Shown piece after piece: positions 1 through 64,000 of a stretch of DNA of 64,000 bases. The stretch spans positions 39,713 through 103,712 of the forward strand of contig AQUA01000004.1 of assembly GCA_000372185.1 (NCBI GenBank), given 5' to 3'. This stretch comes from an actinobacterium SCGC AAA278-O22 (lineage in GTDB: Bacteria; Actinomycetota; Actinomycetes; Nanopelagicales; Nanopelagicaceae). The notes below the pieces were generated by a model, which did no database searches, was not told the DNA's origin, and worked only from the letters and a program-made list of their open reading frames with translations. The position numbers and the translations under genes were made by a program. Position 1 is the stretch's first letter, and each line of letters begins with the position of its first letter.

Positions 1-829
1 AGTGGTCAGTACAAAATTTACTAAGCATTCCCTGATTAACGTCCTCAAGATTATTGATAAACAGAATTGGTAGCCCTAACCATTCGAGAGATTGTGACCA
101 GGGAGTGCGAAAGAGCACTGGGAATGATCCTTGGTATAGAGTTTCCCAAATCCGATGATTTTCATACCCGTTTCCTTCGCAACACAAAACGAACCTGTAT
201 TGACGAGTCAAATTAAAGTATTCGTCCTCTGCAACCAAAGATTGATGAACCTCAAAAAGAGATGGAATTGACAAAGCTTTCAGAACAGTTGGAAATCTAA
301 TTTGATTAGTTGGCGACATCGGCGGCACGAGAATTCTGGATTTTAGCGCCTCATCGAAATGCCGCTTGAAGTATTTTGGTAGGCCAGACCTTCCTAATCT
401 CAAATTCTCTATTCCTATTGGTAGCGTTCTCACTTTGTCCGACGGAGGCATGGCATTATTTTGCACCAACCACAAGGTCACCGAAGGTGGCAAATCATAA
501 TTTTTAATGAAATTGAAATCACTGTTACCGCAGACGAGAGTGCTCGCAGAAATGTAATTACCGTAATCTGCCAAAAAGCTCTCAAACATTTCTCCAGGAA
601 TAAAAATGGATTTGGCACGCCTTAATCTATTTAAGTCCATTCGATCTCGCTTGTTTTTTCCATAAGCAATGTACTCGCAGGCAGAGGAAATTGAATCTCC
701 GGATATATACGGAGAATTGGTCCTATATTTATATTTGAACTGATTTACTTTAATCCTAAAATATCGGGAATGACTAAAAGGTAGAGGCTTATAGAGCTGG
801 TAGTTGTTACACTCGAGCGGTGAATGCAA
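1..829 (-). CDS. Exostosin-like glycosyltransferase, partial (C-terminus beyond left edge; not in ORF track)
   Basis: Hand translation of the minus strand is open from about 841 to 1: ...NSPYISGDSISSACEYIAYGKNKRDRMDLNRLRRAKSIFIPGEMF...YRFVLCCEGNGYENHRIWETLYQGSFPVLFRTPWSQSLEWLGLPIL.... The EGNGxxxHRxWExLYxGSxPVL block is typical of exostosin-like GTs. The start is probably TTG (829 or 841). Confidence 0.75.
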   Translation of the reverse strand, partial: MHSPLECNNYQLYKPLPFSHSRYFRIKVNQFKYKYRTNSPYISGDSISSACEYIAYGKNKRDRMDLNRLRRAKSIFIPGEMFESFLADYGNYISASTLVCGNSDFNFIKNYDLPPSVTLWLVQNNAMPPSDKVRTLPIGIENLRLGRSGLPKYFKRHFDEALKSRILVPPMSPTNQIRFPTVLKALSIPSLFEVHQSLVAEDEYFNLTRQYRFVLCCEGNGYENHRIWETLYQGSFPVLFRTPWSQSLEWLGLPILFINNLEDVNQGMLSKFCTDH

Positions 830-1521
830 ATACTGGTCCAATTAGGGACCTCCTAATTTTGGGTGGCACATCTAGCCTTGGCCAACAAATTATCTCATAT
901 GCAGAACAAAATAGCCTTTCATACTGCGCAACATACAGGACAAGGAATCTTGAAAACAAAGATTCCTCGAATTACTTTGAGTTAGACATTGCGAATGCAC
1001 AGAGCATTTCAGATTTCCTAAAGAGCATTTCTGATTTCAGATTCACTAATATTATTTATTGCATTGCGGAGACTTCGAATATACGAATAGAAAATATTGA
1101 GTTAGAGACAATCTCAGAATACTTTCAAACTCACATCACAAATACGAGTATCTTAATTACTGGGTTATTGGAATTTCTCGACAATACATCGATTTCAACA
1201 TTCCTGTACATTTCATCAAGAGCAATGATTTTCCCGAGCTACGATTTCTGTTATGCCAGCTCGAAAGCCGCTGTGGCCTCACTAGTAAGTTCCCTTTCCA
1301 GGCAATTGCCAAATGGGAAGAGAACTTTGGTTTTAGTTCCTGGCGCATTGATTGGATCCTCGATGTTTAAAGAAATGCCAGATTCGATTCAAAGAAGCCA
1401 CATAGAACGATCTAACGGATTACTTTTAAGTGTAAATGAAGCTGCGGAAATCACTATGGCAACCTTAAATTCCAACTTTATAAGCGGCTCAGTAATTGAG
1501 ATTGGACCGAGTTATAAATGA
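820..1521 (+). CDS. SDR family oxidoreductase
   Basis: ILGGTSSLGQQI nucleotide-binding motif; YASSKAAVASL (YxxxK) active site; GTG start. Confidence 0.75.
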   Translation: MNANTGPIRDLLILGGTSSLGQQIISYAEQNSLSYCATYRTRNLENKDSSNYFELDIANAQSISDFLKSISDFRFTNIIYCIAETSNIRIENIELETISEYFQTHITNTSILITGLLEFLDNTSISTFLYISSRAMIFPSYDFCYASSKAAVASLVSSLSRQLPNGKRTLVLVPGALIGSSMFKEMPDSIQRSHIERSNGLLLSVNEAAEITMATLNSNFISGSVIEIGPSYK

Positions 1522-2606
1522 AAAGAGTTGGAGTAATTGGGGCAGGAATATTTGGATTGGAAGTTGCGAAGCAACTGAGCCAACAAGACTTTGATGTGAC
1601 AATTTTCGAAAAAAATCAAGAAATTCTTACACAAGGAACAGCTAATAGCGTCTCTAGGCTTCATCTCGGTTTACATTACCCTCGAGATTTAGAAACTGCA
1701 ATTCAATCAATGAACGGTTATAGAAAATTCCTTGAGCACTATTATGATTTTGTAAACCTATCTTTTAGTAATTATTACGGGATTGCCAAGGAAAACTCCA
1801 AAGTCAATGAGAATCAATTTAGAGCTTTTGCTGAAAAAGCAGGAATTCCTATTACTGAGGTAGACCCTAAAATTTTATCCGATGTTGGATTCAGTCACGA
1901 CAGGATTTCTGCAGCCTGGCGATGTCCAGAGGGCGCAATAGATATTTCTGCTCTCAGACGATATTTTATTGAAGTATTCAACGGAACTGTGACGATTAAT
2001 AATTCAAGTGAAGTAGTTTTTGTGGAAATGATAGGAAACCGATGGGTTTTGAAAGAATCAGATGGTCGTATGGAGGAATTCGACTACGTAGTCCAAGCCA
2101 CCTACGGTACCGACCGCATAATCTCAGGGCATCAGATCCCGCCAAGACAAAAGTATGAATTCCACAAAACGCTTACCCTCGATATAAAATCAGGAATTTC
2201 GAATACCGGAGTTACAGTAGTAGATGGTGATTTTATTACAGTCCTTCCTAAGGGATTCACCGAAAACCTGCTCATATACGGCCCCTCTCCAAGTGTTTTA
2301 GCAAAAGCGGAAGGTTTTGAATTCCCTATAAATTGGGAGGACCAAAGCGAATTTGATTTTGAAATGGCAACCGAAAATCTTCTTGACAGATTTAAAGAAT
2401 GGTTTCCAGGGGTCAATAACGTAATAGTGGAAAATCGATTGATCACCGTGCGAAGCATTCAACCAAATATGCAAGCCACGGACAAGAGAGTCAGTCTAAT
2501 TCAGGAATCCGCACCAAACTATTTTCATATTTGGTCTGGAAAAATTGATCATTGCATAGAAATTGCAGAATCTCTACTTGACCAATTAAGGGCTAGAGAG
2601 CTGTAG
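1518..2606 (+). CDS. FAD-dependent oxidoreductase (DAO-like)
   Basis: N-terminal VGVIGAGIFGLEVAKQL dinucleotide-binding motif; overlaps the upstream stop (ATGA). Confidence 0.75.
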   Translation: MKRVGVIGAGIFGLEVAKQLSQQDFDVTIFEKNQEILTQGTANSVSRLHLGLHYPRDLETAIQSMNGYRKFLEHYYDFVNLSFSNYYGIAKENSKVNENQFRAFAEKAGIPITEVDPKILSDVGFSHDRISAAWRCPEGAIDISALRRYFIEVFNGTVTINNSSEVVFVEMIGNRWVLKESDGRMEEFDYVVQATYGTDRIISGHQIPPRQKYEFHKTLTLDIKSGISNTGVTVVDGDFITVLPKGFTENLLIYGPSPSVLAKAEGFEFPINWEDQSEFDFEMATENLLDRFKEWFPGVNNVIVENRLITVRSIQPNMQATDKRVSLIQESAPNYFHIWSGKIDHCIEIAESLLDQLRAREL

Positions 2607-2607
2607 G

Positions 2608-3468
2608 ATGTACATACATTCAACTGGTGGTATAGGCAATCAGCTATTTCAATATAACCTGGCACATCTTCTGAGTACCAAAACTTCGAAGAAAACTATA
2701 ATCCTCTTTGATAATAGCTCAACTGCCCAATACCCCAGAAAGAATTTTTTATCAGAGATTCTTTTAAATTGCGAACACGGTGTCTCAATTATTGAGGACT
2801 CTAAATTGCTACTAGCAATCAGAGCGCGAGACAGTTTTAGGTATCGAGTAGGTATAAAACCGAATACAAACAAAGAAAAAACTTTTGTCGGATATTTGAA
2901 ATCTGAGATTAAAGAACTCAATGACATGACCGCACCAATTCTCTTCAGTGAGCTCTGGCAGGATTGGCAATTGGTGAATCAAGGTTTCCCGATAATCAAA
3001 CGTGAACTTTCAATCTGGTTGAACAGCGCGAAATTTGATGACAGGATTTTACGAATTTTAAGTAGAGAATTTCAAACAATCCATATTCGCCGTGGAGACT
3101 ATTCTCTAAACCCAGATGCATGGGGGTTGCTTTCAATTGAATACTACAAAATTAATGTGCCAGACGATCTCTTTACAATAATTCTAACGGATGATGATTT
3201 TGCTATTAGTAAATTGAGAATGGATTTTCCCAAGGCGGAAGTTTTTGGACCCAAGGAGCTGAACGAGCTCCAAACTTTAAAGCTTATGTCACTTTCCAAG
3301 CGAATATTTATTGCAAATTCCTCTTTTTCATGGTGGGGATCTCTATTTGCCCGAGAATTATCAGGCGCGAATGTAATCATGCCGGACATTTGGTTTAAAG
3401 AAAGTGAAAAGGAACCGAATCTCCTGGGCGATCCACAAAATGAATATAGAAAGGCGATATTCGAGTAA
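2608..3468 (+). CDS. Alpha-1,2-fucosyltransferase-like (GT11)
   Basis: GGIGNQLFQYNLA, HIRRGDY and NSSFSWWGSLFA motifs. Confidence 0.85.
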   Translation: MYIHSTGGIGNQLFQYNLAHLLSTKTSKKTIILFDNSSTAQYPRKNFLSEILLNCEHGVSIIEDSKLLLAIRARDSFRYRVGIKPNTNKEKTFVGYLKSEIKELNDMTAPILFSELWQDWQLVNQGFPIIKRELSIWLNSAKFDDRILRILSREFQTIHIRRGDYSLNPDAWGLLSIEYYKINVPDDLFTIILTDDDFAISKLRMDFPKAEVFGPKELNELQTLKLMSLSKRIFIANSSFSWWGSLFARELSGANVIMPDIWFKESEKEPNLLGDPQNEYRKAIFE

Positions 3469-4553
3469 TGAAAGAGATCGAATTCGTCTTTGTACAATTA
3501 GGTAAAATTTTGCCTACGCACCTGTCTCAAAACCTCGTATTAGTGAATCAGGCGTTTCCAAAAAATAAGATTAATCTGATTATTTCTGACTTCTGTCATA
3601 AAACAAAATCTATCCCTGACTTTGTCGAAATCACTAAGTATAAGGCTCAAGATTCTTTGGAAGAGATATTGGGCAAAAAGGCAAGAAATCCTTCATTTCG
3701 AAATGGATTCTGGAGATATTCGCTTGAGAGGCTATTTGCCATTGAGCATTTACACTTGACCAAGCCAAATATTTCACTCGTGCACGTTGAATCCGATATT
3801 TTGTTGCTACCTGAGTTCCCCATAGATAATTTCAAATTCTTGAATAACGTTACATGGATGTGCGTAGATGCACAGAAAGATATTGCGAGCATTACTTACT
3901 TTCCTGACTTATCAAAAACCCGTGAGTTCACCGAAGATTTATATGAATATTTAATTGAATCAGATTCTCCAACCGATATGTTGGGCCTGCATTCATTACG
4001 AATGAAATATCCAGAGAAATATCAGTTATTACCGACAGGAAATACGAAGATTGGAGATTTACGCGCAGAAATTTTGCACTCAAGGGAAGCGACTAGCGTA
4101 TTCCCTGAAGGAATCTTTGATGCAGCAGGGATAGGTATGTGGCTTACAGGCTTTGATCCACGGAACAACTACGGATTTACGAAATATTTCGAAACATCAA
4201 AACTTCGAGAATCAGGCTTCTATGTCGCACCAAACTCTTATCTCATCGAATACGAAAAAATTTTGGGTCTGGCATACAGAAACGGTAATCATCGTATTCA
4301 AATTTACAACCTTCACGTCCATTCAAAATCGAAAAAATTGTTCTCTAATGACTGGAAGGTAGAACTTGAGAGGCTTACAAAGCTCTCAACCAGAGGTACT
4401 GCCCGAAGAGAGTTCAGCCTAAAAGTGTTTTTCAACTTGATTTTAAGTAATTTCCGGGACAGAACTCTCCTAGCGTTCATCTTTTACTCGCCACCATTCA
4501 AGGTGATTCGCATTTCATATGATATTGGCAAGAATCTAGTCAAAAAACGCTAA
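3468..4553 (+). CDS. Hypothetical protein, possible glycosyltransferase
   Basis: Long intact ORF overlapping the upstream stop; located inside the polysaccharide cluster; no clear motif recognised. Confidence 0.55.
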   Translation: MKEIEFVFVQLGKILPTHLSQNLVLVNQAFPKNKINLIISDFCHKTKSIPDFVEITKYKAQDSLEEILGKKARNPSFRNGFWRYSLERLFAIEHLHLTKPNISLVHVESDILLLPEFPIDNFKFLNNVTWMCVDAQKDIASITYFPDLSKTREFTEDLYEYLIESDSPTDMLGLHSLRMKYPEKYQLLPTGNTKIGDLRAEILHSREATSVFPEGIFDAAGIGMWLTGFDPRNNYGFTKYFETSKLRESGFYVAPNSYLIEYEKILGLAYRNGNHRIQIYNLHVHSKSKKLFSNDWKVELERLTKLSTRGTARREFSLKVFFNLILSNFRDRTLLAFIFYSPPFKVIRISYDIGKNLVKKR

Positions 4554-4593
4554 GATTTCCCTGTACCAAAAGGATCGAGGATAGGAATCAATC

Positions 4594-5526
4594 GTGAGAG
4601 TTCTAGTAACAGGTGGTGTTGGGTTCCTAGGATCGCATCTCTCACGTGAGTTAATCTCACGCGGCCATGAGGTTTTAGCAGTAGATAATTATTACACGGG
4701 CAATAAGGACAACGTTGAAGATCTACTCGACAATAAGAACTTTGAAATATTGCGGCACGATGTAACATTTCCACTTTTCGTAGAAGTCGATGCCATCATG
4801 AATATGGCTTGTCCGGCATCCCCGGTTCATTATCAAAAATTTCCAGTGCAAACAACAAAGACCAGCGTTCTGGGCGCAGTAAATATGCTCGGTCTTGCAA
4901 AACGTTTAAACATACCCGTTCTGCAAGCATCAACGAGCGAGGTCTATGGGGATCCAACAATCTCGCCTCAGCCGGAGAGTTACTCCGGAAATGTAAATCC
5001 GATTGGAATCCGCGCTTGTTACGACGAAGGTAAACGCGTCGCGGAAACTTTATTCTTTGACTACCGACGTCAATATGAATTACAAATTAAAGTTGCTCGC
5101 ATTTTTAATACTTATGGACCAAGCATGCAAATTAATGATGGAAGAGTGGTGAGTAATTTTATAGTGCAAGCTCTCCGAAACCAAGATATTACAATTTATG
5201 GGGATGGAAGCCAAACACGATCTTTTTGTTATGTTTCAGATTTGGTGGAAGGTCTGCTTAGTTTACTTTTTTCACCTAAGGAAGTCACTGGACCAATTAA
5301 TCTAGGTAATCCAACTGAGGACAAAATTTCCTATCTTGCTGAAGAAATTATCCGACTTACAAACTCAAATTCCAAAATTATTAATCTACCCTTGCCTGAA
5401 GACGACCCAAAGCAGAGAAAACCTGATATATCCAAGGCAATATCAATTCTCGGGTGGTCTCCAAGTATTGATCTAACTAAAGGTCTCAATTTAACGATTT
5501 CTGACTTAGCGTCTCGATTGTCATAG
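4594..5526 (+). CDS. UDP-glucuronate decarboxylase-like NAD-dependent SDR
   Basis: [42 protein letters not shown] resembles UXS family; [27 protein letters not shown]. Confidence 0.85.
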
Positions 5527-5537
5527 TCGTATCACCA

Positions 5538-6404
5538 ATGTCAGTTTCTGTAATTATCCCAATCGGAAACTTTCAGGCCAACAAAGAAAATCTAAAAAAT
5601 ATAATTTTTGATTGCCCTGAAGAATTCTTTGAATTGATAATGGTTTTAGATACAGATGAGAAAAATGCGTATGAAACTTTGCGGAGTCTATTTGAAAGTC
5701 GAGACTTTGCTAATTTCAAAGTTGTAATTTCTAATTCCAGAAACCCAGGGGGCTCAAGGAACTTAGGGAAGGCATATTCATCAAGCGAGTGGGAAGTTTT
5801 TTGTGACTGCGACGATAGGCCTAATTTCCAAGCAATCGAAGCGGCCGTGAGGGCCTCAAGTAACAACGATCAGATAATTATGGGCTCTTTTCAGATAATG
5901 TCGCCAAGCGGAGAAGTCCGCAAGTACATCATGCAAAGGAAATTTGATAATTGCCTGCCCTCAGTGGCCTTAACACCAGGAATTTGGCGATGGATTATTC
6001 GGCGAGATCTGGTCAAAGATATAGATTTTCATCCTCTTTCAATGGGAGAGGATCAACTATTTATTTTGCAAATACTTTCTACGAGGCCCCAAATCCGCAT
6101 TAGCCAAGAAATAGTATATTCGTATAAACGATGGGTCCCAGGATCGCTAACTTCTGATAAATCAAGAATTTCAGATCTGGGCAAAGTGATAAGCATTGAG
6201 AGAAAACTGCATATTACGGACCCCGATATCCAGAGACTCAGAAATTATTTTCTTGTCAAACAGATATTAACATTACTAAAGTTCGGCACTAGCAGAACGA
6301 AATTGGAAGTTTTAAAGAATTGGCCCAAGCCCTTAAATTTGGCAGAAATCCGTGACATTTTTTATTTTTTGGCAATTCTAATCTGGAATCCGAGGAGTGA
6401 CTGA
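5538..6404 (+). CDS. Glycosyltransferase family 2
   Basis: VSVIIPIGNF N-terminus; NPGGSRNLGKAYSSSEWEVFCDCDD acidic motif. Confidence 0.75.
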   Translation: MSVSVIIPIGNFQANKENLKNIIFDCPEEFFELIMVLDTDEKNAYETLRSLFESRDFANFKVVISNSRNPGGSRNLGKAYSSSEWEVFCDCDDRPNFQAIEAAVRASSNNDQIIMGSFQIMSPSGEVRKYIMQRKFDNCLPSVALTPGIWRWIIRRDLVKDIDFHPLSMGEDQLFILQILSTRPQIRISQEIVYSYKRWVPGSLTSDKSRISDLGKVISIERKLHITDPDIQRLRNYFLVKQILTLLKFGTSRTKLEVLKNWPKPLNLAEIRDIFYFLAILIWNPRSD

Positions 6405-7377
6405 AATGTTTTCTGAAAGGATTTTGCGTTCGAGGTGCGTGTATATGCATTTGATGGGCGGGCTGGGGAATCAGCTTTTTCAATTGGCTGCAGGGATATC
6501 TGTATCTCACTCAAGAAAACATAACCTATTTATAGATGAGACATATGGAATCTATCGTAGAAATCTTGACTCGCAAGCAGACTTTAGATCGTTTGACAAT
6601 GCTAATCTTCTTGCAAATTCTCTCTTTCACAAAAAATATAGGATTATTTCTCGAATGTTTGGTTTACTAACCAGACTTTCGCTCTCCAATAAGAATCGGA
6701 AAAGTACAGAATTCTTTACCAGTGCCTTGAGGCACTTTTTGAGTATTTTTTTGACTTTTAGAGAGTTCAAGTTGATTCGAATTTGGTCTGCCTCAAACAT
6801 CGGCTTTGAAGAGGTGCCTAAATCGAAAACTTCTCAATTCTTAGTAGGCTACTTTCAAACTTATAGATTTGCATCGGAATCCCACGTCTACGAAAGATTA
6901 AAGGCGCTAAAAATCGAAAGTAAGTCAATTGATAAAATTGCGTTAGAAGCTGAATGGGAAAAACCACTAATCGTTCATGTGAGACTTGGTGATTATCTTC
7001 AGGAGACAACTTTCGGAATATTAGGCCCTGATTACTATCGCCGAGCGTTGGACTCCATATTCGACCCAAATCGCTATATGAAAATTTGGGTTTTCTCCGA
7101 CGACATTGACGAGGCAAGGAAATTAATTCCAAATAAATACTCGGAGTTTGTGAGATGGTTCCCTCAAACCAACGAATCTTCCGCCGAGACATTGGAAAAG
7201 ATGCGTCTAGGTCGTGCATACATTATTGCCAACTCGACATTTAGCTGGTGGGCTGCTTTTCTCTCTAAAACCCCACACGCCCCTACAATAGCTCCATCCC
7301 CGTGGTTCCAGGGTATGGATGAGCCGAACGATCTGATTCCCCCTTATTGGGAGAGACTAGCGAGAGAATTAAATTGA
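6397..7377 (+). CDS. Alpha-1,2-fucosyltransferase-like (GT11)
   Basis: MGGLGNQLFQLAAG, HVRLGDY and NSTFSWWAAFLS motifs. Confidence 0.85.
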   Translation: MTEMFSERILRSRCVYMHLMGGLGNQLFQLAAGISVSHSRKHNLFIDETYGIYRRNLDSQADFRSFDNANLLANSLFHKKYRIISRMFGLLTRLSLSNKNRKSTEFFTSALRHFLSIFLTFREFKLIRIWSASNIGFEEVPKSKTSQFLVGYFQTYRFASESHVYERLKALKIESKSIDKIALEAEWEKPLIVHVRLGDYLQETTFGILGPDYYRRALDSIFDPNRYMKIWVFSDDIDEARKLIPNKYSEFVRWFPQTNESSAETLEKMRLGRAYIIANSTFSWWAAFLSKTPHAPTIAPSPWFQGMDEPNDLIPPYWERLARELN

Positions 7378-9209
7378 AAATAGGAAAAGTTAATAGGTCT
7401 CAATTCTCAATAATCAGCGACTCTTTTAAAATCCTAACAAAAGAGGATAAACGAAAACTTGGACTCGTAACAGTCCTCCAAGTGCTTATGGGTTTCTTGG
7501 ATTTAATTGGCGTTGCAGCGGTTGGATTGGTTGCTGCCCTGTCCATAAATGGTGTCCAATCTAGACCCCCGGGTACGCGTGTATCGCAACTACTGGACTT
7601 CTTGGGCATCGGAGACGTTAAATTTCAAACTCAAGTAGCCATTCTGGCTGCTATGTCTGCAGTTATATTGATTACTAGGACTCTTACGTCCATGTATTTC
7701 ACTCGAAAAATTTTCTACTATTTGAGCCGCAGAGCCGCAGTTATTTCTTCAAAACTTATCTCAAAGCTTTTGGCACAGGATTTGCTCTCGATCCAGTCTA
7801 GAAGCTCTCAAGAAACTCTTTTTGCGGTTACAAGTGGTGTTGGCATGCTGATGCTTAATGTTATCGGAACAGTTATGAGCTTAGCGTCGGATCTATTTCT
7901 TTTGCTAATTCTTTCGGGGGGTTTGCTGGCGATTGATCCTTTAATCGCACTCATGACATTTATTTTGTTTGCTTCAGTAACTTTAATTTTATATTTCTCC
8001 GTACAGAACAGAGTGAATGTACTCGGCAATGAGAGCGCGCGGCTTACGATCAAGAGCAATGAGAAAATTTTGGAAGTTTTAAATTCGTACCGTGAGCTCT
8101 TCGTCCGAAATAGACGCTCCTTTTATAGTAAGGAAATTGGACAAACTAGGTTGGAACTCGCAAAAACTTCGGCTGAACTAGCTTTTATTCCGAATATTAG
8201 CAAGTATGTAATTGAAATTACATTGGTTTTTGGTGCGATTGCTATCTGTGCAATTCAATTCTTACTTCAAGATGCCTCTCATGCCATCGCGACACTAAGT
8301 GTCTTTCTTGCGGCAGGCAGTCGAATTGCACCCGCTATTTTAAGAATTCAAACAGGCGCCATTGCAGTAAAGAGTAGCGCCGGACCAGTTGGTATAACAT
8401 TGAAACTCTATAACAATATTGAAGACGAACAAGTTGAAGAGAATGATGTACCATTAGAAGTTATCCATGAGGGGTTCGAGGGGAACTTAAGACTTCAAAA
8501 AGTAAATTTCACTTACCCGGGCGCGTCAAAACCTACAATAATTGATGCAAGTCTTGAAGTCCGAGAGGGTGAAGTAATTGCGTTTGTTGGACCATCTGGA
8601 GCCGGTAAAACGACGCTAGTGGATCTTGCCTTAGGAATCCTGACGCCTGAAAATGGAAGAATCGAGATATCAGGCCTAAGCCCGGCTGGGGCAATCGATC
8701 GCTGGCCTGGTGCAATTGCTTACGTCCCACAGGACGTTCAAATTATTGATGCCTCGGTTCTGTCAAACGTCGCGATGGGTTTTCCTGAAAATGAACAGAG
8801 TAGCGATTTGGCTCTTGAGGCACTTCGGATTTCTCAACTCGATGATTTTCTAAAGGTCGAGAATCAAGATTTGAGCCTGGAAGTTGGCGAACGTGGTAGC
8901 AAGTTGAGTGGTGGACAACGGCAAAGACTTGGAATTGCGCGCGCTCTCTATTCCCGCCCGAAGTTGCTCGTGCTGGATGAAGCAACAAGCGCACTTGACG
9001 GGCAAACAGAATCCGATATTTCAGATGCAATTTTTTCCTTGAGGGGAAATGTAACTGTATTGCTAATTGCTCATCGGCTTTCAACGGTTCGAAATGCAGA
9101 CAGGATAATTTACATGGAATCGGGCAAGATTTTGGCCGAAGGAACATTTCAGGAAGTCAGGGAAAAAATACCAAATTTTGATAGTCAAGCTTCACTTATG
9201 GGGCTTTAA
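7374..9209 (+). CDS. ABC transporter, fused permease/ATP-binding, probable polysaccharide flippase
   Basis: Walker A GPSGAGKTT, signature LSGGQRQRLGIARAL, Walker B LLVLDEATSALD; N-terminal TM segments. The track start is 7347; a TTG at 7374 overlapping the upstream TGA is plausible. Confidence 0.85.
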   Translation: MKIGKVNRSQFSIISDSFKILTKEDKRKLGLVTVLQVLMGFLDLIGVAAVGLVAALSINGVQSRPPGTRVSQLLDFLGIGDVKFQTQVAILAAMSAVILITRTLTSMYFTRKIFYYLSRRAAVISSKLISKLLAQDLLSIQSRSSQETLFAVTSGVGMLMLNVIGTVMSLASDLFLLLILSGGLLAIDPLIALMTFILFASVTLILYFSVQNRVNVLGNESARLTIKSNEKILEVLNSYRELFVRNRRSFYSKEIGQTRLELAKTSAELAFIPNISKYVIEITLVFGAIAICAIQFLLQDASHAIATLSVFLAAGSRIAPAILRIQTGAIAVKSSAGPVGITLKLYNNIEDEQVEENDVPLEVIHEGFEGNLRLQKVNFTYPGASKPTIIDASLEVREGEVIAFVGPSGAGKTTLVDLALGILTPENGRIEISGLSPAGAIDRWPGAIAYVPQDVQIIDASVLSNVAMGFPENEQSSDLALEALRISQLDDFLKVENQDLSLEVGERGSKLSGGQRQRLGIARALYSRPKLLVLDEATSALDGQTESDISDAIFSLRGNVTVLLIAHRLSTVRNADRIIYMESGKILAEGTFQEVREKIPNFDSQASLMGL

Positions 9210-10168
9210 AGGCGCCAATCACTTCTGTCTCGAAGTGGCTTCTTGCGATCCTTTTGTGGAAATCGAAACCTATCAAACAAGAGGGCATAATACGGAAGAA
9301 AAATATGGCGCTTTTTGATATTAAAAACTTTACTTTCAAGTTTTAAATTGTAGTGTTCTATAGAATCTGCTTCTACGGCTTTGCTAAATTGAAAATTATC
9401 TGGGAGATCCTGAATAGTCTGCCGAAGAGCCAAATTATTATTCGAAGTGTGTGTTGATGAAATATCGTCCCCCACATTAGAAATCAGATTTACCGGTGGA
9501 ATGATACAAAATTTACCTTGATGCCAGAATTCGTAAGCAAGTGGAATGTCCCAAGTATCAATTTTTCCACTCAGCGCACGATTTGCTCCCGTGGTCCAGA
9601 AAATTTCACGCGCGTTTGTAATCTTAGAAAATGTAGTCTTCTTAGGCCGTAGAAGTGAATCGCGCATGTGTAACCATTTTTTGCCCCAACCAGCCCAACC
9701 CCATATCATGGGGTAGTTAGTCCACGATTCATAGCCCTGACGGGAAATTTCAGGAAAGAGCTGAGTTCCTGAAATCATCCATACATCTGGATTATTTTCG
9801 AATCTGTCTAAACCTTCGAATGCAAATCGATAAAAATCATCCCCAACTTCAAGGTCATCTTCAAGCACCAATCCTTCTTGAACAAAGCTAAAAAACCAAT
9901 CAATTGCACTCAATACTCCACCTGCAACACCCAGGTTGGTTTCATTTTGTCTAACTTTGATGTTGGAATCTGATTTACTTGAAAAGTCTGAAATAATCTC
10001 CAAGATTGCCTGTTGATTAGTTCGATCACGATCATTTCTAGGGCCATCAATAGAAACGAACACATTCCGAACCGCGTTATCATTTAGAGAGTTCAGCAAT
10101 GCCGAAACGCCAGTTGGCCGTGAGTACGCAATTATTAGTGCATTCTTAGATGTCATGTCCTGGCTCAC
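9206..10168 (-). CDS. Glycosyltransferase, GNT-I/GT2-like
   Basis: NALIIAYSRPTGVSALLNSL, VLEDDLEVGDDFYRF, MIWGWAGWGKKW. Confidence 0.65.
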   Translation of the reverse strand: MSQDMTSKNALIIAYSRPTGVSALLNSLNDNAVRNVFVSIDGPRNDRDRTNQQAILEIISDFSSKSDSNIKVRQNETNLGVAGGVLSAIDWFFSFVQEGLVLEDDLEVGDDFYRFAFEGLDRFENNPDVWMISGTQLFPEISRQGYESWTNYPMIWGWAGWGKKWLHMRDSLLRPKKTTFSKITNAREIFWTTGANRALSGKIDTWDIPLAYEFWHQGKFCIIPPVNLISNVGDDISSTHTSNNNLALRQTIQDLPDNFQFSKAVEADSIEHYNLKLESKVFNIKKRHIFLPYYALLFDRFRFPQKDRKKPLRDRSDWRL

Positions 10169-11045
10169 TGAATTTTCTCTTTAGATTAAGTCTCAAAATG
10201 TAATAGTTTCGAATCAAATAATATTTCAGATGAGACAAGTCATAATGGATATTTGATAGTTCGATTGAGCACAGTTTGAGGTACGAGACAAATTTTCCAA
10301 TCACATCCGGCTTAGAGTAGAACGAGAATAAAGCAATCATACGTTTGGATGCCAAGTCAGAAACCTCGGAGGACTTCAATCGCGTTTGAAATCCTGAAAA
10401 CAACATATGTGTAGAGTGTAAATTGACTCTAGGAAGGCTCCGCATTTCTGCACCTCGGCCAAGCAAGAACCTTGAAATTGCTAAATCATCTGGCATGCCA
10501 AAATAATCATGAGGCGACATTGTTACTAACTCACGGACACTAGCGTGGGTTAAATAAATACCAGTACCAGTAACAAAGGTTTGATTTTTTTCGTCAGCTC
10601 CCATTTCGAAATTTGAGCGCTCTTGAAACCCGCCGAACTCTAATATTTCTGGCCTGAATCCAGATATAGTCCGAGATAATTTAGCTAAATTGTAGTACGT
10701 CGAAACATTTGTTCGGATTGCTAATTCAAATTCCAAATTCTTTAGAATCCAACTGAAGCCGAGAAGCGTCTTTAAAAGTATATTTTGGTAAGATTCGCGG
10801 CAAGGAACAAAGAGCGTCTCTCCATCAAAAACAAAATCTGAACTATTATGACCACGCAAAATCACGACTTGCGAATCGCGCCGAGCATTACACAACCAGG
10901 TTACTTGCTGAGTCTCAAGATCGAGTTCATTAACTGGATCTTCACTAGCAACAATTACAAAAAGCGTCCTATTGCCTGCTAAATTTCTTGACACCTGACA
11001 CCTAACTTGCTCAAGGATAGAAAAAATGGGTTCTATACGAGACAA
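10146..11045 (-). CDS. Hypothetical polysaccharide-cluster protein, possible glycosyltransferase
   Basis: Intact ORF overlapping the next minus-strand gene; context only. Confidence 0.5.
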   Translation of the reverse strand: MSRIEPIFSILEQVRCQVSRNLAGNRTLFVIVASEDPVNELDLETQQVTWLCNARRDSQVVILRGHNSSDFVFDGETLFVPCRESYQNILLKTLLGFSWILKNLEFELAIRTNVSTYYNLAKLSRTISGFRPEILEFGGFQERSNFEMGADEKNQTFVTGTGIYLTHASVRELVTMSPHDYFGMPDDLAISRFLLGRGAEMRSLPRVNLHSTHMLFSGFQTRLKSSEVSDLASKRMIALFSFYSKPDVIGKFVSYLKLCSIELSNIHYDLSHLKYYLIRNYYILRLNLKRKFSEPGHDI

Positions 11046-11089
11046 TATTCTATGACCCTAATTGAAGTCTACAAGAAGATGATTACAAA

Positions 11090-12226
11090 GTGACGGAGAT
11101 ATCAGTAAATTTTGACCGAGAAATCTTCTTGTCTCAACGATTCGGGGGCATTTCGAATTCTTTTGCAAAATTAATTGAAGTGTTCTTGAATGAGCCGAGC
11201 TTAAGAATCACAGCAAGATTAAGTTTTACGAAATCAAGTAATCAACATCTACTGGCAACTTTCAAAGAGACACATTTTGAATTCTCACCGCAGAGAAAGT
11301 TTTTGATGGCCAACAGTGGATACAGCACGGCACTTACCTTGGGTCCAATTCGCACCTTGAGTTCTCTCTGGGCTGGAGGCAAGCCAATAAGGAATAACTC
11401 AAATATTTTTCATGCGACCTACTACCGCCCTAATCTCTTTGAACGGGAATTCAAGCAAAAAATGGCAGTTACGGTGCATGACTTTATTCCCGAGAAACTA
11501 GGATGGAATGGCTTGAGAAATCCCCATATAGGAAAAGCAAAGTTGATTAAGAAAGCAGATCTTATTGTCTGTGTATCTCAAGCTACCGCAAATGACTTGA
11601 TGCAAAACTTCGGGATTTCAGACGAGCGTGTGGCTGTAGTTCACCATGGAGTTGAGAGCGACGGCGCACTAAACGCAAAAGATTTAGATGTTTCCAACCA
11701 TGCAGCAAGAATTCTTTATGTTGGGCATCGAGCCGGGTACAAGAATTTTTCTGTACTGCTTGAGTCCTTTAAAATATTACGGAAAATATCGCAATTCCAG
11801 TTAGTGTTAGCCGGGCCACGTTTGACCCAAAATGAAATTCAAGATCTAAACTTAAATGTCGGTGGAGAAAATTGGTTGTTTATTGAGTCCCCTACGGACA
11901 CCGAACTCAAGAAACTTTACAGGGAAGCGGCAGTCCACTGCGTGACGTCAAAGATGGAAGGCTTTGGAATGACCATTCTTGAGTCAATGGCACAAGGGAC
12001 TCCAGTCATCGTAAGTTCAATCGATGTCTTCAGAGAGATCTGCGGAGATGCTGGAGTCTATTTTGAACCTGATAGCCCTGAAGACTTAGCAGAGAAAATT
12101 CAGGCATTGGTTTTTGCGTCTAATTATAAAAACTTAAGCTCGATTGTGATTAATCAAGCACTCAAATTCACTTGGAAAAGTTCGGCAACTAAATTAGCGG
12201 ATAGTTATTCAAGAATAATTCACTAA
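11090..12226 (+). CDS. Glycosyltransferase family 4 (group 1)
   Basis: ADLIVCVSQATANDLMQNFGI, ILYVGHRAGYKNFSVLLESF, EGFGMTILESMAQGTPVIVSSIDVFREICGDAGVYFEPDSPEDLAEKI. Confidence 0.85.
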   Translation: MTEISVNFDREIFLSQRFGGISNSFAKLIEVFLNEPSLRITARLSFTKSSNQHLLATFKETHFEFSPQRKFLMANSGYSTALTLGPIRTLSSLWAGGKPIRNNSNIFHATYYRPNLFEREFKQKMAVTVHDFIPEKLGWNGLRNPHIGKAKLIKKADLIVCVSQATANDLMQNFGISDERVAVVHHGVESDGALNAKDLDVSNHAARILYVGHRAGYKNFSVLLESFKILRKISQFQLVLAGPRLTQNEIQDLNLNVGGENWLFIESPTDTELKKLYREAAVHCVTSKMEGFGMTILESMAQGTPVIVSSIDVFREICGDAGVYFEPDSPEDLAEKIQALVFASNYKNLSSIVINQALKFTWKSSATKLADSYSRIIH

Positions 12227-12368
12227 ATTAGAATATTTTTAATTCTGGTAATTTCTTCTCCCGCGCTCGCAAGATAATCTAAAATCGATTTATATTTAAT
12301 ATTGCTGAATCAGCTTTGAAGTTATGTCCAAAATTTGCCTGTAACCGCCCACTTGAAATAACAACCTT

Positions 12369-13172
12369 TTATTTAAATGTTGAATTAAATCGAGTAGATA
12401 AATATTTCAGTGCCTTGCCGAATGCAGTAAATTTATGAGTTGAATGGTTTTTCAAAATTGGATAAATTATGGTATGTAAGCTGAGGTAAGTTAATGACAA
12501 CAAAAAACTTCGGTATTTGGCAATTAAGCTCAATCTATTTTTTCTGATATAAATTGTATCCCCAAAAAAAACCTGGATGAAGCGGGGCGTATATTAATTT
12601 GAATTCACTTTTCCTCATGAGGGAATGAACTTTTTTGAAGTTAGATTTCCTCAATTCCGAACTTGCGTGCAGATCAACTTCAATCTGAGCAATCAAGATG
12701 TTCCTTAAAATTTTTTCAGCGCCCCCAAGCACTAAATGCGGAGACCCTTCTACATCCAGCCAGAGCATTCCATTTTTTTGGGCGCCGGGATCTCTATGTC
12801 AAGAGTTGAACAAGCAATCGTATTCTCCGAATAAATATCCGAGAATCTAAAAATCGTATTTCCGGTGCCGAGTTCGCCATAATGATCGTAAATTGAAACA
12901 AACCCTGTTTTGTCTAGGAGGGCAAGGTCGCTGAAGTGAACGATTTCTTGGTGCCCCCTAAGTCTTTGACGCGCTTTAGCCATTGCGGCCCGATCCGGCT
13001 CAAATGCGAATATCTCTTCGACATTAGGCAGCGACGCAAACTTCAATGTGTCCTGCCCATCGTGACAGCCAGCCTCTATAACCCATGAGAACTCAAGATT
13101 TATATTTCTAGCGACATTTAGAACTCCAGGGCTTTCAAAATGTCGGTATAAGCGGTTAAGGAACTTGCCCAT
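12369..13172 (-). pseudogene. FkbM-family SAM-dependent methyltransferase, interrupted by two homopolymer frameshifts
   Basis: ORF 12750..13172 (VIEAGCHDGQDTLKF...FAFEPD) continues in a second frame as ORF 12535..12768 (LWLDVEGSPHLVLGGAEKIL), then in the original phase as GDTIYIRKNRLSLIAKYRSFLL... to a stop at 12369-12371. Shifts lie at T7 (12773-12779) and A8 (12564-12571). The full span of 804 nt is divisible by 3. Confidence 0.75.
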
Positions 13173-13323
13173 GGATTCACCCTGGCATAGAAGTGCAGGA
13201 CAAGCAATGATTTGTCCGTTTTGTCCCCTTCCCGCGACAATCTAGACTGGGATTCGTAGTAGGGGATAGAGGCAGCGACGGCTGGTTCTGTAGGACAACA
13301 CCGGTAAATGAAGGATCAATAAA

Positions 13324-14640
13324 GTGGCACTTAGCGTATGGACAGTTGCTGAACTGGGGGCTTTTTACACTGAGCACCGTTCAGAGCTACTCGCGCATGC
13401 CAACCGCGTATTGAAGGATTCAGCTAAGGCTGAAGAAATCACCCAGGACTCTCTTATTAAGTTCATGCTCGCAGCCCCTGAGCTTGAATCTCAAGAGCAC
13501 GCACTCTCTTATTTGCACCGAACCATTGAAAACCTCTGCATCGATTACTTCCGCATGGAAGGCCGCCGTCCAAACCTTGTGGTTATCGACGATGCTCAGG
13601 CTGAAGTTGAAGCTGCATGGCAGGTAAATGGCGATCACTCAGAAGTTCTTACTCAAGCTGAAGATGCAGCGATTATTCGCCAGGCTTTGGCACTTCTCTC
13701 ACCTGCTGAGCGCGCAGCGCTTGTTATGTGGGAGATGGAAGGCCGTTCAACAGAAGAAATCGCAGCAGAGCTTGGAATCAAGGAATCTGCAGTACGTCAC
13801 ACAGTTTCTCGCGCTCGCACATCCCTTCGCCGCGTACTTTCAGAGCTCGTTATCGATCAAGAGCGTGGCCTTACAGCGCTCGACATGCTTTCAACAACCT
13901 ATAAGAAGGCAGCCGAGCTTGCAGCTAAGTCTTCAAAAGTCGCTCTCTCCTTACTATTAGTAGTTACAGTCTTCCTTGGCTTTAACTCAATGACTGGCCG
14001 AGAAGGCGTACTTCCAACGGTCTCAACCAACGATTCTGCAGGCGCAACAGCTGGATCTGCTTCAACAGATTCACTAGCACCTGCCCCATCTCTATCGATG
14101 CCAGCCAAGAAGTCATCAACCATGGTTTCTGGCGTATATGTCAAGAGCGGAAAGGCCACATGGCCTGGACTTGATAACGAGGGCGTCCCAACAGGATTCA
14201 CCATTGCAGGTGAAAATGGTCCAATCGGAAAGATCCGCGTAAACCGCAATACTCCGATTTCGACTGAAGAAGGCACAATTTTGGCCACCCAGGCCATCAC
14301 ATCTGGGGGTGGACCAAACGTGATGATCGATCAGACCATCACAGTCGATGGCAACGGCACAAAGTATGAGGTCAGTTACGTAGCACTTGGCATGAAGGGC
14401 TCTTGGGCGGTAGCAAACGCTGACGCCACGAGCGTGGATTTTGAGCGTATGTCCAATGGCCAGTACCTTATGACCGTTACAATTTCCCTACTCTCTACCC
14501 CAACTTCAGAGTTCGTAATCCCCGTGGGTGACCGCGGGTACGATCTTGTTGGCGCACCTAAGACGATCACGTCTCGTCTCTTGCTCAACGCGAGCAAGAC
14601 CCAAATTTTAGCTCAGGCGGTATTAATACCCGGAGCATAA
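13324..14640 (+). CDS. ECF-type RNA polymerase sigma factor with C-terminal transmembrane segment and extracytoplasmic domain
   Basis: Region 2-like AEEITQDSLIKFML...ALSYLHRTIENLCIDYFR; region 4-like LSPAERAALVMWEMEGRSTEEIAAELGIKESAVRHTVSRARTSLRRVL; TM VALSLLLVVTVFLGF; then a Ser/Thr/Pro linker and about 190 aa further domain. Confidence 0.85.
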   Translation: MALSVWTVAELGAFYTEHRSELLAHANRVLKDSAKAEEITQDSLIKFMLAAPELESQEHALSYLHRTIENLCIDYFRMEGRRPNLVVIDDAQAEVEAAWQVNGDHSEVLTQAEDAAIIRQALALLSPAERAALVMWEMEGRSTEEIAAELGIKESAVRHTVSRARTSLRRVLSELVIDQERGLTALDMLSTTYKKAAELAAKSSKVALSLLLVVTVFLGFNSMTGREGVLPTVSTNDSAGATAGSASTDSLAPAPSLSMPAKKSSTMVSGVYVKSGKATWPGLDNEGVPTGFTIAGENGPIGKIRVNRNTPISTEEGTILATQAITSGGGPNVMIDQTITVDGNGTKYEVSYVALGMKGSWAVANADATSVDFERMSNGQYLMTVTISLLSTPTSEFVIPVGDRGYDLVGAPKTITSRLLLNASKTQILAQAVLIPGA

Positions 14641-14652
14641 TTAAATAAGTTT

Positions 14653-14763
14653 CCTCATCGCGTCCGGATACACGGTGAGGGATTTGATTCATCAGCACGT
14701 GCGATGAATCGAGAGGAGTTAGGAAACTAATTCCAAGCCGATCTACGGAAATTCCGTAGATCG
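14653..14763 (+). promoter_or_regulatory. Structured 5' leader with three consecutive potential hairpins
   Basis: Stems 14653-14660/14673-14680 (cctcatcg/cggtgagg, one G-U), 14686-14693/14703-14710 (gattcatc/gatgaatc), and 14739-14763 (cgatctacggaa-a-ttccgtagatcg, 12-bp arms), followed by aaagga and the ATG at 14782. Confidence 0.6.
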
Positions 14764-14781
14764 ACTATCGAAAGGAAACAA

Positions 14782-16719
14782 ATGTCTACAAAGACAACAT
14801 TCAAGCGCATCGCGCTTGTAGCTGTTGCAGCTTTGGGTCTTGGCGTTTTGTCTGTTGCACCATCAACAGCGGCGATCACATCGTTGACTGTAACTGGAGC
14901 AAACGGAACCTCAAGCAACTCAACAGATTACACAACAGGATCTGACTCAACAACTGCAGCAACAGTTACTGTAGCTGGTCTAATTGATAATCCATTGACG
15001 GACTCAATTACAGTTACTTTCGTCAAGAAGTCAGCACCATCTGGTGCAGTTGCGGTTCCATTTGCATACTTCGTGGAATCAACTACAACTACTGCTTCAT
15101 CAACTTATGTTGACTCACTCACTGCGGCTACACCTGGTGCAGCTGTTGCAGCGGCTCGTCAGAACGTGATGCTCGGTGCAAAAGTTGGTGAAACTTACAC
15201 CCGTGCAATCGCGGTAGATGGAAGCGCACAATTCCGTATCACTAAGGGTGGCTCAACTGCAGGTTATGTTGGCGCGAAATTTGCTGTCCAACTTGATTCT
15301 GTAACTGCACGTATCGCTGGTACCTATACATATACAGCTATCGTTAAGTCTTGGACTCGCGATGGTGCCGGAAACCAGACATACAGCACAGCTACTCAAG
15401 ATGTAAGTATCGTTGTAGCAGCTGCACTTCAAGACGACACTGTCGTTGTGCCTGCATCATCAACAGCATACTTAAACTTGGGCACTTCATATACAACAGC
15501 GTCAGATTCAACTGTAGCCCTTGTTGCAACAGCGTCATCAACTGATCAGGCCGTTATCTACGTAAGCACTAAGAACGCAAACGGAAACGCGACAGCTGAG
15601 TCAATCACAGTGACCGTTACAGGTCCTGGCGTTGTCGGAACATCAGGTGGCGCTTACGGAAAGAACATCGTTGTAGCCGGCACAGGCACAACCACCATCG
15701 GTATTCGTGCTGATGGAAACGCTGGAACTGCATCAATTTCTGTAAAGACAACTTCACAGACATTTGCGGCAAAGACAGTAACTTTCTATGCTAAAGCAGC
15801 GAAGACAATCACCCTCGCGGTTAACAAGCCAGTCATTGGTGTTGCCGGAGATTCAGATGCAATTCGTGCGACAGCTCTTGACGCAGACGGCAACGTCTGG
15901 GGCGGACAGGCTTACATCTACGCAGCTTCAGCAGCGGATGCACTAATTGCAGGATCAGAAACTCCTGCAAAATGTACATTCAATGCAGCTAAGGGATACC
16001 ACGAATGCTCAGTTACAGGTACCGCAAAGGGAACTGCTAACTTCAAGGTAATCGATGCATCAACAGTTGCGCTTGCAACTGCAACTTCAGCATCTGCTGC
16101 AGTTCGTGTATCGACTTCACTTCCTGCATCAGTCAAGATCTCATTCGACAAGGCAACATATGCTCCAGGTGAGAAGGCGCTCGTTCTCGTGACTGTTCTA
16201 GATTCAGATGGAAATGCTCTTCCATCTTCATCTATCAGCAACGTCTTTGCCTCAGCACCTGTTGTTTCAACAGCATTCAGCGGAACAGCTCCAACATTCC
16301 GCACAGATGTTGTACTTCAGGGAGCAACTTCAGCTTCATCTAACTATGTTGCAGGCTCTGAAGCCTTTGTTGCTTACATGCCACTATTTGCTGGTGATGT
16401 AACAATTACTGCTACTGGTTCAACAGGGCTTGCTCAGGCTGGCCGTGTAGCAGTCTCAGCTACAGCTTCTGTTGTTAATGCTTCAGTTGATGCAGCTACA
16501 GATGCAGCTAACGAGGCTACAGATGCAGCTAACGCAGCTACAGATGCAGCTCTCGCAGCGGCAGATGCAGCAGATGCAGCAACAGCTGCAGCTCAGGATG
16601 CATCAGATGCAGTTGCAGCACTTTCAGCAACTGTTGCTACGTTGGTCGCAAGCCTCAAGGCTCAGATCACATCATTGACTAACCTAGTCATCAAGATCCA
16701 GAAGAAGGTTCGTGCTTAA
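14782..16719 (+). CDS. Secreted surface (S-layer-like) protein with C-terminal coiled coil
   Basis: N-terminal KRIALVAVAALGLGVLSVAPSTAA signal peptide; Ser/Thr/Ala/Val-rich beta-type body; heptad-repeat C-terminus ATDAANEATDAANA...LVASLKAQITSLTNLVIKIQKK. Confidence 0.75.
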   Translation: MSTKTTFKRIALVAVAALGLGVLSVAPSTAAITSLTVTGANGTSSNSTDYTTGSDSTTAATVTVAGLIDNPLTDSITVTFVKKSAPSGAVAVPFAYFVESTTTTASSTYVDSLTAATPGAAVAAARQNVMLGAKVGETYTRAIAVDGSAQFRITKGGSTAGYVGAKFAVQLDSVTARIAGTYTYTAIVKSWTRDGAGNQTYSTATQDVSIVVAAALQDDTVVVPASSTAYLNLGTSYTTASDSTVALVATASSTDQAVIYVSTKNANGNATAESITVTVTGPGVVGTSGGAYGKNIVVAGTGTTTIGIRADGNAGTASISVKTTSQTFAAKTVTFYAKAAKTITLAVNKPVIGVAGDSDAIRATALDADGNVWGGQAYIYAASAADALIAGSETPAKCTFNAAKGYHECSVTGTAKGTANFKVIDASTVALATATSASAAVRVSTSLPASVKISFDKATYAPGEKALVLVTVLDSDGNALPSSSISNVFASAPVVSTAFSGTAPTFRTDVVLQGATSASSNYVAGSEAFVAYMPLFAGDVTITATGSTGLAQAGRVAVSATASVVNASVDAATDAANEATDAANAATDAALAAADAADAATAAAQDASDAVAALSATVATLVASLKAQITSLTNLVIKIQKKVRA

Positions 16720-16748
16720 TTAGCACCCTTTAACTGAAAAGATCAGAA

Positions 16749-16790
16749 CCGAATCCCGGTTCCCCTTCCGGGGAGCCGGGATTCGGCCTT
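16749..16790 (+). terminator. Hairpin terminator after the surface-protein gene
   Basis: ccgaatcccggttcccc-ttcc-ggggagccgggattcgg, about 17-bp stem with one G-U pair; weak T tract (cctttc). Confidence 0.75.
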
Positions 16791-16810
16791 TCAATAGTTA
16801 GGATTAGGGC

Positions 16811-18505
16811 ATGGTAAGAATTGAAGAAGAAAAAAGTATCGCCCAACTAATAGTTTTTGGGATACCCGCTGTATCGCTATTTATATGGAGTTCTGGAGTA
16901 ACAGACCCTGTTAACGCAACCAAACTTTTAGTAGCAGGAGGCGTGGGTTCTGGCCTGCTAGGCATCTTCCTCTTCTTTGATTTGAAGCAGTCTTTTACGA
17001 ATTTCAAAAAATATATTCTAACCATTTCGTTTTTTTCGATAGCGATGATTGTTTCTGTAATTTATAGCGACTCGCCTTTAACTCAGAATATTTACGGAAG
17101 CTATGGAAGAAATACGGGCTTCATCACTTATCTTTTTTTGTGCTTTATCGCATTAGGGGTTCTGAAAATATCTAAAGCGCAAAATTTTAGAAAAATTATT
17201 CTAGCGCTTCAATTCACGGGATTTATAAATATGATTTATTGTGGGTGGGTCCTTCTCTTTGGCGATTTTATCGGTTGGAGTAACCCTTATGGTGACATAC
17301 TCGGCTTCTTCGGTAATCCAAACTTTATTTCATCTTTCTTAGGCATGTTTATCGGAACCCTCTTTGTTTACATGTTTGGTGAAGAATTTTCAGCCAAAAT
17401 TAAATTGATTGCAGGACTGTGTATTGGCTTGTCATTTTTTGAAATTCTCAAATCACATTCGATCCAAGGTATTGTTGTGAGCGCAATTGGTTTTGGGTTA
17501 GTCCTTTATTTTTGGGTCCGCGCCAAGACAGAGTCTAGGCTAGTTGATGTGATTTATTTATCCTTTGGCTTTTTGATATCCTTAATCGCGCTTCTTGGTT
17601 CACTTAAAAAGGGTCCTTTGGACTTTATTTACAAAACTTCCGTCTCATTGAGAGGCGCATATTGGGATGCTGGAATCAAAATGGGTATGGAGCATCCGCT
17701 CACGGGAGTAGGAATGGATTCTTATGGAGACTGGTACCGAAGAACTAGATCGGAAAGCGCTGCTACAGTATTACCAGGGCCCAAGACTATTTCAAATACT
17801 GCCCACAATGTATTCATAGACCTCTTCTCTAACGGAGGTTGGCCTCTTTTAATCCCATATCTAGGAATAGTTTTGATTGTTGCGATTTCTAGTTTAAGAA
17901 TTTTCTTGCGTTCTAGAAAAATGGATCCCATTTTTATAGCTCTACTTACAGGCTGGCTTGGATATCAGATGCAATCAATAATAAGCATTAACCAAATCGG
18001 GTTGGCTGTTTGGGGTTGGCTGTTGGGAGGAGCCATAGTTGCCTATGAATTCCATACTCGCGCCGAATTTAAAATAGAGTCGAAGATTTCGGGTAAGAAC
18101 CATTTTGCAGCAAAGAGGGCAAGTGTCATTTCTCCTGGCCTAGTTGGAGGGATTTTTGTAACTTTAGGGTTGCTTATTGCTTCTCCGCCACTTACAGCGG
18201 ACTCAAAATGGAAATCCGCATTGGATTCTAGGGATGCAAGACGAATTATTGTTGCGTTGCAACCTGGTTACCTAAACCCAAGCGATAGCAATAGGTATGC
18301 TCAGGCAGTTGGGTTGCTTGCCGCAAGTAATCTTAATGATTTGGCCCACCAAGTTGCAATTGAAGCGGTTCAATACAACAAGGATTCCACAGATGCTTGG
18401 GCAAACCTTTATTCGCTTCCTAACGCGACAGTAGAGGAAAAGGCTACAGCATTTAGTAATCTGAAACGACTTGATCCCTTTAATCCAGATGTGACTGCCC
18501 GCTAA
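16811..18505 (+). CDS. O-antigen ligase/polymerase family membrane protein
   Basis: Multiple hydrophobic segments; HPLTGVGMDSYGDWYRR...SNTAHNVFIDLFSNGGWPLLIPYL motif. Confidence 0.8.
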   Translation: MVRIEEEKSIAQLIVFGIPAVSLFIWSSGVTDPVNATKLLVAGGVGSGLLGIFLFFDLKQSFTNFKKYILTISFFSIAMIVSVIYSDSPLTQNIYGSYGRNTGFITYLFLCFIALGVLKISKAQNFRKIILALQFTGFINMIYCGWVLLFGDFIGWSNPYGDILGFFGNPNFISSFLGMFIGTLFVYMFGEEFSAKIKLIAGLCIGLSFFEILKSHSIQGIVVSAIGFGLVLYFWVRAKTESRLVDVIYLSFGFLISLIALLGSLKKGPLDFIYKTSVSLRGAYWDAGIKMGMEHPLTGVGMDSYGDWYRRTRSESAATVLPGPKTISNTAHNVFIDLFSNGGWPLLIPYLGIVLIVAISSLRIFLRSRKMDPIFIALLTGWLGYQMQSIISINQIGLAVWGWLLGGAIVAYEFHTRAEFKIESKISGKNHFAAKRASVISPGLVGGIFVTLGLLIASPPLTADSKWKSALDSRDARRIIVALQPGYLNPSDSNRYAQAVGLLAASNLNDLAHQVAIEAVQYNKDSTDAWANLYSLPNATVEEKATAFSNLKRLDPFNPDVTAR

Positions 18506-19711
18506 ATGAAAATTGGGATAATCGGACAGGGATATGTCGGCTTGACTATTTCGATTTTCGCAGCTGAGTCTTATGAAGTAGTCGGGTTCGACATTAATGA
18601 ACAAGTGGTAAACAATTTGAACCAAGGTATTTCTCATATAGAAGGAGTTGTTAAAGAAGATTTAGTTTCCCTCATTAAATCTGGCCGCTATCGAGCAACA
18701 ACTTCAGGCAAAGACCTTGAAGAAGTTAAAGTCGTCATAATTGCGGTACCAACCCCACTGACCGAAGATCGCAAGCCGGATATGAAGTTTATCGAAAGTG
18801 CGTGCAAAACGATTGGAGAAAATATTAGTGATTCGGTTCTGATTATAAATGAGTCAACTTCATTCCCCGGAACGCTACGAAATTATATTAAACCTACAAT
18901 TGAGAGATACTCTAAAGGATACGTGAAGCATCAGTATGCAATTTCTCCCGAGAGAGTCGATCCAGGACGAGTAGACTTTAATCAAGAAAATACTCCTCGC
19001 CTATACTCTGGTCTAACTGCCGAGGCAACAGAAAAAACCAAAAACTTCTATTCGAAATTTTGTAATCAGTTAGTCGAAGTTTCTTCTCCGGAAGTCGCAG
19101 AAGCAGCGAAACTTTTCGAGAATACTTTTCGCCAGGTGAACATCGCGTTAGTTAATGAATTTGCACAAATATCTCATACACTTGGAATTAACGTGTATGA
19201 AACATTGGAAGCCGCCAGCACTAAACCCTATGGATTTATGAAGTTCACTCCGGGTGCGGGTGTTGGAGGACATTGCATTCCCGTGGATCCAACCTACCTA
19301 GCTACAGTTGCAGAGGCGAATGGCGCCCCAGCAACTTTCATCCGCCGCGCGAATGAAGTAAATCTTGAAATGTCGAAATACATAGTTGATCGAGTGCAAG
19401 CCGACAATGGTGGAAGTTTGCAAGGCAAGAGCGTGCTGGTGGTTGGTGTCGCATATAAACCAAACGTGGCTGATGTGCGTGAATCTGCTGCTGAACTAGT
19501 TATTAAGCATTTGCGTGACCGTGGAGCAGTTGTCACGTGGCACGATGAGGTAGTTGCTACTTGGCAGGGAGAAATCTCCACACCGCTATCGGGTGCAGAT
19601 ATTTCAGTAGTCATTACCAAGCATGACGTTGTTAATGTTCGGGAAATCTTGGCAAGTGCGCCGTACGTATTTGATACGACAGGTAAAGTTCCTGGAGCTA
19701 CAGGGCTTTAA
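18506..19711 (+). CDS. Nucleotide-sugar dehydrogenase (UDP-glucose/UDP-ManNAc dehydrogenase family)
   Basis: IGIIGQGYVGLTISIFAAE; SPERVDPGR; FTPGAGVGGHCIPVDPTYL. Confidence 0.88.
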   Translation: MKIGIIGQGYVGLTISIFAAESYEVVGFDINEQVVNNLNQGISHIEGVVKEDLVSLIKSGRYRATTSGKDLEEVKVVIIAVPTPLTEDRKPDMKFIESACKTIGENISDSVLIINESTSFPGTLRNYIKPTIERYSKGYVKHQYAISPERVDPGRVDFNQENTPRLYSGLTAEATEKTKNFYSKFCNQLVEVSSPEVAEAAKLFENTFRQVNIALVNEFAQISHTLGINVYETLEAASTKPYGFMKFTPGAGVGGHCIPVDPTYLATVAEANGAPATFIRRANEVNLEMSKYIVDRVQADNGGSLQGKSVLVVGVAYKPNVADVRESAAELVIKHLRDRGAVVTWHDEVVATWQGEISTPLSGADISVVITKHDVVNVREILASAPYVFDTTGKVPGATGL

Positions 19712-20658
19712 GAGAAACTTTCTGCAACGCTATCAATAATTGAATCGAGAGTGTGAGTTGGTTCCCAGCCAACAGCCTTCTTTATCTTGGCGATATCAGG
19801 GACTCTGCGTTGCATATCTTCAAAACCCGCAGGGTATGCCTCAGTGTAAGGAATATATTTTATTTTTGATGAGGACTTAGTGCGCTCAATTGTTTTTTCA
19901 GCAAGTTGTTTTATTGTTACTTCGCCAACTCCACCGACGTTGAAGTAATCACCAATGGTCGAATCTGTATCAACGATGTTCAGGACTGCTTTCACAGCGT
20001 CTTCTACATGGCAGAAGACGCGAGATTGAGTGCCGTCGTCATAAATGACAATGTCTTCGTTCTTGAGAGCAGCTTGGATAAAGCGCGGAATAACCATTCC
20101 GTATTGGCCGGTTTGGCGCGGGCCGACGGTGTTAAAGAAGCGGATTGTGGTGACTTTGAGACCGTGGGTTTTGTGAAGTGTGTGGGCTACTGCTTCTTCA
20201 AGGGCTTTTGCGTCTGAGTATGTCCAGCGGATTTTCTGTGGGGCACCGACTACGCGATCTGATTCTTCGTGAAGAGGCTGGTTGGGGTTCTTGCCGTAGA
20301 TCTCAGATGTTGATGCGATGAGTAGACGCTTGTTGTGCTTGGTTGCTGCATGGAGAACAACTTTTGAGCCGTTGAAGTTTCGATCGATGGATTCAATGGT
20401 GTGGTCCATGATGTTCTTAACGCCAAGGGCTGCGGCCATGTGGAAGACAGCATCTGATTTGGCAACTAATTGGTCGACGAGCTCTTTGTCACGGATATCT
20501 CCTTCGTAGAGGGAGATTTTGCCTTCGAGGTGCGCAATATTTTGCTTTGATCCAGTTGATAGGTTGTCGAGGATTGTGACGGTATCGCCACGGGCGATGA
20601 GGGCATCGGCAAGGTGTGAGCCAATAAATCCGGCACCGCCGGTGATGAAAGTGCGCAT
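19708..20658 (-). CDS. NAD-dependent epimerase/dehydratase (SDR)
   Basis: FITGGAGFIGSHLADALIARG; ASTSEIYG; YSDAKALEE; FFNTVGPRQTGQYGMVIPRFI. Confidence 0.85.
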   Translation of the reverse strand: MRTFITGGAGFIGSHLADALIARGDTVTILDNLSTGSKQNIAHLEGKISLYEGDIRDKELVDQLVAKSDAVFHMAAALGVKNIMDHTIESIDRNFNGSKVVLHAATKHNKRLLIASTSEIYGKNPNQPLHEESDRVVGAPQKIRWTYSDAKALEEAVAHTLHKTHGLKVTTIRFFNTVGPRQTGQYGMVIPRFIQAALKNEDIVIYDDGTQSRVFCHVEDAVKAVLNIVDTDSTIGDYFNVGGVGEVTIKQLAEKTIERTKSSSKIKYIPYTEAYPAGFEDMQRRVPDIAKIKKAVGWEPTHTLDSIIDSVAESFS

Positions 20659-20686
20659 ATCTGAGAGTCTATCGTTTTCTCATAAA

Positions 20687-21472
20687 TTACTTAGAATTAT
20701 TTCGAACATGCATTGCTGTGGCTGGGTCACCAATCAAAATTCCCTGACGGGATTGGACAATGTGAACAAATTCTCCGGCCTCGAGCAAGCTTTCAAAGCT
20801 TCCCATATCGAGCCAAGCAGTGCCCATAGGAAGGACTTCAACTGCAAGCTTTCCGCGCGACATATACTCCTTGATTGCATCAGTGATTTCAAGTTCACCA
20901 CGGGAGCTCGGTTTCAATTTACGGCAAATTTCAACGATATCTTTGTCGAAGTAATACAGGCCCGGAATGGCTAAGTCGGATTTAGGGGTCTTAGGCTTTT
21001 CTTCAATTGAGATTGGCCTCCCTGTTGGGTCAAGTTCTACAACACCGTATGCAGTCGGGTCGCTAACTTTGTATGCAAAAACTTTCGCGCCATCAACTGA
21101 AGAGAGATTTTGTAACTTTCTTCCGAGTCCAGAACCGTAAAGGAAGTTATCTCCCAGAATGAGGTAGAAGCCATCACCATTTAGAAATTCCTCTGCAATT
21201 AATGGCGCTTGCGCCAAGCCCGCGGGCTTTGCCTGATGAGCATATGAAATCGAAACGCCAAACTCAGATCCGTCACCGAGAAGGGCCTGAAATGATGGTG
21301 CATCCTCAGGACGGGTTATCACAAGCACTTCTTTAACTCCGGCCAGAATCAAGGTTGTGAGTGGGTAATAAATCATCGGCTTGTCATAGACGGGAAGAAG
21401 CTGTTTTGAGATCACTTTGGTAAGTGGATGTAGTCTTGTCCCCGAACCACCTGCGAGAATGACGCCCTTCAT
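20687..21472 (-). CDS. rmlA: Glucose-1-phosphate thymidylyltransferase
   Basis: MKGVILAGGSGTRLHPLTKVISKQLLPVYDKPMIYYPL; adjacent to rmlB/D/C-like genes. Confidence 0.93.
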   Translation of the reverse strand: MKGVILAGGSGTRLHPLTKVISKQLLPVYDKPMIYYPLTTLILAGVKEVLVITRPEDAPSFQALLGDGSEFGVSISYAHQAKPAGLAQAPLIAEEFLNGDGFYLILGDNFLYGSGLGRKLQNLSSVDGAKVFAYKVSDPTAYGVVELDPTGRPISIEEKPKTPKSDLAIPGLYYFDKDIVEICRKLKPSSRGELEITDAIKEYMSRGKLAVEVLPMGTAWLDMGSFESLLEAGEFVHIVQSRQGILIGDPATAMHVRNNSK

Positions 21473-21511
21473 TGCAGTCCGCCTTAAAGTAAAAAATATT
21501 GGAGCGAATAC

Positions 21512-22492
21512 ATGAACCTTATGATTACCGGCGGTGCTGGATTCATTGGGTCTCGATTCGCTGAATTATTGGTTTCTCAAGTGATTCCAAATCGATTTTC
21601 AAGTATTACCGTTGTAGACAATCTGACCTACTCGGGCAATCTTTCGAATCTCGATTTAGTAATCTCGACCCCCGAATTCTATTTTCACAAGGTGGATATA
21701 TGCAATCAGGTGGACGTAGAGGGTGTAATTAGAGAGCGCTCAATCGACCTTATAGTGAATTTCGCTGCAGAATCACACGTAGATCGGTCAATTGAGTCAT
21801 CTTACGAATTCTTGCACACGAATGTGATGGGCACACAGAACCTCTTGGATTTAGCAAAGAAGTATGGCGTCGAGAGGTACCTCCAAGTTTCGACAGATGA
21901 AGTTTACGGTGCCATTCAAGTGGGTAGTTGGGAAGAGGATGAACCACTGAAGCCTAATTCACCATATTCAGCGAGCAAAGCTGGTGCAGATCTTCTTGTC
22001 CTCGCTTATGGCAAAACTTACGGATTGAATGTAGGAATTACTCGTTGTTGCAACAACTATGGGTTGAGACAGTTCCCAGAGAAAATAATTCCACTCTTTG
22101 TCTCTAACCTAATCGATGGAAAGCGAGTGCCGATTTACGGCGATGGAAACCAGATTCGCGAATGGATTCACGTTGACGACCATTGCCGTGGTGTATTTGC
22201 GGTCCTGAACAATGGGAAGCCTGGCGAAATTTACAACATTGCAGGAACGGATGAGTTTCGCAACATTGAGCTCGCGCGCAAAATCATCTCCTACTTTGGA
22301 AAAAGCGAAGCCGAAGCTTTTGAATTTGTAGCAGATCGAAAAGGACACGATATTCGCTATTCGCTCACTGGGAATAAATCACGAACTGAACTAGGGGTCG
22401 AACCCCAAATTGATTTTGAGACAGGGCTTCGAAAGACTATTGAATGGTATGTCGCCAATGAATCTTGGTGGCGACCACTTCTGAAGAAATAA
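21512..22492 (+). CDS. rmlB: dTDP-glucose 4,6-dehydratase
   Basis: ITGGAGFIGSRF; NFAAESHVDRSI; QVSTDEVYG; PYSASKAGADLLV. Confidence 0.93.
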   Translation: MNLMITGGAGFIGSRFAELLVSQVIPNRFSSITVVDNLTYSGNLSNLDLVISTPEFYFHKVDICNQVDVEGVIRERSIDLIVNFAAESHVDRSIESSYEFLHTNVMGTQNLLDLAKKYGVERYLQVSTDEVYGAIQVGSWEEDEPLKPNSPYSASKAGADLLVLAYGKTYGLNVGITRCCNNYGLRQFPEKIIPLFVSNLIDGKRVPIYGDGNQIREWIHVDDHCRGVFAVLNNGKPGEIYNIAGTDEFRNIELARKIISYFGKSEAEAFEFVADRKGHDIRYSLTGNKSRTELGVEPQIDFETGLRKTIEWYVANESWWRPLLKK

Positions 22493-23371
22493 ATGGAACG
22501 CATACTCCTATTTGGCGGAAGTGGAATTCTTGGCACAGAAGTTCTTCGTATCCTCGAAAATGAAAAAATTGAATATTTGTCTCCGAAGTCTTCTGATATC
22601 GATATTAGAGATAAAGACTCAGTCACAAATTCGGTGCAATCATTCGCACCAACCTGGATAATCAATTGCGCGGCTTGGACTAGTGTGGATGGCGCTGAAG
22701 ATTCCTTTGAAGAGGCATGTGAGCTCAATGAGACCGCGGTGAAAAATATCGCTACCGCAGCTGCGTCAATCGGCTGTAAAGTCATTCATATTTCGACAGA
22801 TTACGTTTTTGATGGGGAATCTGATTTACCTTATGAAGAGGAATCCATAGTTAACCCCATAAACAAATACGGGGAATCCAAGCTAATGGGCGAGAAGGCC
22901 CTTTTGGCAGCGCTTCCTGGATCTTTCGTGGTTAGAACTTCATGGCTCTACGGCGCGAACGGTAAGAATTTCGTAAAAACAATCGCCGCTAAAGCCCTCC
23001 GGAATGAACCAGCAAGAGTCGTTGACGATCAGGTGGGAAGCCCTACAAGTTCGAAAGACTTAGCCGCGGGTATTGTCTCAATAATTCGAATTCATCCAGA
23101 ACCAGGAATTTACAATTTCTCAAATGAGGGAAGTTGCAGTTGGTTTGAATTCGCTAGAGCTATTTATAAGCACTTAGGTGCGTCCGCAGAATTAGTTGTA
23201 GCCACTAACTCGGCTTCACTGAACCTCAAAGCGAGTAGGCCAAAATTTACCTTGCTAAATAAGGAAAAATGGAAGGCAGCTCGTCTAAGTAAGGTTCCGA
23301 ATTGGGATTCATCGTTAGAATCAGCGTTGCCTGAAATCGTCGCCGAAATGAAGAAACTTGGAGAGTCATGA
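22493..23371 (+). CDS. rmlD: dTDP-4-dehydrorhamnose reductase
   Basis: NCAAWTSVDGAED; HISTDYVFDGE; YGESKLMGEKA; VVRTSWLYG. Confidence 0.92.
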   Translation: MERILLFGGSGILGTEVLRILENEKIEYLSPKSSDIDIRDKDSVTNSVQSFAPTWIINCAAWTSVDGAEDSFEEACELNETAVKNIATAAASIGCKVIHISTDYVFDGESDLPYEEESIVNPINKYGESKLMGEKALLAALPGSFVVRTSWLYGANGKNFVKTIAAKALRNEPARVVDDQVGSPTSSKDLAAGIVSIIRIHPEPGIYNFSNEGSCSWFEFARAIYKHLGASAELVVATNSASLNLKASRPKFTLLNKEKWKAARLSKVPNWDSSLESALPEIVAEMKKLGES

Positions 23372-23934
23372 CATTGCAAGAACTATCTATCTCCGGTGCT
23401 TACGTAGTAACTCATAATGTATTCCCCGATGAACGTGGACTTTTTCGAGAGTGGTTCAAAGCTGATGAAATAGTGTCAATTGATGATACCTTTTCTGTAG
23501 AACAAGCCAATTGCTCGAAGTCAAAACAGTTCGTAATCAGAGGGATTCATTATTCAGTGGCCCCTCAGGGGCAAGCAAAACTTGTGACGTGTGCGAGCGG
23601 CAAGATTATTGATATTTTGGTTGATTTGCGTGTTGGCTCTCCTAGTTATCTTAACATTGAATATGTTGAACTCTCAGAAGATTCTGGCAATGTAGTTTTT
23701 ATACCAACTGGAGTTGGCCATGGATTTTTTGTTGAGAGCGAATCCGCGGCCGTTGTGTATTTAACTTCAAGCGGATATGCACCAGAGTACGAGAAGGCAA
23801 TCATCCCAACGGATCCAGAACTTGGAATTATTTGGCCAATTCCTTTCGGTGAACTTGGAGTTATCTCTAAGGCAGACTCGGAGGCACCAACTTTGGCGAA
23901 AGCTACGGAGTCAGGAATTCTTCCAACTTTCTAG
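23368..23934 (+). CDS. rmlC: dTDP-4-dehydrorhamnose 3,5-epimerase family
   Basis: DERGLFREWF; IRGIHYSVAPQGQAKLVTCASGKIIDILVDLRVGSPSY; IPTGVGHGF. Confidence 0.9.
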   Translation: MTLQELSISGAYVVTHNVFPDERGLFREWFKADEIVSIDDTFSVEQANCSKSKQFVIRGIHYSVAPQGQAKLVTCASGKIIDILVDLRVGSPSYLNIEYVELSEDSGNVVFIPTGVGHGFFVESESAAVVYLTSSGYAPEYEKAIIPTDPELGIIWPIPFGELGVISKADSEAPTLAKATESGILPTF

Positions 23935-23999
23935 TTTTGTTAAGTGCTGGCTCGGGTTCTATGCAGGTGGTTCTCAGGTAAGTACGGCATGGTTGGGGC

Positions 24000-25355
24000 A
24001 TGAAAAGTTCTGGGGCCACATTTAGGAAGCACTCATCAGTTGGGGTTGATTGGGCTTCGTGGTTCTTGGGCATTGGCTTGGGGCTGACGTTGGCTCTGCA
24101 GGCGACGACGATGCGAAAGAGCGATATCTCCACTGTTTATGCGGTGGTGGCTTCGGTTTCGCGGTTGGCGGCTTTAACGGGAACTTTCTTTGCTGTGGTG
24201 GGGATTTTCTTGATTGCTCGTATTCCGTGGGTTGAACGAGGTGTTGGCCACGATCGATTGGTGACATGGCATCGCAAGTTGGGGCCATGGAGTCTGTATT
24301 TAATTGGTGCGCATGTGCTCTTTATTGTCTTGTCATCTGCGGGGCAAGATGGAGTGATGTTGGCCGTCGAGATGTGGCGAATGATCAACACGATGACGTG
24401 GATGTGGCCGGCGCTTGCTGGATTTATCTTGATGGTGGCGGCGGGAGTGACTTCTTATAAGAAGGCGCGAGCAAAGATGAGTTATGAGACATGGTGGATT
24501 ATCCATGTCTATACATATATCGCTATTGCAGTTTCATTTATGCACCAAGTGCTTAATGGTCAGATGTTTGTGGGGCATCCACTTAATCGTCTGTATTGGA
24601 CATTTTTATATGTAGCTATGGCAGTCTGTGTTATCTACTACCGCTTTGGAATTCCGTTGTGGCGCTCGCTTCAACTTAATTTAGTTGTGGACAAAGTTGT
24701 TGTTGAAGGACCTGGAGTTATCTCAGTGATTATGAAGGGTCGCAACTTACATAAGTTGGCAGCTGAGGGTGGACAGTTCTTTGGGTGGCGTTTCTTAACT
24801 CGTGGTCACTTCTTGATGTCTCACCCTTACTCTCTGTCAGCAGCTCCTACAGAACACTTCTTACGTGTGACAGTGAAAGATTTAGGTGATCACTCTCGCT
24901 CACTTGCATTCTTAAAGCGTGGAACGCGAGTATTTGTTGAAGGTCCGTATGGTGCATTTACTGCAGGGCGGGCAACAAGACCGCATGTAGTAATGGTCGG
25001 TGGTGGTGTGGGTATTACGCCGATTCGTGCGCTAATGGATGAGTTTAAAAATGGCGTGCAGTTAGATGTTATCTATCGCGTATCGCGCAAAGAGGATTTG
25101 GTTCTGAAGGAAGAACTTGATTATTTGCAGGCTAATTCTGGGGGCACGATTAGGGTGCATTATTTGGTGGGATCTCGCCGTGAGCATCCGATGGATGCAA
25201 AGGCGCTGAAGGAGCTCGTGCCACGGGTCGCAGATTCAGATATCTACATCTGTGGCCCTGGGCCACTTGTAGAGACCGTAAAACGGGCCGCAGAGGACCT
25301 AGGTGTGCCTAAGAACCGCTTCCATGATGAAGCCTTCGCTTTCCACTCAGAGTAG
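24000..25355 (+). CDS. Ferric-reductase-like transmembrane protein with FAD/NAD(P)H oxidoreductase domain
   Basis: N-terminal TM helices with GAHVLF and FMHQVLNG His positions; HPYSLSAAPTEHFLRVTVK; GPYGAFT; MVGGGVGITPIRAL; YICGPGPLVETVKRA. Confidence 0.85.
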   Translation: MKSSGATFRKHSSVGVDWASWFLGIGLGLTLALQATTMRKSDISTVYAVVASVSRLAALTGTFFAVVGIFLIARIPWVERGVGHDRLVTWHRKLGPWSLYLIGAHVLFIVLSSAGQDGVMLAVEMWRMINTMTWMWPALAGFILMVAAGVTSYKKARAKMSYETWWIIHVYTYIAIAVSFMHQVLNGQMFVGHPLNRLYWTFLYVAMAVCVIYYRFGIPLWRSLQLNLVVDKVVVEGPGVISVIMKGRNLHKLAAEGGQFFGWRFLTRGHFLMSHPYSLSAAPTEHFLRVTVKDLGDHSRSLAFLKRGTRVFVEGPYGAFTAGRATRPHVVMVGGGVGITPIRALMDEFKNGVQLDVIYRVSRKEDLVLKEELDYLQANSGGTIRVHYLVGSRREHPMDAKALKELVPRVADSDIYICGPGPLVETVKRAAEDLGVPKNRFHDEAFAFHSE

Positions 25356-25420
25356 GAATTCGTAGACGTGGCTCTAGATGGGCTCAGATACTTCTCAGGA
25401 TTGGAAGTCATAGTTCAGAT

Positions 25421-26116
25421 ATGAAACGCGCACTATTAATTGCTGGCGGAACCGTGGGTGGGCTCGGAGCGGTATTGGCGATTACCCCACCGCAGTTCAC
25501 TGCAACTCAAGATGTGAATGGTTTGGCCGGATCAATCGGTGGCGGTGCTGGAACAGCGCAGGCTCAGACCGTTGCAGATGCGACACAGGCCGCACCTACT
25601 CCAACTGCTACAAAAGCTGTAGCAACTAAGGCCGCAACCACAAAGAGTGCAAAGGCGACGACAAAACAGAGTGCGGCTGCAAAACAGAGTGCATCGAGCA
25701 CGCCTTCGCCGGCTGCAACAAAATCGGCAGAAGTTGCGGCTACTCCAACCCCTACCCCAACTCCAACGGCGACCAAAACTACATCAGCTCCAAGTTCTGG
25801 TGGGTATTCAGGAACCGTGACTGGTGCGTCATTTAATGCACGTAACTACGGAAACCTTTCTGCAACAGTAACTTTTAGTAACGGACAAATATCTAAGGTG
25901 ACTGCTTCCCAATCCCCGTCATCATGGAGCCAGCAATCATTATCAGCTTTGATTCCCTATGTCAGTGGTGGGAAAATTACCGTTGAGCAGATCAAACAAT
26001 ATTCGGCAGCGCAGTTGCCATGTGCGACTCAAAATAGCTGCCGTTCACAGGCTTCATTTACTGCAGAAGCCTTTTGGTCTTCAGTGAAATCTGCAATTTC
26101 AAAGGCTGGTTTGTGA
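25421..26116 (+). CDS. FMN-binding domain protein, membrane-anchored/secreted
   Basis: N-terminal hydrophobic segment; Ala/Lys/Thr/Pro linker; C-terminal domain YSGTVTGASFNARNYGNLSATVTFSNGQISKVTA; adjacent apbE. Confidence 0.78.
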   Translation: MKRALLIAGGTVGGLGAVLAITPPQFTATQDVNGLAGSIGGGAGTAQAQTVADATQAAPTPTATKAVATKAATTKSAKATTKQSAAAKQSASSTPSPAATKSAEVAATPTPTPTPTATKTTSAPSSGGYSGTVTGASFNARNYGNLSATVTFSNGQISKVTASQSPSSWSQQSLSALIPYVSGGKITVEQIKQYSAAQLPCATQNSCRSQASFTAEAFWSSVKSAISKAGL

Positions 26117-26874
26117 GGCTAGAAAGATTTGTTGAAACCTGGGGAACAGTTGTTGTAGTTGATGCAGCTTCTCAGGGATTAGATAGTGGCCAACTTGCTC
26201 GTGCTATTGATGAAGTTGAAGAGTTCTTTTATCAAGTAGATAGAGATTTTTCGACTTATAAATCTGATTCTCAAGTTTCGCGACTTCGTCGCGGAGAGAT
26301 GAAGATTGAAGATGCAACTGAATATGTGCAGCAGGTGTGGGCGCTCTGCGAATACGCGCGGGAACTCACTTTGGGTGCATTCGATCCCTGGAAAGCAGAA
26401 GGCGGTTTTGACCCATCGGGCTTGGTAAAGGGATGGGCTGCTGAAGTTGGGGCGCAGATGTTGGTTGAAGCTGGCGCAGATCACGTCTTGATTAACGCTT
26501 CTGGTGATTTGGTTCTGCGGGGCGGAAAACCCGAAGGTGGGCCTTGGAATATAGGTATTGCAAGCCCCGATGATGTCGAAGAGTATGTGAAGTTCTTTGA
26601 TGTCGTTGATGGATCAGTTGCAACCAGTGGTGATTATGAAAAGGGCGCGCACATCATTGATCCTCATACCGGCTTGATTGCTATTGGTGCACGCTCTGCA
26701 TCAGTTATCGGGCCAGATGGTGCCATTTGTGATGCGCTGGCGACTGCGCTCATGGTCGATGGCGTAGATGCGCAGAAATGGATTGGTCGACCAGAGCTTG
26801 CCGAATATTCATTTTGGACTATCAATCGTGATGATGAAACTGCATGGTCCTACGGGCCTAATTCAGGTTACTAG
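26113..26874 (+). CDS. apbE: FAD:protein FMN transferase
   Basis: ETWGTVVVVDA; FDPSGLVKGWAAEVG; HVLINASGDLVLRGGKP; VATSGDYEKGAHIIDPHTG. The likely GTG start overlaps the upstream TGA; the track start 26074 is upstream of this. Confidence 0.88.
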   Translation: MRLERFVETWGTVVVVDAASQGLDSGQLARAIDEVEEFFYQVDRDFSTYKSDSQVSRLRRGEMKIEDATEYVQQVWALCEYARELTLGAFDPWKAEGGFDPSGLVKGWAAEVGAQMLVEAGADHVLINASGDLVLRGGKPEGGPWNIGIASPDDVEEYVKFFDVVDGSVATSGDYEKGAHIIDPHTGLIAIGARSASVIGPDGAICDALATALMVDGVDAQKWIGRPELAEYSFWTINRDDETAWSYGPNSGY

Positions 26875-26903
26875 ATAAGTACTCGCCGACCCGCGATACT
26901 TGC

Positions 26904-27395
26904 GTGGTGGAAACAACTGGTGGGTTTACGAGCGTTGGTTTAGAGCTCGAGGCTAAGGCTCTGCAGTTGTCATCTTTAACACAAGCTGAGGCAATTGAGA
27001 TCGGCACTATTGCGCAAGAAATTGGCTTAGATCGCAATCTTCCTATTGCCATTGAAGTGCGGATGAAAGATTGGATTGTCTTTCATGCATCCCTTCCTGG
27101 ATCCACCCCTGAGAATGATTGGTGGATTGGTCGCAAAGCGCGCGTTGTGAATTTAACAGGGCGCTCAACTATGCATGAGCGAGTTATTGCTGAAGAGCAA
27201 GAAATTGATTGGCATGCCGAAAAAGGTTTAGAAGAAGATTTATATGCCATCCATGGTGGCGGGCTTGCGCTCAACGTTGTTGGTTTGGGTTTAACTGGAG
27301 TTTTGATTATCAGTGGGCTGCCGCAAGTAGATGATCATTTGTTAGGCGTTGAAATCATTACCGAATATTTGGCGCGCAAGGGAGAACAGCAATGA
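26904..27395 (+). CDS. Heme-degrading/UPF0303-like domain protein
   Basis: Domain pattern VRMKDWIVFHASLPGSTPENDWWIGRKARVV; HGGGLALNVVGLGLTGVLIISGLPQVDDHLLGVEII. Confidence 0.7.
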   Translation: MVETTGGFTSVGLELEAKALQLSSLTQAEAIEIGTIAQEIGLDRNLPIAIEVRMKDWIVFHASLPGSTPENDWWIGRKARVVNLTGRSTMHERVIAEEQEIDWHAEKGLEEDLYAIHGGGLALNVVGLGLTGVLIISGLPQVDDHLLGVEIITEYLARKGEQQ

Positions 27396-28300
27396 GCATC
27401 TGGGTGTGTGGTGAGGTGCTCATCGATTTAATTCCTGGCGCGGATGGTGTGCGAGTTCCGCATGTGGGTGGAGGGCCGGCGAATACCGCAAAGGCGCTTG
27501 CTCGTCTTGGTTTTGATGCTCATTTCATTGATGGTATTTCAACTGATAAATATGGAGTTGCTGCGCGCAAAGAATTAATTGATGATGAAGTGAAGTTAGA
27601 TCTGGCACTACCAAGTGAAAAGCCAACATGTTTGGCGACGGTGACACTTGATGCAAATGGTGGGGCTTCGTATGAATTTTTGATTGATGGAACTGCGACA
27701 TTTGATTTCTCACTTGATTGGCTACCTGATCCATCAAGATATAAGCCCCAAGTTCTCCATATAGGCACTTTGGTTACTGTGATTGAGCCAGGTGCTGACG
27801 TACTTTACGACTGGGCTATTCAAGTAGCCGAGTTTGCTCCCATTGTTTATGACCCGAATATTCGACCATCTGTCATGGGTGATCGCGATAAATACCAAGC
27901 TTCAGTTGAAAAATGGGCTGCTATTTCATCGGTTATCAAGGTGAGTGATGACGATATGGCGTGGTTATATCCAGGTGTTGAATATGCAGTGGTTGCTAAG
28001 CGCTGGGTATCAGATGGCGCAGCGCTAGTCGTCGTCACACGTGGTTCTCAAGGTTTGATTGGATTTACAGCTGATGGCGCTGTTGAAGTACCGGGTGTGA
28101 AGATTGAAGTTGCTGACACTGTTGGAGCCGGTGACACAGTCGGGGCAATCATTGTTGAAGCGATGATTGAAAAAGGAATTCTTAATTTAACTGGTGATGT
28201 ATTGAAATCGACTCTGCACCGTGCAGCTGTTGCTGCAGGAATTACATGTTCACGCAAAGGTGCGCAGCCACCGTATAAGCATGAGCTTAAGAATATTTAG
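27392..28300 (+). CDS. PfkB-family carbohydrate kinase (fructokinase-like)
   Basis: VGGGPANTAKALARLG; DTVGAGDTVGAIIVEAMIE. Confidence 0.88.
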   Translation: MSIWVCGEVLIDLIPGADGVRVPHVGGGPANTAKALARLGFDAHFIDGISTDKYGVAARKELIDDEVKLDLALPSEKPTCLATVTLDANGGASYEFLIDGTATFDFSLDWLPDPSRYKPQVLHIGTLVTVIEPGADVLYDWAIQVAEFAPIVYDPNIRPSVMGDRDKYQASVEKWAAISSVIKVSDDDMAWLYPGVEYAVVAKRWVSDGAALVVVTRGSQGLIGFTADGAVEVPGVKIEVADTVGAGDTVGAIIVEAMIEKGILNLTGDVLKSTLHRAAVAAGITCSRKGAQPPYKHELKNI

Positions 28301-28315
28301 TTTCGGGGGCGCGTA

Positions 28316-29080
28316 ATGCAATTTATTGATGATGCAGAATTCCAAGTTGCAATCGATCTCGATGGTGGTGGAAAGATCACATCCGTTAAGTGGCGTGAGA
28401 TGGAATTTACTGTTCCATTCCGCGGTGGAGTATTAACAAATGGCTGGTACCCAATGGCCCCATGGGCTGGGCGTATCCGTGATGGTTTGATTACATCGGC
28501 TGCTGGTGTTGAGCATCAACTACCTACAAATATCGATCCACCAAATGCAATTCATGGCTTTGGATTTACTTCTTCGTGGCAAGAAATTGGCCCAGGGCGT
28601 TCTTTACTGCATCTACCAAAGCCATATATGGGTGCAACTGTTGAACAGACTATTGAAGTTCTAGATGACGCAATCCGGTGGTCACTTGAATACGATGACA
28701 CTGGTTGCGATATTCCGATTTGGTTAGGGATGCATCCATGGTTTGCACGCGATCTAGAACGCGGGGGTACTGCAGAGATTGAATTCAACCCTGCAAAAAT
28801 GCTGAGGCGTGGCTCTGATGGATTGCCAACCGGAGAATTAATTACACCAACTGCGCAGCCTTGGGATGATGCATTTACTGAAGTTCGCGGAATTCCTGCT
28901 GTGATTTGGGAAGATGTTGCGCGTATCGATATTGAATCTGATGCGCCATGGTGGGTTGTGTATACCGAAGATTCTGATGGAGTGTGTATCGAACCGCAGA
29001 CTGCACCACCGGATGCTGCGAATTTAGGGATTAGTGGTGAGAACTACATCGAAGCCCTATTTGTTTTCTCTGAAGGGTAA
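28316..29080 (+). CDS. Aldose 1-epimerase family protein
   Basis: GWYPMAPWAGRIRDG; NAIHGFGF; WLGMHPWFAR; VCIEPQTAPPDA. Confidence 0.85.
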   Translation: MQFIDDAEFQVAIDLDGGGKITSVKWREMEFTVPFRGGVLTNGWYPMAPWAGRIRDGLITSAAGVEHQLPTNIDPPNAIHGFGFTSSWQEIGPGRSLLHLPKPYMGATVEQTIEVLDDAIRWSLEYDDTGCDIPIWLGMHPWFARDLERGGTAEIEFNPAKMLRRGSDGLPTGELITPTAQPWDDAFTEVRGIPAVIWEDVARIDIESDAPWWVVYTEDSDGVCIEPQTAPPDAANLGISGENYIEALFVFSEG

Positions 29081-29094
29081 ATAGAATTTCTAAT

Positions 29095-30456
29095 ATGAAC
29101 ACTCAGATTAATCGTCAGCACCTTAAAGATCTTCGCGCAAAAGAAGAACAGCGTTTTCTTGATACCCATAAGAAATCAGCTGCCGCCTTTGAAGATTCCA
29201 AGAAGGTGATGCACGAAGGTGTTCCGATGTCATGGATGGCTAAGTGGCCAGGTTCGCACCCAGTATTTGTTAAAGAAGCAAAAGGTGCGCGCTTTACTGA
29301 TGTTGATGGCCATACCTATGTTGATTTCTGCTTGGGTGATACCGGTTCGATGACAGGCCACTCACCTGATGCAACTGTTGCTGCGATCCGCGAACAAGTG
29401 GGTAAGGGCATTACTGCGATGCTTCCAACCGAAGATGCTGCCATTGTTTCTGGGCTATTGAAGGAACGATTTGGGCTGCCTTTGTGGCAATTTACAGTTT
29501 CGGCCACAGATGCCAACCGTCACGTCATTCGCTATTCACGCATGATTACAGGGCGAAGCAAGATTGTTGTGATTGATCGCTGCTATCACGGCTCAGTCGA
29601 TGAAACCTTCGCAACTCTTGATGATGCTGGTTTTACAGTAAAGCGCGAGGGAAATATCGGTGCACCAGTAGATCTCGATGTCACTACCCGAGTCGTTGAA
29701 TTTAATGATTTAGCTGCGATGGAGAAGGCACTTGCATGCGGTGACGTTGCTGCAATCTTAATGGAACCGGCTATGACTAATATCGGCATTGTTCTGCCGC
29801 AAGATGGATATTTAGTTGGGGTGCAGGAGCTCGCAAAGAAGTACGGCACGTTCTTGATTATCGATGAGACCCACACGATCTCTGTAGGCCCCGGTGGAAT
29901 GACAATGGCACTCGGTTTAAAGCCCGACTTCCTAACAATCGGTAAGGCACTTGCAGCTGGTATTCCCACAGGAACATTTGGGATGACCCAAGCAATTGCT
30001 GATCAGATTAAAAATTTGGTGGAACTTGAAATCATTGACCTGGGTGGAATCGGCGGAACTCTTGCAGGAAATGCTTTATCCCTAGCTGCAATGAAGGCGA
30101 CCTTGACGCAAGTTCTTACCGAAGCAAACTTTGAACGAATGATTGCTCTTGGCAATCGTTGGTGCGATGGCATTGACGCAGCAATTAAAGAATTTGATCT
30201 TGATTGGCACTGCAATCGTTTAGGTGCTCGCGGTGAATACATTTTTAAAGGTAAAGCCCCACGTACAGGTAAAGAGGCAGCTGAATCCGGAGACTTCGAA
30301 CTCGAGCAATACATTCATTTACGTCTACTCAATGACGGTTTCTTAATCACGCCATTCCACAACATGGCGTTGATGTGCCCTGATACAACGGCTGAAGATG
30401 TTGATGGCCACACAGCCGCATTTCGCACAATGTGTGCGGAATTGGTAAACGGTTAA
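29095..30456 (+). CDS. Class III (glutamate-1-semialdehyde aminomutase-like) PLP aminotransferase
   Basis: DVDGHTYVDFCLGDTGSMTGHSP; IIDETHTISVGPGG; TIGKALAAGIPTG. Confidence 0.85.
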   Translation: MNTQINRQHLKDLRAKEEQRFLDTHKKSAAAFEDSKKVMHEGVPMSWMAKWPGSHPVFVKEAKGARFTDVDGHTYVDFCLGDTGSMTGHSPDATVAAIREQVGKGITAMLPTEDAAIVSGLLKERFGLPLWQFTVSATDANRHVIRYSRMITGRSKIVVIDRCYHGSVDETFATLDDAGFTVKREGNIGAPVDLDVTTRVVEFNDLAAMEKALACGDVAAILMEPAMTNIGIVLPQDGYLVGVQELAKKYGTFLIIDETHTISVGPGGMTMALGLKPDFLTIGKALAAGIPTGTFGMTQAIADQIKNLVELEIIDLGGIGGTLAGNALSLAAMKATLTQVLTEANFERMIALGNRWCDGIDAAIKEFDLDWHCNRLGARGEYIFKGKAPRTGKEAAESGDFELEQYIHLRLLNDGFLITPFHNMALMCPDTTAEDVDGHTAAFRTMCAELVNG

Positions 30457-30926
30457 TTAAAGCCGAGTGACTTATATAAGCCTTTACCGGCTTCGTTATC
30501 GTCATCGACATACAAGATTGACTGCTTGATGCCCTTTTCCTTGAGGTAAATAAGGCCTTCCGTACAGACAGCACGACCAATGCCTTTGCCTGATTCAGTA
30601 GGATCTACGCCGATTACATAAAGCTCACCAATGGGATCTTGGTTAACAAATTCGTTGTGAATCTTGGTCCAGCAGAAACCAACGATCTTGCCGTTGTGAA
30701 CACAGAGGAAGAAACCATTGGGATCAAACCAAGGTTCGGCCATTCTGTTTTCAAGATCTTTCATTGCCCAATTACCTTGGTCGGGGTGCTTGGCGAAGAT
30801 GAGGTTATTCAGGTCGAGCCATGCTTCTGAATGAGTTTCCGGATCAAATGTGATGAATTGGTAACTGTGTTCGATATGCGCGATTGGTTCTTGCAGAGAC
30901 CGGTTGAGCTTAAGGATGTGGCGCAT
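30453..30926 (-). CDS. mshD: Mycothiol synthase-like GNAT acetyltransferase (single-domain)
   Basis: FFLCVHNGKIVGFCWTKIHNE; IGELYVIGVDPTESGKGIGRAVCTEGLIYL resembles MshD C-terminal GNAT; next to GlnR. Confidence 0.72.
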   Translation of the reverse strand: MRHILKLNRSLQEPIAHIEHSYQFITFDPETHSEAWLDLNNLIFAKHPDQGNWAMKDLENRMAEPWFDPNGFFLCVHNGKIVGFCWTKIHNEFVNQDPIGELYVIGVDPTESGKGIGRAVCTEGLIYLKEKGIKQSILYVDDDNEAGKGLYKSLGFN

Positions 30927-30928
30927 TG

Positions 30929-31639
30929 TTAAACAAGTTCAGAGATAGTTGATTCCTTGCCGCCATTTTGGACGGTGAAACGGTAACCGACATTGCGTAC
31001 GGTACCGATGATGGATTCAAATTCTGGGCCAAGCTTTGAACGAAGACGGCGGATATGAACGTCCACGGTGCGAGTTCCACCGAAGTAGTCATAGCCCCAG
31101 ATCTCTTGAAGTAATTGTGCGCGAGTAAAGACGCGGCCTGGGTGTTGTGCAAGGTACTTAAGAAGTTCGAATTCTTTGAAAGTTAAGTCAAGGGATGTGC
31201 CCTTGATCTTGGCGGTGTAAGTATTTTCATCTATAACAACATCGCCTTGGCGAATTTCTGATGATGTTGGGTCTGATGCTTCTACTTGAGCAAGGTGAGC
31301 GCCGACTGCAATACGGATACGTGCATCAACTTCTGCAGGTCCTGAGGTGTCGAGGATGACATCGTTGAATCCCCAATCTGCAGTGAATGCCGAGAGGCCA
31401 CCTTCTGTGGTGATTGCAATGATGGGGGCACCGACTCCGGTGGTTGCAAGAAGTCGAGTAAGTGATTTAGCTGTTGGGAAATCTTTGCGGGCATCGATGA
31501 AGACAACATCCATCAGTGGTGTATCGACGAGGACAGATGCTTCAAGTGGCATTACTTTGCAAGTGTGTTGCAACAACGCGAGTGCAGGCAGAACTTCTGC
31601 GCTTGCTCCTTGCGAATTAGTAAGTAACAACACCTTAGC
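30929..31639 (-). CDS. glnR: GlnR-type OmpR-family response regulator
   Basis: [36 protein letters not shown]-type linker; [55 protein letters not shown], near-signature GlnR C-terminus. Track start is 31678; ATG at 31639 ([10 protein letters not shown]) is likelier. Confidence 0.88.
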
Positions 31640-31659
31640 CATTGTGCGAGAATACTCGG

Positions 31660-32073
31660 GTGAAAACATATCTTCCACTTGTTATCGTTCTGCTACTTGC
31701 TAGCGCATACGGAATCTGGTGGAAGCGCTCTCGTGGAGCAATTAGGTCTAACAAAGCTATTCCGGGCCATCGTTTAACAGCAGAAGCTCTCGGTGAACCG
31801 CTGGGATCTAGGGCCACCATGGTGCAGTTCTCATCAGCATTCTGTGCCCCTTGCCGAGCAACTCATGCCTTGCTTTCGCAGATGGTTGTGCCAATGGACG
31901 ATGTGAAGCACATTCATATCGATGCTGAATCTCATCTTGAGTTAGTCCGCGAACTAGATATTCGATCTACTCCGACAACACTATTTATCAATAAAGACGG
32001 CATTGAAGTGGGCCGCGCTGCAGGAACACCGAAGCGCGAGCAGGTATTAGCGGCGCTGGCTGCAATTCGTTAA
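31660..32073 (+). CDS. Thioredoxin-family protein, membrane-anchored
   Basis: N-terminal TM ([21 protein letters not shown]); [15 protein letters not shown] (CxxC); [21 protein letters not shown] about 18 nt inside the track ORF is likelier. Confidence 0.8.
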
Positions 32074-32123
32074 CTACTGCAAATAACTCGCAACTCGCTT
32101 ATCTATGTGTAACTCTCTAATCT

Positions 32124-32576
32124 TTGCGCATGTCCGAAATTCTAGAAAAGCCAGAAGTGCAGAAGATGTATATCGATGCACGTGGTCCGCGTTTTTCAGC
32201 AAGCATTACAACACTTGTTCTTGCTCTTGCTTTAGTAACTCAGAATAAGTGGGTACTTGTGGCACAAGGACTTATCTTCTTGATTGGTGCAACTCGTGGC
32301 CCACAATTCACACCATATGGATTACTTTTTAAGAAATTTATTAAGCCTCGTTTGAAGAAAGAGGCGCCAACAGAAGATGTGCGCCCACCAAAGTTTGCAC
32401 AAGCCGTTGGTTTTGCTTTCGCACTTGTTGGTGCAATCGGTGCATTCACTGGAGCAACAACTGTTTTCACAGTCGCAGTTGGCTTTGCCTTAGCGGCCGC
32501 GTTTCTCAACGCCGCTTTTAATTACTGTTTGGGTTGTGAGATGTACCTACTGATAGTCCGCTTTACATCTAAATAA
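32124..32576 (+). CDS. DUF4395-type membrane protein
   Basis: IDARGPRFSASITTLVLALAL...FNYCLGCEMYLL; position between thioredoxin-like and sulfurtransferase genes. Confidence 0.78.
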   Translation: MRMSEILEKPEVQKMYIDARGPRFSASITTLVLALALVTQNKWVLVAQGLIFLIGATRGPQFTPYGLLFKKFIKPRLKKEAPTEDVRPPKFAQAVGFAFALVGAIGAFTGATTVFTVAVGFALAAAFLNAAFNYCLGCEMYLLIVRFTSK

Positions 32577-32612
32577 GAAAAAGATTTAACTACTAACTAA
32601 TAGGAGAAGAAA

Positions 32613-33446
32613 ATGTCACGTGAAACATCATTGGTTACCGCTGATTGGGTAGCTCAGAACCTTAACAATCCAAAGGTTGTTATCGTTGAGGTCGACGAAG
32701 ATACGACTCTGTATGCACAGGGCCACATTGAGAATGCAATTACATTCCACTGGCGCGAAGATTTACAAGATGGCTTGATCCGCGACCTTATTTCAAAGGA
32801 GAAGTTCGAGGCTCTCCTTTCAAAGAGTGGTATCTCAAATGACTCAACAGTGATCCTCTACGGAGGCAATAACAACTGGTTTGCTACCTACGCATTCTGG
32901 TACTTCAAGGTGTATGGCCACGCAGATGTTCGCCTGCTTGATGGCGGACGCAAGCGCTGGGAGCTCGATGCTCGTGCATTCGTGACTGAAGTTCCAGTAC
33001 GTACAGCAACTCGCTATGTTGCGAAGGAGCGCGATAACTCAATCCGAGCATTCCGCGATGAAGTTGTTGCAGCAATCGGCACCAAGAACATCGTTGATGT
33101 GCGCTCACCAGCTGAATTCTCAGGAGAACTTGCTGCACCTGCTCACCTTCCACAAGAAAGTGGACAGATCAAGGGACACATCCCAACAGCAAAGAACATT
33201 CCTTGGTCAAAGGCTGCAAATGAAGATGGCACATTTAAGTCAGATGCAGAGTTGAAGGAGATCTACCAAGGTGCTGGTGTTGATCTTTCTAAAGACACCA
33301 TTGCATATTGCCGTATCGGTGAGCGCTCTGCCTTCTCATGGTTCGTTCTTCACGAACTTCTTGGCGTTAACAATGTAAAGAATTACGACGGATCATGGAC
33401 TGAATACGGTTCACTCGTCGGAGTTCCTGTGGCAGTCGGCGCGTAA
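32613..33446 (+). CDS. Thiosulfate sulfurtransferase (rhodanese)
   Basis: Tandem rhodanese folds; IAYCRIGERSAFSWFVLHELLG active-site loop; HIENAITFHWREDLQD. Confidence 0.92.
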   Translation: MSRETSLVTADWVAQNLNNPKVVIVEVDEDTTLYAQGHIENAITFHWREDLQDGLIRDLISKEKFEALLSKSGISNDSTVILYGGNNNWFATYAFWYFKVYGHADVRLLDGGRKRWELDARAFVTEVPVRTATRYVAKERDNSIRAFRDEVVAAIGTKNIVDVRSPAEFSGELAAPAHLPQESGQIKGHIPTAKNIPWSKAANEDGTFKSDAELKEIYQGAGVDLSKDTIAYCRIGERSAFSWFVLHELLGVNNVKNYDGSWTEYGSLVGVPVAVGA

Positions 33447-33452
33447 TTACAT

Positions 33453-33776
33453 ATGCGTACGTGCGGTGCAACACCAGGTGGCCCTTCACTTGATGGCATA
33501 GATCTATCGAAGCAAACCGTTATTCAGGGACAAGTCTTGCGGGACGGGAGTTCTGATTCAGTACCAAATGGTGCGGCGGTTACTAATGGACATGTGCGAT
33601 TGCTTGATGCAGATGGTGAATTCACCGCTGAGGTTCCGACCAATCAAGAAGGTCAGTTCCGATTCTTCGCAGCTCCTGGTTCCTGGACTCTCGTAGTTCA
33701 GGCACCAGGTGCTCGCGTAGAGAAGAAGATTGTTGCCGCACAGGGTGCGCCAACTGATGTAGTCATCCATATTTAA
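33453..33776 (+). CDS. DUF1416 (SseC-like) protein
   Basis: CGATPGGPSLDGIDLSKQTVIQGQVLRDG; immediately after the sulfurtransferase. Confidence 0.85.
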   Translation: MRTCGATPGGPSLDGIDLSKQTVIQGQVLRDGSSDSVPNGAAVTNGHVRLLDADGEFTAEVPTNQEGQFRFFAAPGSWTLVVQAPGARVEKKIVAAQGAPTDVVIHI

Positions 33777-33813
33777 ATTCGTTAATAAGACTGCGAGAAA
33801 GTAGACTCGAGCC

Positions 33814-34221
33814 ATGGTTGAAAAGCACGAACTTCATGAAAAGGGCCTACGCCTTACTCCGCAGCGCGAACTCGTTTTGTCTGCTGTCCGTGCTTTAGGG
33901 CATGCAACACCCGAAGAAGTTGCAGAGAAGGTGCGCCAGACACATCCTGGCATCAACCTCTCTACCGTCTATCGCAACCTTGAAACTCTTGAAAACGTTG
34001 GCCTTGTTCAGCACACACACCTTGGCCATGGCGGTGCTACCTATCACGCAGCTGAAGAGCTCACTCACTTGCACCTTGTCTGTGGCACTTGCGGATCTGT
34101 TGGAGATGCTCCCATCGATGTTGCGGCCAACTTTGTCCAAAACCTTTCAGACGATTACGGTTTTAAGACCGATGTCACGCACTTTGCCATCTATGGCACG
34201 TGTGCTGCATGCGTTAAATAG
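33814..34221 (+). CDS. Fur-family transcriptional regulator
   Basis: GLRLTPQRELVLSAVRALGHATPEEV; LSTVYRNLETLENVGLV; HLHLVCGTCG. Confidence 0.9.
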   Translation: MVEKHELHEKGLRLTPQRELVLSAVRALGHATPEEVAEKVRQTHPGINLSTVYRNLETLENVGLVQHTHLGHGGATYHAAEELTHLHLVCGTCGSVGDAPIDVAANFVQNLSDDYGFKTDVTHFAIYGTCAACVK

Positions 34222-34254
34222 CAGTTACTCACCTGCGCTCCTAGACTTAGTTCT

Positions 34255-35160
34255 ATGACCGCTGTCTATGTTGAAGAAGGCCCCGATAAGGGCGCCATCT
34301 GGCATTTTGGCGAACCAGCAAAAGAACAGCGCGCACTCGATGAAGGAAAAGCGTGGGCTGATTTATCTCATCTTTCAGTTATTGCAGTTTCTGGTGAAGA
34401 CCGCCTGAAGTGGTTGCATGATTTAACAACTCAGTATCTCAATGATTTCGGTGCTGGTGTGTGGACTTCTGCGTTGATCTTGGATCCGCAGGGACATGTC
34501 GAATACCAATTTAATCTAGTTGATGATGGCGCAACTACCTGGTTGGTGCTCGATCCTCAATTTACTGAAGGATTGATTACATACCTGAACAGAATGCGAT
34601 TTATGTTACGCGTTGAAGTCCGCGATGCAACTAGTGAATATGCAGTACTGCGTGCACCGGGTGCAGTTACTGATATCGGTGGGCCATTTGCTTTGGTGCC
34701 GCGGGCCGAATTAGATGAGATGAAGAGTGCTTTTAACTCGACAGCTACTCAAGTCGGAACGTGGGTACTTGATGCAGAACGAGTTGCTGCAGGGCGTCCG
34801 CGCCATGGAATTGATACTGATGCTAAAGCGATTCCTAACGAGTTAGGGCTGCTTAACAAGGCAGTGCATATGAATAAGGGTTGCTATCGCGGGCAAGAGA
34901 CGGTTGCCAAGGTTTATAACTTAGGAAAGCCACCACGTCGTCTTGTGATGTTGCACCTTGATGGACATGCGGTTGTGATGCCTGCTCCCGGAACTCCGGT
35001 GATGAGCGGTGATGTTCAGGTTGGATTCTTAGGAACAGTTGCTCGCCATCATGAATTGGGGCCGATTGCTTTGGCCTTAGTGAAGCGAAATACACCAGTT
35101 GATGCGCAGTTGATGGTTGATGGTGTGGCAGCATCGCAAGAGATTATTGTGGAGGCATAA
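34255..35160 (+). CDS. ygfZ: YgfZ/GcvT folate-binding protein
   Basis: LSHLSVIAVSGEDRLKWLHDLTTQ; MNKGCYRGQETVAKVYNLGKPPRRLVML. Confidence 0.9.
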   Translation: MTAVYVEEGPDKGAIWHFGEPAKEQRALDEGKAWADLSHLSVIAVSGEDRLKWLHDLTTQYLNDFGAGVWTSALILDPQGHVEYQFNLVDDGATTWLVLDPQFTEGLITYLNRMRFMLRVEVRDATSEYAVLRAPGAVTDIGGPFALVPRAELDEMKSAFNSTATQVGTWVLDAERVAAGRPRHGIDTDAKAIPNELGLLNKAVHMNKGCYRGQETVAKVYNLGKPPRRLVMLHLDGHAVVMPAPGTPVMSGDVQVGFLGTVARHHELGPIALALVKRNTPVDAQLMVDGVAASQEIIVEA

Positions 35161-35235
35161 GTGAAGTTCTTAGGCCAAGTATTTGTAGTTCTTATTGCAG
35201 GCCTTGCAATCATGTGGGCTGTGCGCAAGATTTAA
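35161..35235 (+). CDS. 24-aa putative membrane microprotein (not in ORF track)
   Basis: GTG directly after the ygfZ stop: V/MKFLGQVFVVLIAGLAIMWAVRKI*. Confidence 0.4.
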   Translation: MKFLGQVFVVLIAGLAIMWAVRKI

Positions 35236-35251
35236 CAGTTACTCTTACCCC

Positions 35252-35386
35252 ATGGAGTTCTTCACAACTGTGGTGCTGGCGCTTGTCGCATTTGTAGTTG
35301 GTGTGGGGCTCGTGGTCTATGGCGTCAAAGGGCGCCGCGAATCTCAAGCACGCGATGGACGTACATATAAGAGAGGCAGGCTCTAA
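35252..35386 (+). CDS. Small membrane protein
   Basis: MEFFTTVVLALVAFVVGVGLVVYGVKGRRESQARDGRTYKRGRL within the longer track ORF 35195..35386; the internal ATG is likelier. Confidence 0.5.
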   Translation: MEFFTTVVLALVAFVVGVGLVVYGVKGRRESQARDGRTYKRGRL

Positions 35387-35886
35387 TGGCCTTCACAATT
35401 CCCGAAGGACTTCATCCTGATCTCAATCCACTTGCGTGGATGATCGGCACTTGGCGCGGTAAAGGCCGTGGTGAATATCCGACAATCGAGCCTTTTGAAT
35501 ACGCACACGAAGTTGTCTTTAACCACGATGGTCGTCCATTTATGAATTACTACTCACGTTCATGGATCATTGATGCAGAAGGCGAAATCATTCGACCAGC
35601 TGCATCTGAAGCAGGTTTCTGGCGTGTGAAAGAGAACAACGTTCTTGAGGTAGTGATCTCACACAACACTGGAATCTCTGAAGGATGGGTCGGACAATTT
35701 GATGGGCCAAAGATTCAATTGGTGATGGATCAGGGATATTCAGCACCAACAGCAAAGATTGTTACTGCTGGTGTGCGTTTATATGGTCTTGTTGCAGGAG
35801 AACTCTTCTATGCCTATGACATGGCAGCTGAAGGGCAAGAGTTGCAAGCACATATCTGGTCAACTCTCGAGCGTCAGTCTGAGTAG
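35386..35886 (+). CDS. FABP/nitrobindin-like heme-binding protein
   Basis: HPDLNPLAWMIGTWRGKGRGEYPTIEPFEYAHEVVFNHDGRPFMNYYSRSW. Confidence 0.88.
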   Translation: MAFTIPEGLHPDLNPLAWMIGTWRGKGRGEYPTIEPFEYAHEVVFNHDGRPFMNYYSRSWIIDAEGEIIRPAASEAGFWRVKENNVLEVVISHNTGISEGWVGQFDGPKIQLVMDQGYSAPTAKIVTAGVRLYGLVAGELFYAYDMAAEGQELQAHIWSTLERQSE

Positions 35887-36816
35887 GTGCAAGTTATGTC
35901 TGATGAAGTATTAGCTGAATATGTACGCGATGGCGTAGTTGAATCAGTGCATCGTGGGTATTTAGTTGCACTCAATTCAGATGGTTCAGTGAATTTAGCG
36001 TTAGGTACTTCAGAGCAACTGATTTTTCCGCGTTCAACTATTAAATCTATTCAAGGTGCTGCGATGGTGCGCGCTGGGTTGAAGCTAGAACCGCGCTTGC
36101 TGGCACTTGGATGTTCTAGCCATTCAGGTTCTGAAGAACATTTAACGGCTGTGCGAGAAATTTTGAGCAAGGCGCAACTTGATGAGAGCGCTTTGCAGTG
36201 CATGCTGGATAAGCCATTGGGCGAAGCAGAACGACGTGCGTGGGGAGAAAGAGAAGCTACTCGTATCTCAATGAACTGCAGTGGAAAGCACGCAGCGATG
36301 CTGCTGACATGTGTGACAAATGGTTGGCCCATTGAAAACTATTTAGATCCCGCACATCCATTGCAGGTCGCAGTCAAGAAAGAGCTTGAGGCGTTAGCCG
36401 GTGAAACAATTTCGCTGACTTCCACTGATGGTTGTGGTGCTCCGCTATTTCTGATTTCAGTTCTTGGTTTGGCGCGTGCGATTCGTGCCATCACAATTTC
36501 AACAGATCCTGTGCATCAATCGGTGCTTGATGCATCTCGTGCGTTTCCTGAAATGGTTGCAGGTAAAGGTCGTTTAACAACGCAGATGATTGAAGCTGTT
36601 CCTGGGTTGTATATGAAAGATGGTGCAGAGGCAGTTGAAGTTGCATCGATGCCGGATGGTCGCACCTTGGTATTTAAAGTCTCTGATGGCTCGCTTCGTC
36701 CCTTTAGAGTCTTGGTCCATGCCGGTTTGAAGCGACTGGGTATTGATAGCCCCTACGAGGCTGAAAATGTGCTTGGTGGTGACCGCGTTATCGGTGCCAT
36801 TCGCGCAACCTTTTAA
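35887..36816 (+). CDS. Asparaginase family protein (actinobacterial type)
   Basis: VESVHRGYLVALNSDG; PRSTIKSIQGAAMVRAG; MNCSGKHAAMLLTC; STDGCGAPLF. Confidence 0.85.
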   Translation: MQVMSDEVLAEYVRDGVVESVHRGYLVALNSDGSVNLALGTSEQLIFPRSTIKSIQGAAMVRAGLKLEPRLLALGCSSHSGSEEHLTAVREILSKAQLDESALQCMLDKPLGEAERRAWGEREATRISMNCSGKHAAMLLTCVTNGWPIENYLDPAHPLQVAVKKELEALAGETISLTSTDGCGAPLFLISVLGLARAIRAITISTDPVHQSVLDASRAFPEMVAGKGRLTTQMIEAVPGLYMKDGAEAVEVASMPDGRTLVFKVSDGSLRPFRVLVHAGLKRLGIDSPYEAENVLGGDRVIGAIRATF

Positions 36817-36836
36817 ACGCGCGTACCCTTAGATTT

Positions 36837-38102
36837 GTGAGCATTACTTCCCGCCGCGTTGCTACCTTGATGGTGCACACATCACCGCTTGATCAAGCAG
36901 GTATTGGTGATGCCGGTGGAATGAATATCTATGTGGTGGAAGCGGCGCAAAATATGGCTGCGATGGGTGTGCAGGTAGATATCTTTACACGTAGAACAAA
37001 TACTGAGATTGCAGATGTCGTTGAAGTTTCACCTGGTGTGCGAGTGATTCAACTCAATGTGGGCCCTATTGTTGGTGTTACAAAAGAGCAGTTACCCAAG
37101 TTGATTCCTGATTTATCAGTGGCATTTAAAGAGGCTCTAAGTAAAGAGAAATACGACGTTATCCATTCGCATTATTGGATTAGCGGCAAGGTAGCGATGC
37201 CAGCTGCGAAAGAGTTAAATATTCCGCTCGTCCACACGATGCACACCATGGCGCGAGTAAAGAATTTGAATTTGGCAGAAGGTGAAGTTCCTGAGCCAAT
37301 GATTCGCGTACAAGGTGAAACTCAGGTGGTTGCAGCAGCTGATGCGCTCGTTGCAAATACCGATGCTGAGGCAGCAAGTTTGGTTTCACTGTATGAAGCG
37401 TGCCCAGATAATGTTTTGGTTGTCAGCCCTGGTGTAAACCTGAAGGTTTTCACGCCAGGTGCAGGACGTTCTGCAGCGCGCCAAGTAGTGGGCCTTGATA
37501 AAGATGCGCACATCATCACCTTTGTGGGGCGCATTCAGCCACATAAGGGTCCTGAGGTATTGATCCGTGCGATTGCAGAACTTGTTTCGCACTCACCACA
37601 TCTGCGCACTAAGTTGATTGTGATCATCATGGGTGGCGCATCAGGTGCCAACCAATCAGAGGTAGAACGTTTGAAAGAATTAGTTTCATGGCTCGGTATT
37701 GATGATGTGGTGCGCTTTGAACCACCTGCTCCTCGTGAAGAGCTGCCGCAGTGGTATCGCGCATCTGATTTAGTCTGCGTGCCAAGTTACTCTGAAAGCT
37801 TTGGACTTGTGGCACTTGAAGCACAAGCCTGTGGAACACCTGTGGTTGCAACAGCAGTAGGTGGCCTTCGCACAGCAGTTGCAGACGGTATTTCAGGAGT
37901 ATTAGTCGATGGCCACGATTCACGTGCATGGTCATCTGTCTTGGCGCGTTTGCTGCAAGAACCACAGCGTCGCGTGCTGCTTTCTATGGGAGCAGTCGAA
38001 CATGCCTCTCACTTCGGGTGGGATGCCACATCGCGCGGAACCCTCGATATCTATGATCGAGTCTTATCAGCGCGCATCGAAGCAAAGAAGAACATCGGAT
38101 AG
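36837..38102 (+). CDS. mshA: D-inositol-3-phosphate glycosyltransferase
   Basis: HTSPLDQAGIGDAGGMNIYVVEAAQNMAAMGVQVDIFTRRTN; GRIQPHKGPEVLI; ESFGLVALEAQACGTPVVATAVGGL; followed by YbjN and gpm. Confidence 0.92.
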   Translation: MSITSRRVATLMVHTSPLDQAGIGDAGGMNIYVVEAAQNMAAMGVQVDIFTRRTNTEIADVVEVSPGVRVIQLNVGPIVGVTKEQLPKLIPDLSVAFKEALSKEKYDVIHSHYWISGKVAMPAAKELNIPLVHTMHTMARVKNLNLAEGEVPEPMIRVQGETQVVAAADALVANTDAEAASLVSLYEACPDNVLVVSPGVNLKVFTPGAGRSAARQVVGLDKDAHIITFVGRIQPHKGPEVLIRAIAELVSHSPHLRTKLIVIIMGGASGANQSEVERLKELVSWLGIDDVVRFEPPAPREELPQWYRASDLVCVPSYSESFGLVALEAQACGTPVVATAVGGLRTAVADGISGVLVDGHDSRAWSSVLARLLQEPQRRVLLSMGAVEHASHFGWDATSRGTLDIYDRVLSARIEAKKNIG

Positions 38103-38582
38103 ATGGCCCTCAATGCGCATGATGTGATTGAAGAATTCTTAACATCACATGACTTAGATTTTGAGAAGCAGGGCCAGAACACCTTTATGGTGACTCTGCC
38201 AGGGGAGAAGAAGCTTCAGACGCATTGCGCATTAGTAATTGGTGATCACTCACTGAGCATCAACGCCTTTGTGATTCGTAAGCCTGATACCCATGAAGAT
38301 GCAGTGCACAAGTGGTGCATGGCAAAGAATGCTTCCATGTATGGAATTGCCTTTGCGATCAATGAACTGGGCGATATCTACTTAGTGGGGCGCCTTCCAC
38401 TCGATGCAGTGAATGCGCAAGAGATTGATCGATTGATTGGATCAGTGCTGCAGTATTCAGATTCATCATTTAATCCATTGCTCGAATTGGGCTTTGCAGA
38501 TGCCATCCGCCGCGAATGGGCATGGCGCGTAAGCCGTGGTGAATCGTTGGCAAATTTAGAGGCGTTTAAGCACTTAGTGTGA
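38103..38582 (+). CDS. YbjN-domain protein
   Basis: Position between mshA and gpmA plus the KWCMAKNASMYGIAFAINELGDIYLVGRLPL pattern. Confidence 0.8.
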   Translation: MALNAHDVIEEFLTSHDLDFEKQGQNTFMVTLPGEKKLQTHCALVIGDHSLSINAFVIRKPDTHEDAVHKWCMAKNASMYGIAFAINELGDIYLVGRLPLDAVNAQEIDRLIGSVLQYSDSSFNPLLELGFADAIRREWAWRVSRGESLANLEAFKHLV

Positions 38583-38600
38583 TGTGAGAGAATTCGCCTC

Positions 38601-39350
38601 ATGTCCAACTTAAAGTTAATTCTGCTGCGCCATGGCGAATCCGAATGGAACGCCCTCAACCTCTTTACCGGCTGGGTCGATGTCCGCTTATCTGACAAAG
38701 GCATCGCTGAGGCAGCTCGTGGTGGAAAGTTGTTGGCAGAGCGCGGGTTATTGCCTGATGTGGTTCACACTTCACTTTTGCGACGTGCCATTCACACATC
38801 GCAGTTGGCGCTCGATGCATGTGATCGTCATTGGATTCCAGTAAAGCGTTCATGGTGCCTCAATGAGCGCCACTACGGTGCGCTGCAAGGCAAGGACAAG
38901 GCGCAGACTTTGGCTGAATACGGCGAAGAGCAATTTATGTTGTGGCGCCGTTCCTATGACACCCCTCCGCCGTTGATTGAAAAAGGCTCGAAGTACTCGC
39001 AGGATGCCGACCCACGCTACGCGGATTTAGGTGCGGATATGCCGCTGACTGAGTGCCTCAAAGATGTTGTGGTCCGCATGGTTCCGTATTGGACTGAATC
39101 CATTATTCCTGACCTCAAGGCTGGAAAAACTGTTCTGATTACTGCTCACGGCAACTCTTTGCGTGCGCTGGTCAAGCACCTTGAAGGAATCACCGATGAA
39201 GATATTGCGGCTTTAAATATCCCAACGGGTATTCCGTTGCTGTATGAATTGGATTCAAACTTCAAGCCAGTAAAAGCTGGTGGCGAATACTTAGATCCAG
39301 CAGCAGCGGCTGAAGCGATTACAGCAGTTGCGAATCAGGGTAAGAAGTAA
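38601..39350 (+). CDS. gpmA: 2,3-bisphosphoglycerate-dependent phosphoglycerate mutase
   Basis: [44 protein letters not shown]. Confidence 0.95.
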
Positions 39351-39351
39351 G

Positions 39352-39864
39352 TTACTTAACGAGCTTTGCGCCAGTTGTAACGCTTGAATAAGTATCGCGC
39401 TTGTCGCGGATGATTGCGTTGACAGTAACAACTCCTGCGCGAGCAAAGGCAAGCTGTAGTTGAACGTTCTTGCCTGGAGTTGCTCCGACACCGCTAAATA
39501 CTGCCTTTGCATTGGCTGAATCGCCTTCAAAGCGGATCGGTGATTCTGGCGCCAAGTTCTGTTCGCCAGAAAGTGTTGCTTGCACATTTCCAGCTGAAAT
39601 TCCAAGAAGTGCATCAGGTGTCTGTGAGTGGTTGATGATGGTTCCCACAACTACTGCCGAGCCATCTTCAGTTGCAACAAGGAGAAGATTTGCAATGGTG
39701 AGGTCGCTGCCATTTGTTGTCACAGTTGCTTCGGCGCCATCTGTTACTCGCTTGATCAAACGTGTTGCTGCATCAGGGCCTGCGCCACCGCATGCAGTAA
39801 GTGAGAGAGCAAGTGCAGATGTAATGAGAGCAGCAGAGATTTTCTTAAAATGTGGGCGACGCAT
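39352..39864 (-). CDS. Hypothetical lipoprotein
   Basis: N-terminal signal with lipobox SLTACGG. Confidence 0.65.
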   Translation of the reverse strand: MRRPHFKKISAALITSALALSLTACGGAGPDAATRLIKRVTDGAEATVTTNGSDLTIANLLLVATEDGSAVVVGTIINHSQTPDALLGISAGNVQATLSGEQNLAPESPIRFEGDSANAKAVFSGVGATPGKNVQLQLAFARAGVVTVNAIIRDKRDTYSSVTTGAKLVK

Positions 39865-39980
39865 GGGGCAAATTATCGCATGTCAAATAAGCGTTATTTG
39901 ACGCTGGTTTAGGCCCTATAAACCGACTTTCTAATGTCAGTGGAGGCTGGTAGAATTGGATGTCTATCGAAGGGCAATAC

Positions 39981-40463
39981 ATGACATTCAAGGTCGGCGA
40001 AACCGTTGTTTATCCCCATCACGGAGCAGCTCTTATCGAGGCAATAGAAACTCGAACAATTAAGGGCGAAGAGAAGACCTATCTCGTACTCAAGGTTGCA
40101 CAAGGCGACCTCACTGTGCGCGTTCCTGCAGATAATGTAGATCTCGTCGGTGTCCGCGATGTCGTTGATTCAGCTGGCCTCGATCGCGTATTTAACGTAC
40201 TTCGTCAGCCATATACGGAAGAGCCAACAAACTGGTCACGTCGCTATAAGGCAAACCTCGAAAAGCTTGCATCCGGAGATGTCATTAAGGTCGCAGAAGT
40301 TGTGCGCGATCTCTATCGCCGCGATCTCGATCGAGGCCTTTCTGCCGGTGAAAAGCGCATGCTCGCCAAGGCGAAGCAGATTCTCGTCTCTGAGCTCGCT
40401 CTCGCTGAGCGCACAGATGAAGAGAAGGCTGCAACTCTCCTTGACGAGGTTCTCGCTTCTTAA
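39981..40463 (+). CDS. carD: CarD-family transcriptional regulator
   Basis: [30 protein letters not shown]; track start 39960 is upstream of the likely ATG. Confidence 0.92.
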
Positions 40464-40481
40464 ATTTTTTAGCCTCATCTC

Positions 40482-41600
40482 ATGATCGCCGCCATCGTCG
40501 CTGCCGCAGGTAGTGGCGAACGTTTCGGTGCGTCTCTTCCAAAAGCACTTATTCAATTGGGCGATCGCGCACTTCTTGAACATGCAGTTTCAAGTTTGTC
40601 GGCTGTTGTTGATCAGATTGTGGTGACTGCACCTGCAGGTTATGAAGATCAGATACGTGCTCTCGTTGGGGATGCGGTCACTGTTGTTACTGGTGGCGCT
40701 ACACGCTCTGATTCTGTGCGAGCAGGTCTTACAGTTATTGAAGGCGCAGAGTTTGTTCTTGTCCACGATGCAGCACGAGCGCTAGCAACTCGTGAATTAG
40801 CAGCGTCCGTAGTGGCCGCACTAAAGGGCGGCGATGTTGCAGTAGTTCCGGCGTTACCTGTTGTTGATACTCTGCAAAGCGTTGGTACGGATGGTTATGT
40901 TCTTAGTGCAGTTGATCGCACACCACTTCGCCGCATTCAAACTCCACAAGGATTTTCTTACTCAGTACTAAAAGAAATTCATCAGGCAGCACACGATGCA
41001 ACTGATGATTCAACTCTGGCTCTTCAAGCAGGTCACAAAGTCCGCGTCATTGCTGGTGAAGAACGAGCGCTAAAAATTACAACTCCATCAGATTTAGCAA
41101 CTGCTCTTACATTCTTAGGCGACGCCACAACATTTAGTTCTGGCATTGGTGTTGATGCACATGCATTTGGCGAAGGAAGAGAACTTTGGCTGGCAGGTCT
41201 TCATTGGCCTGGTGAAGTTGGTGTCGAAGGCCACTCTGATGGTGATGTTGCAGCTCATGCGATTTGCGACGCGCTCTTTGCAGCAACTGGTCTTGGAGAT
41301 CTCGGCAGCAACTTTGGAACATCGCGCCCTGAATATGCAGGTGCATCGGGAGTTACATTATTAAAGGAAACTCTTGCAATTATTACTAAAGGCGGATATT
41401 CAATTTCACATGTATCCGTTCAGATCATCGGCAATCGTCCACGTATTGGTGCACGTCGTGCTGAGGCAATCGCAACTATCTCGCAGGCTTTGGGTGGGGC
41501 AGAAGTTGCCATACTTGCGACAACTACCGATGGCATGGGCCTTACTGGTGAAGGCAAGGGCATTGCAGCGATTGCATCTGCGCTTGTAATCAAGCGTTAG
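40482..41600 (+). CDS. ispDF: Bifunctional IspD-IspF (MEP pathway)
   Basis: Isp[15 protein letters not shown]...[12 protein letters not shown]; Isp[59 protein letters not shown], all in one frame. Confidence 0.92.
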
Positions 41601-41609
41601 AATTGCCTA

Positions 41610-43016
41610 ATGAGTTCGCTATCTTTATACGACACCCTTACGCGAACCACATCTGAATTTGTCCCGCTTAAAAAAGGTGAAGTCGGAATCTATTTGTGCG
41701 GTGCAACTGTTCAGGCACCTCCGCATATCGGCCATGTGCGTTCTGGCGTTAACTTCGACATCTTGCGTCGCTGGTTAACTAAGTCTGGTTACAACGTCAC
41801 CTTTATTCGTAATGTCACCGATATCGATGACAAGATTTTGCATAAGGCTGTCCACGAAGAAGCGCCTTGGTGGGCAGTTGCTATGAAATACGAGCGCGCA
41901 TTTACTGATGCATATGCGGCTTTGAATGTTCTGCCACCGACATATGAACCACGTGCCACAGGCCATGTCACTCAGATGATAGAACTCATGCAGTTGCTCA
42001 TTGAAAAGGGTGTTGCATACGCTCCTGGCAATGGCGACGTTTACCTCGAAGTTCGCAAGCTCTCTTCTTACCTAACTTTGTCACGTCAGAAGCTTGATGA
42101 CCTTCAACCAGCAGCCGATGCTGATGAGACTTACAAGAAAGATCCACGCGACTTTGCTTTGTGGAAAGCTGCAAAGCCAGGAGATCCATCATGGCCAACT
42201 CCGTGGGGTCCAGGTCGTCCAGGATGGCACCTTGAATGTTCTGCGATGGCGCATCAGTATTTAGGTGAAGCATTTGATATTCACGGTGGCGGACTTGATT
42301 TGATCTTCCCTCACCACGAGAACGAGATCGCACAATCTGAAGCAGCAGGTTATGCCTTTGCTAAGCGTTGGTTGCACAACGCATGGGTGACCGCATCTGG
42401 TGAGAAGATGTCGAAGTCACTAGGTAATTCTCTTCAAGTACATGAATTGCTCAAGACAGTTCGCGGAATCGAACTTCGTTGGTATTTAGGTTCTGCGCAC
42501 TACCGTTCGATGCTCGAGTTTTCTCATGAAGCGTTGGCAGAATCTGCAACTGCCTTTCGTCGTATCGAAGGATTCTTACATCGTTCCGTTGAGATTTTAG
42601 GTGTGCAGCCAATTCCCGTTATTAGCCAAACATTCACTGATGCCATGAATGATGATTTGGCTGTTCCTACAGCTCTTGCCTCAATCTCTGAATCACTTCG
42701 CCTTGGAAATACTGCAATAACTGCGTCAGATAAGGCAGTCATTGCAACATCAGCCAACGAAATTTGCGGAGCACTCGAAGTCCTTGGATGCGATCCATTC
42801 GATCCAGCTTTTGCAACCAGTGGTTCAAGTGACGATATGACTGCAGCTCTTGATGGCACCATTAAATTAGCGCTCGAACAGCGTGCTGCTGCGCGCGAAC
42901 GTAAAGATTTTGCAGCATCTGATGCCATTCGCGATGGCTTAGCTGCGCTGGGAATTACTATTGAAGACACTGCACAAGGGCCACGCTGGTCGATTACTGG
43001 AAATGGAAGTAAATAA
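41610..43016 (+). CDS. cysS: Cysteinyl-tRNA synthetase
   Basis: YLCGATVQAPPHIGHVRSGVNFDILRRWL; HGGGLDLIFPHHENEIAQSEA; KMSKSLGN. Confidence 0.95.
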   Translation: MSSLSLYDTLTRTTSEFVPLKKGEVGIYLCGATVQAPPHIGHVRSGVNFDILRRWLTKSGYNVTFIRNVTDIDDKILHKAVHEEAPWWAVAMKYERAFTDAYAALNVLPPTYEPRATGHVTQMIELMQLLIEKGVAYAPGNGDVYLEVRKLSSYLTLSRQKLDDLQPAADADETYKKDPRDFALWKAAKPGDPSWPTPWGPGRPGWHLECSAMAHQYLGEAFDIHGGGLDLIFPHHENEIAQSEAAGYAFAKRWLHNAWVTASGEKMSKSLGNSLQVHELLKTVRGIELRWYLGSAHYRSMLEFSHEALAESATAFRRIEGFLHRSVEILGVQPIPVISQTFTDAMNDDLAVPTALASISESLRLGNTAITASDKAVIATSANEICGALEVLGCDPFDPAFATSGSSDDMTAALDGTIKLALEQRAAARERKDFAASDAIRDGLAALGITIEDTAQGPRWSITGNGSK

Positions 43017-43018
43017 CG

Positions 43019-43966
43019 ATGGCCGGTAATGCAAAACCACGCGGAGCAGTTCGTAAATCGAAGAAGGGCCCAACAACCGGTACTGGTGGAAACAATAAGC
43101 GCCGCTTAGAAGGGAAAGGGCCAACACCGAAAGCTGAAGATCGTCCCTATCACGCAGCTGCCAAGCGAAAGAAAGCTGCAGAGAAATCTTCAGCTAAGAA
43201 AGTGGCGCCACGTAAGTTTTCTAAGGGAGATGGACTTCGTGGTGAAATCGTGGCAGGTCGTAACGCAGTTCTCGAAGCGTTGCGCGAATCAGTTCCAGCA
43301 ACTGAGTTATTAGTTGCACGTAGCATCGATGTCGATGACCGCGTTGCTGAGTCGCTACAGATTGCACTCAATCATGGACTTTCGATTCGTGAAGCACACC
43401 GTGCCGAAGTGGAAGGAATTTCACCTAACAGTCAGGGAATTATTCTTTCCATCAAACCATTTCAATATTCATCATTTGAAGAAATTGTTCAGCGCGCCAA
43501 GAACCCCATGTTGTTGGTGGCACTCGATGGCGTGACAGATCCTCGTAACTTAGGTGCGATTGTTCGTTCAGCTGCAGCATTCGGTGCATCGGGTGTCTTG
43601 ATGACAGAACGTCGCGCTGCTGGAATGACAGCATCTGCGTGGAAATCTTCAGCAGGGGCAGCAGCACGTCTTCCGATTGCACAGGTAACCAACCTTGCGC
43701 GCACGATTGATGAAGCGAAGAAGTTGGGTTGCTTCGTGGTCGGCTTGGACGGCGAATCCGATACTGCGATTGCAGAGATGAAGGTTGCCACAGAAAACCT
43801 CATGGTAATTGTGGGCTCTGAAGGTAAAGGGCTAGCGCGCTTAACGCGTGAAAAGTGCGATTTGATTGTCTCTATTCCCATCAGCGCGTCGACTGAATCG
43901 CTCAATGCATCTGTTGCAACATCTATCGCGCTCTATGCTGTCGATGAGGCGCGACGTAAGGGATAG
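43019..43966 (+). CDS. rlmB: 23S rRNA (guanosine-2'-O-)-methyltransferase, TrmH/RlmB-type
   Basis: AGRNAVLEALRES; LDGVTDPRNLGAIVRSAAAFGA; VGSEGKGLARLTREKCD; SLNASVATSIALY. Confidence 0.92.
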   Translation: MAGNAKPRGAVRKSKKGPTTGTGGNNKRRLEGKGPTPKAEDRPYHAAAKRKKAAEKSSAKKVAPRKFSKGDGLRGEIVAGRNAVLEALRESVPATELLVARSIDVDDRVAESLQIALNHGLSIREAHRAEVEGISPNSQGIILSIKPFQYSSFEEIVQRAKNPMLLVALDGVTDPRNLGAIVRSAAAFGASGVLMTERRAAGMTASAWKSSAGAAARLPIAQVTNLARTIDEAKKLGCFVVGLDGESDTAIAEMKVATENLMVIVGSEGKGLARLTREKCDLIVSIPISASTESLNASVATSIALYAVDEARRKG

Positions 43967-43972
43967 TTTGAT

Positions 43973-44755
43973 ATGGCATTTCAACGTTTTATTGTTTGCG
44001 GAGACTCATATTCTGAAGGAATGACTGATGAAGTCATCGATGGAAAGTTTCGTGGGTGGGCAGATCGCGTGGCCGATGTAATGGCGCAGGCGCATGCAGA
44101 TTTCACCTATATGAATTTGGCGGTTCGCGGAAAACTTTTGGGACAAGTTGTAGAAGACCAAGTTCCTACGGCGCTTGCCTTTATCACTGGCTCAGACACG
44201 TTGGTTTCATTTCATGCTGGTGCAAACGATGCCTTGCGCCCAGGATATCAAGCATCCGTAGCAATTCCTTTATATCAAGAAGCGGTGCGCTTGATTGCAA
44301 AGACCGGTGCAACGGTCATGCTCTTTACTGTACTTGAACGCACTGGCAATAAAGGAAAAGGCGCAGAAATTTGGGAGAAGCGATTCTCTGAATTTAATAA
44401 AGGTGTACGTGCTGTTGGCGCTGAAGTCGGCGCGATTGTTGTCGATGCCAATCAAGAAGCATTCTTTAGTGATCGTCGCTTCTTAGCTTTTGATCGCCTT
44501 CACTTAAATTCCATCGGCCACGATCGTTGTGCGCAAGCAGTTCTTGAAAAATTAGGTTTACCTTTTGATTCAGCGTGGCGCACACCGTTGCCACCTGCGA
44601 AGAAGACACCGTGGGTTGTCGAAAAAGCAATCACTGTTGCTTGGTTCTTTGTCTTTGCATTGCCGTGGATCATTCGTCGCATCCAAGGCAAATCATCAGG
44701 AGATGGACGTAGTGCTAAATACCCAATTCCGGTGAAGTGGCCGTTAGTTAAATAG
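43973..44755 (+). CDS. SGNH/GDSL hydrolase
   Basis: VCGDSYSEGMTDE; FHAGANDALRPG; DRLHLNSIGHDRCAQ. Confidence 0.88.
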   Translation: MAFQRFIVCGDSYSEGMTDEVIDGKFRGWADRVADVMAQAHADFTYMNLAVRGKLLGQVVEDQVPTALAFITGSDTLVSFHAGANDALRPGYQASVAIPLYQEAVRLIAKTGATVMLFTVLERTGNKGKGAEIWEKRFSEFNKGVRAVGAEVGAIVVDANQEAFFSDRRFLAFDRLHLNSIGHDRCAQAVLEKLGLPFDSAWRTPLPPAKKTPWVVEKAITVAWFFVFALPWIIRRIQGKSSGDGRSAKYPIPVKWPLVK

Positions 44756-47700
44756 CTCGGACAATCCAGGTAAAGCTATAGGTACCGCCAGATACTAAGT
44801 ATTGAGGCAAGGTATCGGGGCCGCAGGATGCTGTCCCAACTCCGCGATGCGCGGCATCGATATGAACGATGGTGTTTCCAGTTGGTACTAGTTCAACATC
44901 GTGGGTGGCATCGGCAAGTTGTTCTGCTCTAAAGGGGTTTGCAGATACCTGACGTGGTTTATCGAGATCGATTCGCACTCCATGTCCTGCGTTATCTGTC
45001 AGCGTGAACCAACGAACTCCTGCGTGGCCACCATTTTCCTGTGGGCGCACATAAGGGGTGTATTGATCTGCCACAGTTGAGACCCACTTGTGCACGCGAC
45101 CAAGCTTGCGATCAGGATAGGTTTCCGATGGACCGATACCGAAGTAGGTGTAATTACTTAAAGCGCCATCAATTTCGAAGTTGATACCAACACGTGCTAA
45201 ATCTTCGAATTGCTTAGGCACTGTGATGGTCTCTTTTACGGAGTAACCACCAGCAACTGGTGTGACAAGTTGAACCTGCTTAACTTTAAATCCGGTGCTT
45301 GTCTTCCATTCGCTGACAACTTTGTATGACTTAGCTGTCTCGGTGATCGTGCAATCGGTGCGTTCGAGTTCGCGGACGCCGTAGCTCTCCCATTTATTGG
45401 TGATACGAGCTATGCGATCGTTATCAGTAGGTGCGCGCCAGAGAGAAAGTTCAGGGGCGATAACTCCAAATGGAATCTGGATTTCACCTGCATCATCGAC
45501 AGCAATCTCAAAGAGGTTATGTGTCTTAGCAGTTGCAACCGTCTCTTTCCGTGAAGGAAGAGCGAATTGGTTCCAGGCAACTTCATGTCCAGCAGGTGCC
45601 CAATCGGTGCGAGCTTTGCGCACAACACTGAAGTTGATAAAGCGTTCACCTGCAGCATCTGGCTTTGCCAAAAGCTTTGATTTAATCGAAACCTTGGCGC
45701 TCTTCTGAGGTGCAATCTTTGGCATTGCAACCTTGCCGCTATCGATTACATCGCCGTTGCGATTGATGCTCCACAACAGCTCAAAATCGCTGAGATCCTT
45801 GAAGAATTGGCGGTTGGTGATGGTAAATGAACCAGACGATGCCTTCGTTGTTGTGATTGCAACGGGCGCTGCAATCGCTTTGAATTCATGCATCGCAGGT
45901 TTTGGTGTGCGATCAGGAAAGACCATTCCATCGCAGACAAAGTTGCCATCGTGCGGAGTATCGCCAAAGTCTCCGCCATAGGCAGAACGCTTTGTGCCAT
46001 CAGGAAGAGTCTGTTCGATTCCGTGATCCCAGAACTCCCAGATAAATCCACCTTGTAGTCCAGGTGTTGCATGAATTGCTTCCCAATACTCTTTCAAAGT
46101 TCCGTTTGAATTACCCATCGCATGTGAGTACTCGCACATAATCAATGGCCGATCTTGGCGACCTGACTTTGCATAATCTTTAATCGCTGCAATCGATGGA
46201 TACATCGGGCAGACAACATCGGTGAGTGAATGTCCACCGGTCCAGTTGCCGTTGATGCCACCTTCGTAATGAATTGGTCGTGATGGATCGAGTGCGCGTG
46301 CAAAGGAAGCTGCAGCTTCGTGGTTCTTGCCACGACCTGATTCATTTCCAAGTGACCAGAAAATTACAGATGGATGGTGCATATCGCGCTGGACCATACG
46401 GCCAACGCGTTCGATAAATGCAGATGCATATCGTGGATCATTAGAAATGGAATCGTAGAAAGCATGAGATTCGATATTTGCTTCATCGATGACATAGAAA
46501 CCAAGTTCATCGCAGAGATCGTAGAAAGCTGGATCATTGGGGTAGTGCGATGTGCGCACAGCGTTGAAGTTCCAACGCTTCATCTCAAGCAAATCTTGAC
46601 GCATGTCATCGCGTGTAAGAACGCGACCAGTAAGGCGATTGAAGTCGTGGCGGTTAACGCCATAGATATACACAGCCTTGCCATTGATCAGTAGCTCGCG
46701 ACCCTTGATGACAACAGAGCGGAAACCGATTTTCTGTTGCGATACTTCAATGACAGAGCCACTGGGGTTTATGAGTTCGATGCGAAGTGTGTATAGATGA
46801 GGGGTTTCAGCAGACCAAGCAGCCACCTTGGGGATGGTGGTCTCGAAAACTACATGGCCAGGCCATGGGGATTTGAGCTTGAGTCGGCTCTCTTTAGACG
46901 CTGCTGGAATATCTCCGCGCCAGTATTCGCCAGCGAAGAATTTACGATCTGCTTCACGCAGCTCTGGAGTCATCTCAGTCCAGAGCGGAGTCTTATGGGT
47001 CTTATAGGTCTGCGACATCTGGGCGGACTTTGTCTTTGGTAACTCTTCAATAGATGTGCGCAAGGTGTAACCATCAACGCTCTTGCCGCCTATGGAACCG
47101 ATGATGGCGTCAATCTTTAAAGTTCCAGTAGTGCCATCTGCTTTAAGGCCAGCAGTTGTGTGGAATCTTTCGATAAAGACATGGTCTGTTGCATATAACT
47201 TCACCGAGCGAGTAATGCCGCCGTGCCACCACTGATCTTGATCTTCAATATATGTCGCATCAGACCACTTGGTTACTTTGATCTGCAGATTATTTTTACC
47301 GCGCTTGATGTGGCCGGTGATATCAAATTCGGCAGCTAGACGTGAATCTTTTGTCAGTCCTACATCTTCACCATTGATTGTTATCAGCGCTACTGATTCA
47401 TAACCACCGAGGTGCAGAACAACGCGCTTGTCATCCCATGACGATGGAACTTCAAAATCACGTTCGTAGACACCGGTCGGATTGAGCTGTGGAACTTCAG
47501 GTGCCACGTGATCCCACGGCATCTGTGTGTTGGTGTAGTGAGGCTTATCAAAGAAGTCATCACTGGTTGGTTGCATCGTCCATAAACCTGGAACAGGAAT
47601 CTTTGTCCATCGCTTACGAGAATCATCTGTTGGAGAACTTAAGAGTTGAAAGCGCCATGTGCCATCGAGTGAAAGAGTTTCGTAGTGCTCGATGTGAAGC

Positions 47701-47756
47701 ATTCCGAGGCGATTGATTGAATTTGTCTCGGGGCTCATCCAATAGTTAGGCAACAT
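44748..47756 (-). CDS. lacZ: Beta-galactosidase, GH2
   Basis: INRHDFNRLTGRVLTRDDMRQDLLEMKRWNFNAVRTSHYPNDP; WSLGNESGRG; MCEYSHAMGNSNG. Confidence 0.93.
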   Translation of the reverse strand: MLPNYWMSPETNSINRLGMLHIEHYETLSLDGTWRFQLLSSPTDDSRKRWTKIPVPGLWTMQPTSDDFFDKPHYTNTQMPWDHVAPEVPQLNPTGVYERDFEVPSSWDDKRVVLHLGGYESVALITINGEDVGLTKDSRLAAEFDITGHIKRGKNNLQIKVTKWSDATYIEDQDQWWHGGITRSVKLYATDHVFIERFHTTAGLKADGTTGTLKIDAIIGSIGGKSVDGYTLRTSIEELPKTKSAQMSQTYKTHKTPLWTEMTPELREADRKFFAGEYWRGDIPAASKESRLKLKSPWPGHVVFETTIPKVAAWSAETPHLYTLRIELINPSGSVIEVSQQKIGFRSVVIKGRELLINGKAVYIYGVNRHDFNRLTGRVLTRDDMRQDLLEMKRWNFNAVRTSHYPNDPAFYDLCDELGFYVIDEANIESHAFYDSISNDPRYASAFIERVGRMVQRDMHHPSVIFWSLGNESGRGKNHEAAASFARALDPSRPIHYEGGINGNWTGGHSLTDVVCPMYPSIAAIKDYAKSGRQDRPLIMCEYSHAMGNSNGTLKEYWEAIHATPGLQGGFIWEFWDHGIEQTLPDGTKRSAYGGDFGDTPHDGNFVCDGMVFPDRTPKPAMHEFKAIAAPVAITTTKASSGSFTITNRQFFKDLSDFELLWSINRNGDVIDSGKVAMPKIAPQKSAKVSIKSKLLAKPDAAGERFINFSVVRKARTDWAPAGHEVAWNQFALPSRKETVATAKTHNLFEIAVDDAGEIQIPFGVIAPELSLWRAPTDNDRIARITNKWESYGVRELERTDCTITETAKSYKVVSEWKTSTGFKVKQVQLVTPVAGGYSVKETITVPKQFEDLARVGINFEIDGALSNYTYFGIGPSETYPDRKLGRVHKWVSTVADQYTPYVRPQENGGHAGVRWFTLTDNAGHGVRIDLDKPRQVSANPFRAEQLADATHDVELVPTGNTIVHIDAAHRGVGTASCGPDTLPQYLVSGGTYSFTWIVRAI

Positions 47757-47848
47757 GGCGTGAATCCTCTCATTTATCGCTATTTATAGGTATAAAAAGC
47801 TTGATTTTTACAATCTGCCAATAACTGCAATAATTGCGGCCGCAGTAC

Positions 47849-47923
47849 GCCTCCCTAGCTCAGTGGTAGAGCAGCTCACTTGTAATGAGCAGGTCATCCG
47901 TTCAATCCGGATGGGGGGCTCCA
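47849..47923 (+). tRNA. tRNA-Thr (anticodon TGT), CCA encoded
   Basis: gcctccc acceptor pairs with ggggggc; anticodon stem gctca/tgagc with loop cttgtaa; T-loop ttcaatc; 3' tcca. Confidence 0.93.
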
Positions 47924-47956
47924 GATTTGCTCCAAATCACTAGGTAGGGAGTCGCA

Positions 47957-48475
47957 ATGTCAGATAACTCCTTTCCGCACGATTCATTCGATGATCTCTT
48001 GGCTGCCAATGCCGAATACCAAAAGACTTTTAAATACTCCGAACTCACAGGATCTGCAGCCAAAGGCTTAGCAATCGTCACCTGCATGGATTCGCGAATC
48101 AATCCATTGTCAGTCGTTGGAATGCGTTCAGGAGATGCCAAGATTCTTCGTAATGCCGGTGCTCGAGTCACCGAAGATGTGTTGCGTACCTTGGTTCTTG
48201 CCACATACCTACTTAATGTCGATCGCATCCTTGTCATGCCACATACCGATTGCGCCATGGCGCGCGGTGATGAAGCAGCAATTCATAGGCTCATCGATGA
48301 AAAGTATGGTGTTAATACTTCAAGTCTTGAATTTAGAACCACAAATGACCAGCTGGGTGCGCTCGCCAGCGATATCAATCGCGTGCGTTCATATCCGTTG
48401 TTGCGGGATGGAGTAGTTGTAGCTGGTGCAATCTACGACGTGAAGACCGGGTCGATTACTCCGTACGAGGGTTAG
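47957..48475 (+). CDS. Beta-carbonic anhydrase
   Basis: VTCMDSRINPLSVVGMRSGDAKILRNAGARVTEDVLRTL; VMPHTDCAMA. Confidence 0.92.
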   Translation: MSDNSFPHDSFDDLLAANAEYQKTFKYSELTGSAAKGLAIVTCMDSRINPLSVVGMRSGDAKILRNAGARVTEDVLRTLVLATYLLNVDRILVMPHTDCAMARGDEAAIHRLIDEKYGVNTSSLEFRTTNDQLGALASDINRVRSYPLLRDGVVVAGAIYDVKTGSITPYEG

Positions 48476-49235
48476 TTCGACGCACTGGCATCCGTGTAAT
48501 TGGATAGCTTAAATCTTCAAGAAATTCGCGGATAAGTAACTGTGCAAGAGCCGGTCGCTCTTTAATAAATTTATGCGAAGTTGCCGGCACGATGGCCAGC
48601 TGTCCTAAAGGAATACTTTCATAGAGTTCTGCGGTGTGGGCGTGCTTGATGACATCGTCATCACCCGCCATAACCAGTACGGGACATTGAATTTTCGCTA
48701 AATCATCTGATGAAAGATTTGGCTCAGTCTTTTGAATATCAATCATCTTCTGAATTTTTTTGGCCAAGGTATCGGGTGCATCGGGGGAAGTGCGGTTGTA
48801 CTCCTCTTGGTTTTCAACAGATACAACTCCATCAAAGTCATCGATATGAAGAATGCCATCGGGATGAACGTTTGCACCTAAGGTGATAATTGAGCGAACT
48901 AGTTCGGGGCGTTGCATGGCAACCATCAAGGCAATGATTCCGCCATCGCTATAACCAATTAGATGCGCGGGTTCTTTCACGATCTCTTCAAGGTAGGCAA
49001 TCGCTTCGCGCGTTTGAAAGTGGTAGTGAAAACTTTCCGCTTGGTCGCCAGTGAATCCATGGCCAGTGCGGTCATAGGCAAAGACATGAAAGTCATCTTC
49101 GACCGCAGGAAGTACATAGGAATCCCAATGCGATGTGTGACTCAATCCTCCATGAAGTAATACAAGTGCTTCACCATTGTTCTCCCATTCGTATGAATAG
49201 ACCTGATGTCCATCAACGGTGAGGTATTGCGGCAT
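48456..49235 (-). CDS. Alpha/beta hydrolase
   Basis: LVLLHGGLSHTSHWDSYVLPAV; LIGYSDGGIIALMVAM; VLVMAGDDDVIKHAHTAELYESI. Confidence 0.9.
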   Translation of the reverse strand: MPQYLTVDGHQVYSYEWENNGEALVLLHGGLSHTSHWDSYVLPAVEDDFHVFAYDRTGHGFTGDQAESFHYHFQTREAIAYLEEIVKEPAHLIGYSDGGIIALMVAMQRPELVRSIITLGANVHPDGILHIDDFDGVVSVENQEEYNRTSPDAPDTLAKKIQKMIDIQKTEPNLSSDDLAKIQCPVLVMAGDDDVIKHAHTAELYESIPLGQLAIVPATSHKFIKERPALAQLLIREFLEDLSYPITRMPVRRTNPRTE

Positions 49236-49237
49236 TG

Positions 49238-50470
49238 TTAGAGCGTATCCATGATGTGGCGATTGCCGCGATCGAAGGTGAGGTAGTTCCAGGTCCAGTC
49301 AGCGATGGTGCCGATCTTGTTGCGCCCACCCAAGAGATAGAACAAGTGCAGCCATAACCAGGCATACCAAGCAAGAGGACCCGACATTCTAAAGTTACGT
49401 ACTTCCACCACTGCTTTGTGACGACCAATAGTTGCCATCGAACCTTTATCGCGATACTTAAATGGAACTAGCGCTTGTCCAGCAGCTTTACGCACAATTT
49501 GTTTTGCAACCCACTTACCTTGTTGCATCGCAACAGGTGCAACCATTGGTAAGAAGCGGCCATCTGCGCCCTTGGTGCCATTGATATCGCCGATCGCCCA
49601 AATATTGGGGTAGTGATTTACTTCTAAATTTTCATTGGTATCGATGCGTGAACCAACGATAGGAAGATTGAGTAATCCAGCAGTGGGTTCGCCCTTAACG
49701 CCAGCTGCCCAGACAGTTACTTCTGCCGGAATCGGTTCGCCATTTTTAATTATGATCTGGCGTGACTTTACTTCGCGCACTGCAGTATTGGTCTTGACGT
49801 AAACACCCAACTTATGAAGATCAGCTTCTGCGCGAGCAGATAACTTCTCACTAAACATAGGCAGAATGCGTGGGCCAGCTTCGATGAGATAGATATCGAT
49901 ATGTTCGGCAGCGTGCGCTAAATCGTTTTTTAATGGGCCGCGCTTGAGTTCAGCAAGAGCTCCTGCCATCTCAACACCTGTAGGTCCGCCGCCAACAACT
50001 GCGATAGATAAGCGAGTGTTATCTTCAAAGCGGCAGAGATCCTCAAAACGGCGCATGACTTCTGCGCGAATCATCAACGCTTCATGCACGCTCTTCATAC
50101 CAAGTGCATTGTCAGTAACGCCAGGAACTCCAAAATCTGCTGTCGAAGAACCGAGTGCAACAACGAGGTGGTCGAATTCAAGAACTTCAGAGGAATCTAG
50201 TTTGACTGTCTTGTTCTTATGATCGACAGAGATAGGTGAACCCATACGGAATTTCACTCCAGATTTACGCAAAGCACCGCGCACTGGGTGAACGACGTGA
50301 TCTGCGGCAAGGCCTGCAGTGGATACCTGATAGAGAAGTGGCAAGAATGTTTGGAAGTTGTGGCGGTCAACGAGAGTGACATCTGCCTTTCCAGCGAGAG
50401 CTTTTGCTGCTCCTAGCCCACCGAACCCGGCTCCGAGGATGACAACGCGAGGTCGAGTAGAAGAAGGCAT
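49238..50470 (-). CDS. NAD(P)/FAD-dependent oxidoreductase (type II NADH dehydrogenase-like)
   Basis: RVVILGAGFGGLGAAKAL; VVGGGPTGVEMAGALAEL; TVWAAGVKG; IWAIGDINGTK. Confidence 0.9.
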   Translation of the reverse strand: MPSSTRPRVVILGAGFGGLGAAKALAGKADVTLVDRHNFQTFLPLLYQVSTAGLAADHVVHPVRGALRKSGVKFRMGSPISVDHKNKTVKLDSSEVLEFDHLVVALGSSTADFGVPGVTDNALGMKSVHEALMIRAEVMRRFEDLCRFEDNTRLSIAVVGGGPTGVEMAGALAELKRGPLKNDLAHAAEHIDIYLIEAGPRILPMFSEKLSARAEADLHKLGVYVKTNTAVREVKSRQIIIKNGEPIPAEVTVWAAGVKGEPTAGLLNLPIVGSRIDTNENLEVNHYPNIWAIGDINGTKGADGRFLPMVAPVAMQQGKWVAKQIVRKAAGQALVPFKYRDKGSMATIGRHKAVVEVRNFRMSGPLAWYAWLWLHLFYLLGGRNKIGTIADWTWNYLTFDRGNRHIMDTL

Positions 50471-50493
50471 GAGGTAAGTCTAGGCTCAGATGT

Positions 50494-51978
50494 ATGGATA
50501 TGCAGAATCAACAGAAGCTCTACTTGGTAACAGGGGCATCTGGTTATGTCGGAGGCCGGTTGGTTCGCGATTTACTGAGTGATAAGAAGCGCGTGCGTGT
50601 GTTGGTGCGCGATGCCAAGAAGATTCAAGGGCAGAACTGGGCGCAGTCGGTAGAAATCATCGAAGGTAATGCAAGCAATGTGCAAGACCTCGATTGCGCG
50701 CTCGCTGGTGTGCACACTGCGTATTACCTCCTTCACTCCATCAACGTTGCAACAGATTTCGGTGATATCGAAGCTGCGATGGCAAAGGGTTTTGCAGAAG
50801 CTGCAGAACGTCAAAAAGTGCATCAGATAATTTATTTGGGTGGAATTGCTAACGATGAAAACCGCAGCCGCCATTTAACCTCGCGTATGAATACTGGAAC
50901 ACAGTTGGCGTCAACAACTGTGCCGGTGCTTGAACTCCGTGCCGGAATCATTATCGGTTCAGGATCAGCATCTTTTGAGATGCTGCGCCACTTAACGCAT
51001 CGCTTACCGATTATGACAACTCCCAAGTGGGTCTCTAATCGCACTCAACCAATTGCAATTCGCGATGTGTTGTATTACCTGCGTAATGCAGCGAATCTAA
51101 AAGAGCCCGTCAACCGCATCTGCGATATCGGTGGTCCAGAAGTTGTCAGCTATGCATCGATGATGCAGAAGTTTTCGAAGATATCAGAGCTACGTAAACG
51201 CATCATCATTCAAGTGCCCGTTCTTACGCCCAAGTTATCAAGTTTATGGATTGGTTTTGTCACACCTGTTCCAACATCGCTGGCACGACCACTTGTTGAA
51301 TCACTCATTAGCGAAGTTGTCGTCGATCCACGCAAAACCATCACCGATTTAATTCCACCTCCTGCCGAAGGTTTGCTTACTGTTTCGCAGGCAATTGAAC
51401 TTGCACTCACGCGCGTTGCTGAAAACCACGTCGATACACGGTGGTCAGATGCTGCATTTCCTACTGCGCCATGGCAGAAAGCGCAGAGCGATCCTGATTG
51501 GGCTGGCGAATTAACGTTAAAAGATCATCGCGAAATCACAACCGATGTTCCGCTACGAAAAATTTGGGAACAGATCGAAGGTATCGGCGGAGAACATGGT
51601 TGGTTTGGTTCGGGTTGGCTCTGGTATTTGCGCGGCCTTCTTGATCGCATGGTCGGTGGCGTCGGACTTCGTCGCGGTCGTCGCGATCCTGTGCATCTAC
51701 GTATTGGTGACAGCGTTGATTTCTGGCGCGTTGAAGGGCTCGAAGATGGAAAACATTTGCGTCTCTATGCCGAAATGATTCTGCCCGGAAAGGCGTGGCT
51801 GGAATTTCACCTAGAAGAACGCGATGGAAAGAGTTTCGTTTCACAAGATGCGCTCTTTGAACCTCGCGGATTAGGGGGCCAGTTATATTGGTATCTGGTT
51901 TCGCCTTTCCACTTCTTTATCTTTCCTACGATGCTGCGTAATATCGTTAAAGCCGCTCGTAAATCCCACACTTCATAG
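50494..51978 (+). CDS. SDR/NAD(P)-binding protein with DUF2867 C-terminal domain
   Basis: LVTGASGYVGGRLVRDLL; C-terminal PLRKIWEQIEGIGGEHGWFGSGWLWYLRGLLDRMVGGVGLRRGRRDP. Confidence 0.88.
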   Translation: MDMQNQQKLYLVTGASGYVGGRLVRDLLSDKKRVRVLVRDAKKIQGQNWAQSVEIIEGNASNVQDLDCALAGVHTAYYLLHSINVATDFGDIEAAMAKGFAEAAERQKVHQIIYLGGIANDENRSRHLTSRMNTGTQLASTTVPVLELRAGIIIGSGSASFEMLRHLTHRLPIMTTPKWVSNRTQPIAIRDVLYYLRNAANLKEPVNRICDIGGPEVVSYASMMQKFSKISELRKRIIIQVPVLTPKLSSLWIGFVTPVPTSLARPLVESLISEVVVDPRKTITDLIPPPAEGLLTVSQAIELALTRVAENHVDTRWSDAAFPTAPWQKAQSDPDWAGELTLKDHREITTDVPLRKIWEQIEGIGGEHGWFGSGWLWYLRGLLDRMVGGVGLRRGRRDPVHLRIGDSVDFWRVEGLEDGKHLRLYAEMILPGKAWLEFHLEERDGKSFVSQDALFEPRGLGGQLYWYLVSPFHFFIFPTMLRNIVKAARKSHTS

Positions 51979-52001
51979 CATCTCCAATCTAAGATTGGGC
52001 T

Positions 52002-52268
52002 ATGTCTGCGCTCGAGAATAATGAGACCGTTGGTTCTACATTGACCGACCTCGAAACTCGTATCCTCGAATTCGAACGTAATTGGTGGCGCTTTGCCGGT
52101 GCGAAAGAGACTGCAATTAAAGAGCTTTTCGACCTCACCGCTCCTCGTTACTACCAACTACTGAACGACCTCATCGATCGCGATGATGCCCTCGAGGCCT
52201 CACCGATGCTGGTCAAGCGTCTGCGCCGCCTGCGTGAAGCCCGCATGCAAGCCCGCACCGCCCGCTAA
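52002..52268 (+). CDS. DUF3263-type protein
   Basis: [40 protein letters not shown]. Confidence 0.82.
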
Positions 52269-52317
52269 AGCCCCACCTTCGTTTTGCGTCGGGGAATAAC
52301 TACCTCTAGATTTGGCG

Positions 52318-52344
52318 TTAGCACTCGAGGGGCGAGAGTGATAA
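52318..52344 (+). promoter_or_regulatory. CIRCE-like HrcA operator
   Basis: ttagcactc-N9-gagtgataa; one mismatch to TTAGCACTC-N9-GAGTGCTAA; 40 bp upstream of groEL. Confidence 0.85.
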
Positions 52345-52371
52345 TTCGCCCCAGTTTCAATCGATACATAG

Positions 52372-54006
<1,635 letters not shown>

Positions 54007-54035
54007 AACCTTAGAAATCCTGCGTAAATAGTTAC

Positions 54036-54075
54036 GAAGGCCCTCGAGATTAACGTCTCGGGGGCCTTCTGCTTT
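54036..54075 (+). terminator. Hairpin terminator after groEL
   Basis: gaaggccctcgaga-ttaacg-tctcgggggccttc, 14-bp stem with one G-U, then tgcttt. Confidence 0.75.
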
Positions 54076-54086
54076 ACGATTGGTAC

Positions 54087-54749
54087 ATGAAGACATTTGA
54101 TGCACAATCAGTTGCTCGCGATGCCGCGTTGGCTGAAGCGGAATTTGCAACCCAGGTTGGCGACTTTGTCTCTGTCGATTATGACGATGACAATCGCGTA
54201 GCTACTTATTTATTTGCAGCAGATATCGCTGGCTATCGTGGATGGCGTTGGTGTGTCACCGTTGCAAAGGTTGATGACGAAGCAACGCCAACAGTCTGTG
54301 ATGTCGTTGTACTTCCTGGCCCTGATTCACTCTTAGCGCCAGACCATGTTCCTTATATGGAGCGCATCCTCCCTGAAGATATTCAGCCAGGAGTCATTGT
54401 TCCTAGCGTTCTTGAAGATACTCGTTTAGTTCCTGGTGTGAATGCACTTGTACAAGATGAAGGCCTCGATGCAACCGAAATTTTCGATTTAGGTTTGATG
54501 CGTCCACGCGTACTTTCAATCGAAGGCCGTGATCAAGCAAGTAAGCGTTGGTATACAGGTGATCGTGGACCACATTCTCCACTTGCACAGAGTGCGCCAA
54601 AACCATGTGCTTCATGTGGTTTCTTTATTCCGATTGCTGGTTCACTTCGATCAGCATTTGGTGTCTGCGCCAATGCAATCGCACCTGATGATGCACGCGT
54701 GGTTTCAGTGGACCATGGCTGCGGCGCGCATAGCGAAGCAACTCTGTAA
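54087..54749 (+). CDS. DUF3027-type protein
   Basis: VGDFVSVDYDDDNRVATYLFAADIAGYRGWRWCVTVA; LAPDHVPYMERILPEDIQPG; CASCGFFIPIAGSLRSAFGVCAN. Confidence 0.8.
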   Translation: MKTFDAQSVARDAALAEAEFATQVGDFVSVDYDDDNRVATYLFAADIAGYRGWRWCVTVAKVDDEATPTVCDVVVLPGPDSLLAPDHVPYMERILPEDIQPGVIVPSVLEDTRLVPGVNALVQDEGLDATEIFDLGLMRPRVLSIEGRDQASKRWYTGDRGPHSPLAQSAPKPCASCGFFIPIAGSLRSAFGVCANAIAPDDARVVSVDHGCGAHSEATL

Positions 54750-54869
54750 GCCTGTTCACGCTTAAAACCCAGTAGCAAGCCCTGCGCTAAGTGCGATAAA
54801 TTAGCCCCCTGTCCGAATCCCCCGGCTCGCATCACTAAACGAGTACCGCAAATTTAAGGAGTAAGTGCA

Positions 54870-55253
54870 ATGCCTACAGGAAAAGTTAAATGGTTTTCCC
54901 TTGAAAAAGGTTTTGGATTTATTGCATCTGATGAAGGCGAAGATGTTTATCTCGCTTCATCAGCGCTCCCTGAAGGCGTTGCAACAGTAAAGCCAGGTAC
55001 CAAGCTTGAGTTCTCTGTCATTGATTCACGTAAGGGTCCACAAGCAATGTCTGTGCACATCATTGATGCGCCAGTTTCACTTGCTGATAATTCACGTGCT
55101 CACAATGATGATCTCGCAGCGATGATTGAAGACACCATCAAGATTTTAGATCGCGTTGGAAATGGCCTTCGTCAGGGACGCCATCCATCAGGTGCTGAAG
55201 CAGAACGCCTAGGTCGCGTTCTTCGCGGAATCGCTTCTCAGCTCGAGGCTTAA
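54870..55253 (+). CDS. Cold-shock-domain protein with C-terminal extension
   Basis: GKVKWFSLEKGFGFIASDEGEDVYLASSAL. Confidence 0.92.
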   Translation: MPTGKVKWFSLEKGFGFIASDEGEDVYLASSALPEGVATVKPGTKLEFSVIDSRKGPQAMSVHIIDAPVSLADNSRAHNDDLAAMIEDTIKILDRVGNGLRQGRHPSGAEAERLGRVLRGIASQLEA

Positions 55254-55263
55254 TTAACTTCTT

Positions 55264-55467
55264 TTAAATACCGCTACGGCGTGCGCGCCGTATCGAATAA
55301 CGAATTCCGATCGCGCCTAAGACTGCGCCAACAACGCAGGTCCAAATGATTTTCGACTCTGCTCCGACTGCAATGGCAACGACTCCTGCTGCAAGCCAGC
55401 AGATAGAGCCGAGAGCGATTAGAGTTACAACAGATTTAATATTCGAACCCGAGTGCTGTGCAGACAT
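55264..55467 (-). CDS. Small membrane protein, DUF2530-like
   Basis: MSAQHSGSNIKSVVTLIALGSICWLAAGVVAIAVG...RYSIRRARRSGI; internal ATG likelier than track start 55527. Confidence 0.6.
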   Translation of the reverse strand: MSAQHSGSNIKSVVTLIALGSICWLAAGVVAIAVGAESKIIWTCVVGAVLGAIGIRYSIRRARRSGI

Positions 55468-55479
55468 AAGAGAAGAGTA

Positions 55480-56736
55480 ATGCGAATTAAGGTTGATGAG
55501 AACGGAAACTGGCGCTCGTTTCGCCATCGTAATTTCCGTATTCTCTATCCCGCCAACGCACTTTCAAATATCGGCACTTGGGCCCAGCGCGTTGCGCAAG
55601 ATTGGCTAGTTCTTGAACTCACTCACAATAACGGTACCTATCTAGGGCTTGTCACTGCAATTCAATTTGCACCAGTTCTCTTCTTTAGTCTGCAAGGTGG
55701 TGCGATGGCAGATCGCATTGATAAGCGAAAGTTACTTATCTGGACAAATGTCATTGCTGCACTTGCTTGCTACGCACTGGGAATTCTGGTGGTGACGCAC
55801 GTAATTCAGTTATGGCATGTCTTTGTATGTGCTGCAGTTCTGGGTATTTCATCGGCGCTCGATGCACCAATTCGCCAGAGCTTCACCGCTGAAATCGTGG
55901 GGCACTCAGATGTTGCTAATGCAGTCAGCCTCAACTCAGCCAATTTCAATGCAGGACGCTTAGTAGGACCTGCGCTCTCTGGATTCTTGATTGCCCGTTT
56001 TAATACTGGACCTTCATTTCTGATTAATGCAACTACTTACCTCTTTGTCATTTTTTCATTGCTCTTTATGCGCCCCGCTGATTTTTTCATTCAGAAGAAG
56101 GAAGAGACGCTTGGCACTATCCGCGAAGGTCTGCGTTATGCGCGCGCTCGTCCTGATCTCTACGTCGTAATGGCGCTGGTCTTCTTTGCTGCCACATTTG
56201 GACTTAACTTTCAGATATTCAATGCGCTCATGGCGACAAAAGAATTTGGTAAGGGACCTGCTTCATACGGTTTGCTAGGAACATTTATCGCAGTGGGTTC
56301 ATTGTCCGGAGCCCTGCTGAGCGCACGCCTTGAACGTTTTAGAAATGCCAAGTTAGTTATTCGTTTGGGCGTTTGGTTCTCTATCGTTGTTATTGTCTTA
56401 TCGGTGATGCCGACCTATACCTGGTACTCGTTCTGGCTACCTATCTGTGGAATTTCAGCCCTGACTATGTTGATTAGCGCCAATTCGTATGTGCAGGTCA
56501 ATAGCGATCCGGCCGTTCGCGGTCGCGTGATGGGAATCTATCTTCTGGTATTTATGGGTGGAACTCCTCTGGGTTCTATGTTGATTGGTTACCTCACCGA
56601 AGCAGTGGGTACACGCGAAACGATTGCTATCTGTGGTGGATTCTCGTTAGTGATGTGTGTTCTGATCTGGATCTTCTTCAGCAATAAAATTGAACGCCCT
56701 GATGATGTGCGAGTTTCTAGCGTCCTAAAAGAATAA
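55480..56736 (+). CDS. MFS transporter
   Basis: FRILYPANALSNIGTWAQRVAQDWLVLELT; GGAMADRIDKRKLL; LGISSALDAPIRQSFTAEIVG. Confidence 0.88.
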   Translation: MRIKVDENGNWRSFRHRNFRILYPANALSNIGTWAQRVAQDWLVLELTHNNGTYLGLVTAIQFAPVLFFSLQGGAMADRIDKRKLLIWTNVIAALACYALGILVVTHVIQLWHVFVCAAVLGISSALDAPIRQSFTAEIVGHSDVANAVSLNSANFNAGRLVGPALSGFLIARFNTGPSFLINATTYLFVIFSLLFMRPADFFIQKKEETLGTIREGLRYARARPDLYVVMALVFFAATFGLNFQIFNALMATKEFGKGPASYGLLGTFIAVGSLSGALLSARLERFRNAKLVIRLGVWFSIVVIVLSVMPTYTWYSFWLPICGISALTMLISANSYVQVNSDPAVRGRVMGIYLLVFMGGTPLGSMLIGYLTEAVGTRETIAICGGFSLVMCVLIWIFFSNKIERPDDVRVSSVLKE

Positions 56737-56794
56737 TTAAGACCAGTCCCACAAGGGTGAGGGCGGTAATTAAGCGACGGCTCTTAAAGTTCAT
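56717..56794 (-). CDS. 25-aa putative membrane microprotein (not in ORF track)
   Basis: MNFKSRRLITALTLVGLVLIILLGR*; ATG overlaps the stop of the upstream minus-strand MFS gene (aATGAACTTTAA). Confidence 0.45.
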   Translation of the reverse strand: MNFKSRRLITALTLVGLVLIILLGR

Positions 56795-57958
56795 TATCTT
56801 CTAAGACCTTCTGTGAAACCTTTGACGGAGTCAATTTTACGATCAGATAGGCAATCATCATCAGCACCGGAACCATCAAGTATCCACGAGAGATTCCAAA
56901 GAGATCGCCTAATACTCCGAGCAAGAATGGTGAACCACCAATTGCAATACCGGCTGCCATTGAGCTGCGCCCGATGGCAAGGTCTGGTCGATTATCGCTA
57001 AAGCCAATCATGCGCAGTGATGCAAGTGCGAATTGATTAGAGATTCCAAGACCAGCAATCAGAACACCAAGGAAACTCAATTGCAAATTATGCGAGAACC
57101 AAACAATGGTAAATCCAACTGCTTGCAGACCGATGAAGATTGAAAGTTGTGTATCTAGGTGCCAGTGCTTCAGGATGCGACCGCCATACCAACGACCGAG
57201 CGCCATACCGGTTCCAAGAGCTGCAACAGTCAGAGTTGATATCGCAGGTGTTGCGCCGGTGCGATTGATAATCAGCGCTGCTGCCCAGAAGGAGATCGCG
57301 AATTCACTAGCGATACATGCGACATAGCCAACCCAGGAAATCCAAAATTCTCGAGACAGTGTTCCGGTTTGTGATCCATCTTCGTGGGGAACATGTATTT
57401 CAGTGCTTTTGTCACGCATCACAAAGAAGAGAAAAGCAGCAAGGGGAAGTGCAGTTAGCATTCCAAGGCGCCAAAGATCGCGGTAATTATTAGCGATTGT
57501 TCCAACAATCAATGTTCCTGACACATATCCGCATGATGCAATCGCATTTGCTTGTGTCAGCGCCATCGGTGATAACTCGTGATAGTGAGTTGTGATTGCA
57601 GTGATTGCATTGTTAATGGTGATGGATACTCCAAAGCCAGCAAGCAGCGCCGCAGGAATAGAGAAGAAAACCGAAGGAGATGCAACGAATGCAATTAATC
57701 CAATAGAGAAGAATCCCAACCCAATCCATGCAGTTACTGGTCGGCCAAAGCGATGGGCTAAATGAGGATTAGCAAGACCGGCCAAGATGGACGCTAGACC
57801 CATTGCAGTTCCGTGAAGTCCTGCAACGGTGAGCGATGTGCCTTGATCTGCTCGCAGAAGTGGTTGTGTGGGTCCAAAACTGCCGAGAAAGATATTGACG
57901 CAGACTGTTTGTAGAGCGACGGTCCAGAAATACCTGTCGCGCTTGATTTTATGTGTCA

Positions 57959-57959
<1 letters not shown>
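56784..57959 (-). CDS. MFS transporter
   Basis: Twelve-TM-like hydrophobic pattern; LAHRFGRPVTAWIGLGFF MFS loop motif. Confidence 0.85.
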
Positions 57960-59092
<1,133 letters not shown>

Positions 59093-59782
59093 CTACGGGT
59101 AGTACCTATGTACTTCCCAATCGGAATTGATGTTAGCCCGCTCATAGCGGAGGCGATCATGCAGGCGTGAGTAACGTCCTTGCCAGAATTCAATGTTGAC
59201 CGGCGTCACACGGTATCCGCCCCACTGTGGTGGACATGGAACTGTTGTTCCTTCAGGCCACTTTGCCTTTGCACCTTCGAAACGTTGTTCCAGTTCTTCG
59301 CGGGATGCAAGTGGCGCAGATTGCGCAGATGCCCAGGCACCAATTTGTGAAGACCAAGGACGCGTTGCAAAGTAATCTTCAGATTCTTCACGAGAAATCT
59401 TTTCTGCATATCCACTTATCGAAACTTGTCGCTCCATTGCATACCAAGGAAAGAGCAGAGTGACTTGCGAATTTAATTCAATCGCTTGCCCTTTGCGCGA
59501 ACCGTAGTTAGTAAAGAAGGTGAAGCCACCCTGCGATACATCTTTCAATAAAACTGTGCGCGTTGTGATTGCTTCAGCGCCACTGCTATCGGTGCCAAGA
59601 GTTGATAAGACCATTGCATTTGCTTCGACGATATATGAATTGGCGGCAGCCTCTGCTAGCCATGCATTAAAGGCCGCGAAAGGATCGCTGGGTAACGATT
59701 CAAGACCAACCTCGCCATAGGAGCGACGCATCGCTCGAATCGCATCTCGTTCCAATTCGCCCATAGATGTATCGAACCTCAC
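59093..59782 (-). CDS. pdxH: Pyridoxamine 5'-phosphate oxidase
   Basis: TTRTVLLKDVSQGGFTFFTNYGSRKGQAIELN; PPQWGGYRVTPVNIEFWQGRYSRLHDRLRY. Confidence 0.95.
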   Translation of the reverse strand: MRFDTSMGELERDAIRAMRRSYGEVGLESLPSDPFAAFNAWLAEAAANSYIVEANAMVLSTLGTDSSGAEAITTRTVLLKDVSQGGFTFFTNYGSRKGQAIELNSQVTLLFPWYAMERQVSISGYAEKISREESEDYFATRPWSSQIGAWASAQSAPLASREELEQRFEGAKAKWPEGTTVPCPPQWGGYRVTPVNIEFWQGRYSRLHDRLRYERANINSDWEVHRYYP

Positions 59783-59883
59783 TTTCGTTACGAGTGCATC
59801 CCCGCCTCATCTGGTGGTCAGCACCCCTGCGGGAGGTGCAGAATTACCCGCAGGATTAAAGAGTATTTCTAGAGGAGCTCACC

Positions 59884-60999
59884 GTGTCAGATGATTTCAA
59901 GCCAGGTCTTGAAGGCGTAATTGCATTCGAATCAGAGATTGCAGAGCCAGATAAAGAAGGTAGCGCGCTGCGTTACCGCGGTGTTGATATCGAAGATCTC
60001 GTAGGTCGCGTCTCATTTGGAAATGTATGGGGACTTCTTGTTGATGATGAATTTAATCCAGGACTTCCTAATGCCGAGCCATTTCCGCTTCCAGTTCACT
60101 CAGGCGATGTGCGCGTAGATATTCAATCTGCAATCGCCATGCTTGCACCAGCGTGGGGCTTCAAACCACTTCTTGATATTTCAGATGAAGAAGCGCGTAG
60201 CAACCTTGCACGTACTTCAGTCATGGTTCTCTCTTACCTTGCACAAGCTGCTCGCGGACTTTTCAATCCAATGATTCCTGAATCTCAAGTTGATAAGGCG
60301 CATACAGTTGTTGAACGCATGATGATTCGTTGGCGCGGAGAACCAGATCCACTTCACGTCCGTGCAATCGATGCTTACTTTGTATCTGCTGCAGAACATG
60401 GAATGAATGCATCAACATTTACCGGTCGAGTTATTGCATCTACTGGCGCCGATGTGTGTGCTGCACTTTCAGGTGCAATTGGTGCGATGTCAGGTCCACT
60501 TCATGGTGGAGCACCATCGCGTGTATTGCACATGATTGAAGAAGTTGAGAAGACTGGTAATGCTGAGGCGTATGTCAAGGGACTTCTTGATCGTAAAGAA
60601 CGCCTCATGGGATTTGGTCACCGTGTCTATCGCGCAGAAGATCCACGTGCTCGCACATTGCGTCGTACAGCTAAGGAACTCAACGCACCACGGTATGCAG
60701 TTGCCGAAGCGCTCGAGAAGGCAGCGCTCAAAGAACTTCGCGAACGCCAACCAGATCGCGTTCTTGAAACAAACGTTGAATTTTGGGCGGCAATAATTTT
60801 GGACTTCGCAGAAGTTCCTGCACCACTCTTTACCTCAATGTTCACGGCTGCACGTACTGCCGGATGGTCAGCACACATCCTCGAGCAGAAGCGCACAGGC
60901 CGCTTGATTCGCCCATCCGCACGCTACGTCGGAAAGGCTTCTCGTAAGCCTGAAGATGTAAAGGGCTGGGATGCGACAGTGGAGCAGTTACACAAGTAA
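59884..60999 (+). CDS. Citrate synthase
   Basis: LRYRGVDIEDLVG; HGMNASTFTGRVIASTGADVCAALSGAIGAMSGPLHGGAPSRVLHMIEE; MGFGHRVYRAEDPRA. Confidence 0.95.
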   Translation: MSDDFKPGLEGVIAFESEIAEPDKEGSALRYRGVDIEDLVGRVSFGNVWGLLVDDEFNPGLPNAEPFPLPVHSGDVRVDIQSAIAMLAPAWGFKPLLDISDEEARSNLARTSVMVLSYLAQAARGLFNPMIPESQVDKAHTVVERMMIRWRGEPDPLHVRAIDAYFVSAAEHGMNASTFTGRVIASTGADVCAALSGAIGAMSGPLHGGAPSRVLHMIEEVEKTGNAEAYVKGLLDRKERLMGFGHRVYRAEDPRARTLRRTAKELNAPRYAVAEALEKAALKELRERQPDRVLETNVEFWAAIILDFAEVPAPLFTSMFTAARTAGWSAHILEQKRTGRLIRPSARYVGKASRKPEDVKGWDATVEQLHK

Positions 61000-61031
61000 C
61001 AGATTTGTTGGTTACAAAGTAGTCTCGCTCC

Positions 61032-62399
61032 ATGCGCAATATCGTCTGGTTCCGCCGAGATTTACGTATCGGTGATCATCCAGCCCTTGTTGCTGCGATG
61101 GAAAACTCTGACGAGATAGTTCCTGTCTTTATTCTTGATAAGCAACAGATCTCTGAAGCAGGCAGCAAGCTACTTGCCTACATGAGTAATTCACTGCGCG
61201 CACTCGATGAATCTTTAGGCAATCGCCTTCACATTATCGAAGGCGATCAAGTAGAAGTTCTTAAAGAACTTATTGCTCTCTACGATGTTAAAGAAGTTCA
61301 TATCTCTACTGAATACGAACGTTATGGCGCTGAACGCGATGCACGAGTTGAAGCTGCAGGAATTCCGCTCGTTTGCACAGGTTCGCCATATGCAGTAGCC
61401 CCTGGCCGAGTTGTGAAGCCAAGTGATGGAACTCCATACAAGGTTTACACACCTTTCTATAAAGGCTGGTGTGCACATGGTTGGCGTGCTCCTGCAAAGA
61501 CTCCGCAGGAAATTAAAGCGCCAACTCCGCCGGATAAGTACCGCGCCTTTCCAGATTTTCCCGTGCCAACAGGTGCCACAATCATTGAAGCCGGAGAAGC
61601 GGCAGCTCTTAAGCGTTTTAAAGAATTTACTAAGAACGGCCTCGATAGTTATGACGAGAACCGTAACTTTGCAGGTATTGATGGCACGTCAAAGATGAGT
61701 AGTTATCTCAAGTTTGGTGAGATCCATCCGCGTACACTGCTCGCAAATTTAGGTGAGAGCAAAGCTCACGATACTTTCCGTAAGGAGATTGCCTGGCGTG
61801 AGTTCTATGCTGATGTGCTCTTTCATAATCCCAATACCGATACTGAGTATTACGCTCCGAAATTTAAAGAGATGCGCTATGACAAGCCGGGTGCACAATT
61901 TACAGCGTGGTGTGAAGGAAAGACCGGATACCCATTTGTTGACGCCGCTATGCGCCAATTAGTTGTTGAAGGATGGATGCATAATCGCACCCGCATGGTT
62001 GTTGCCTCATTTTTAGTGAAAGATTTACACCTCGAATGGCAGTTAGGTGAGCGATTCTTTGCTCAGCACCTTGTTGATTATGACCCAGCATCCAATGCTC
62101 ATGGATGGCAGTGGACTGCCGGAACTGGCACAGATGCTTCACCGTATTACCGAGTCTTTAATCCCATTGAACAAGGTCGACGCTTTGATGAAAACGGTGA
62201 TTACATCCGCAAGTATGTTCCAGAACTTGCCCACCTTAGCGCTGCAGAAATTCATGAACCTTGGTTATTTCTTGATGGATATTCACATGGATACCCAGAA
62301 CGCATCGTTGATCACGCAGTCGAACGCATCGAATCACTCGAGCGTTTGAAAGAGATTAAGGCCGAGAAGCCTGAACAACCCCCACGCCGCTCCTCTTAG
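61032..62399 (+). CDS. phr: Deoxyribodipyrimidine photolyase/cryptochrome family
   Basis: IVWFRRDLRIGDHPALVAA; WREFYADVLFHNP; GYPFVDAAMRQLVVEGWMHNRTRMVVASFLVKDLHLEWQLGERFFAQHLVDYDPASNAHGWQWTAGTGTDASPYYRVFNP. Confidence 0.95.
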   Translation: MRNIVWFRRDLRIGDHPALVAAMENSDEIVPVFILDKQQISEAGSKLLAYMSNSLRALDESLGNRLHIIEGDQVEVLKELIALYDVKEVHISTEYERYGAERDARVEAAGIPLVCTGSPYAVAPGRVVKPSDGTPYKVYTPFYKGWCAHGWRAPAKTPQEIKAPTPPDKYRAFPDFPVPTGATIIEAGEAAALKRFKEFTKNGLDSYDENRNFAGIDGTSKMSSYLKFGEIHPRTLLANLGESKAHDTFRKEIAWREFYADVLFHNPNTDTEYYAPKFKEMRYDKPGAQFTAWCEGKTGYPFVDAAMRQLVVEGWMHNRTRMVVASFLVKDLHLEWQLGERFFAQHLVDYDPASNAHGWQWTAGTGTDASPYYRVFNPIEQGRRFDENGDYIRKYVPELAHLSAAEIHEPWLFLDGYSHGYPERIVDHAVERIESLERLKEIKAEKPEQPPRRSS

Positions 62400-63729
62400 C
62401 TTCATACATCGCAGCATCTGCCCGTTCCAGTAATTCTCCTGCGCCATCGTTATGTACGTGGCCGATACTGACGCCAATTTTGATGGAGAGGCCATCGATA
62501 AGAAATGGATAGCTACAGGTGGCTTGTAACGCATAAGCAGCCTCCAGCGTTTCTTCATAATTTCCATTAATCAGCACACCGAATTCGTCACCACCGAGGC
62601 GTGCAAGAACGGAACCGGTGGGAAGTGAACGAGTAAAACGCTGCGCTACTTGCTGCAGAACCACATTGCCAATCTCGTGGCCGTAATTGTCATTCACCGG
62701 TTTAAATTCATCGAGATCTAGAAGTAGAAGCGCACCTTCAGTCTTTGAAAACGAGGCAAGTTCTGCAATCAGTCGCCTTCGATTGGGAAGACCTGTAATG
62801 TCATCAGTGCGGGCTAAAACTTTTTCTTCACCAAGATTCTTAGCCTGCCTGATGACGATAGACATACGGAAGAAGGCCATAAAGAGTGTGGCAACAGCTG
62901 GAGCCACTATATAGAGCGGAAAGATTCCAGGACGAAGCGCGATAAGAGCCAACAGTGTGGGGCTAATAAAAATCGAGAGCGCAAGAAAGGCCGGATGAAT
63001 TCCAACGTCGTATTCACTCTTGCTCTGAGGCAGCCAGAAAGATGAAGCGATGAGAACAATTCCAATTAACCACCCATCATCTGTGAGCTGACCAAATCGG
63101 TAACTTCCATTGACTGCAAGCCATAAATAGAGCAAATCTGATGCCGAAAAGAGTGCGATACCGAGAAAGAGGATTGTCGCCCGTATCTGAAGTCGGTGAG
63201 TAACGAGTGCGATGGAGGCGATTATCAAAAGCAGTAAGTCACAGATGGGAAAGAGCAATGAAAAGAATTGGTCTTGCACATTGATGAGCGATTGTGGAAA
63301 TACTCGAGTGAGAAAGAGTGCAGTAGCAATAGATGAAATTCCAAGACCGAAAATAGCTGAATCGAGAATCTCGAGTGGATTGAGCTTGCGTCCGCGCACC
63401 AGTGATCGTGGAATAGCAATCAATGCAAGGGGATAGAAGAGTGTGTAACTCACCTGGGCGAGTAATTGTGAGCTTTCAGGAAGCGAATAGAAATCGCTAT
63501 AGCTATTGATGATAGATCCGAATCCCCAGAACGTGATTGCCAATGAGGCAGTCGCAAGTGCAACAGGATCATTACTCAGCGGAGATTGGGCAATTGCTGC
63601 GATAGCAAAGATCCAGATAGCGTTGTAAAGAATGAGATCGAGAAGAATTGAGCGATCGGGAAAGAGCGCCTTCAGTGCGATATGAGAAAGCAGCAGCGAC
63701 AGTGGCAGCCAACGAAGAACCCGATACAC
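62356..63729 (-). CDS. GGDEF-domain diguanylate cyclase with N-terminal membrane domain
   Basis: Multiple TM segments; DDITGLPNRR; LLLDLDEFKPVND; RLGGDEFGVL; ADAAMYEAKRSG. Confidence 0.92.
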   Translation of the reverse strand: MYRVLRWLPLSLLLSHIALKALFPDRSILLDLILYNAIWIFAIAAIAQSPLSNDPVALATASLAITFWGFGSIINSYSDFYSLPESSQLLAQVSYTLFYPLALIAIPRSLVRGRKLNPLEILDSAIFGLGISSIATALFLTRVFPQSLINVQDQFFSLLFPICDLLLLIIASIALVTHRLQIRATILFLGIALFSASDLLYLWLAVNGSYRFGQLTDDGWLIGIVLIASSFWLPQSKSEYDVGIHPAFLALSIFISPTLLALIALRPGIFPLYIVAPAVATLFMAFFRMSIVIRQAKNLGEEKVLARTDDITGLPNRRRLIAELASFSKTEGALLLLDLDEFKPVNDNYGHEIGNVVLQQVAQRFTRSLPTGSVLARLGGDEFGVLINGNYEETLEAAYALQATCSYPFLIDGLSIKIGVSIGHVHNDGAGELLERADAAMYEAKRSGVGVVQASRP

Positions 63730-63743
63730 CTAGTGAATTAAAT

Positions 63744-63783
63744 AAGTAAGACTTCCACCTATAAATAGGGGAAGCCTTACTTT
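63744..63783 (-). terminator. Imperfect hairpin between the right-edge CDS and the GGDEF gene (terminator or attenuator)
   Basis: aagtaag-a-cttcc-a-cctat-aa-atagg-ggaag-c-cttactt, long stem with small internal mismatches. Confidence 0.5.
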
Positions 63784-63806
63784 CGGGGCTGGGTAAAGTT
63801 TTTTAG

Positions 63807-64000
63807 TTAGAAGCCTTTGGCGCAGAGGAGATTTGCTGAAGCCTTTGCATCATCTGCATTGGTCTTGAGCTGACCTGGGGCGCTGACTAGGAGCGCCTTC
63901 TTTGCCTCGAGATCTTTTACCTGCGCAGCAAGCTTTGTCTTTGAACCACTGAGGACAAGCACTGCATTTGCAAGCTTAGAAATCGCTGCGGCAAGTTTCT
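63807..64000 (-). CDS. Partial CDS, coiled-coil-like C-terminus (start beyond right edge; not in ORF track)
   Basis: Open minus-strand frame KLAAAISKLANAVLVLSGSKTKLAAQVKDLEAKKALLVSAPGQLKTNADDAKASANLLCAKGF* ending at 63807. Confidence 0.6.
   Translation of the reverse strand, partial: KLAAAISKLANAVLVLSGSKTKLAAQVKDLEAKKALLVSAPGQLKTNADDAKASANLLCAKGF

Follow-up and report, generated by a model that had tools for sequence, protein, structure and literature searches.

Actinobacteria possess ECF sigma factors with a C-terminal transmembrane (TM) extension, namely the groups ECF48, ECF52 and ECF53, of which ECF52 is exemplified by SCO4117 of Streptomyces coelicolor, and proteolytic activation has been proposed for them (PMC8999054, PMC5826349). 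The initial annotation of the locus described here had placed such extensions in other phyla; they are indeed already described, but not just there, as these three groups are actinobacterial (PMC8999054). IutY of Pseudomonas putida (ECF243) is released by Prc and RseP (PMC8999054). Fused ECF sigma factors are thus a known kind, on which our locus presents a variation together with a new RNA motif between its two genes.

Further systems bear on this locus. Inversion switches place one S-layer gene behind the active promoter in Lactobacillus acidophilus (slpA/slpB) and Campylobacter fetus (sapA), and in the cggR-gapA operon of Bacillus subtilis a structured, processed intercistronic segment gives differential expression. 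CwpV of Clostridioides difficile is reported to be a phase-variable cell wall protein with a recombinase-operated switch (PMC2784873), and phage resistance has been reported for it (PMC4737114).

The locus lies in a stretch of 64,000 nucleotides from the actinobacterium SCGC AAA278-O22 (Nanopelagicaceae), hereafter the window, and its features are listed in Table 1.

Table 1. Features of the sigma and surface-protein locus (positions in the window)
Feature	Position	Strand	Remarks
Type-A conserved noncoding block preceding the sigma gene; candidate ECF promoter and short 5' UTR	13213..13323	+	TGTCCGTTTTGTCC 13213-13226; CGCGACA 13233-13239; GACG-loop hairpin about 13267-13290; Shine-Dalgarno-like GAAGGA
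ECF sigma factor with C-terminal TM and extracytoplasmic domain, 438 aa	13324..14640	+	GTG start, single open frame
Sigma regions 2 (residues 14-81) and 4 (residues 117-168)	13363..13827	+	Pfam PF04542, PF08281
Single TM helix, residues 206-224	13939..13995	+	Conserved juxtamembrane segment LSTTYKKAAELAAKSSK just before helix
C-terminal beta domain, residues 273-438, predicted extracellular	14140..14637	+	AlphaFold2 model
Structured intercistronic leader (model R1), ending at surface-gene start codon	14644..14784	+	Fold z -7.15; covariation; R1 match 148 bits
Leader hairpin P1, conserved loop UCCGGAUA	14650..14682	+	11 pairs, 10 changed on both sides; 96.4% of cells paired
Leader hairpin P2, inner GC(ACGU)GC tetraloop	14684..14711	+	10 pairs, 9 changed on both sides
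Leader hairpin P4 AAGCCGATCTACGGAAATTCCGTAGATCGACT, near-perfect DNA palindrome	14735..14766	+	9 pairs, 7 changed on both sides
Shine-Dalgarno GAAAGGA and surface-gene ATG	14770..14784	+	GAAAGGA and start-codon TG invariant in 59 sequences
Secreted S-layer-like surface protein, 645 aa	14782..16719	+	Signal peptide, hypervariable body, conserved Ala-rich C-terminal segment ending ...LTNLVIKIQKKVRA
Probable operon terminator: GC-rich 11-bp inverted repeat, then T-rich sequence	16749..16786	+	Read in sequence

Architecture of the tethered sigma factor

The initial annotation had read one uninterrupted frame of ECF regions 2 and 4, a hydrophobic helix, a Ser/Thr/Pro linker and a C-terminal domain, and this architecture was borne out. 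Sigma70_r2 matched residues 14-81 of ORF 13324-14640 with 48 bits (Pfam cut-off 24) and Sigma70_r4_2 matched residues 117-168 with 52 bits (cut-off 25.7), so that the ORF has the make-up of an ECF sigma factor, with Sigma70 regions 2 and 4 and no region 3. The solved structures closest to the full-length protein are ECF sigma factors of the M. tuberculosis SigL/SigH type, making this a SigL/SigH/RpoE-type match. The hydrophobic stretch 206-224 is VALSLLLVVTVFLGFNSMT, with a Kyte-Doolittle maximum of 2.01, and each of the 60 complete orthologues has one TM-like helix with a net positive charge on its N-side; the earlier reading had been made to depend beforehand on this segment being a TM helix. 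The Ser/Thr/Pro linker separates the helix from a beta domain of ~160 aa, and the juxtamembrane segment, LSTTYKKAAELAxKSSK, ranks among the best-conserved portions of the protein. The remark that no separate anti-sigma gene is visible also stands as far as the neighbourhood of ORF 13324-14640 is concerned, where none adjoins, and the zinc anti-sigma (ZAS) motif HxxxCxxC is absent between sigma and TM in all 60 orthologues, which have 0-2 Cys each. The sigma gene is missing from several fragmented genomes of the genus.

The surface-protein gene and its conserved pairing

A large secreted S-layer-like protein had been proposed as the product of the next gene. The gene is present, and its N-terminus, MSTKTTFKRIALVAVAALGLGVLS, is signal-peptide-like and near-constant across loci as judged by eye, with an Ala/Thr/Ser-rich composition overall; but no S-layer domain or anchoring motif (SLH or others) was found above the cut-off of any Pfam or NCBIfam family, and from its sequence the protein would be called S-layer by character only. 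A search of the literature for an S-layer in Nanopelagicales or Planktophila yielded nothing relevant. The sigma and surface-protein genes are paired in 59 of the 59 loci (the window and 58 others) whose downstream sequence extends to the next start codon, and the pair is also found in further genera of Nanopelagicaceae, complete genomes included, which answers the question of gene-pair conservation in relatives raised by the initial annotation.

A structured leader RNA between the two genes

Positions 14641-14781, on which the initial annotation was silent, separate the genes and form a conserved structured element of ~140 nt. Pairing holds in 97.3% of its base-pair cells, compared with 35-52% for slid controls, and covariation extends to 26 of its 30 pairs, with 411 cells showing double changes (0/500 shuffles); the compensatory changes that characterise a cis-acting structured leader RNA are thereby present. 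The ACGT loop of P2 is invariant across the aligned leaders. No Rfam 15 family corresponds to the leader, the best match in the region being 21 bits, at chance level, and the sole match in the window at the gathering threshold is a tRNA. In viruses, 33 pattern matches were obtained, none of which was confirmed by the RNA model.

Two other readings of this segment were tried and rejected. Pairing of the Shine-Dalgarno sequence with a 5' GUUUCC strand is present in the minimum-energy fold of the window's leader, but Shine-Dalgarno variants in L046, L047 and L095 are uncompensated, whereas P1 co-varies; this alternative pairing, of the kind that a riboswitch might use, was seen in one fold and is not supported by covariation. 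In 40 of 58 loci the leader can also be read through without a stop in the frame of the surface gene, and an ATG frequently coincides with the stop codon of the sigma gene. Variation is not greatest at codon position 3, so the main constraint on P1 and P2 is not a peptide, and the leader was rejected as a coding region.

Promoters and probable co-transcription

Alignment of 34 type-A with 32 type-B loci defined the conserved block upstream of the sigma gene. Covariation in its hairpin is weak, with double changes at 2 pairs among 14 sequences, and the sigma 5' UTR was for this reason rejected as a structured RNA. Between 13100 and 16820, 0 sigma70-like sites were found, against 3.3 expected by chance, and no conserved motif was seen in the final 100 nt of the sigma gene, ahead of the leader; together, these results favour co-transcription over a separate sigma-dependent promoter at 14782. 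Likewise, since no conserved promoter was seen ahead of the surface gene, the sequence indicates that the two genes probably form one operon. Thus, the suggestion of the initial annotation that the sigma factor governs the surface protein is upheld with regard to the conserved linkage, but its mechanism, a sigma-controlled promoter of the next gene, probably gives way to co-transcription.

Block type A or B always agrees with sigma-domain type A or B, including at the domain-swapped loci L054-L056, L103 and L061. This tracking of two block types with two sigma-domain types suggests autoregulation, although, because the block adjoins the sigma domain, a single exchange of contiguous DNA could carry both together and no functional link would be needed.

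We consider it rather unlikely that the tethered sigma factor runs an unlinked envelope regulon, with the surface gene a mere neighbour under housekeeping expression and the leader a sigma-independent stabiliser or a sensor of a metabolite or ion. Such a reading would agree with the finding that no surface-gene promoter of the sigma factor's putative type lies between the genes, and internal leaders are able to act alone. Nevertheless, the pairing persists across genera, and in L151 even the entire sigma-surface unit is duplicated in tandem; leader model R1 found no copy apart from surface genes of this kind; and the upstream core motif is unique in its own genome at 0 mismatches, where a regulon needs an exact second copy.

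The outer domain

Because a fold search with the full-length protein was swamped by sigma structures, residues 273-438 were modelled alone with AlphaFold2, which gave a confident fold (pLDDT 90.4, pTM 0.87). The profile and structure search proposed in the initial annotation returned no match in PDB or BFVD and no Pfam family over the cut-off. The domain, which we infer to lie outside the cell, is carried by 79 of the 296 genomes searched in the order, from 8 of its 17 genera, almost always within sigma-sized frames of 400-550 aa, and in that set it was seen exclusively fused to a sigma factor of this type. A reading of it as a duplicated domain of the surface protein was rejected, as the profile comparison was negative (hhalign probability 0.2 on the percent scale). 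After correction for the sigma domain, its similarity tracks that of the C-terminal 60 aa of the surface protein (partial r 0.53, 0/999 permutations), and this correlation may reflect shared ancestry.

We give little credence to the idea that the sigma factor is never released but works at the membrane or is regulated in the cytoplasm, the outer domain serving purely to fasten it to the wall or the surface layer. The strong conservation of the juxtamembrane segment would fit it, as would the shorter, different outer domain that is tolerated in L076 and G014, but IutY, a described fused ECF factor with biochemical data, is freed by proteolysis (PMC8999054), and the genome encodes one M50 site-2 protease.

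Inverted surface genes and recombinases in relatives

Several relatives carry two inverted surface-protein genes that share the stretch from P4 to the signal peptide and flank a gene for a tyrosine recombinase. L085, L098, L116, L117 and L146 combine such inverted copies, which have a common 5' crossover region, with a site-specific recombinase, and the inverted repeats start after P2, leaving P1 and P2 outside the common part. P4 is repeated in inverted orientation at the silent surface-protein genes of relatives. In the window's 75%-complete assembly, no second surface gene with an adjacent recombinase was found; it has a single surface gene and a single P4, and its three integrase matches are all on other contigs; the complete relatives G039 and G051 likewise have one copy of the start module. 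The arrangement in the relatives resembles an S-layer inversion switch, and the cassettes may actually invert. It is very improbable that the conserved gap serves mainly for DNA recombination and not as an RNA, its palindromes reflecting recombinase binding: P4 is a DNA palindrome common to the inverted silent copies, but the repeats in these five loci exclude P1 and P2, which have 19 co-varying pairs with G-U wobble states among them, and the element is retained with a single surface gene and no adjacent recombinase in the window and in complete relatives.

Discussion

On balance, we lean slightly towards a two-gene operon that builds and adjusts the cell surface by a sense-and-adjust scheme. 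Through its own TM helix, the sigma domain would be tethered to the cytoplasmic side of the membrane. The outer beta domain would monitor the wall or the surface layer, with the surface protein of the same operon as the most plausible target. A change in this signal would free the sigma factor, site-2 protease cleavage being the most economical route, or make it active in place, and the active factor may then transcribe from its own upstream promoter one mRNA for both sigma and surface protein. From this single transcript, the leader would yield very different amounts of the two proteins, presumably because it causes the downstream portion to be stabilised or processed and offers ribosomes a strong binding site. 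The tyrosine recombinase of some relatives may use the final hairpin of the leader, or the repeat in which it lies, as its crossover site, and would so swap silent surface-protein genes behind a fixed sigma-leader expression site.

Taken further, the locus might represent an undescribed Nanopelagicaceae system of surface homeostasis and variation, in which the new outer beta domain of a self-tethered sigma factor reads the state or type of the surface protein of its own operon, the leader is a new family of regulatory RNA and recombinases exchange surface genes in several lineages, a tentative proposal that we hold with more doubt than confidence. The acI/Nanopelagicaceae are among the most abundant freshwater bacteria, with genomes of about 1.3 Mb. 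As just three sigma genes were found in the window's 75%-complete assembly, the retention of one of them to serve only one surface-protein operon implies that selection is strong. If the proposal is true, these streamlined planktonic bacteria would have a phase-variable coat against phages or grazers. The locus offers a defined entry point to the open question of how streamlined planktonic bacteria, pressed by phages and grazers, regulate and diversify their surface. Its contributions are a fused sigma factor that lacks the customary anti-sigma module, a structured RNA family that Rfam does not contain, and a confidently modelled protein domain for which no relative has a solved structure.

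Compared with known systems, the locus shares with ECF48, ECF52 and ECF53 an ECF sigma factor with a C-terminal extension, theirs having one or two TM helices and ours one, and with ECF52 also the described Pro-rich region and extracytoplasmic domain; it differs from these groups as described in having no ZAS motif, an outer domain without known relative, a fixed surface-protein partner and a structured leader. Relatives share with slpA/slpB and sapA two oppositely oriented surface-layer genes with a common 5' region and signal peptide, but here the gene for a tyrosine recombinase sits between the two, the active copy would keep a fixed place downstream of the tethered sigma factor and leader, and a single copy is present in many genomes, among them that of the window. 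In cggR-gapA, a regulator gene likewise precedes another gene, there highly expressed, across a structured intercistronic segment, which in our locus may be processed as well; the regulator class differs. As in IutY, sigma factor and transmembrane regulator form a single polypeptide (PMC8999054), but IutY serves iron-uptake cell-surface signalling in a Gram-negative bacterium, and outer domain and partner differ here. With CwpV the relatives would share a cell-surface protein under a recombinase-operated switch (PMC2784873); there the switch alters the expression of one gene, whereas here whole surface-protein genes would be exchanged.

The tethered sigma factor and its partner gene

The most likely reading of this locus is a tethered-sigma mechanism, in which the sigma factor would stay membrane-bound until the outer domain (the C-terminal beta domain, predicted to lie outside the cell) reports a surface change and would then be released or activated to transcribe its own operon, while the leader between the two genes would make surface protein far more abundant than sigma. 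IutY, the best-studied comparable fusion, is released by proteolysis (PMC8999054), and one site-2 protease gene is present.

The structural neighbours of the sigma protein are SigL, SigH and RpoE-type sigmas. The hydrophobic helix that the initial annotation had placed after ECF regions 2 and 4 was borne out, with a single transmembrane (TM) helix and positive N-side charge in all 60 complete orthologues examined, none of which contains HxxxCxxC, the zinc motif of ZAS anti-sigmas. As in classical pairs, a 131-aa ORF comes after the genome's second ECF gene (C1, 208 aa); it has a HxxxCxxC segment like that of zinc anti-sigmas and is a probable anti-sigma. The C-terminal domain gave a confident structural model (pLDDT 90.4), and the structure search suggested for it yielded no match in PDB or among viral models. 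Within the order, the outer domain was found in 79 of 296 genomes and 8 of 17 genera, all of one family, and its frames are nearly always big enough to include sigma. ECF sigmas with a TM helix, a Pro/Ser/Thr-rich extension and different outer parts were also seen in other actinobacterial families.

Scanning genome contigs yielded 78 loci, almost all of the same actinobacterial group as the window. The window's assembly (1.14 Mb, 75% complete, with the window on contig 4) has Actinobacteria bacterium IMCC25003 and Candidatus Planktophila as closest named relatives and so falls within the freshwater acI group, Nanopelagicaceae. The next start codon opens the same kind of gene in the window and in all 58 loci with enough downstream sequence, the product usually starting MSTKT..KR(I/V)A, and the gene order recurs across further genera of this family, the complete genomes G185, G216 and G217 among them, so that the pairing described by the initial annotation is conserved in relatives. 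In one genome the entire unit, from sigma through leader to surface gene, occurs twice in tandem. Several draft assemblies (L118, L119, L120, L121) break within or next to the leader or surface gene, and a locus apparently missing from a draft genome may therefore be an assembly artefact. The assemblies of L035, L041, L052, L065, L067, L071 and L077 have public titles of Bifidobacterium breve or Streptomyces griseus and loci plainly of Nanopelagicaceae type; these labels look wrong.

The gene next downstream encodes an O-antigen ligase/Wzy_C domain. Three other loci (L147, L148, L149) have large ORFs in the corresponding position, which suggests a conserved neighbour, and its product possibly glycosylates the surface protein. 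Just upstream lies a short methyltransferase-like ORF, possibly a truncated remnant.

Coordinates of the features discussed
Feature	Location	Description
Methyltransferase-like ORF	window:12750-13172, minus strand	140 aa
ECF sigma factor	window:13324-14640	regions 2 and 4 well over Pfam cut-offs; then conserved segment LSTTYKKAAELAAKSSK, hydrophobic helix 206-224, low-complexity linker, beta domain about 278-438
Leader	window:14641-14781	141 bases, between sigma and surface genes
Surface protein	window:14782-16719	secreted, Ala/Thr/Ser-rich, Ala-rich C-terminal segment
Surface-protein body	window:14782-16500	compared with L034, L035
O-antigen ligase/Wzy_C gene	window:16811-18505	
Second ECF gene (C1) and 131-aa ORF	L125:2507-3525	own genome
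Tandem unit	L151:3241-9828	
Inverted-gene region	L085:7697-12754	
Inverted-gene region	L098:11351-16697	
Inverted-gene region	L116:4335-10717	
Inverted-gene region	L146:4324-11265	
Inverted-gene region	L117:5178-17247	
Sigmas with different outer parts	L123:3389-5023, L155:746-2212, L156:857-2071	other families

A structured leader RNA

The leader has a fold z of -7.15 against shuffled sequence and, across 59 loci, three consensus hairpins, P1 (loop UCCGGAUA), P2 (closed by GC(ACGU)GC) and P4. Standard pairs fill 97.3% of pair cells, against 35-52% with the partner strand slid 1 to 3 columns; both-sided changes occur at 26 of 30 pairs, and no shuffle reached the observed values. No codon-like variation pattern was found in 58 loci, and the constraint on P1 and P2 looks like one on RNA rather than peptide. 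In 40 of 58 loci, nevertheless, the leader has no stop and shares the reading frame of the surface gene, often with an ATG overlapping the sigma stop; translational coupling would be the simplest reading of this. The Shine-Dalgarno (SD) sequence and ATG of the surface gene are common to the loci and near-invariant. The window's minimum-energy fold pairs the SD with a 5' GUUUCC, but sequestration is not supported, because SD variants in some loci are uncompensated.

No Rfam family matches the leader. A covariance model run against 150 genomes found it in 33, every one from the window's genus, and in none of 60 genomes from other families; further genera of the window's own family also proved to have it once their loci were searched.

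Transcription and the upstream region

A search of 13100-16820 found no sigma70-like promoter (3.3 expected by chance), the final 100 nt of the sigma gene contain no conserved motif, and the surface gene is followed by a GC-rich inverted repeat that ends in a T-rich stretch; the two genes are thus probably co-transcribed from upstream of sigma. The region upstream of sigma is conserved in two types, one with TGTCCGTTTTGTCC then CGC(G/T)ACA, the other with CAACATTTGG...GTGTCTT, a pattern like that of ECF promoters in which some 17 nt separate the AAC and GTCT elements. The core motif has a single zero-mismatch occurrence in its own genome. The sigma domains also form two types, about 52% identical to each other, and upstream type equals sigma-domain type in every typeable locus (a few type-A loci outside the typing pattern were assigned by eye from the upstream alignment), even where a sigma domain is combined with the "other" outer domain (L054-L056, L103, L061). 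This agreement fits autoregulation; one exchange of contiguous DNA that moved both together explains it too, since upstream block and sigma domain are adjacent.

Variation of the surface gene

In five loci of relatives (L085, L098, L116, L117, L146), tyrosine recombinase genes (PF00589 in all three tested) lie between, or next to, oppositely oriented surface-protein genes. An inverted repeat common to both copies (121-186 bp, 83-95% complementarity) spans P3/P4, the SD and the signal-peptide start, and P1 and P2 lie outside it, at the expression-site copy. This is the layout of a candidate surface-gene inversion switch, and such candidates occur in several lineages and in the complete genome G185. 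In the window's genome there is a single P4 copy and a single surface gene, and the integrase genes are on other contigs of the 75%-complete assembly; its complete near relatives likewise have one copy.

Of the large secreted S-layer-like protein initially described, the secreted character stands; the product is Ala/Thr/Ser-rich, and no recognised S-layer domain was found in it. Its body is hypervariable: between the window and L034, the sigma domains are 99% and the outer domains 93% identical, and the body reaches just 0.40 of self score. Against L034 and L035, body divergence is very fast though the sigma genes are 90-96% identical. Outer-domain similarity, corrected for sigma-domain similarity, follows that of the surface protein's last 60 residues (partial r 0.53, 0/999 permutations) and much more weakly that of the body (0.17). 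An outer domain that senses the conserved C-terminal part of the surface protein would give this correlation; common ancestry would give it too.

Comparison with known systems

Fused ECF sigmas with TM extensions were already known in Actinobacteria as ECF48/52/53. These contain a zinc anti-sigma module, whereas the tethered sigma family of the window is without it and is therefore not classed with them. What is new lies in the outer domain, the fixed pairing, the leader RNA and the way the expression site is arranged.
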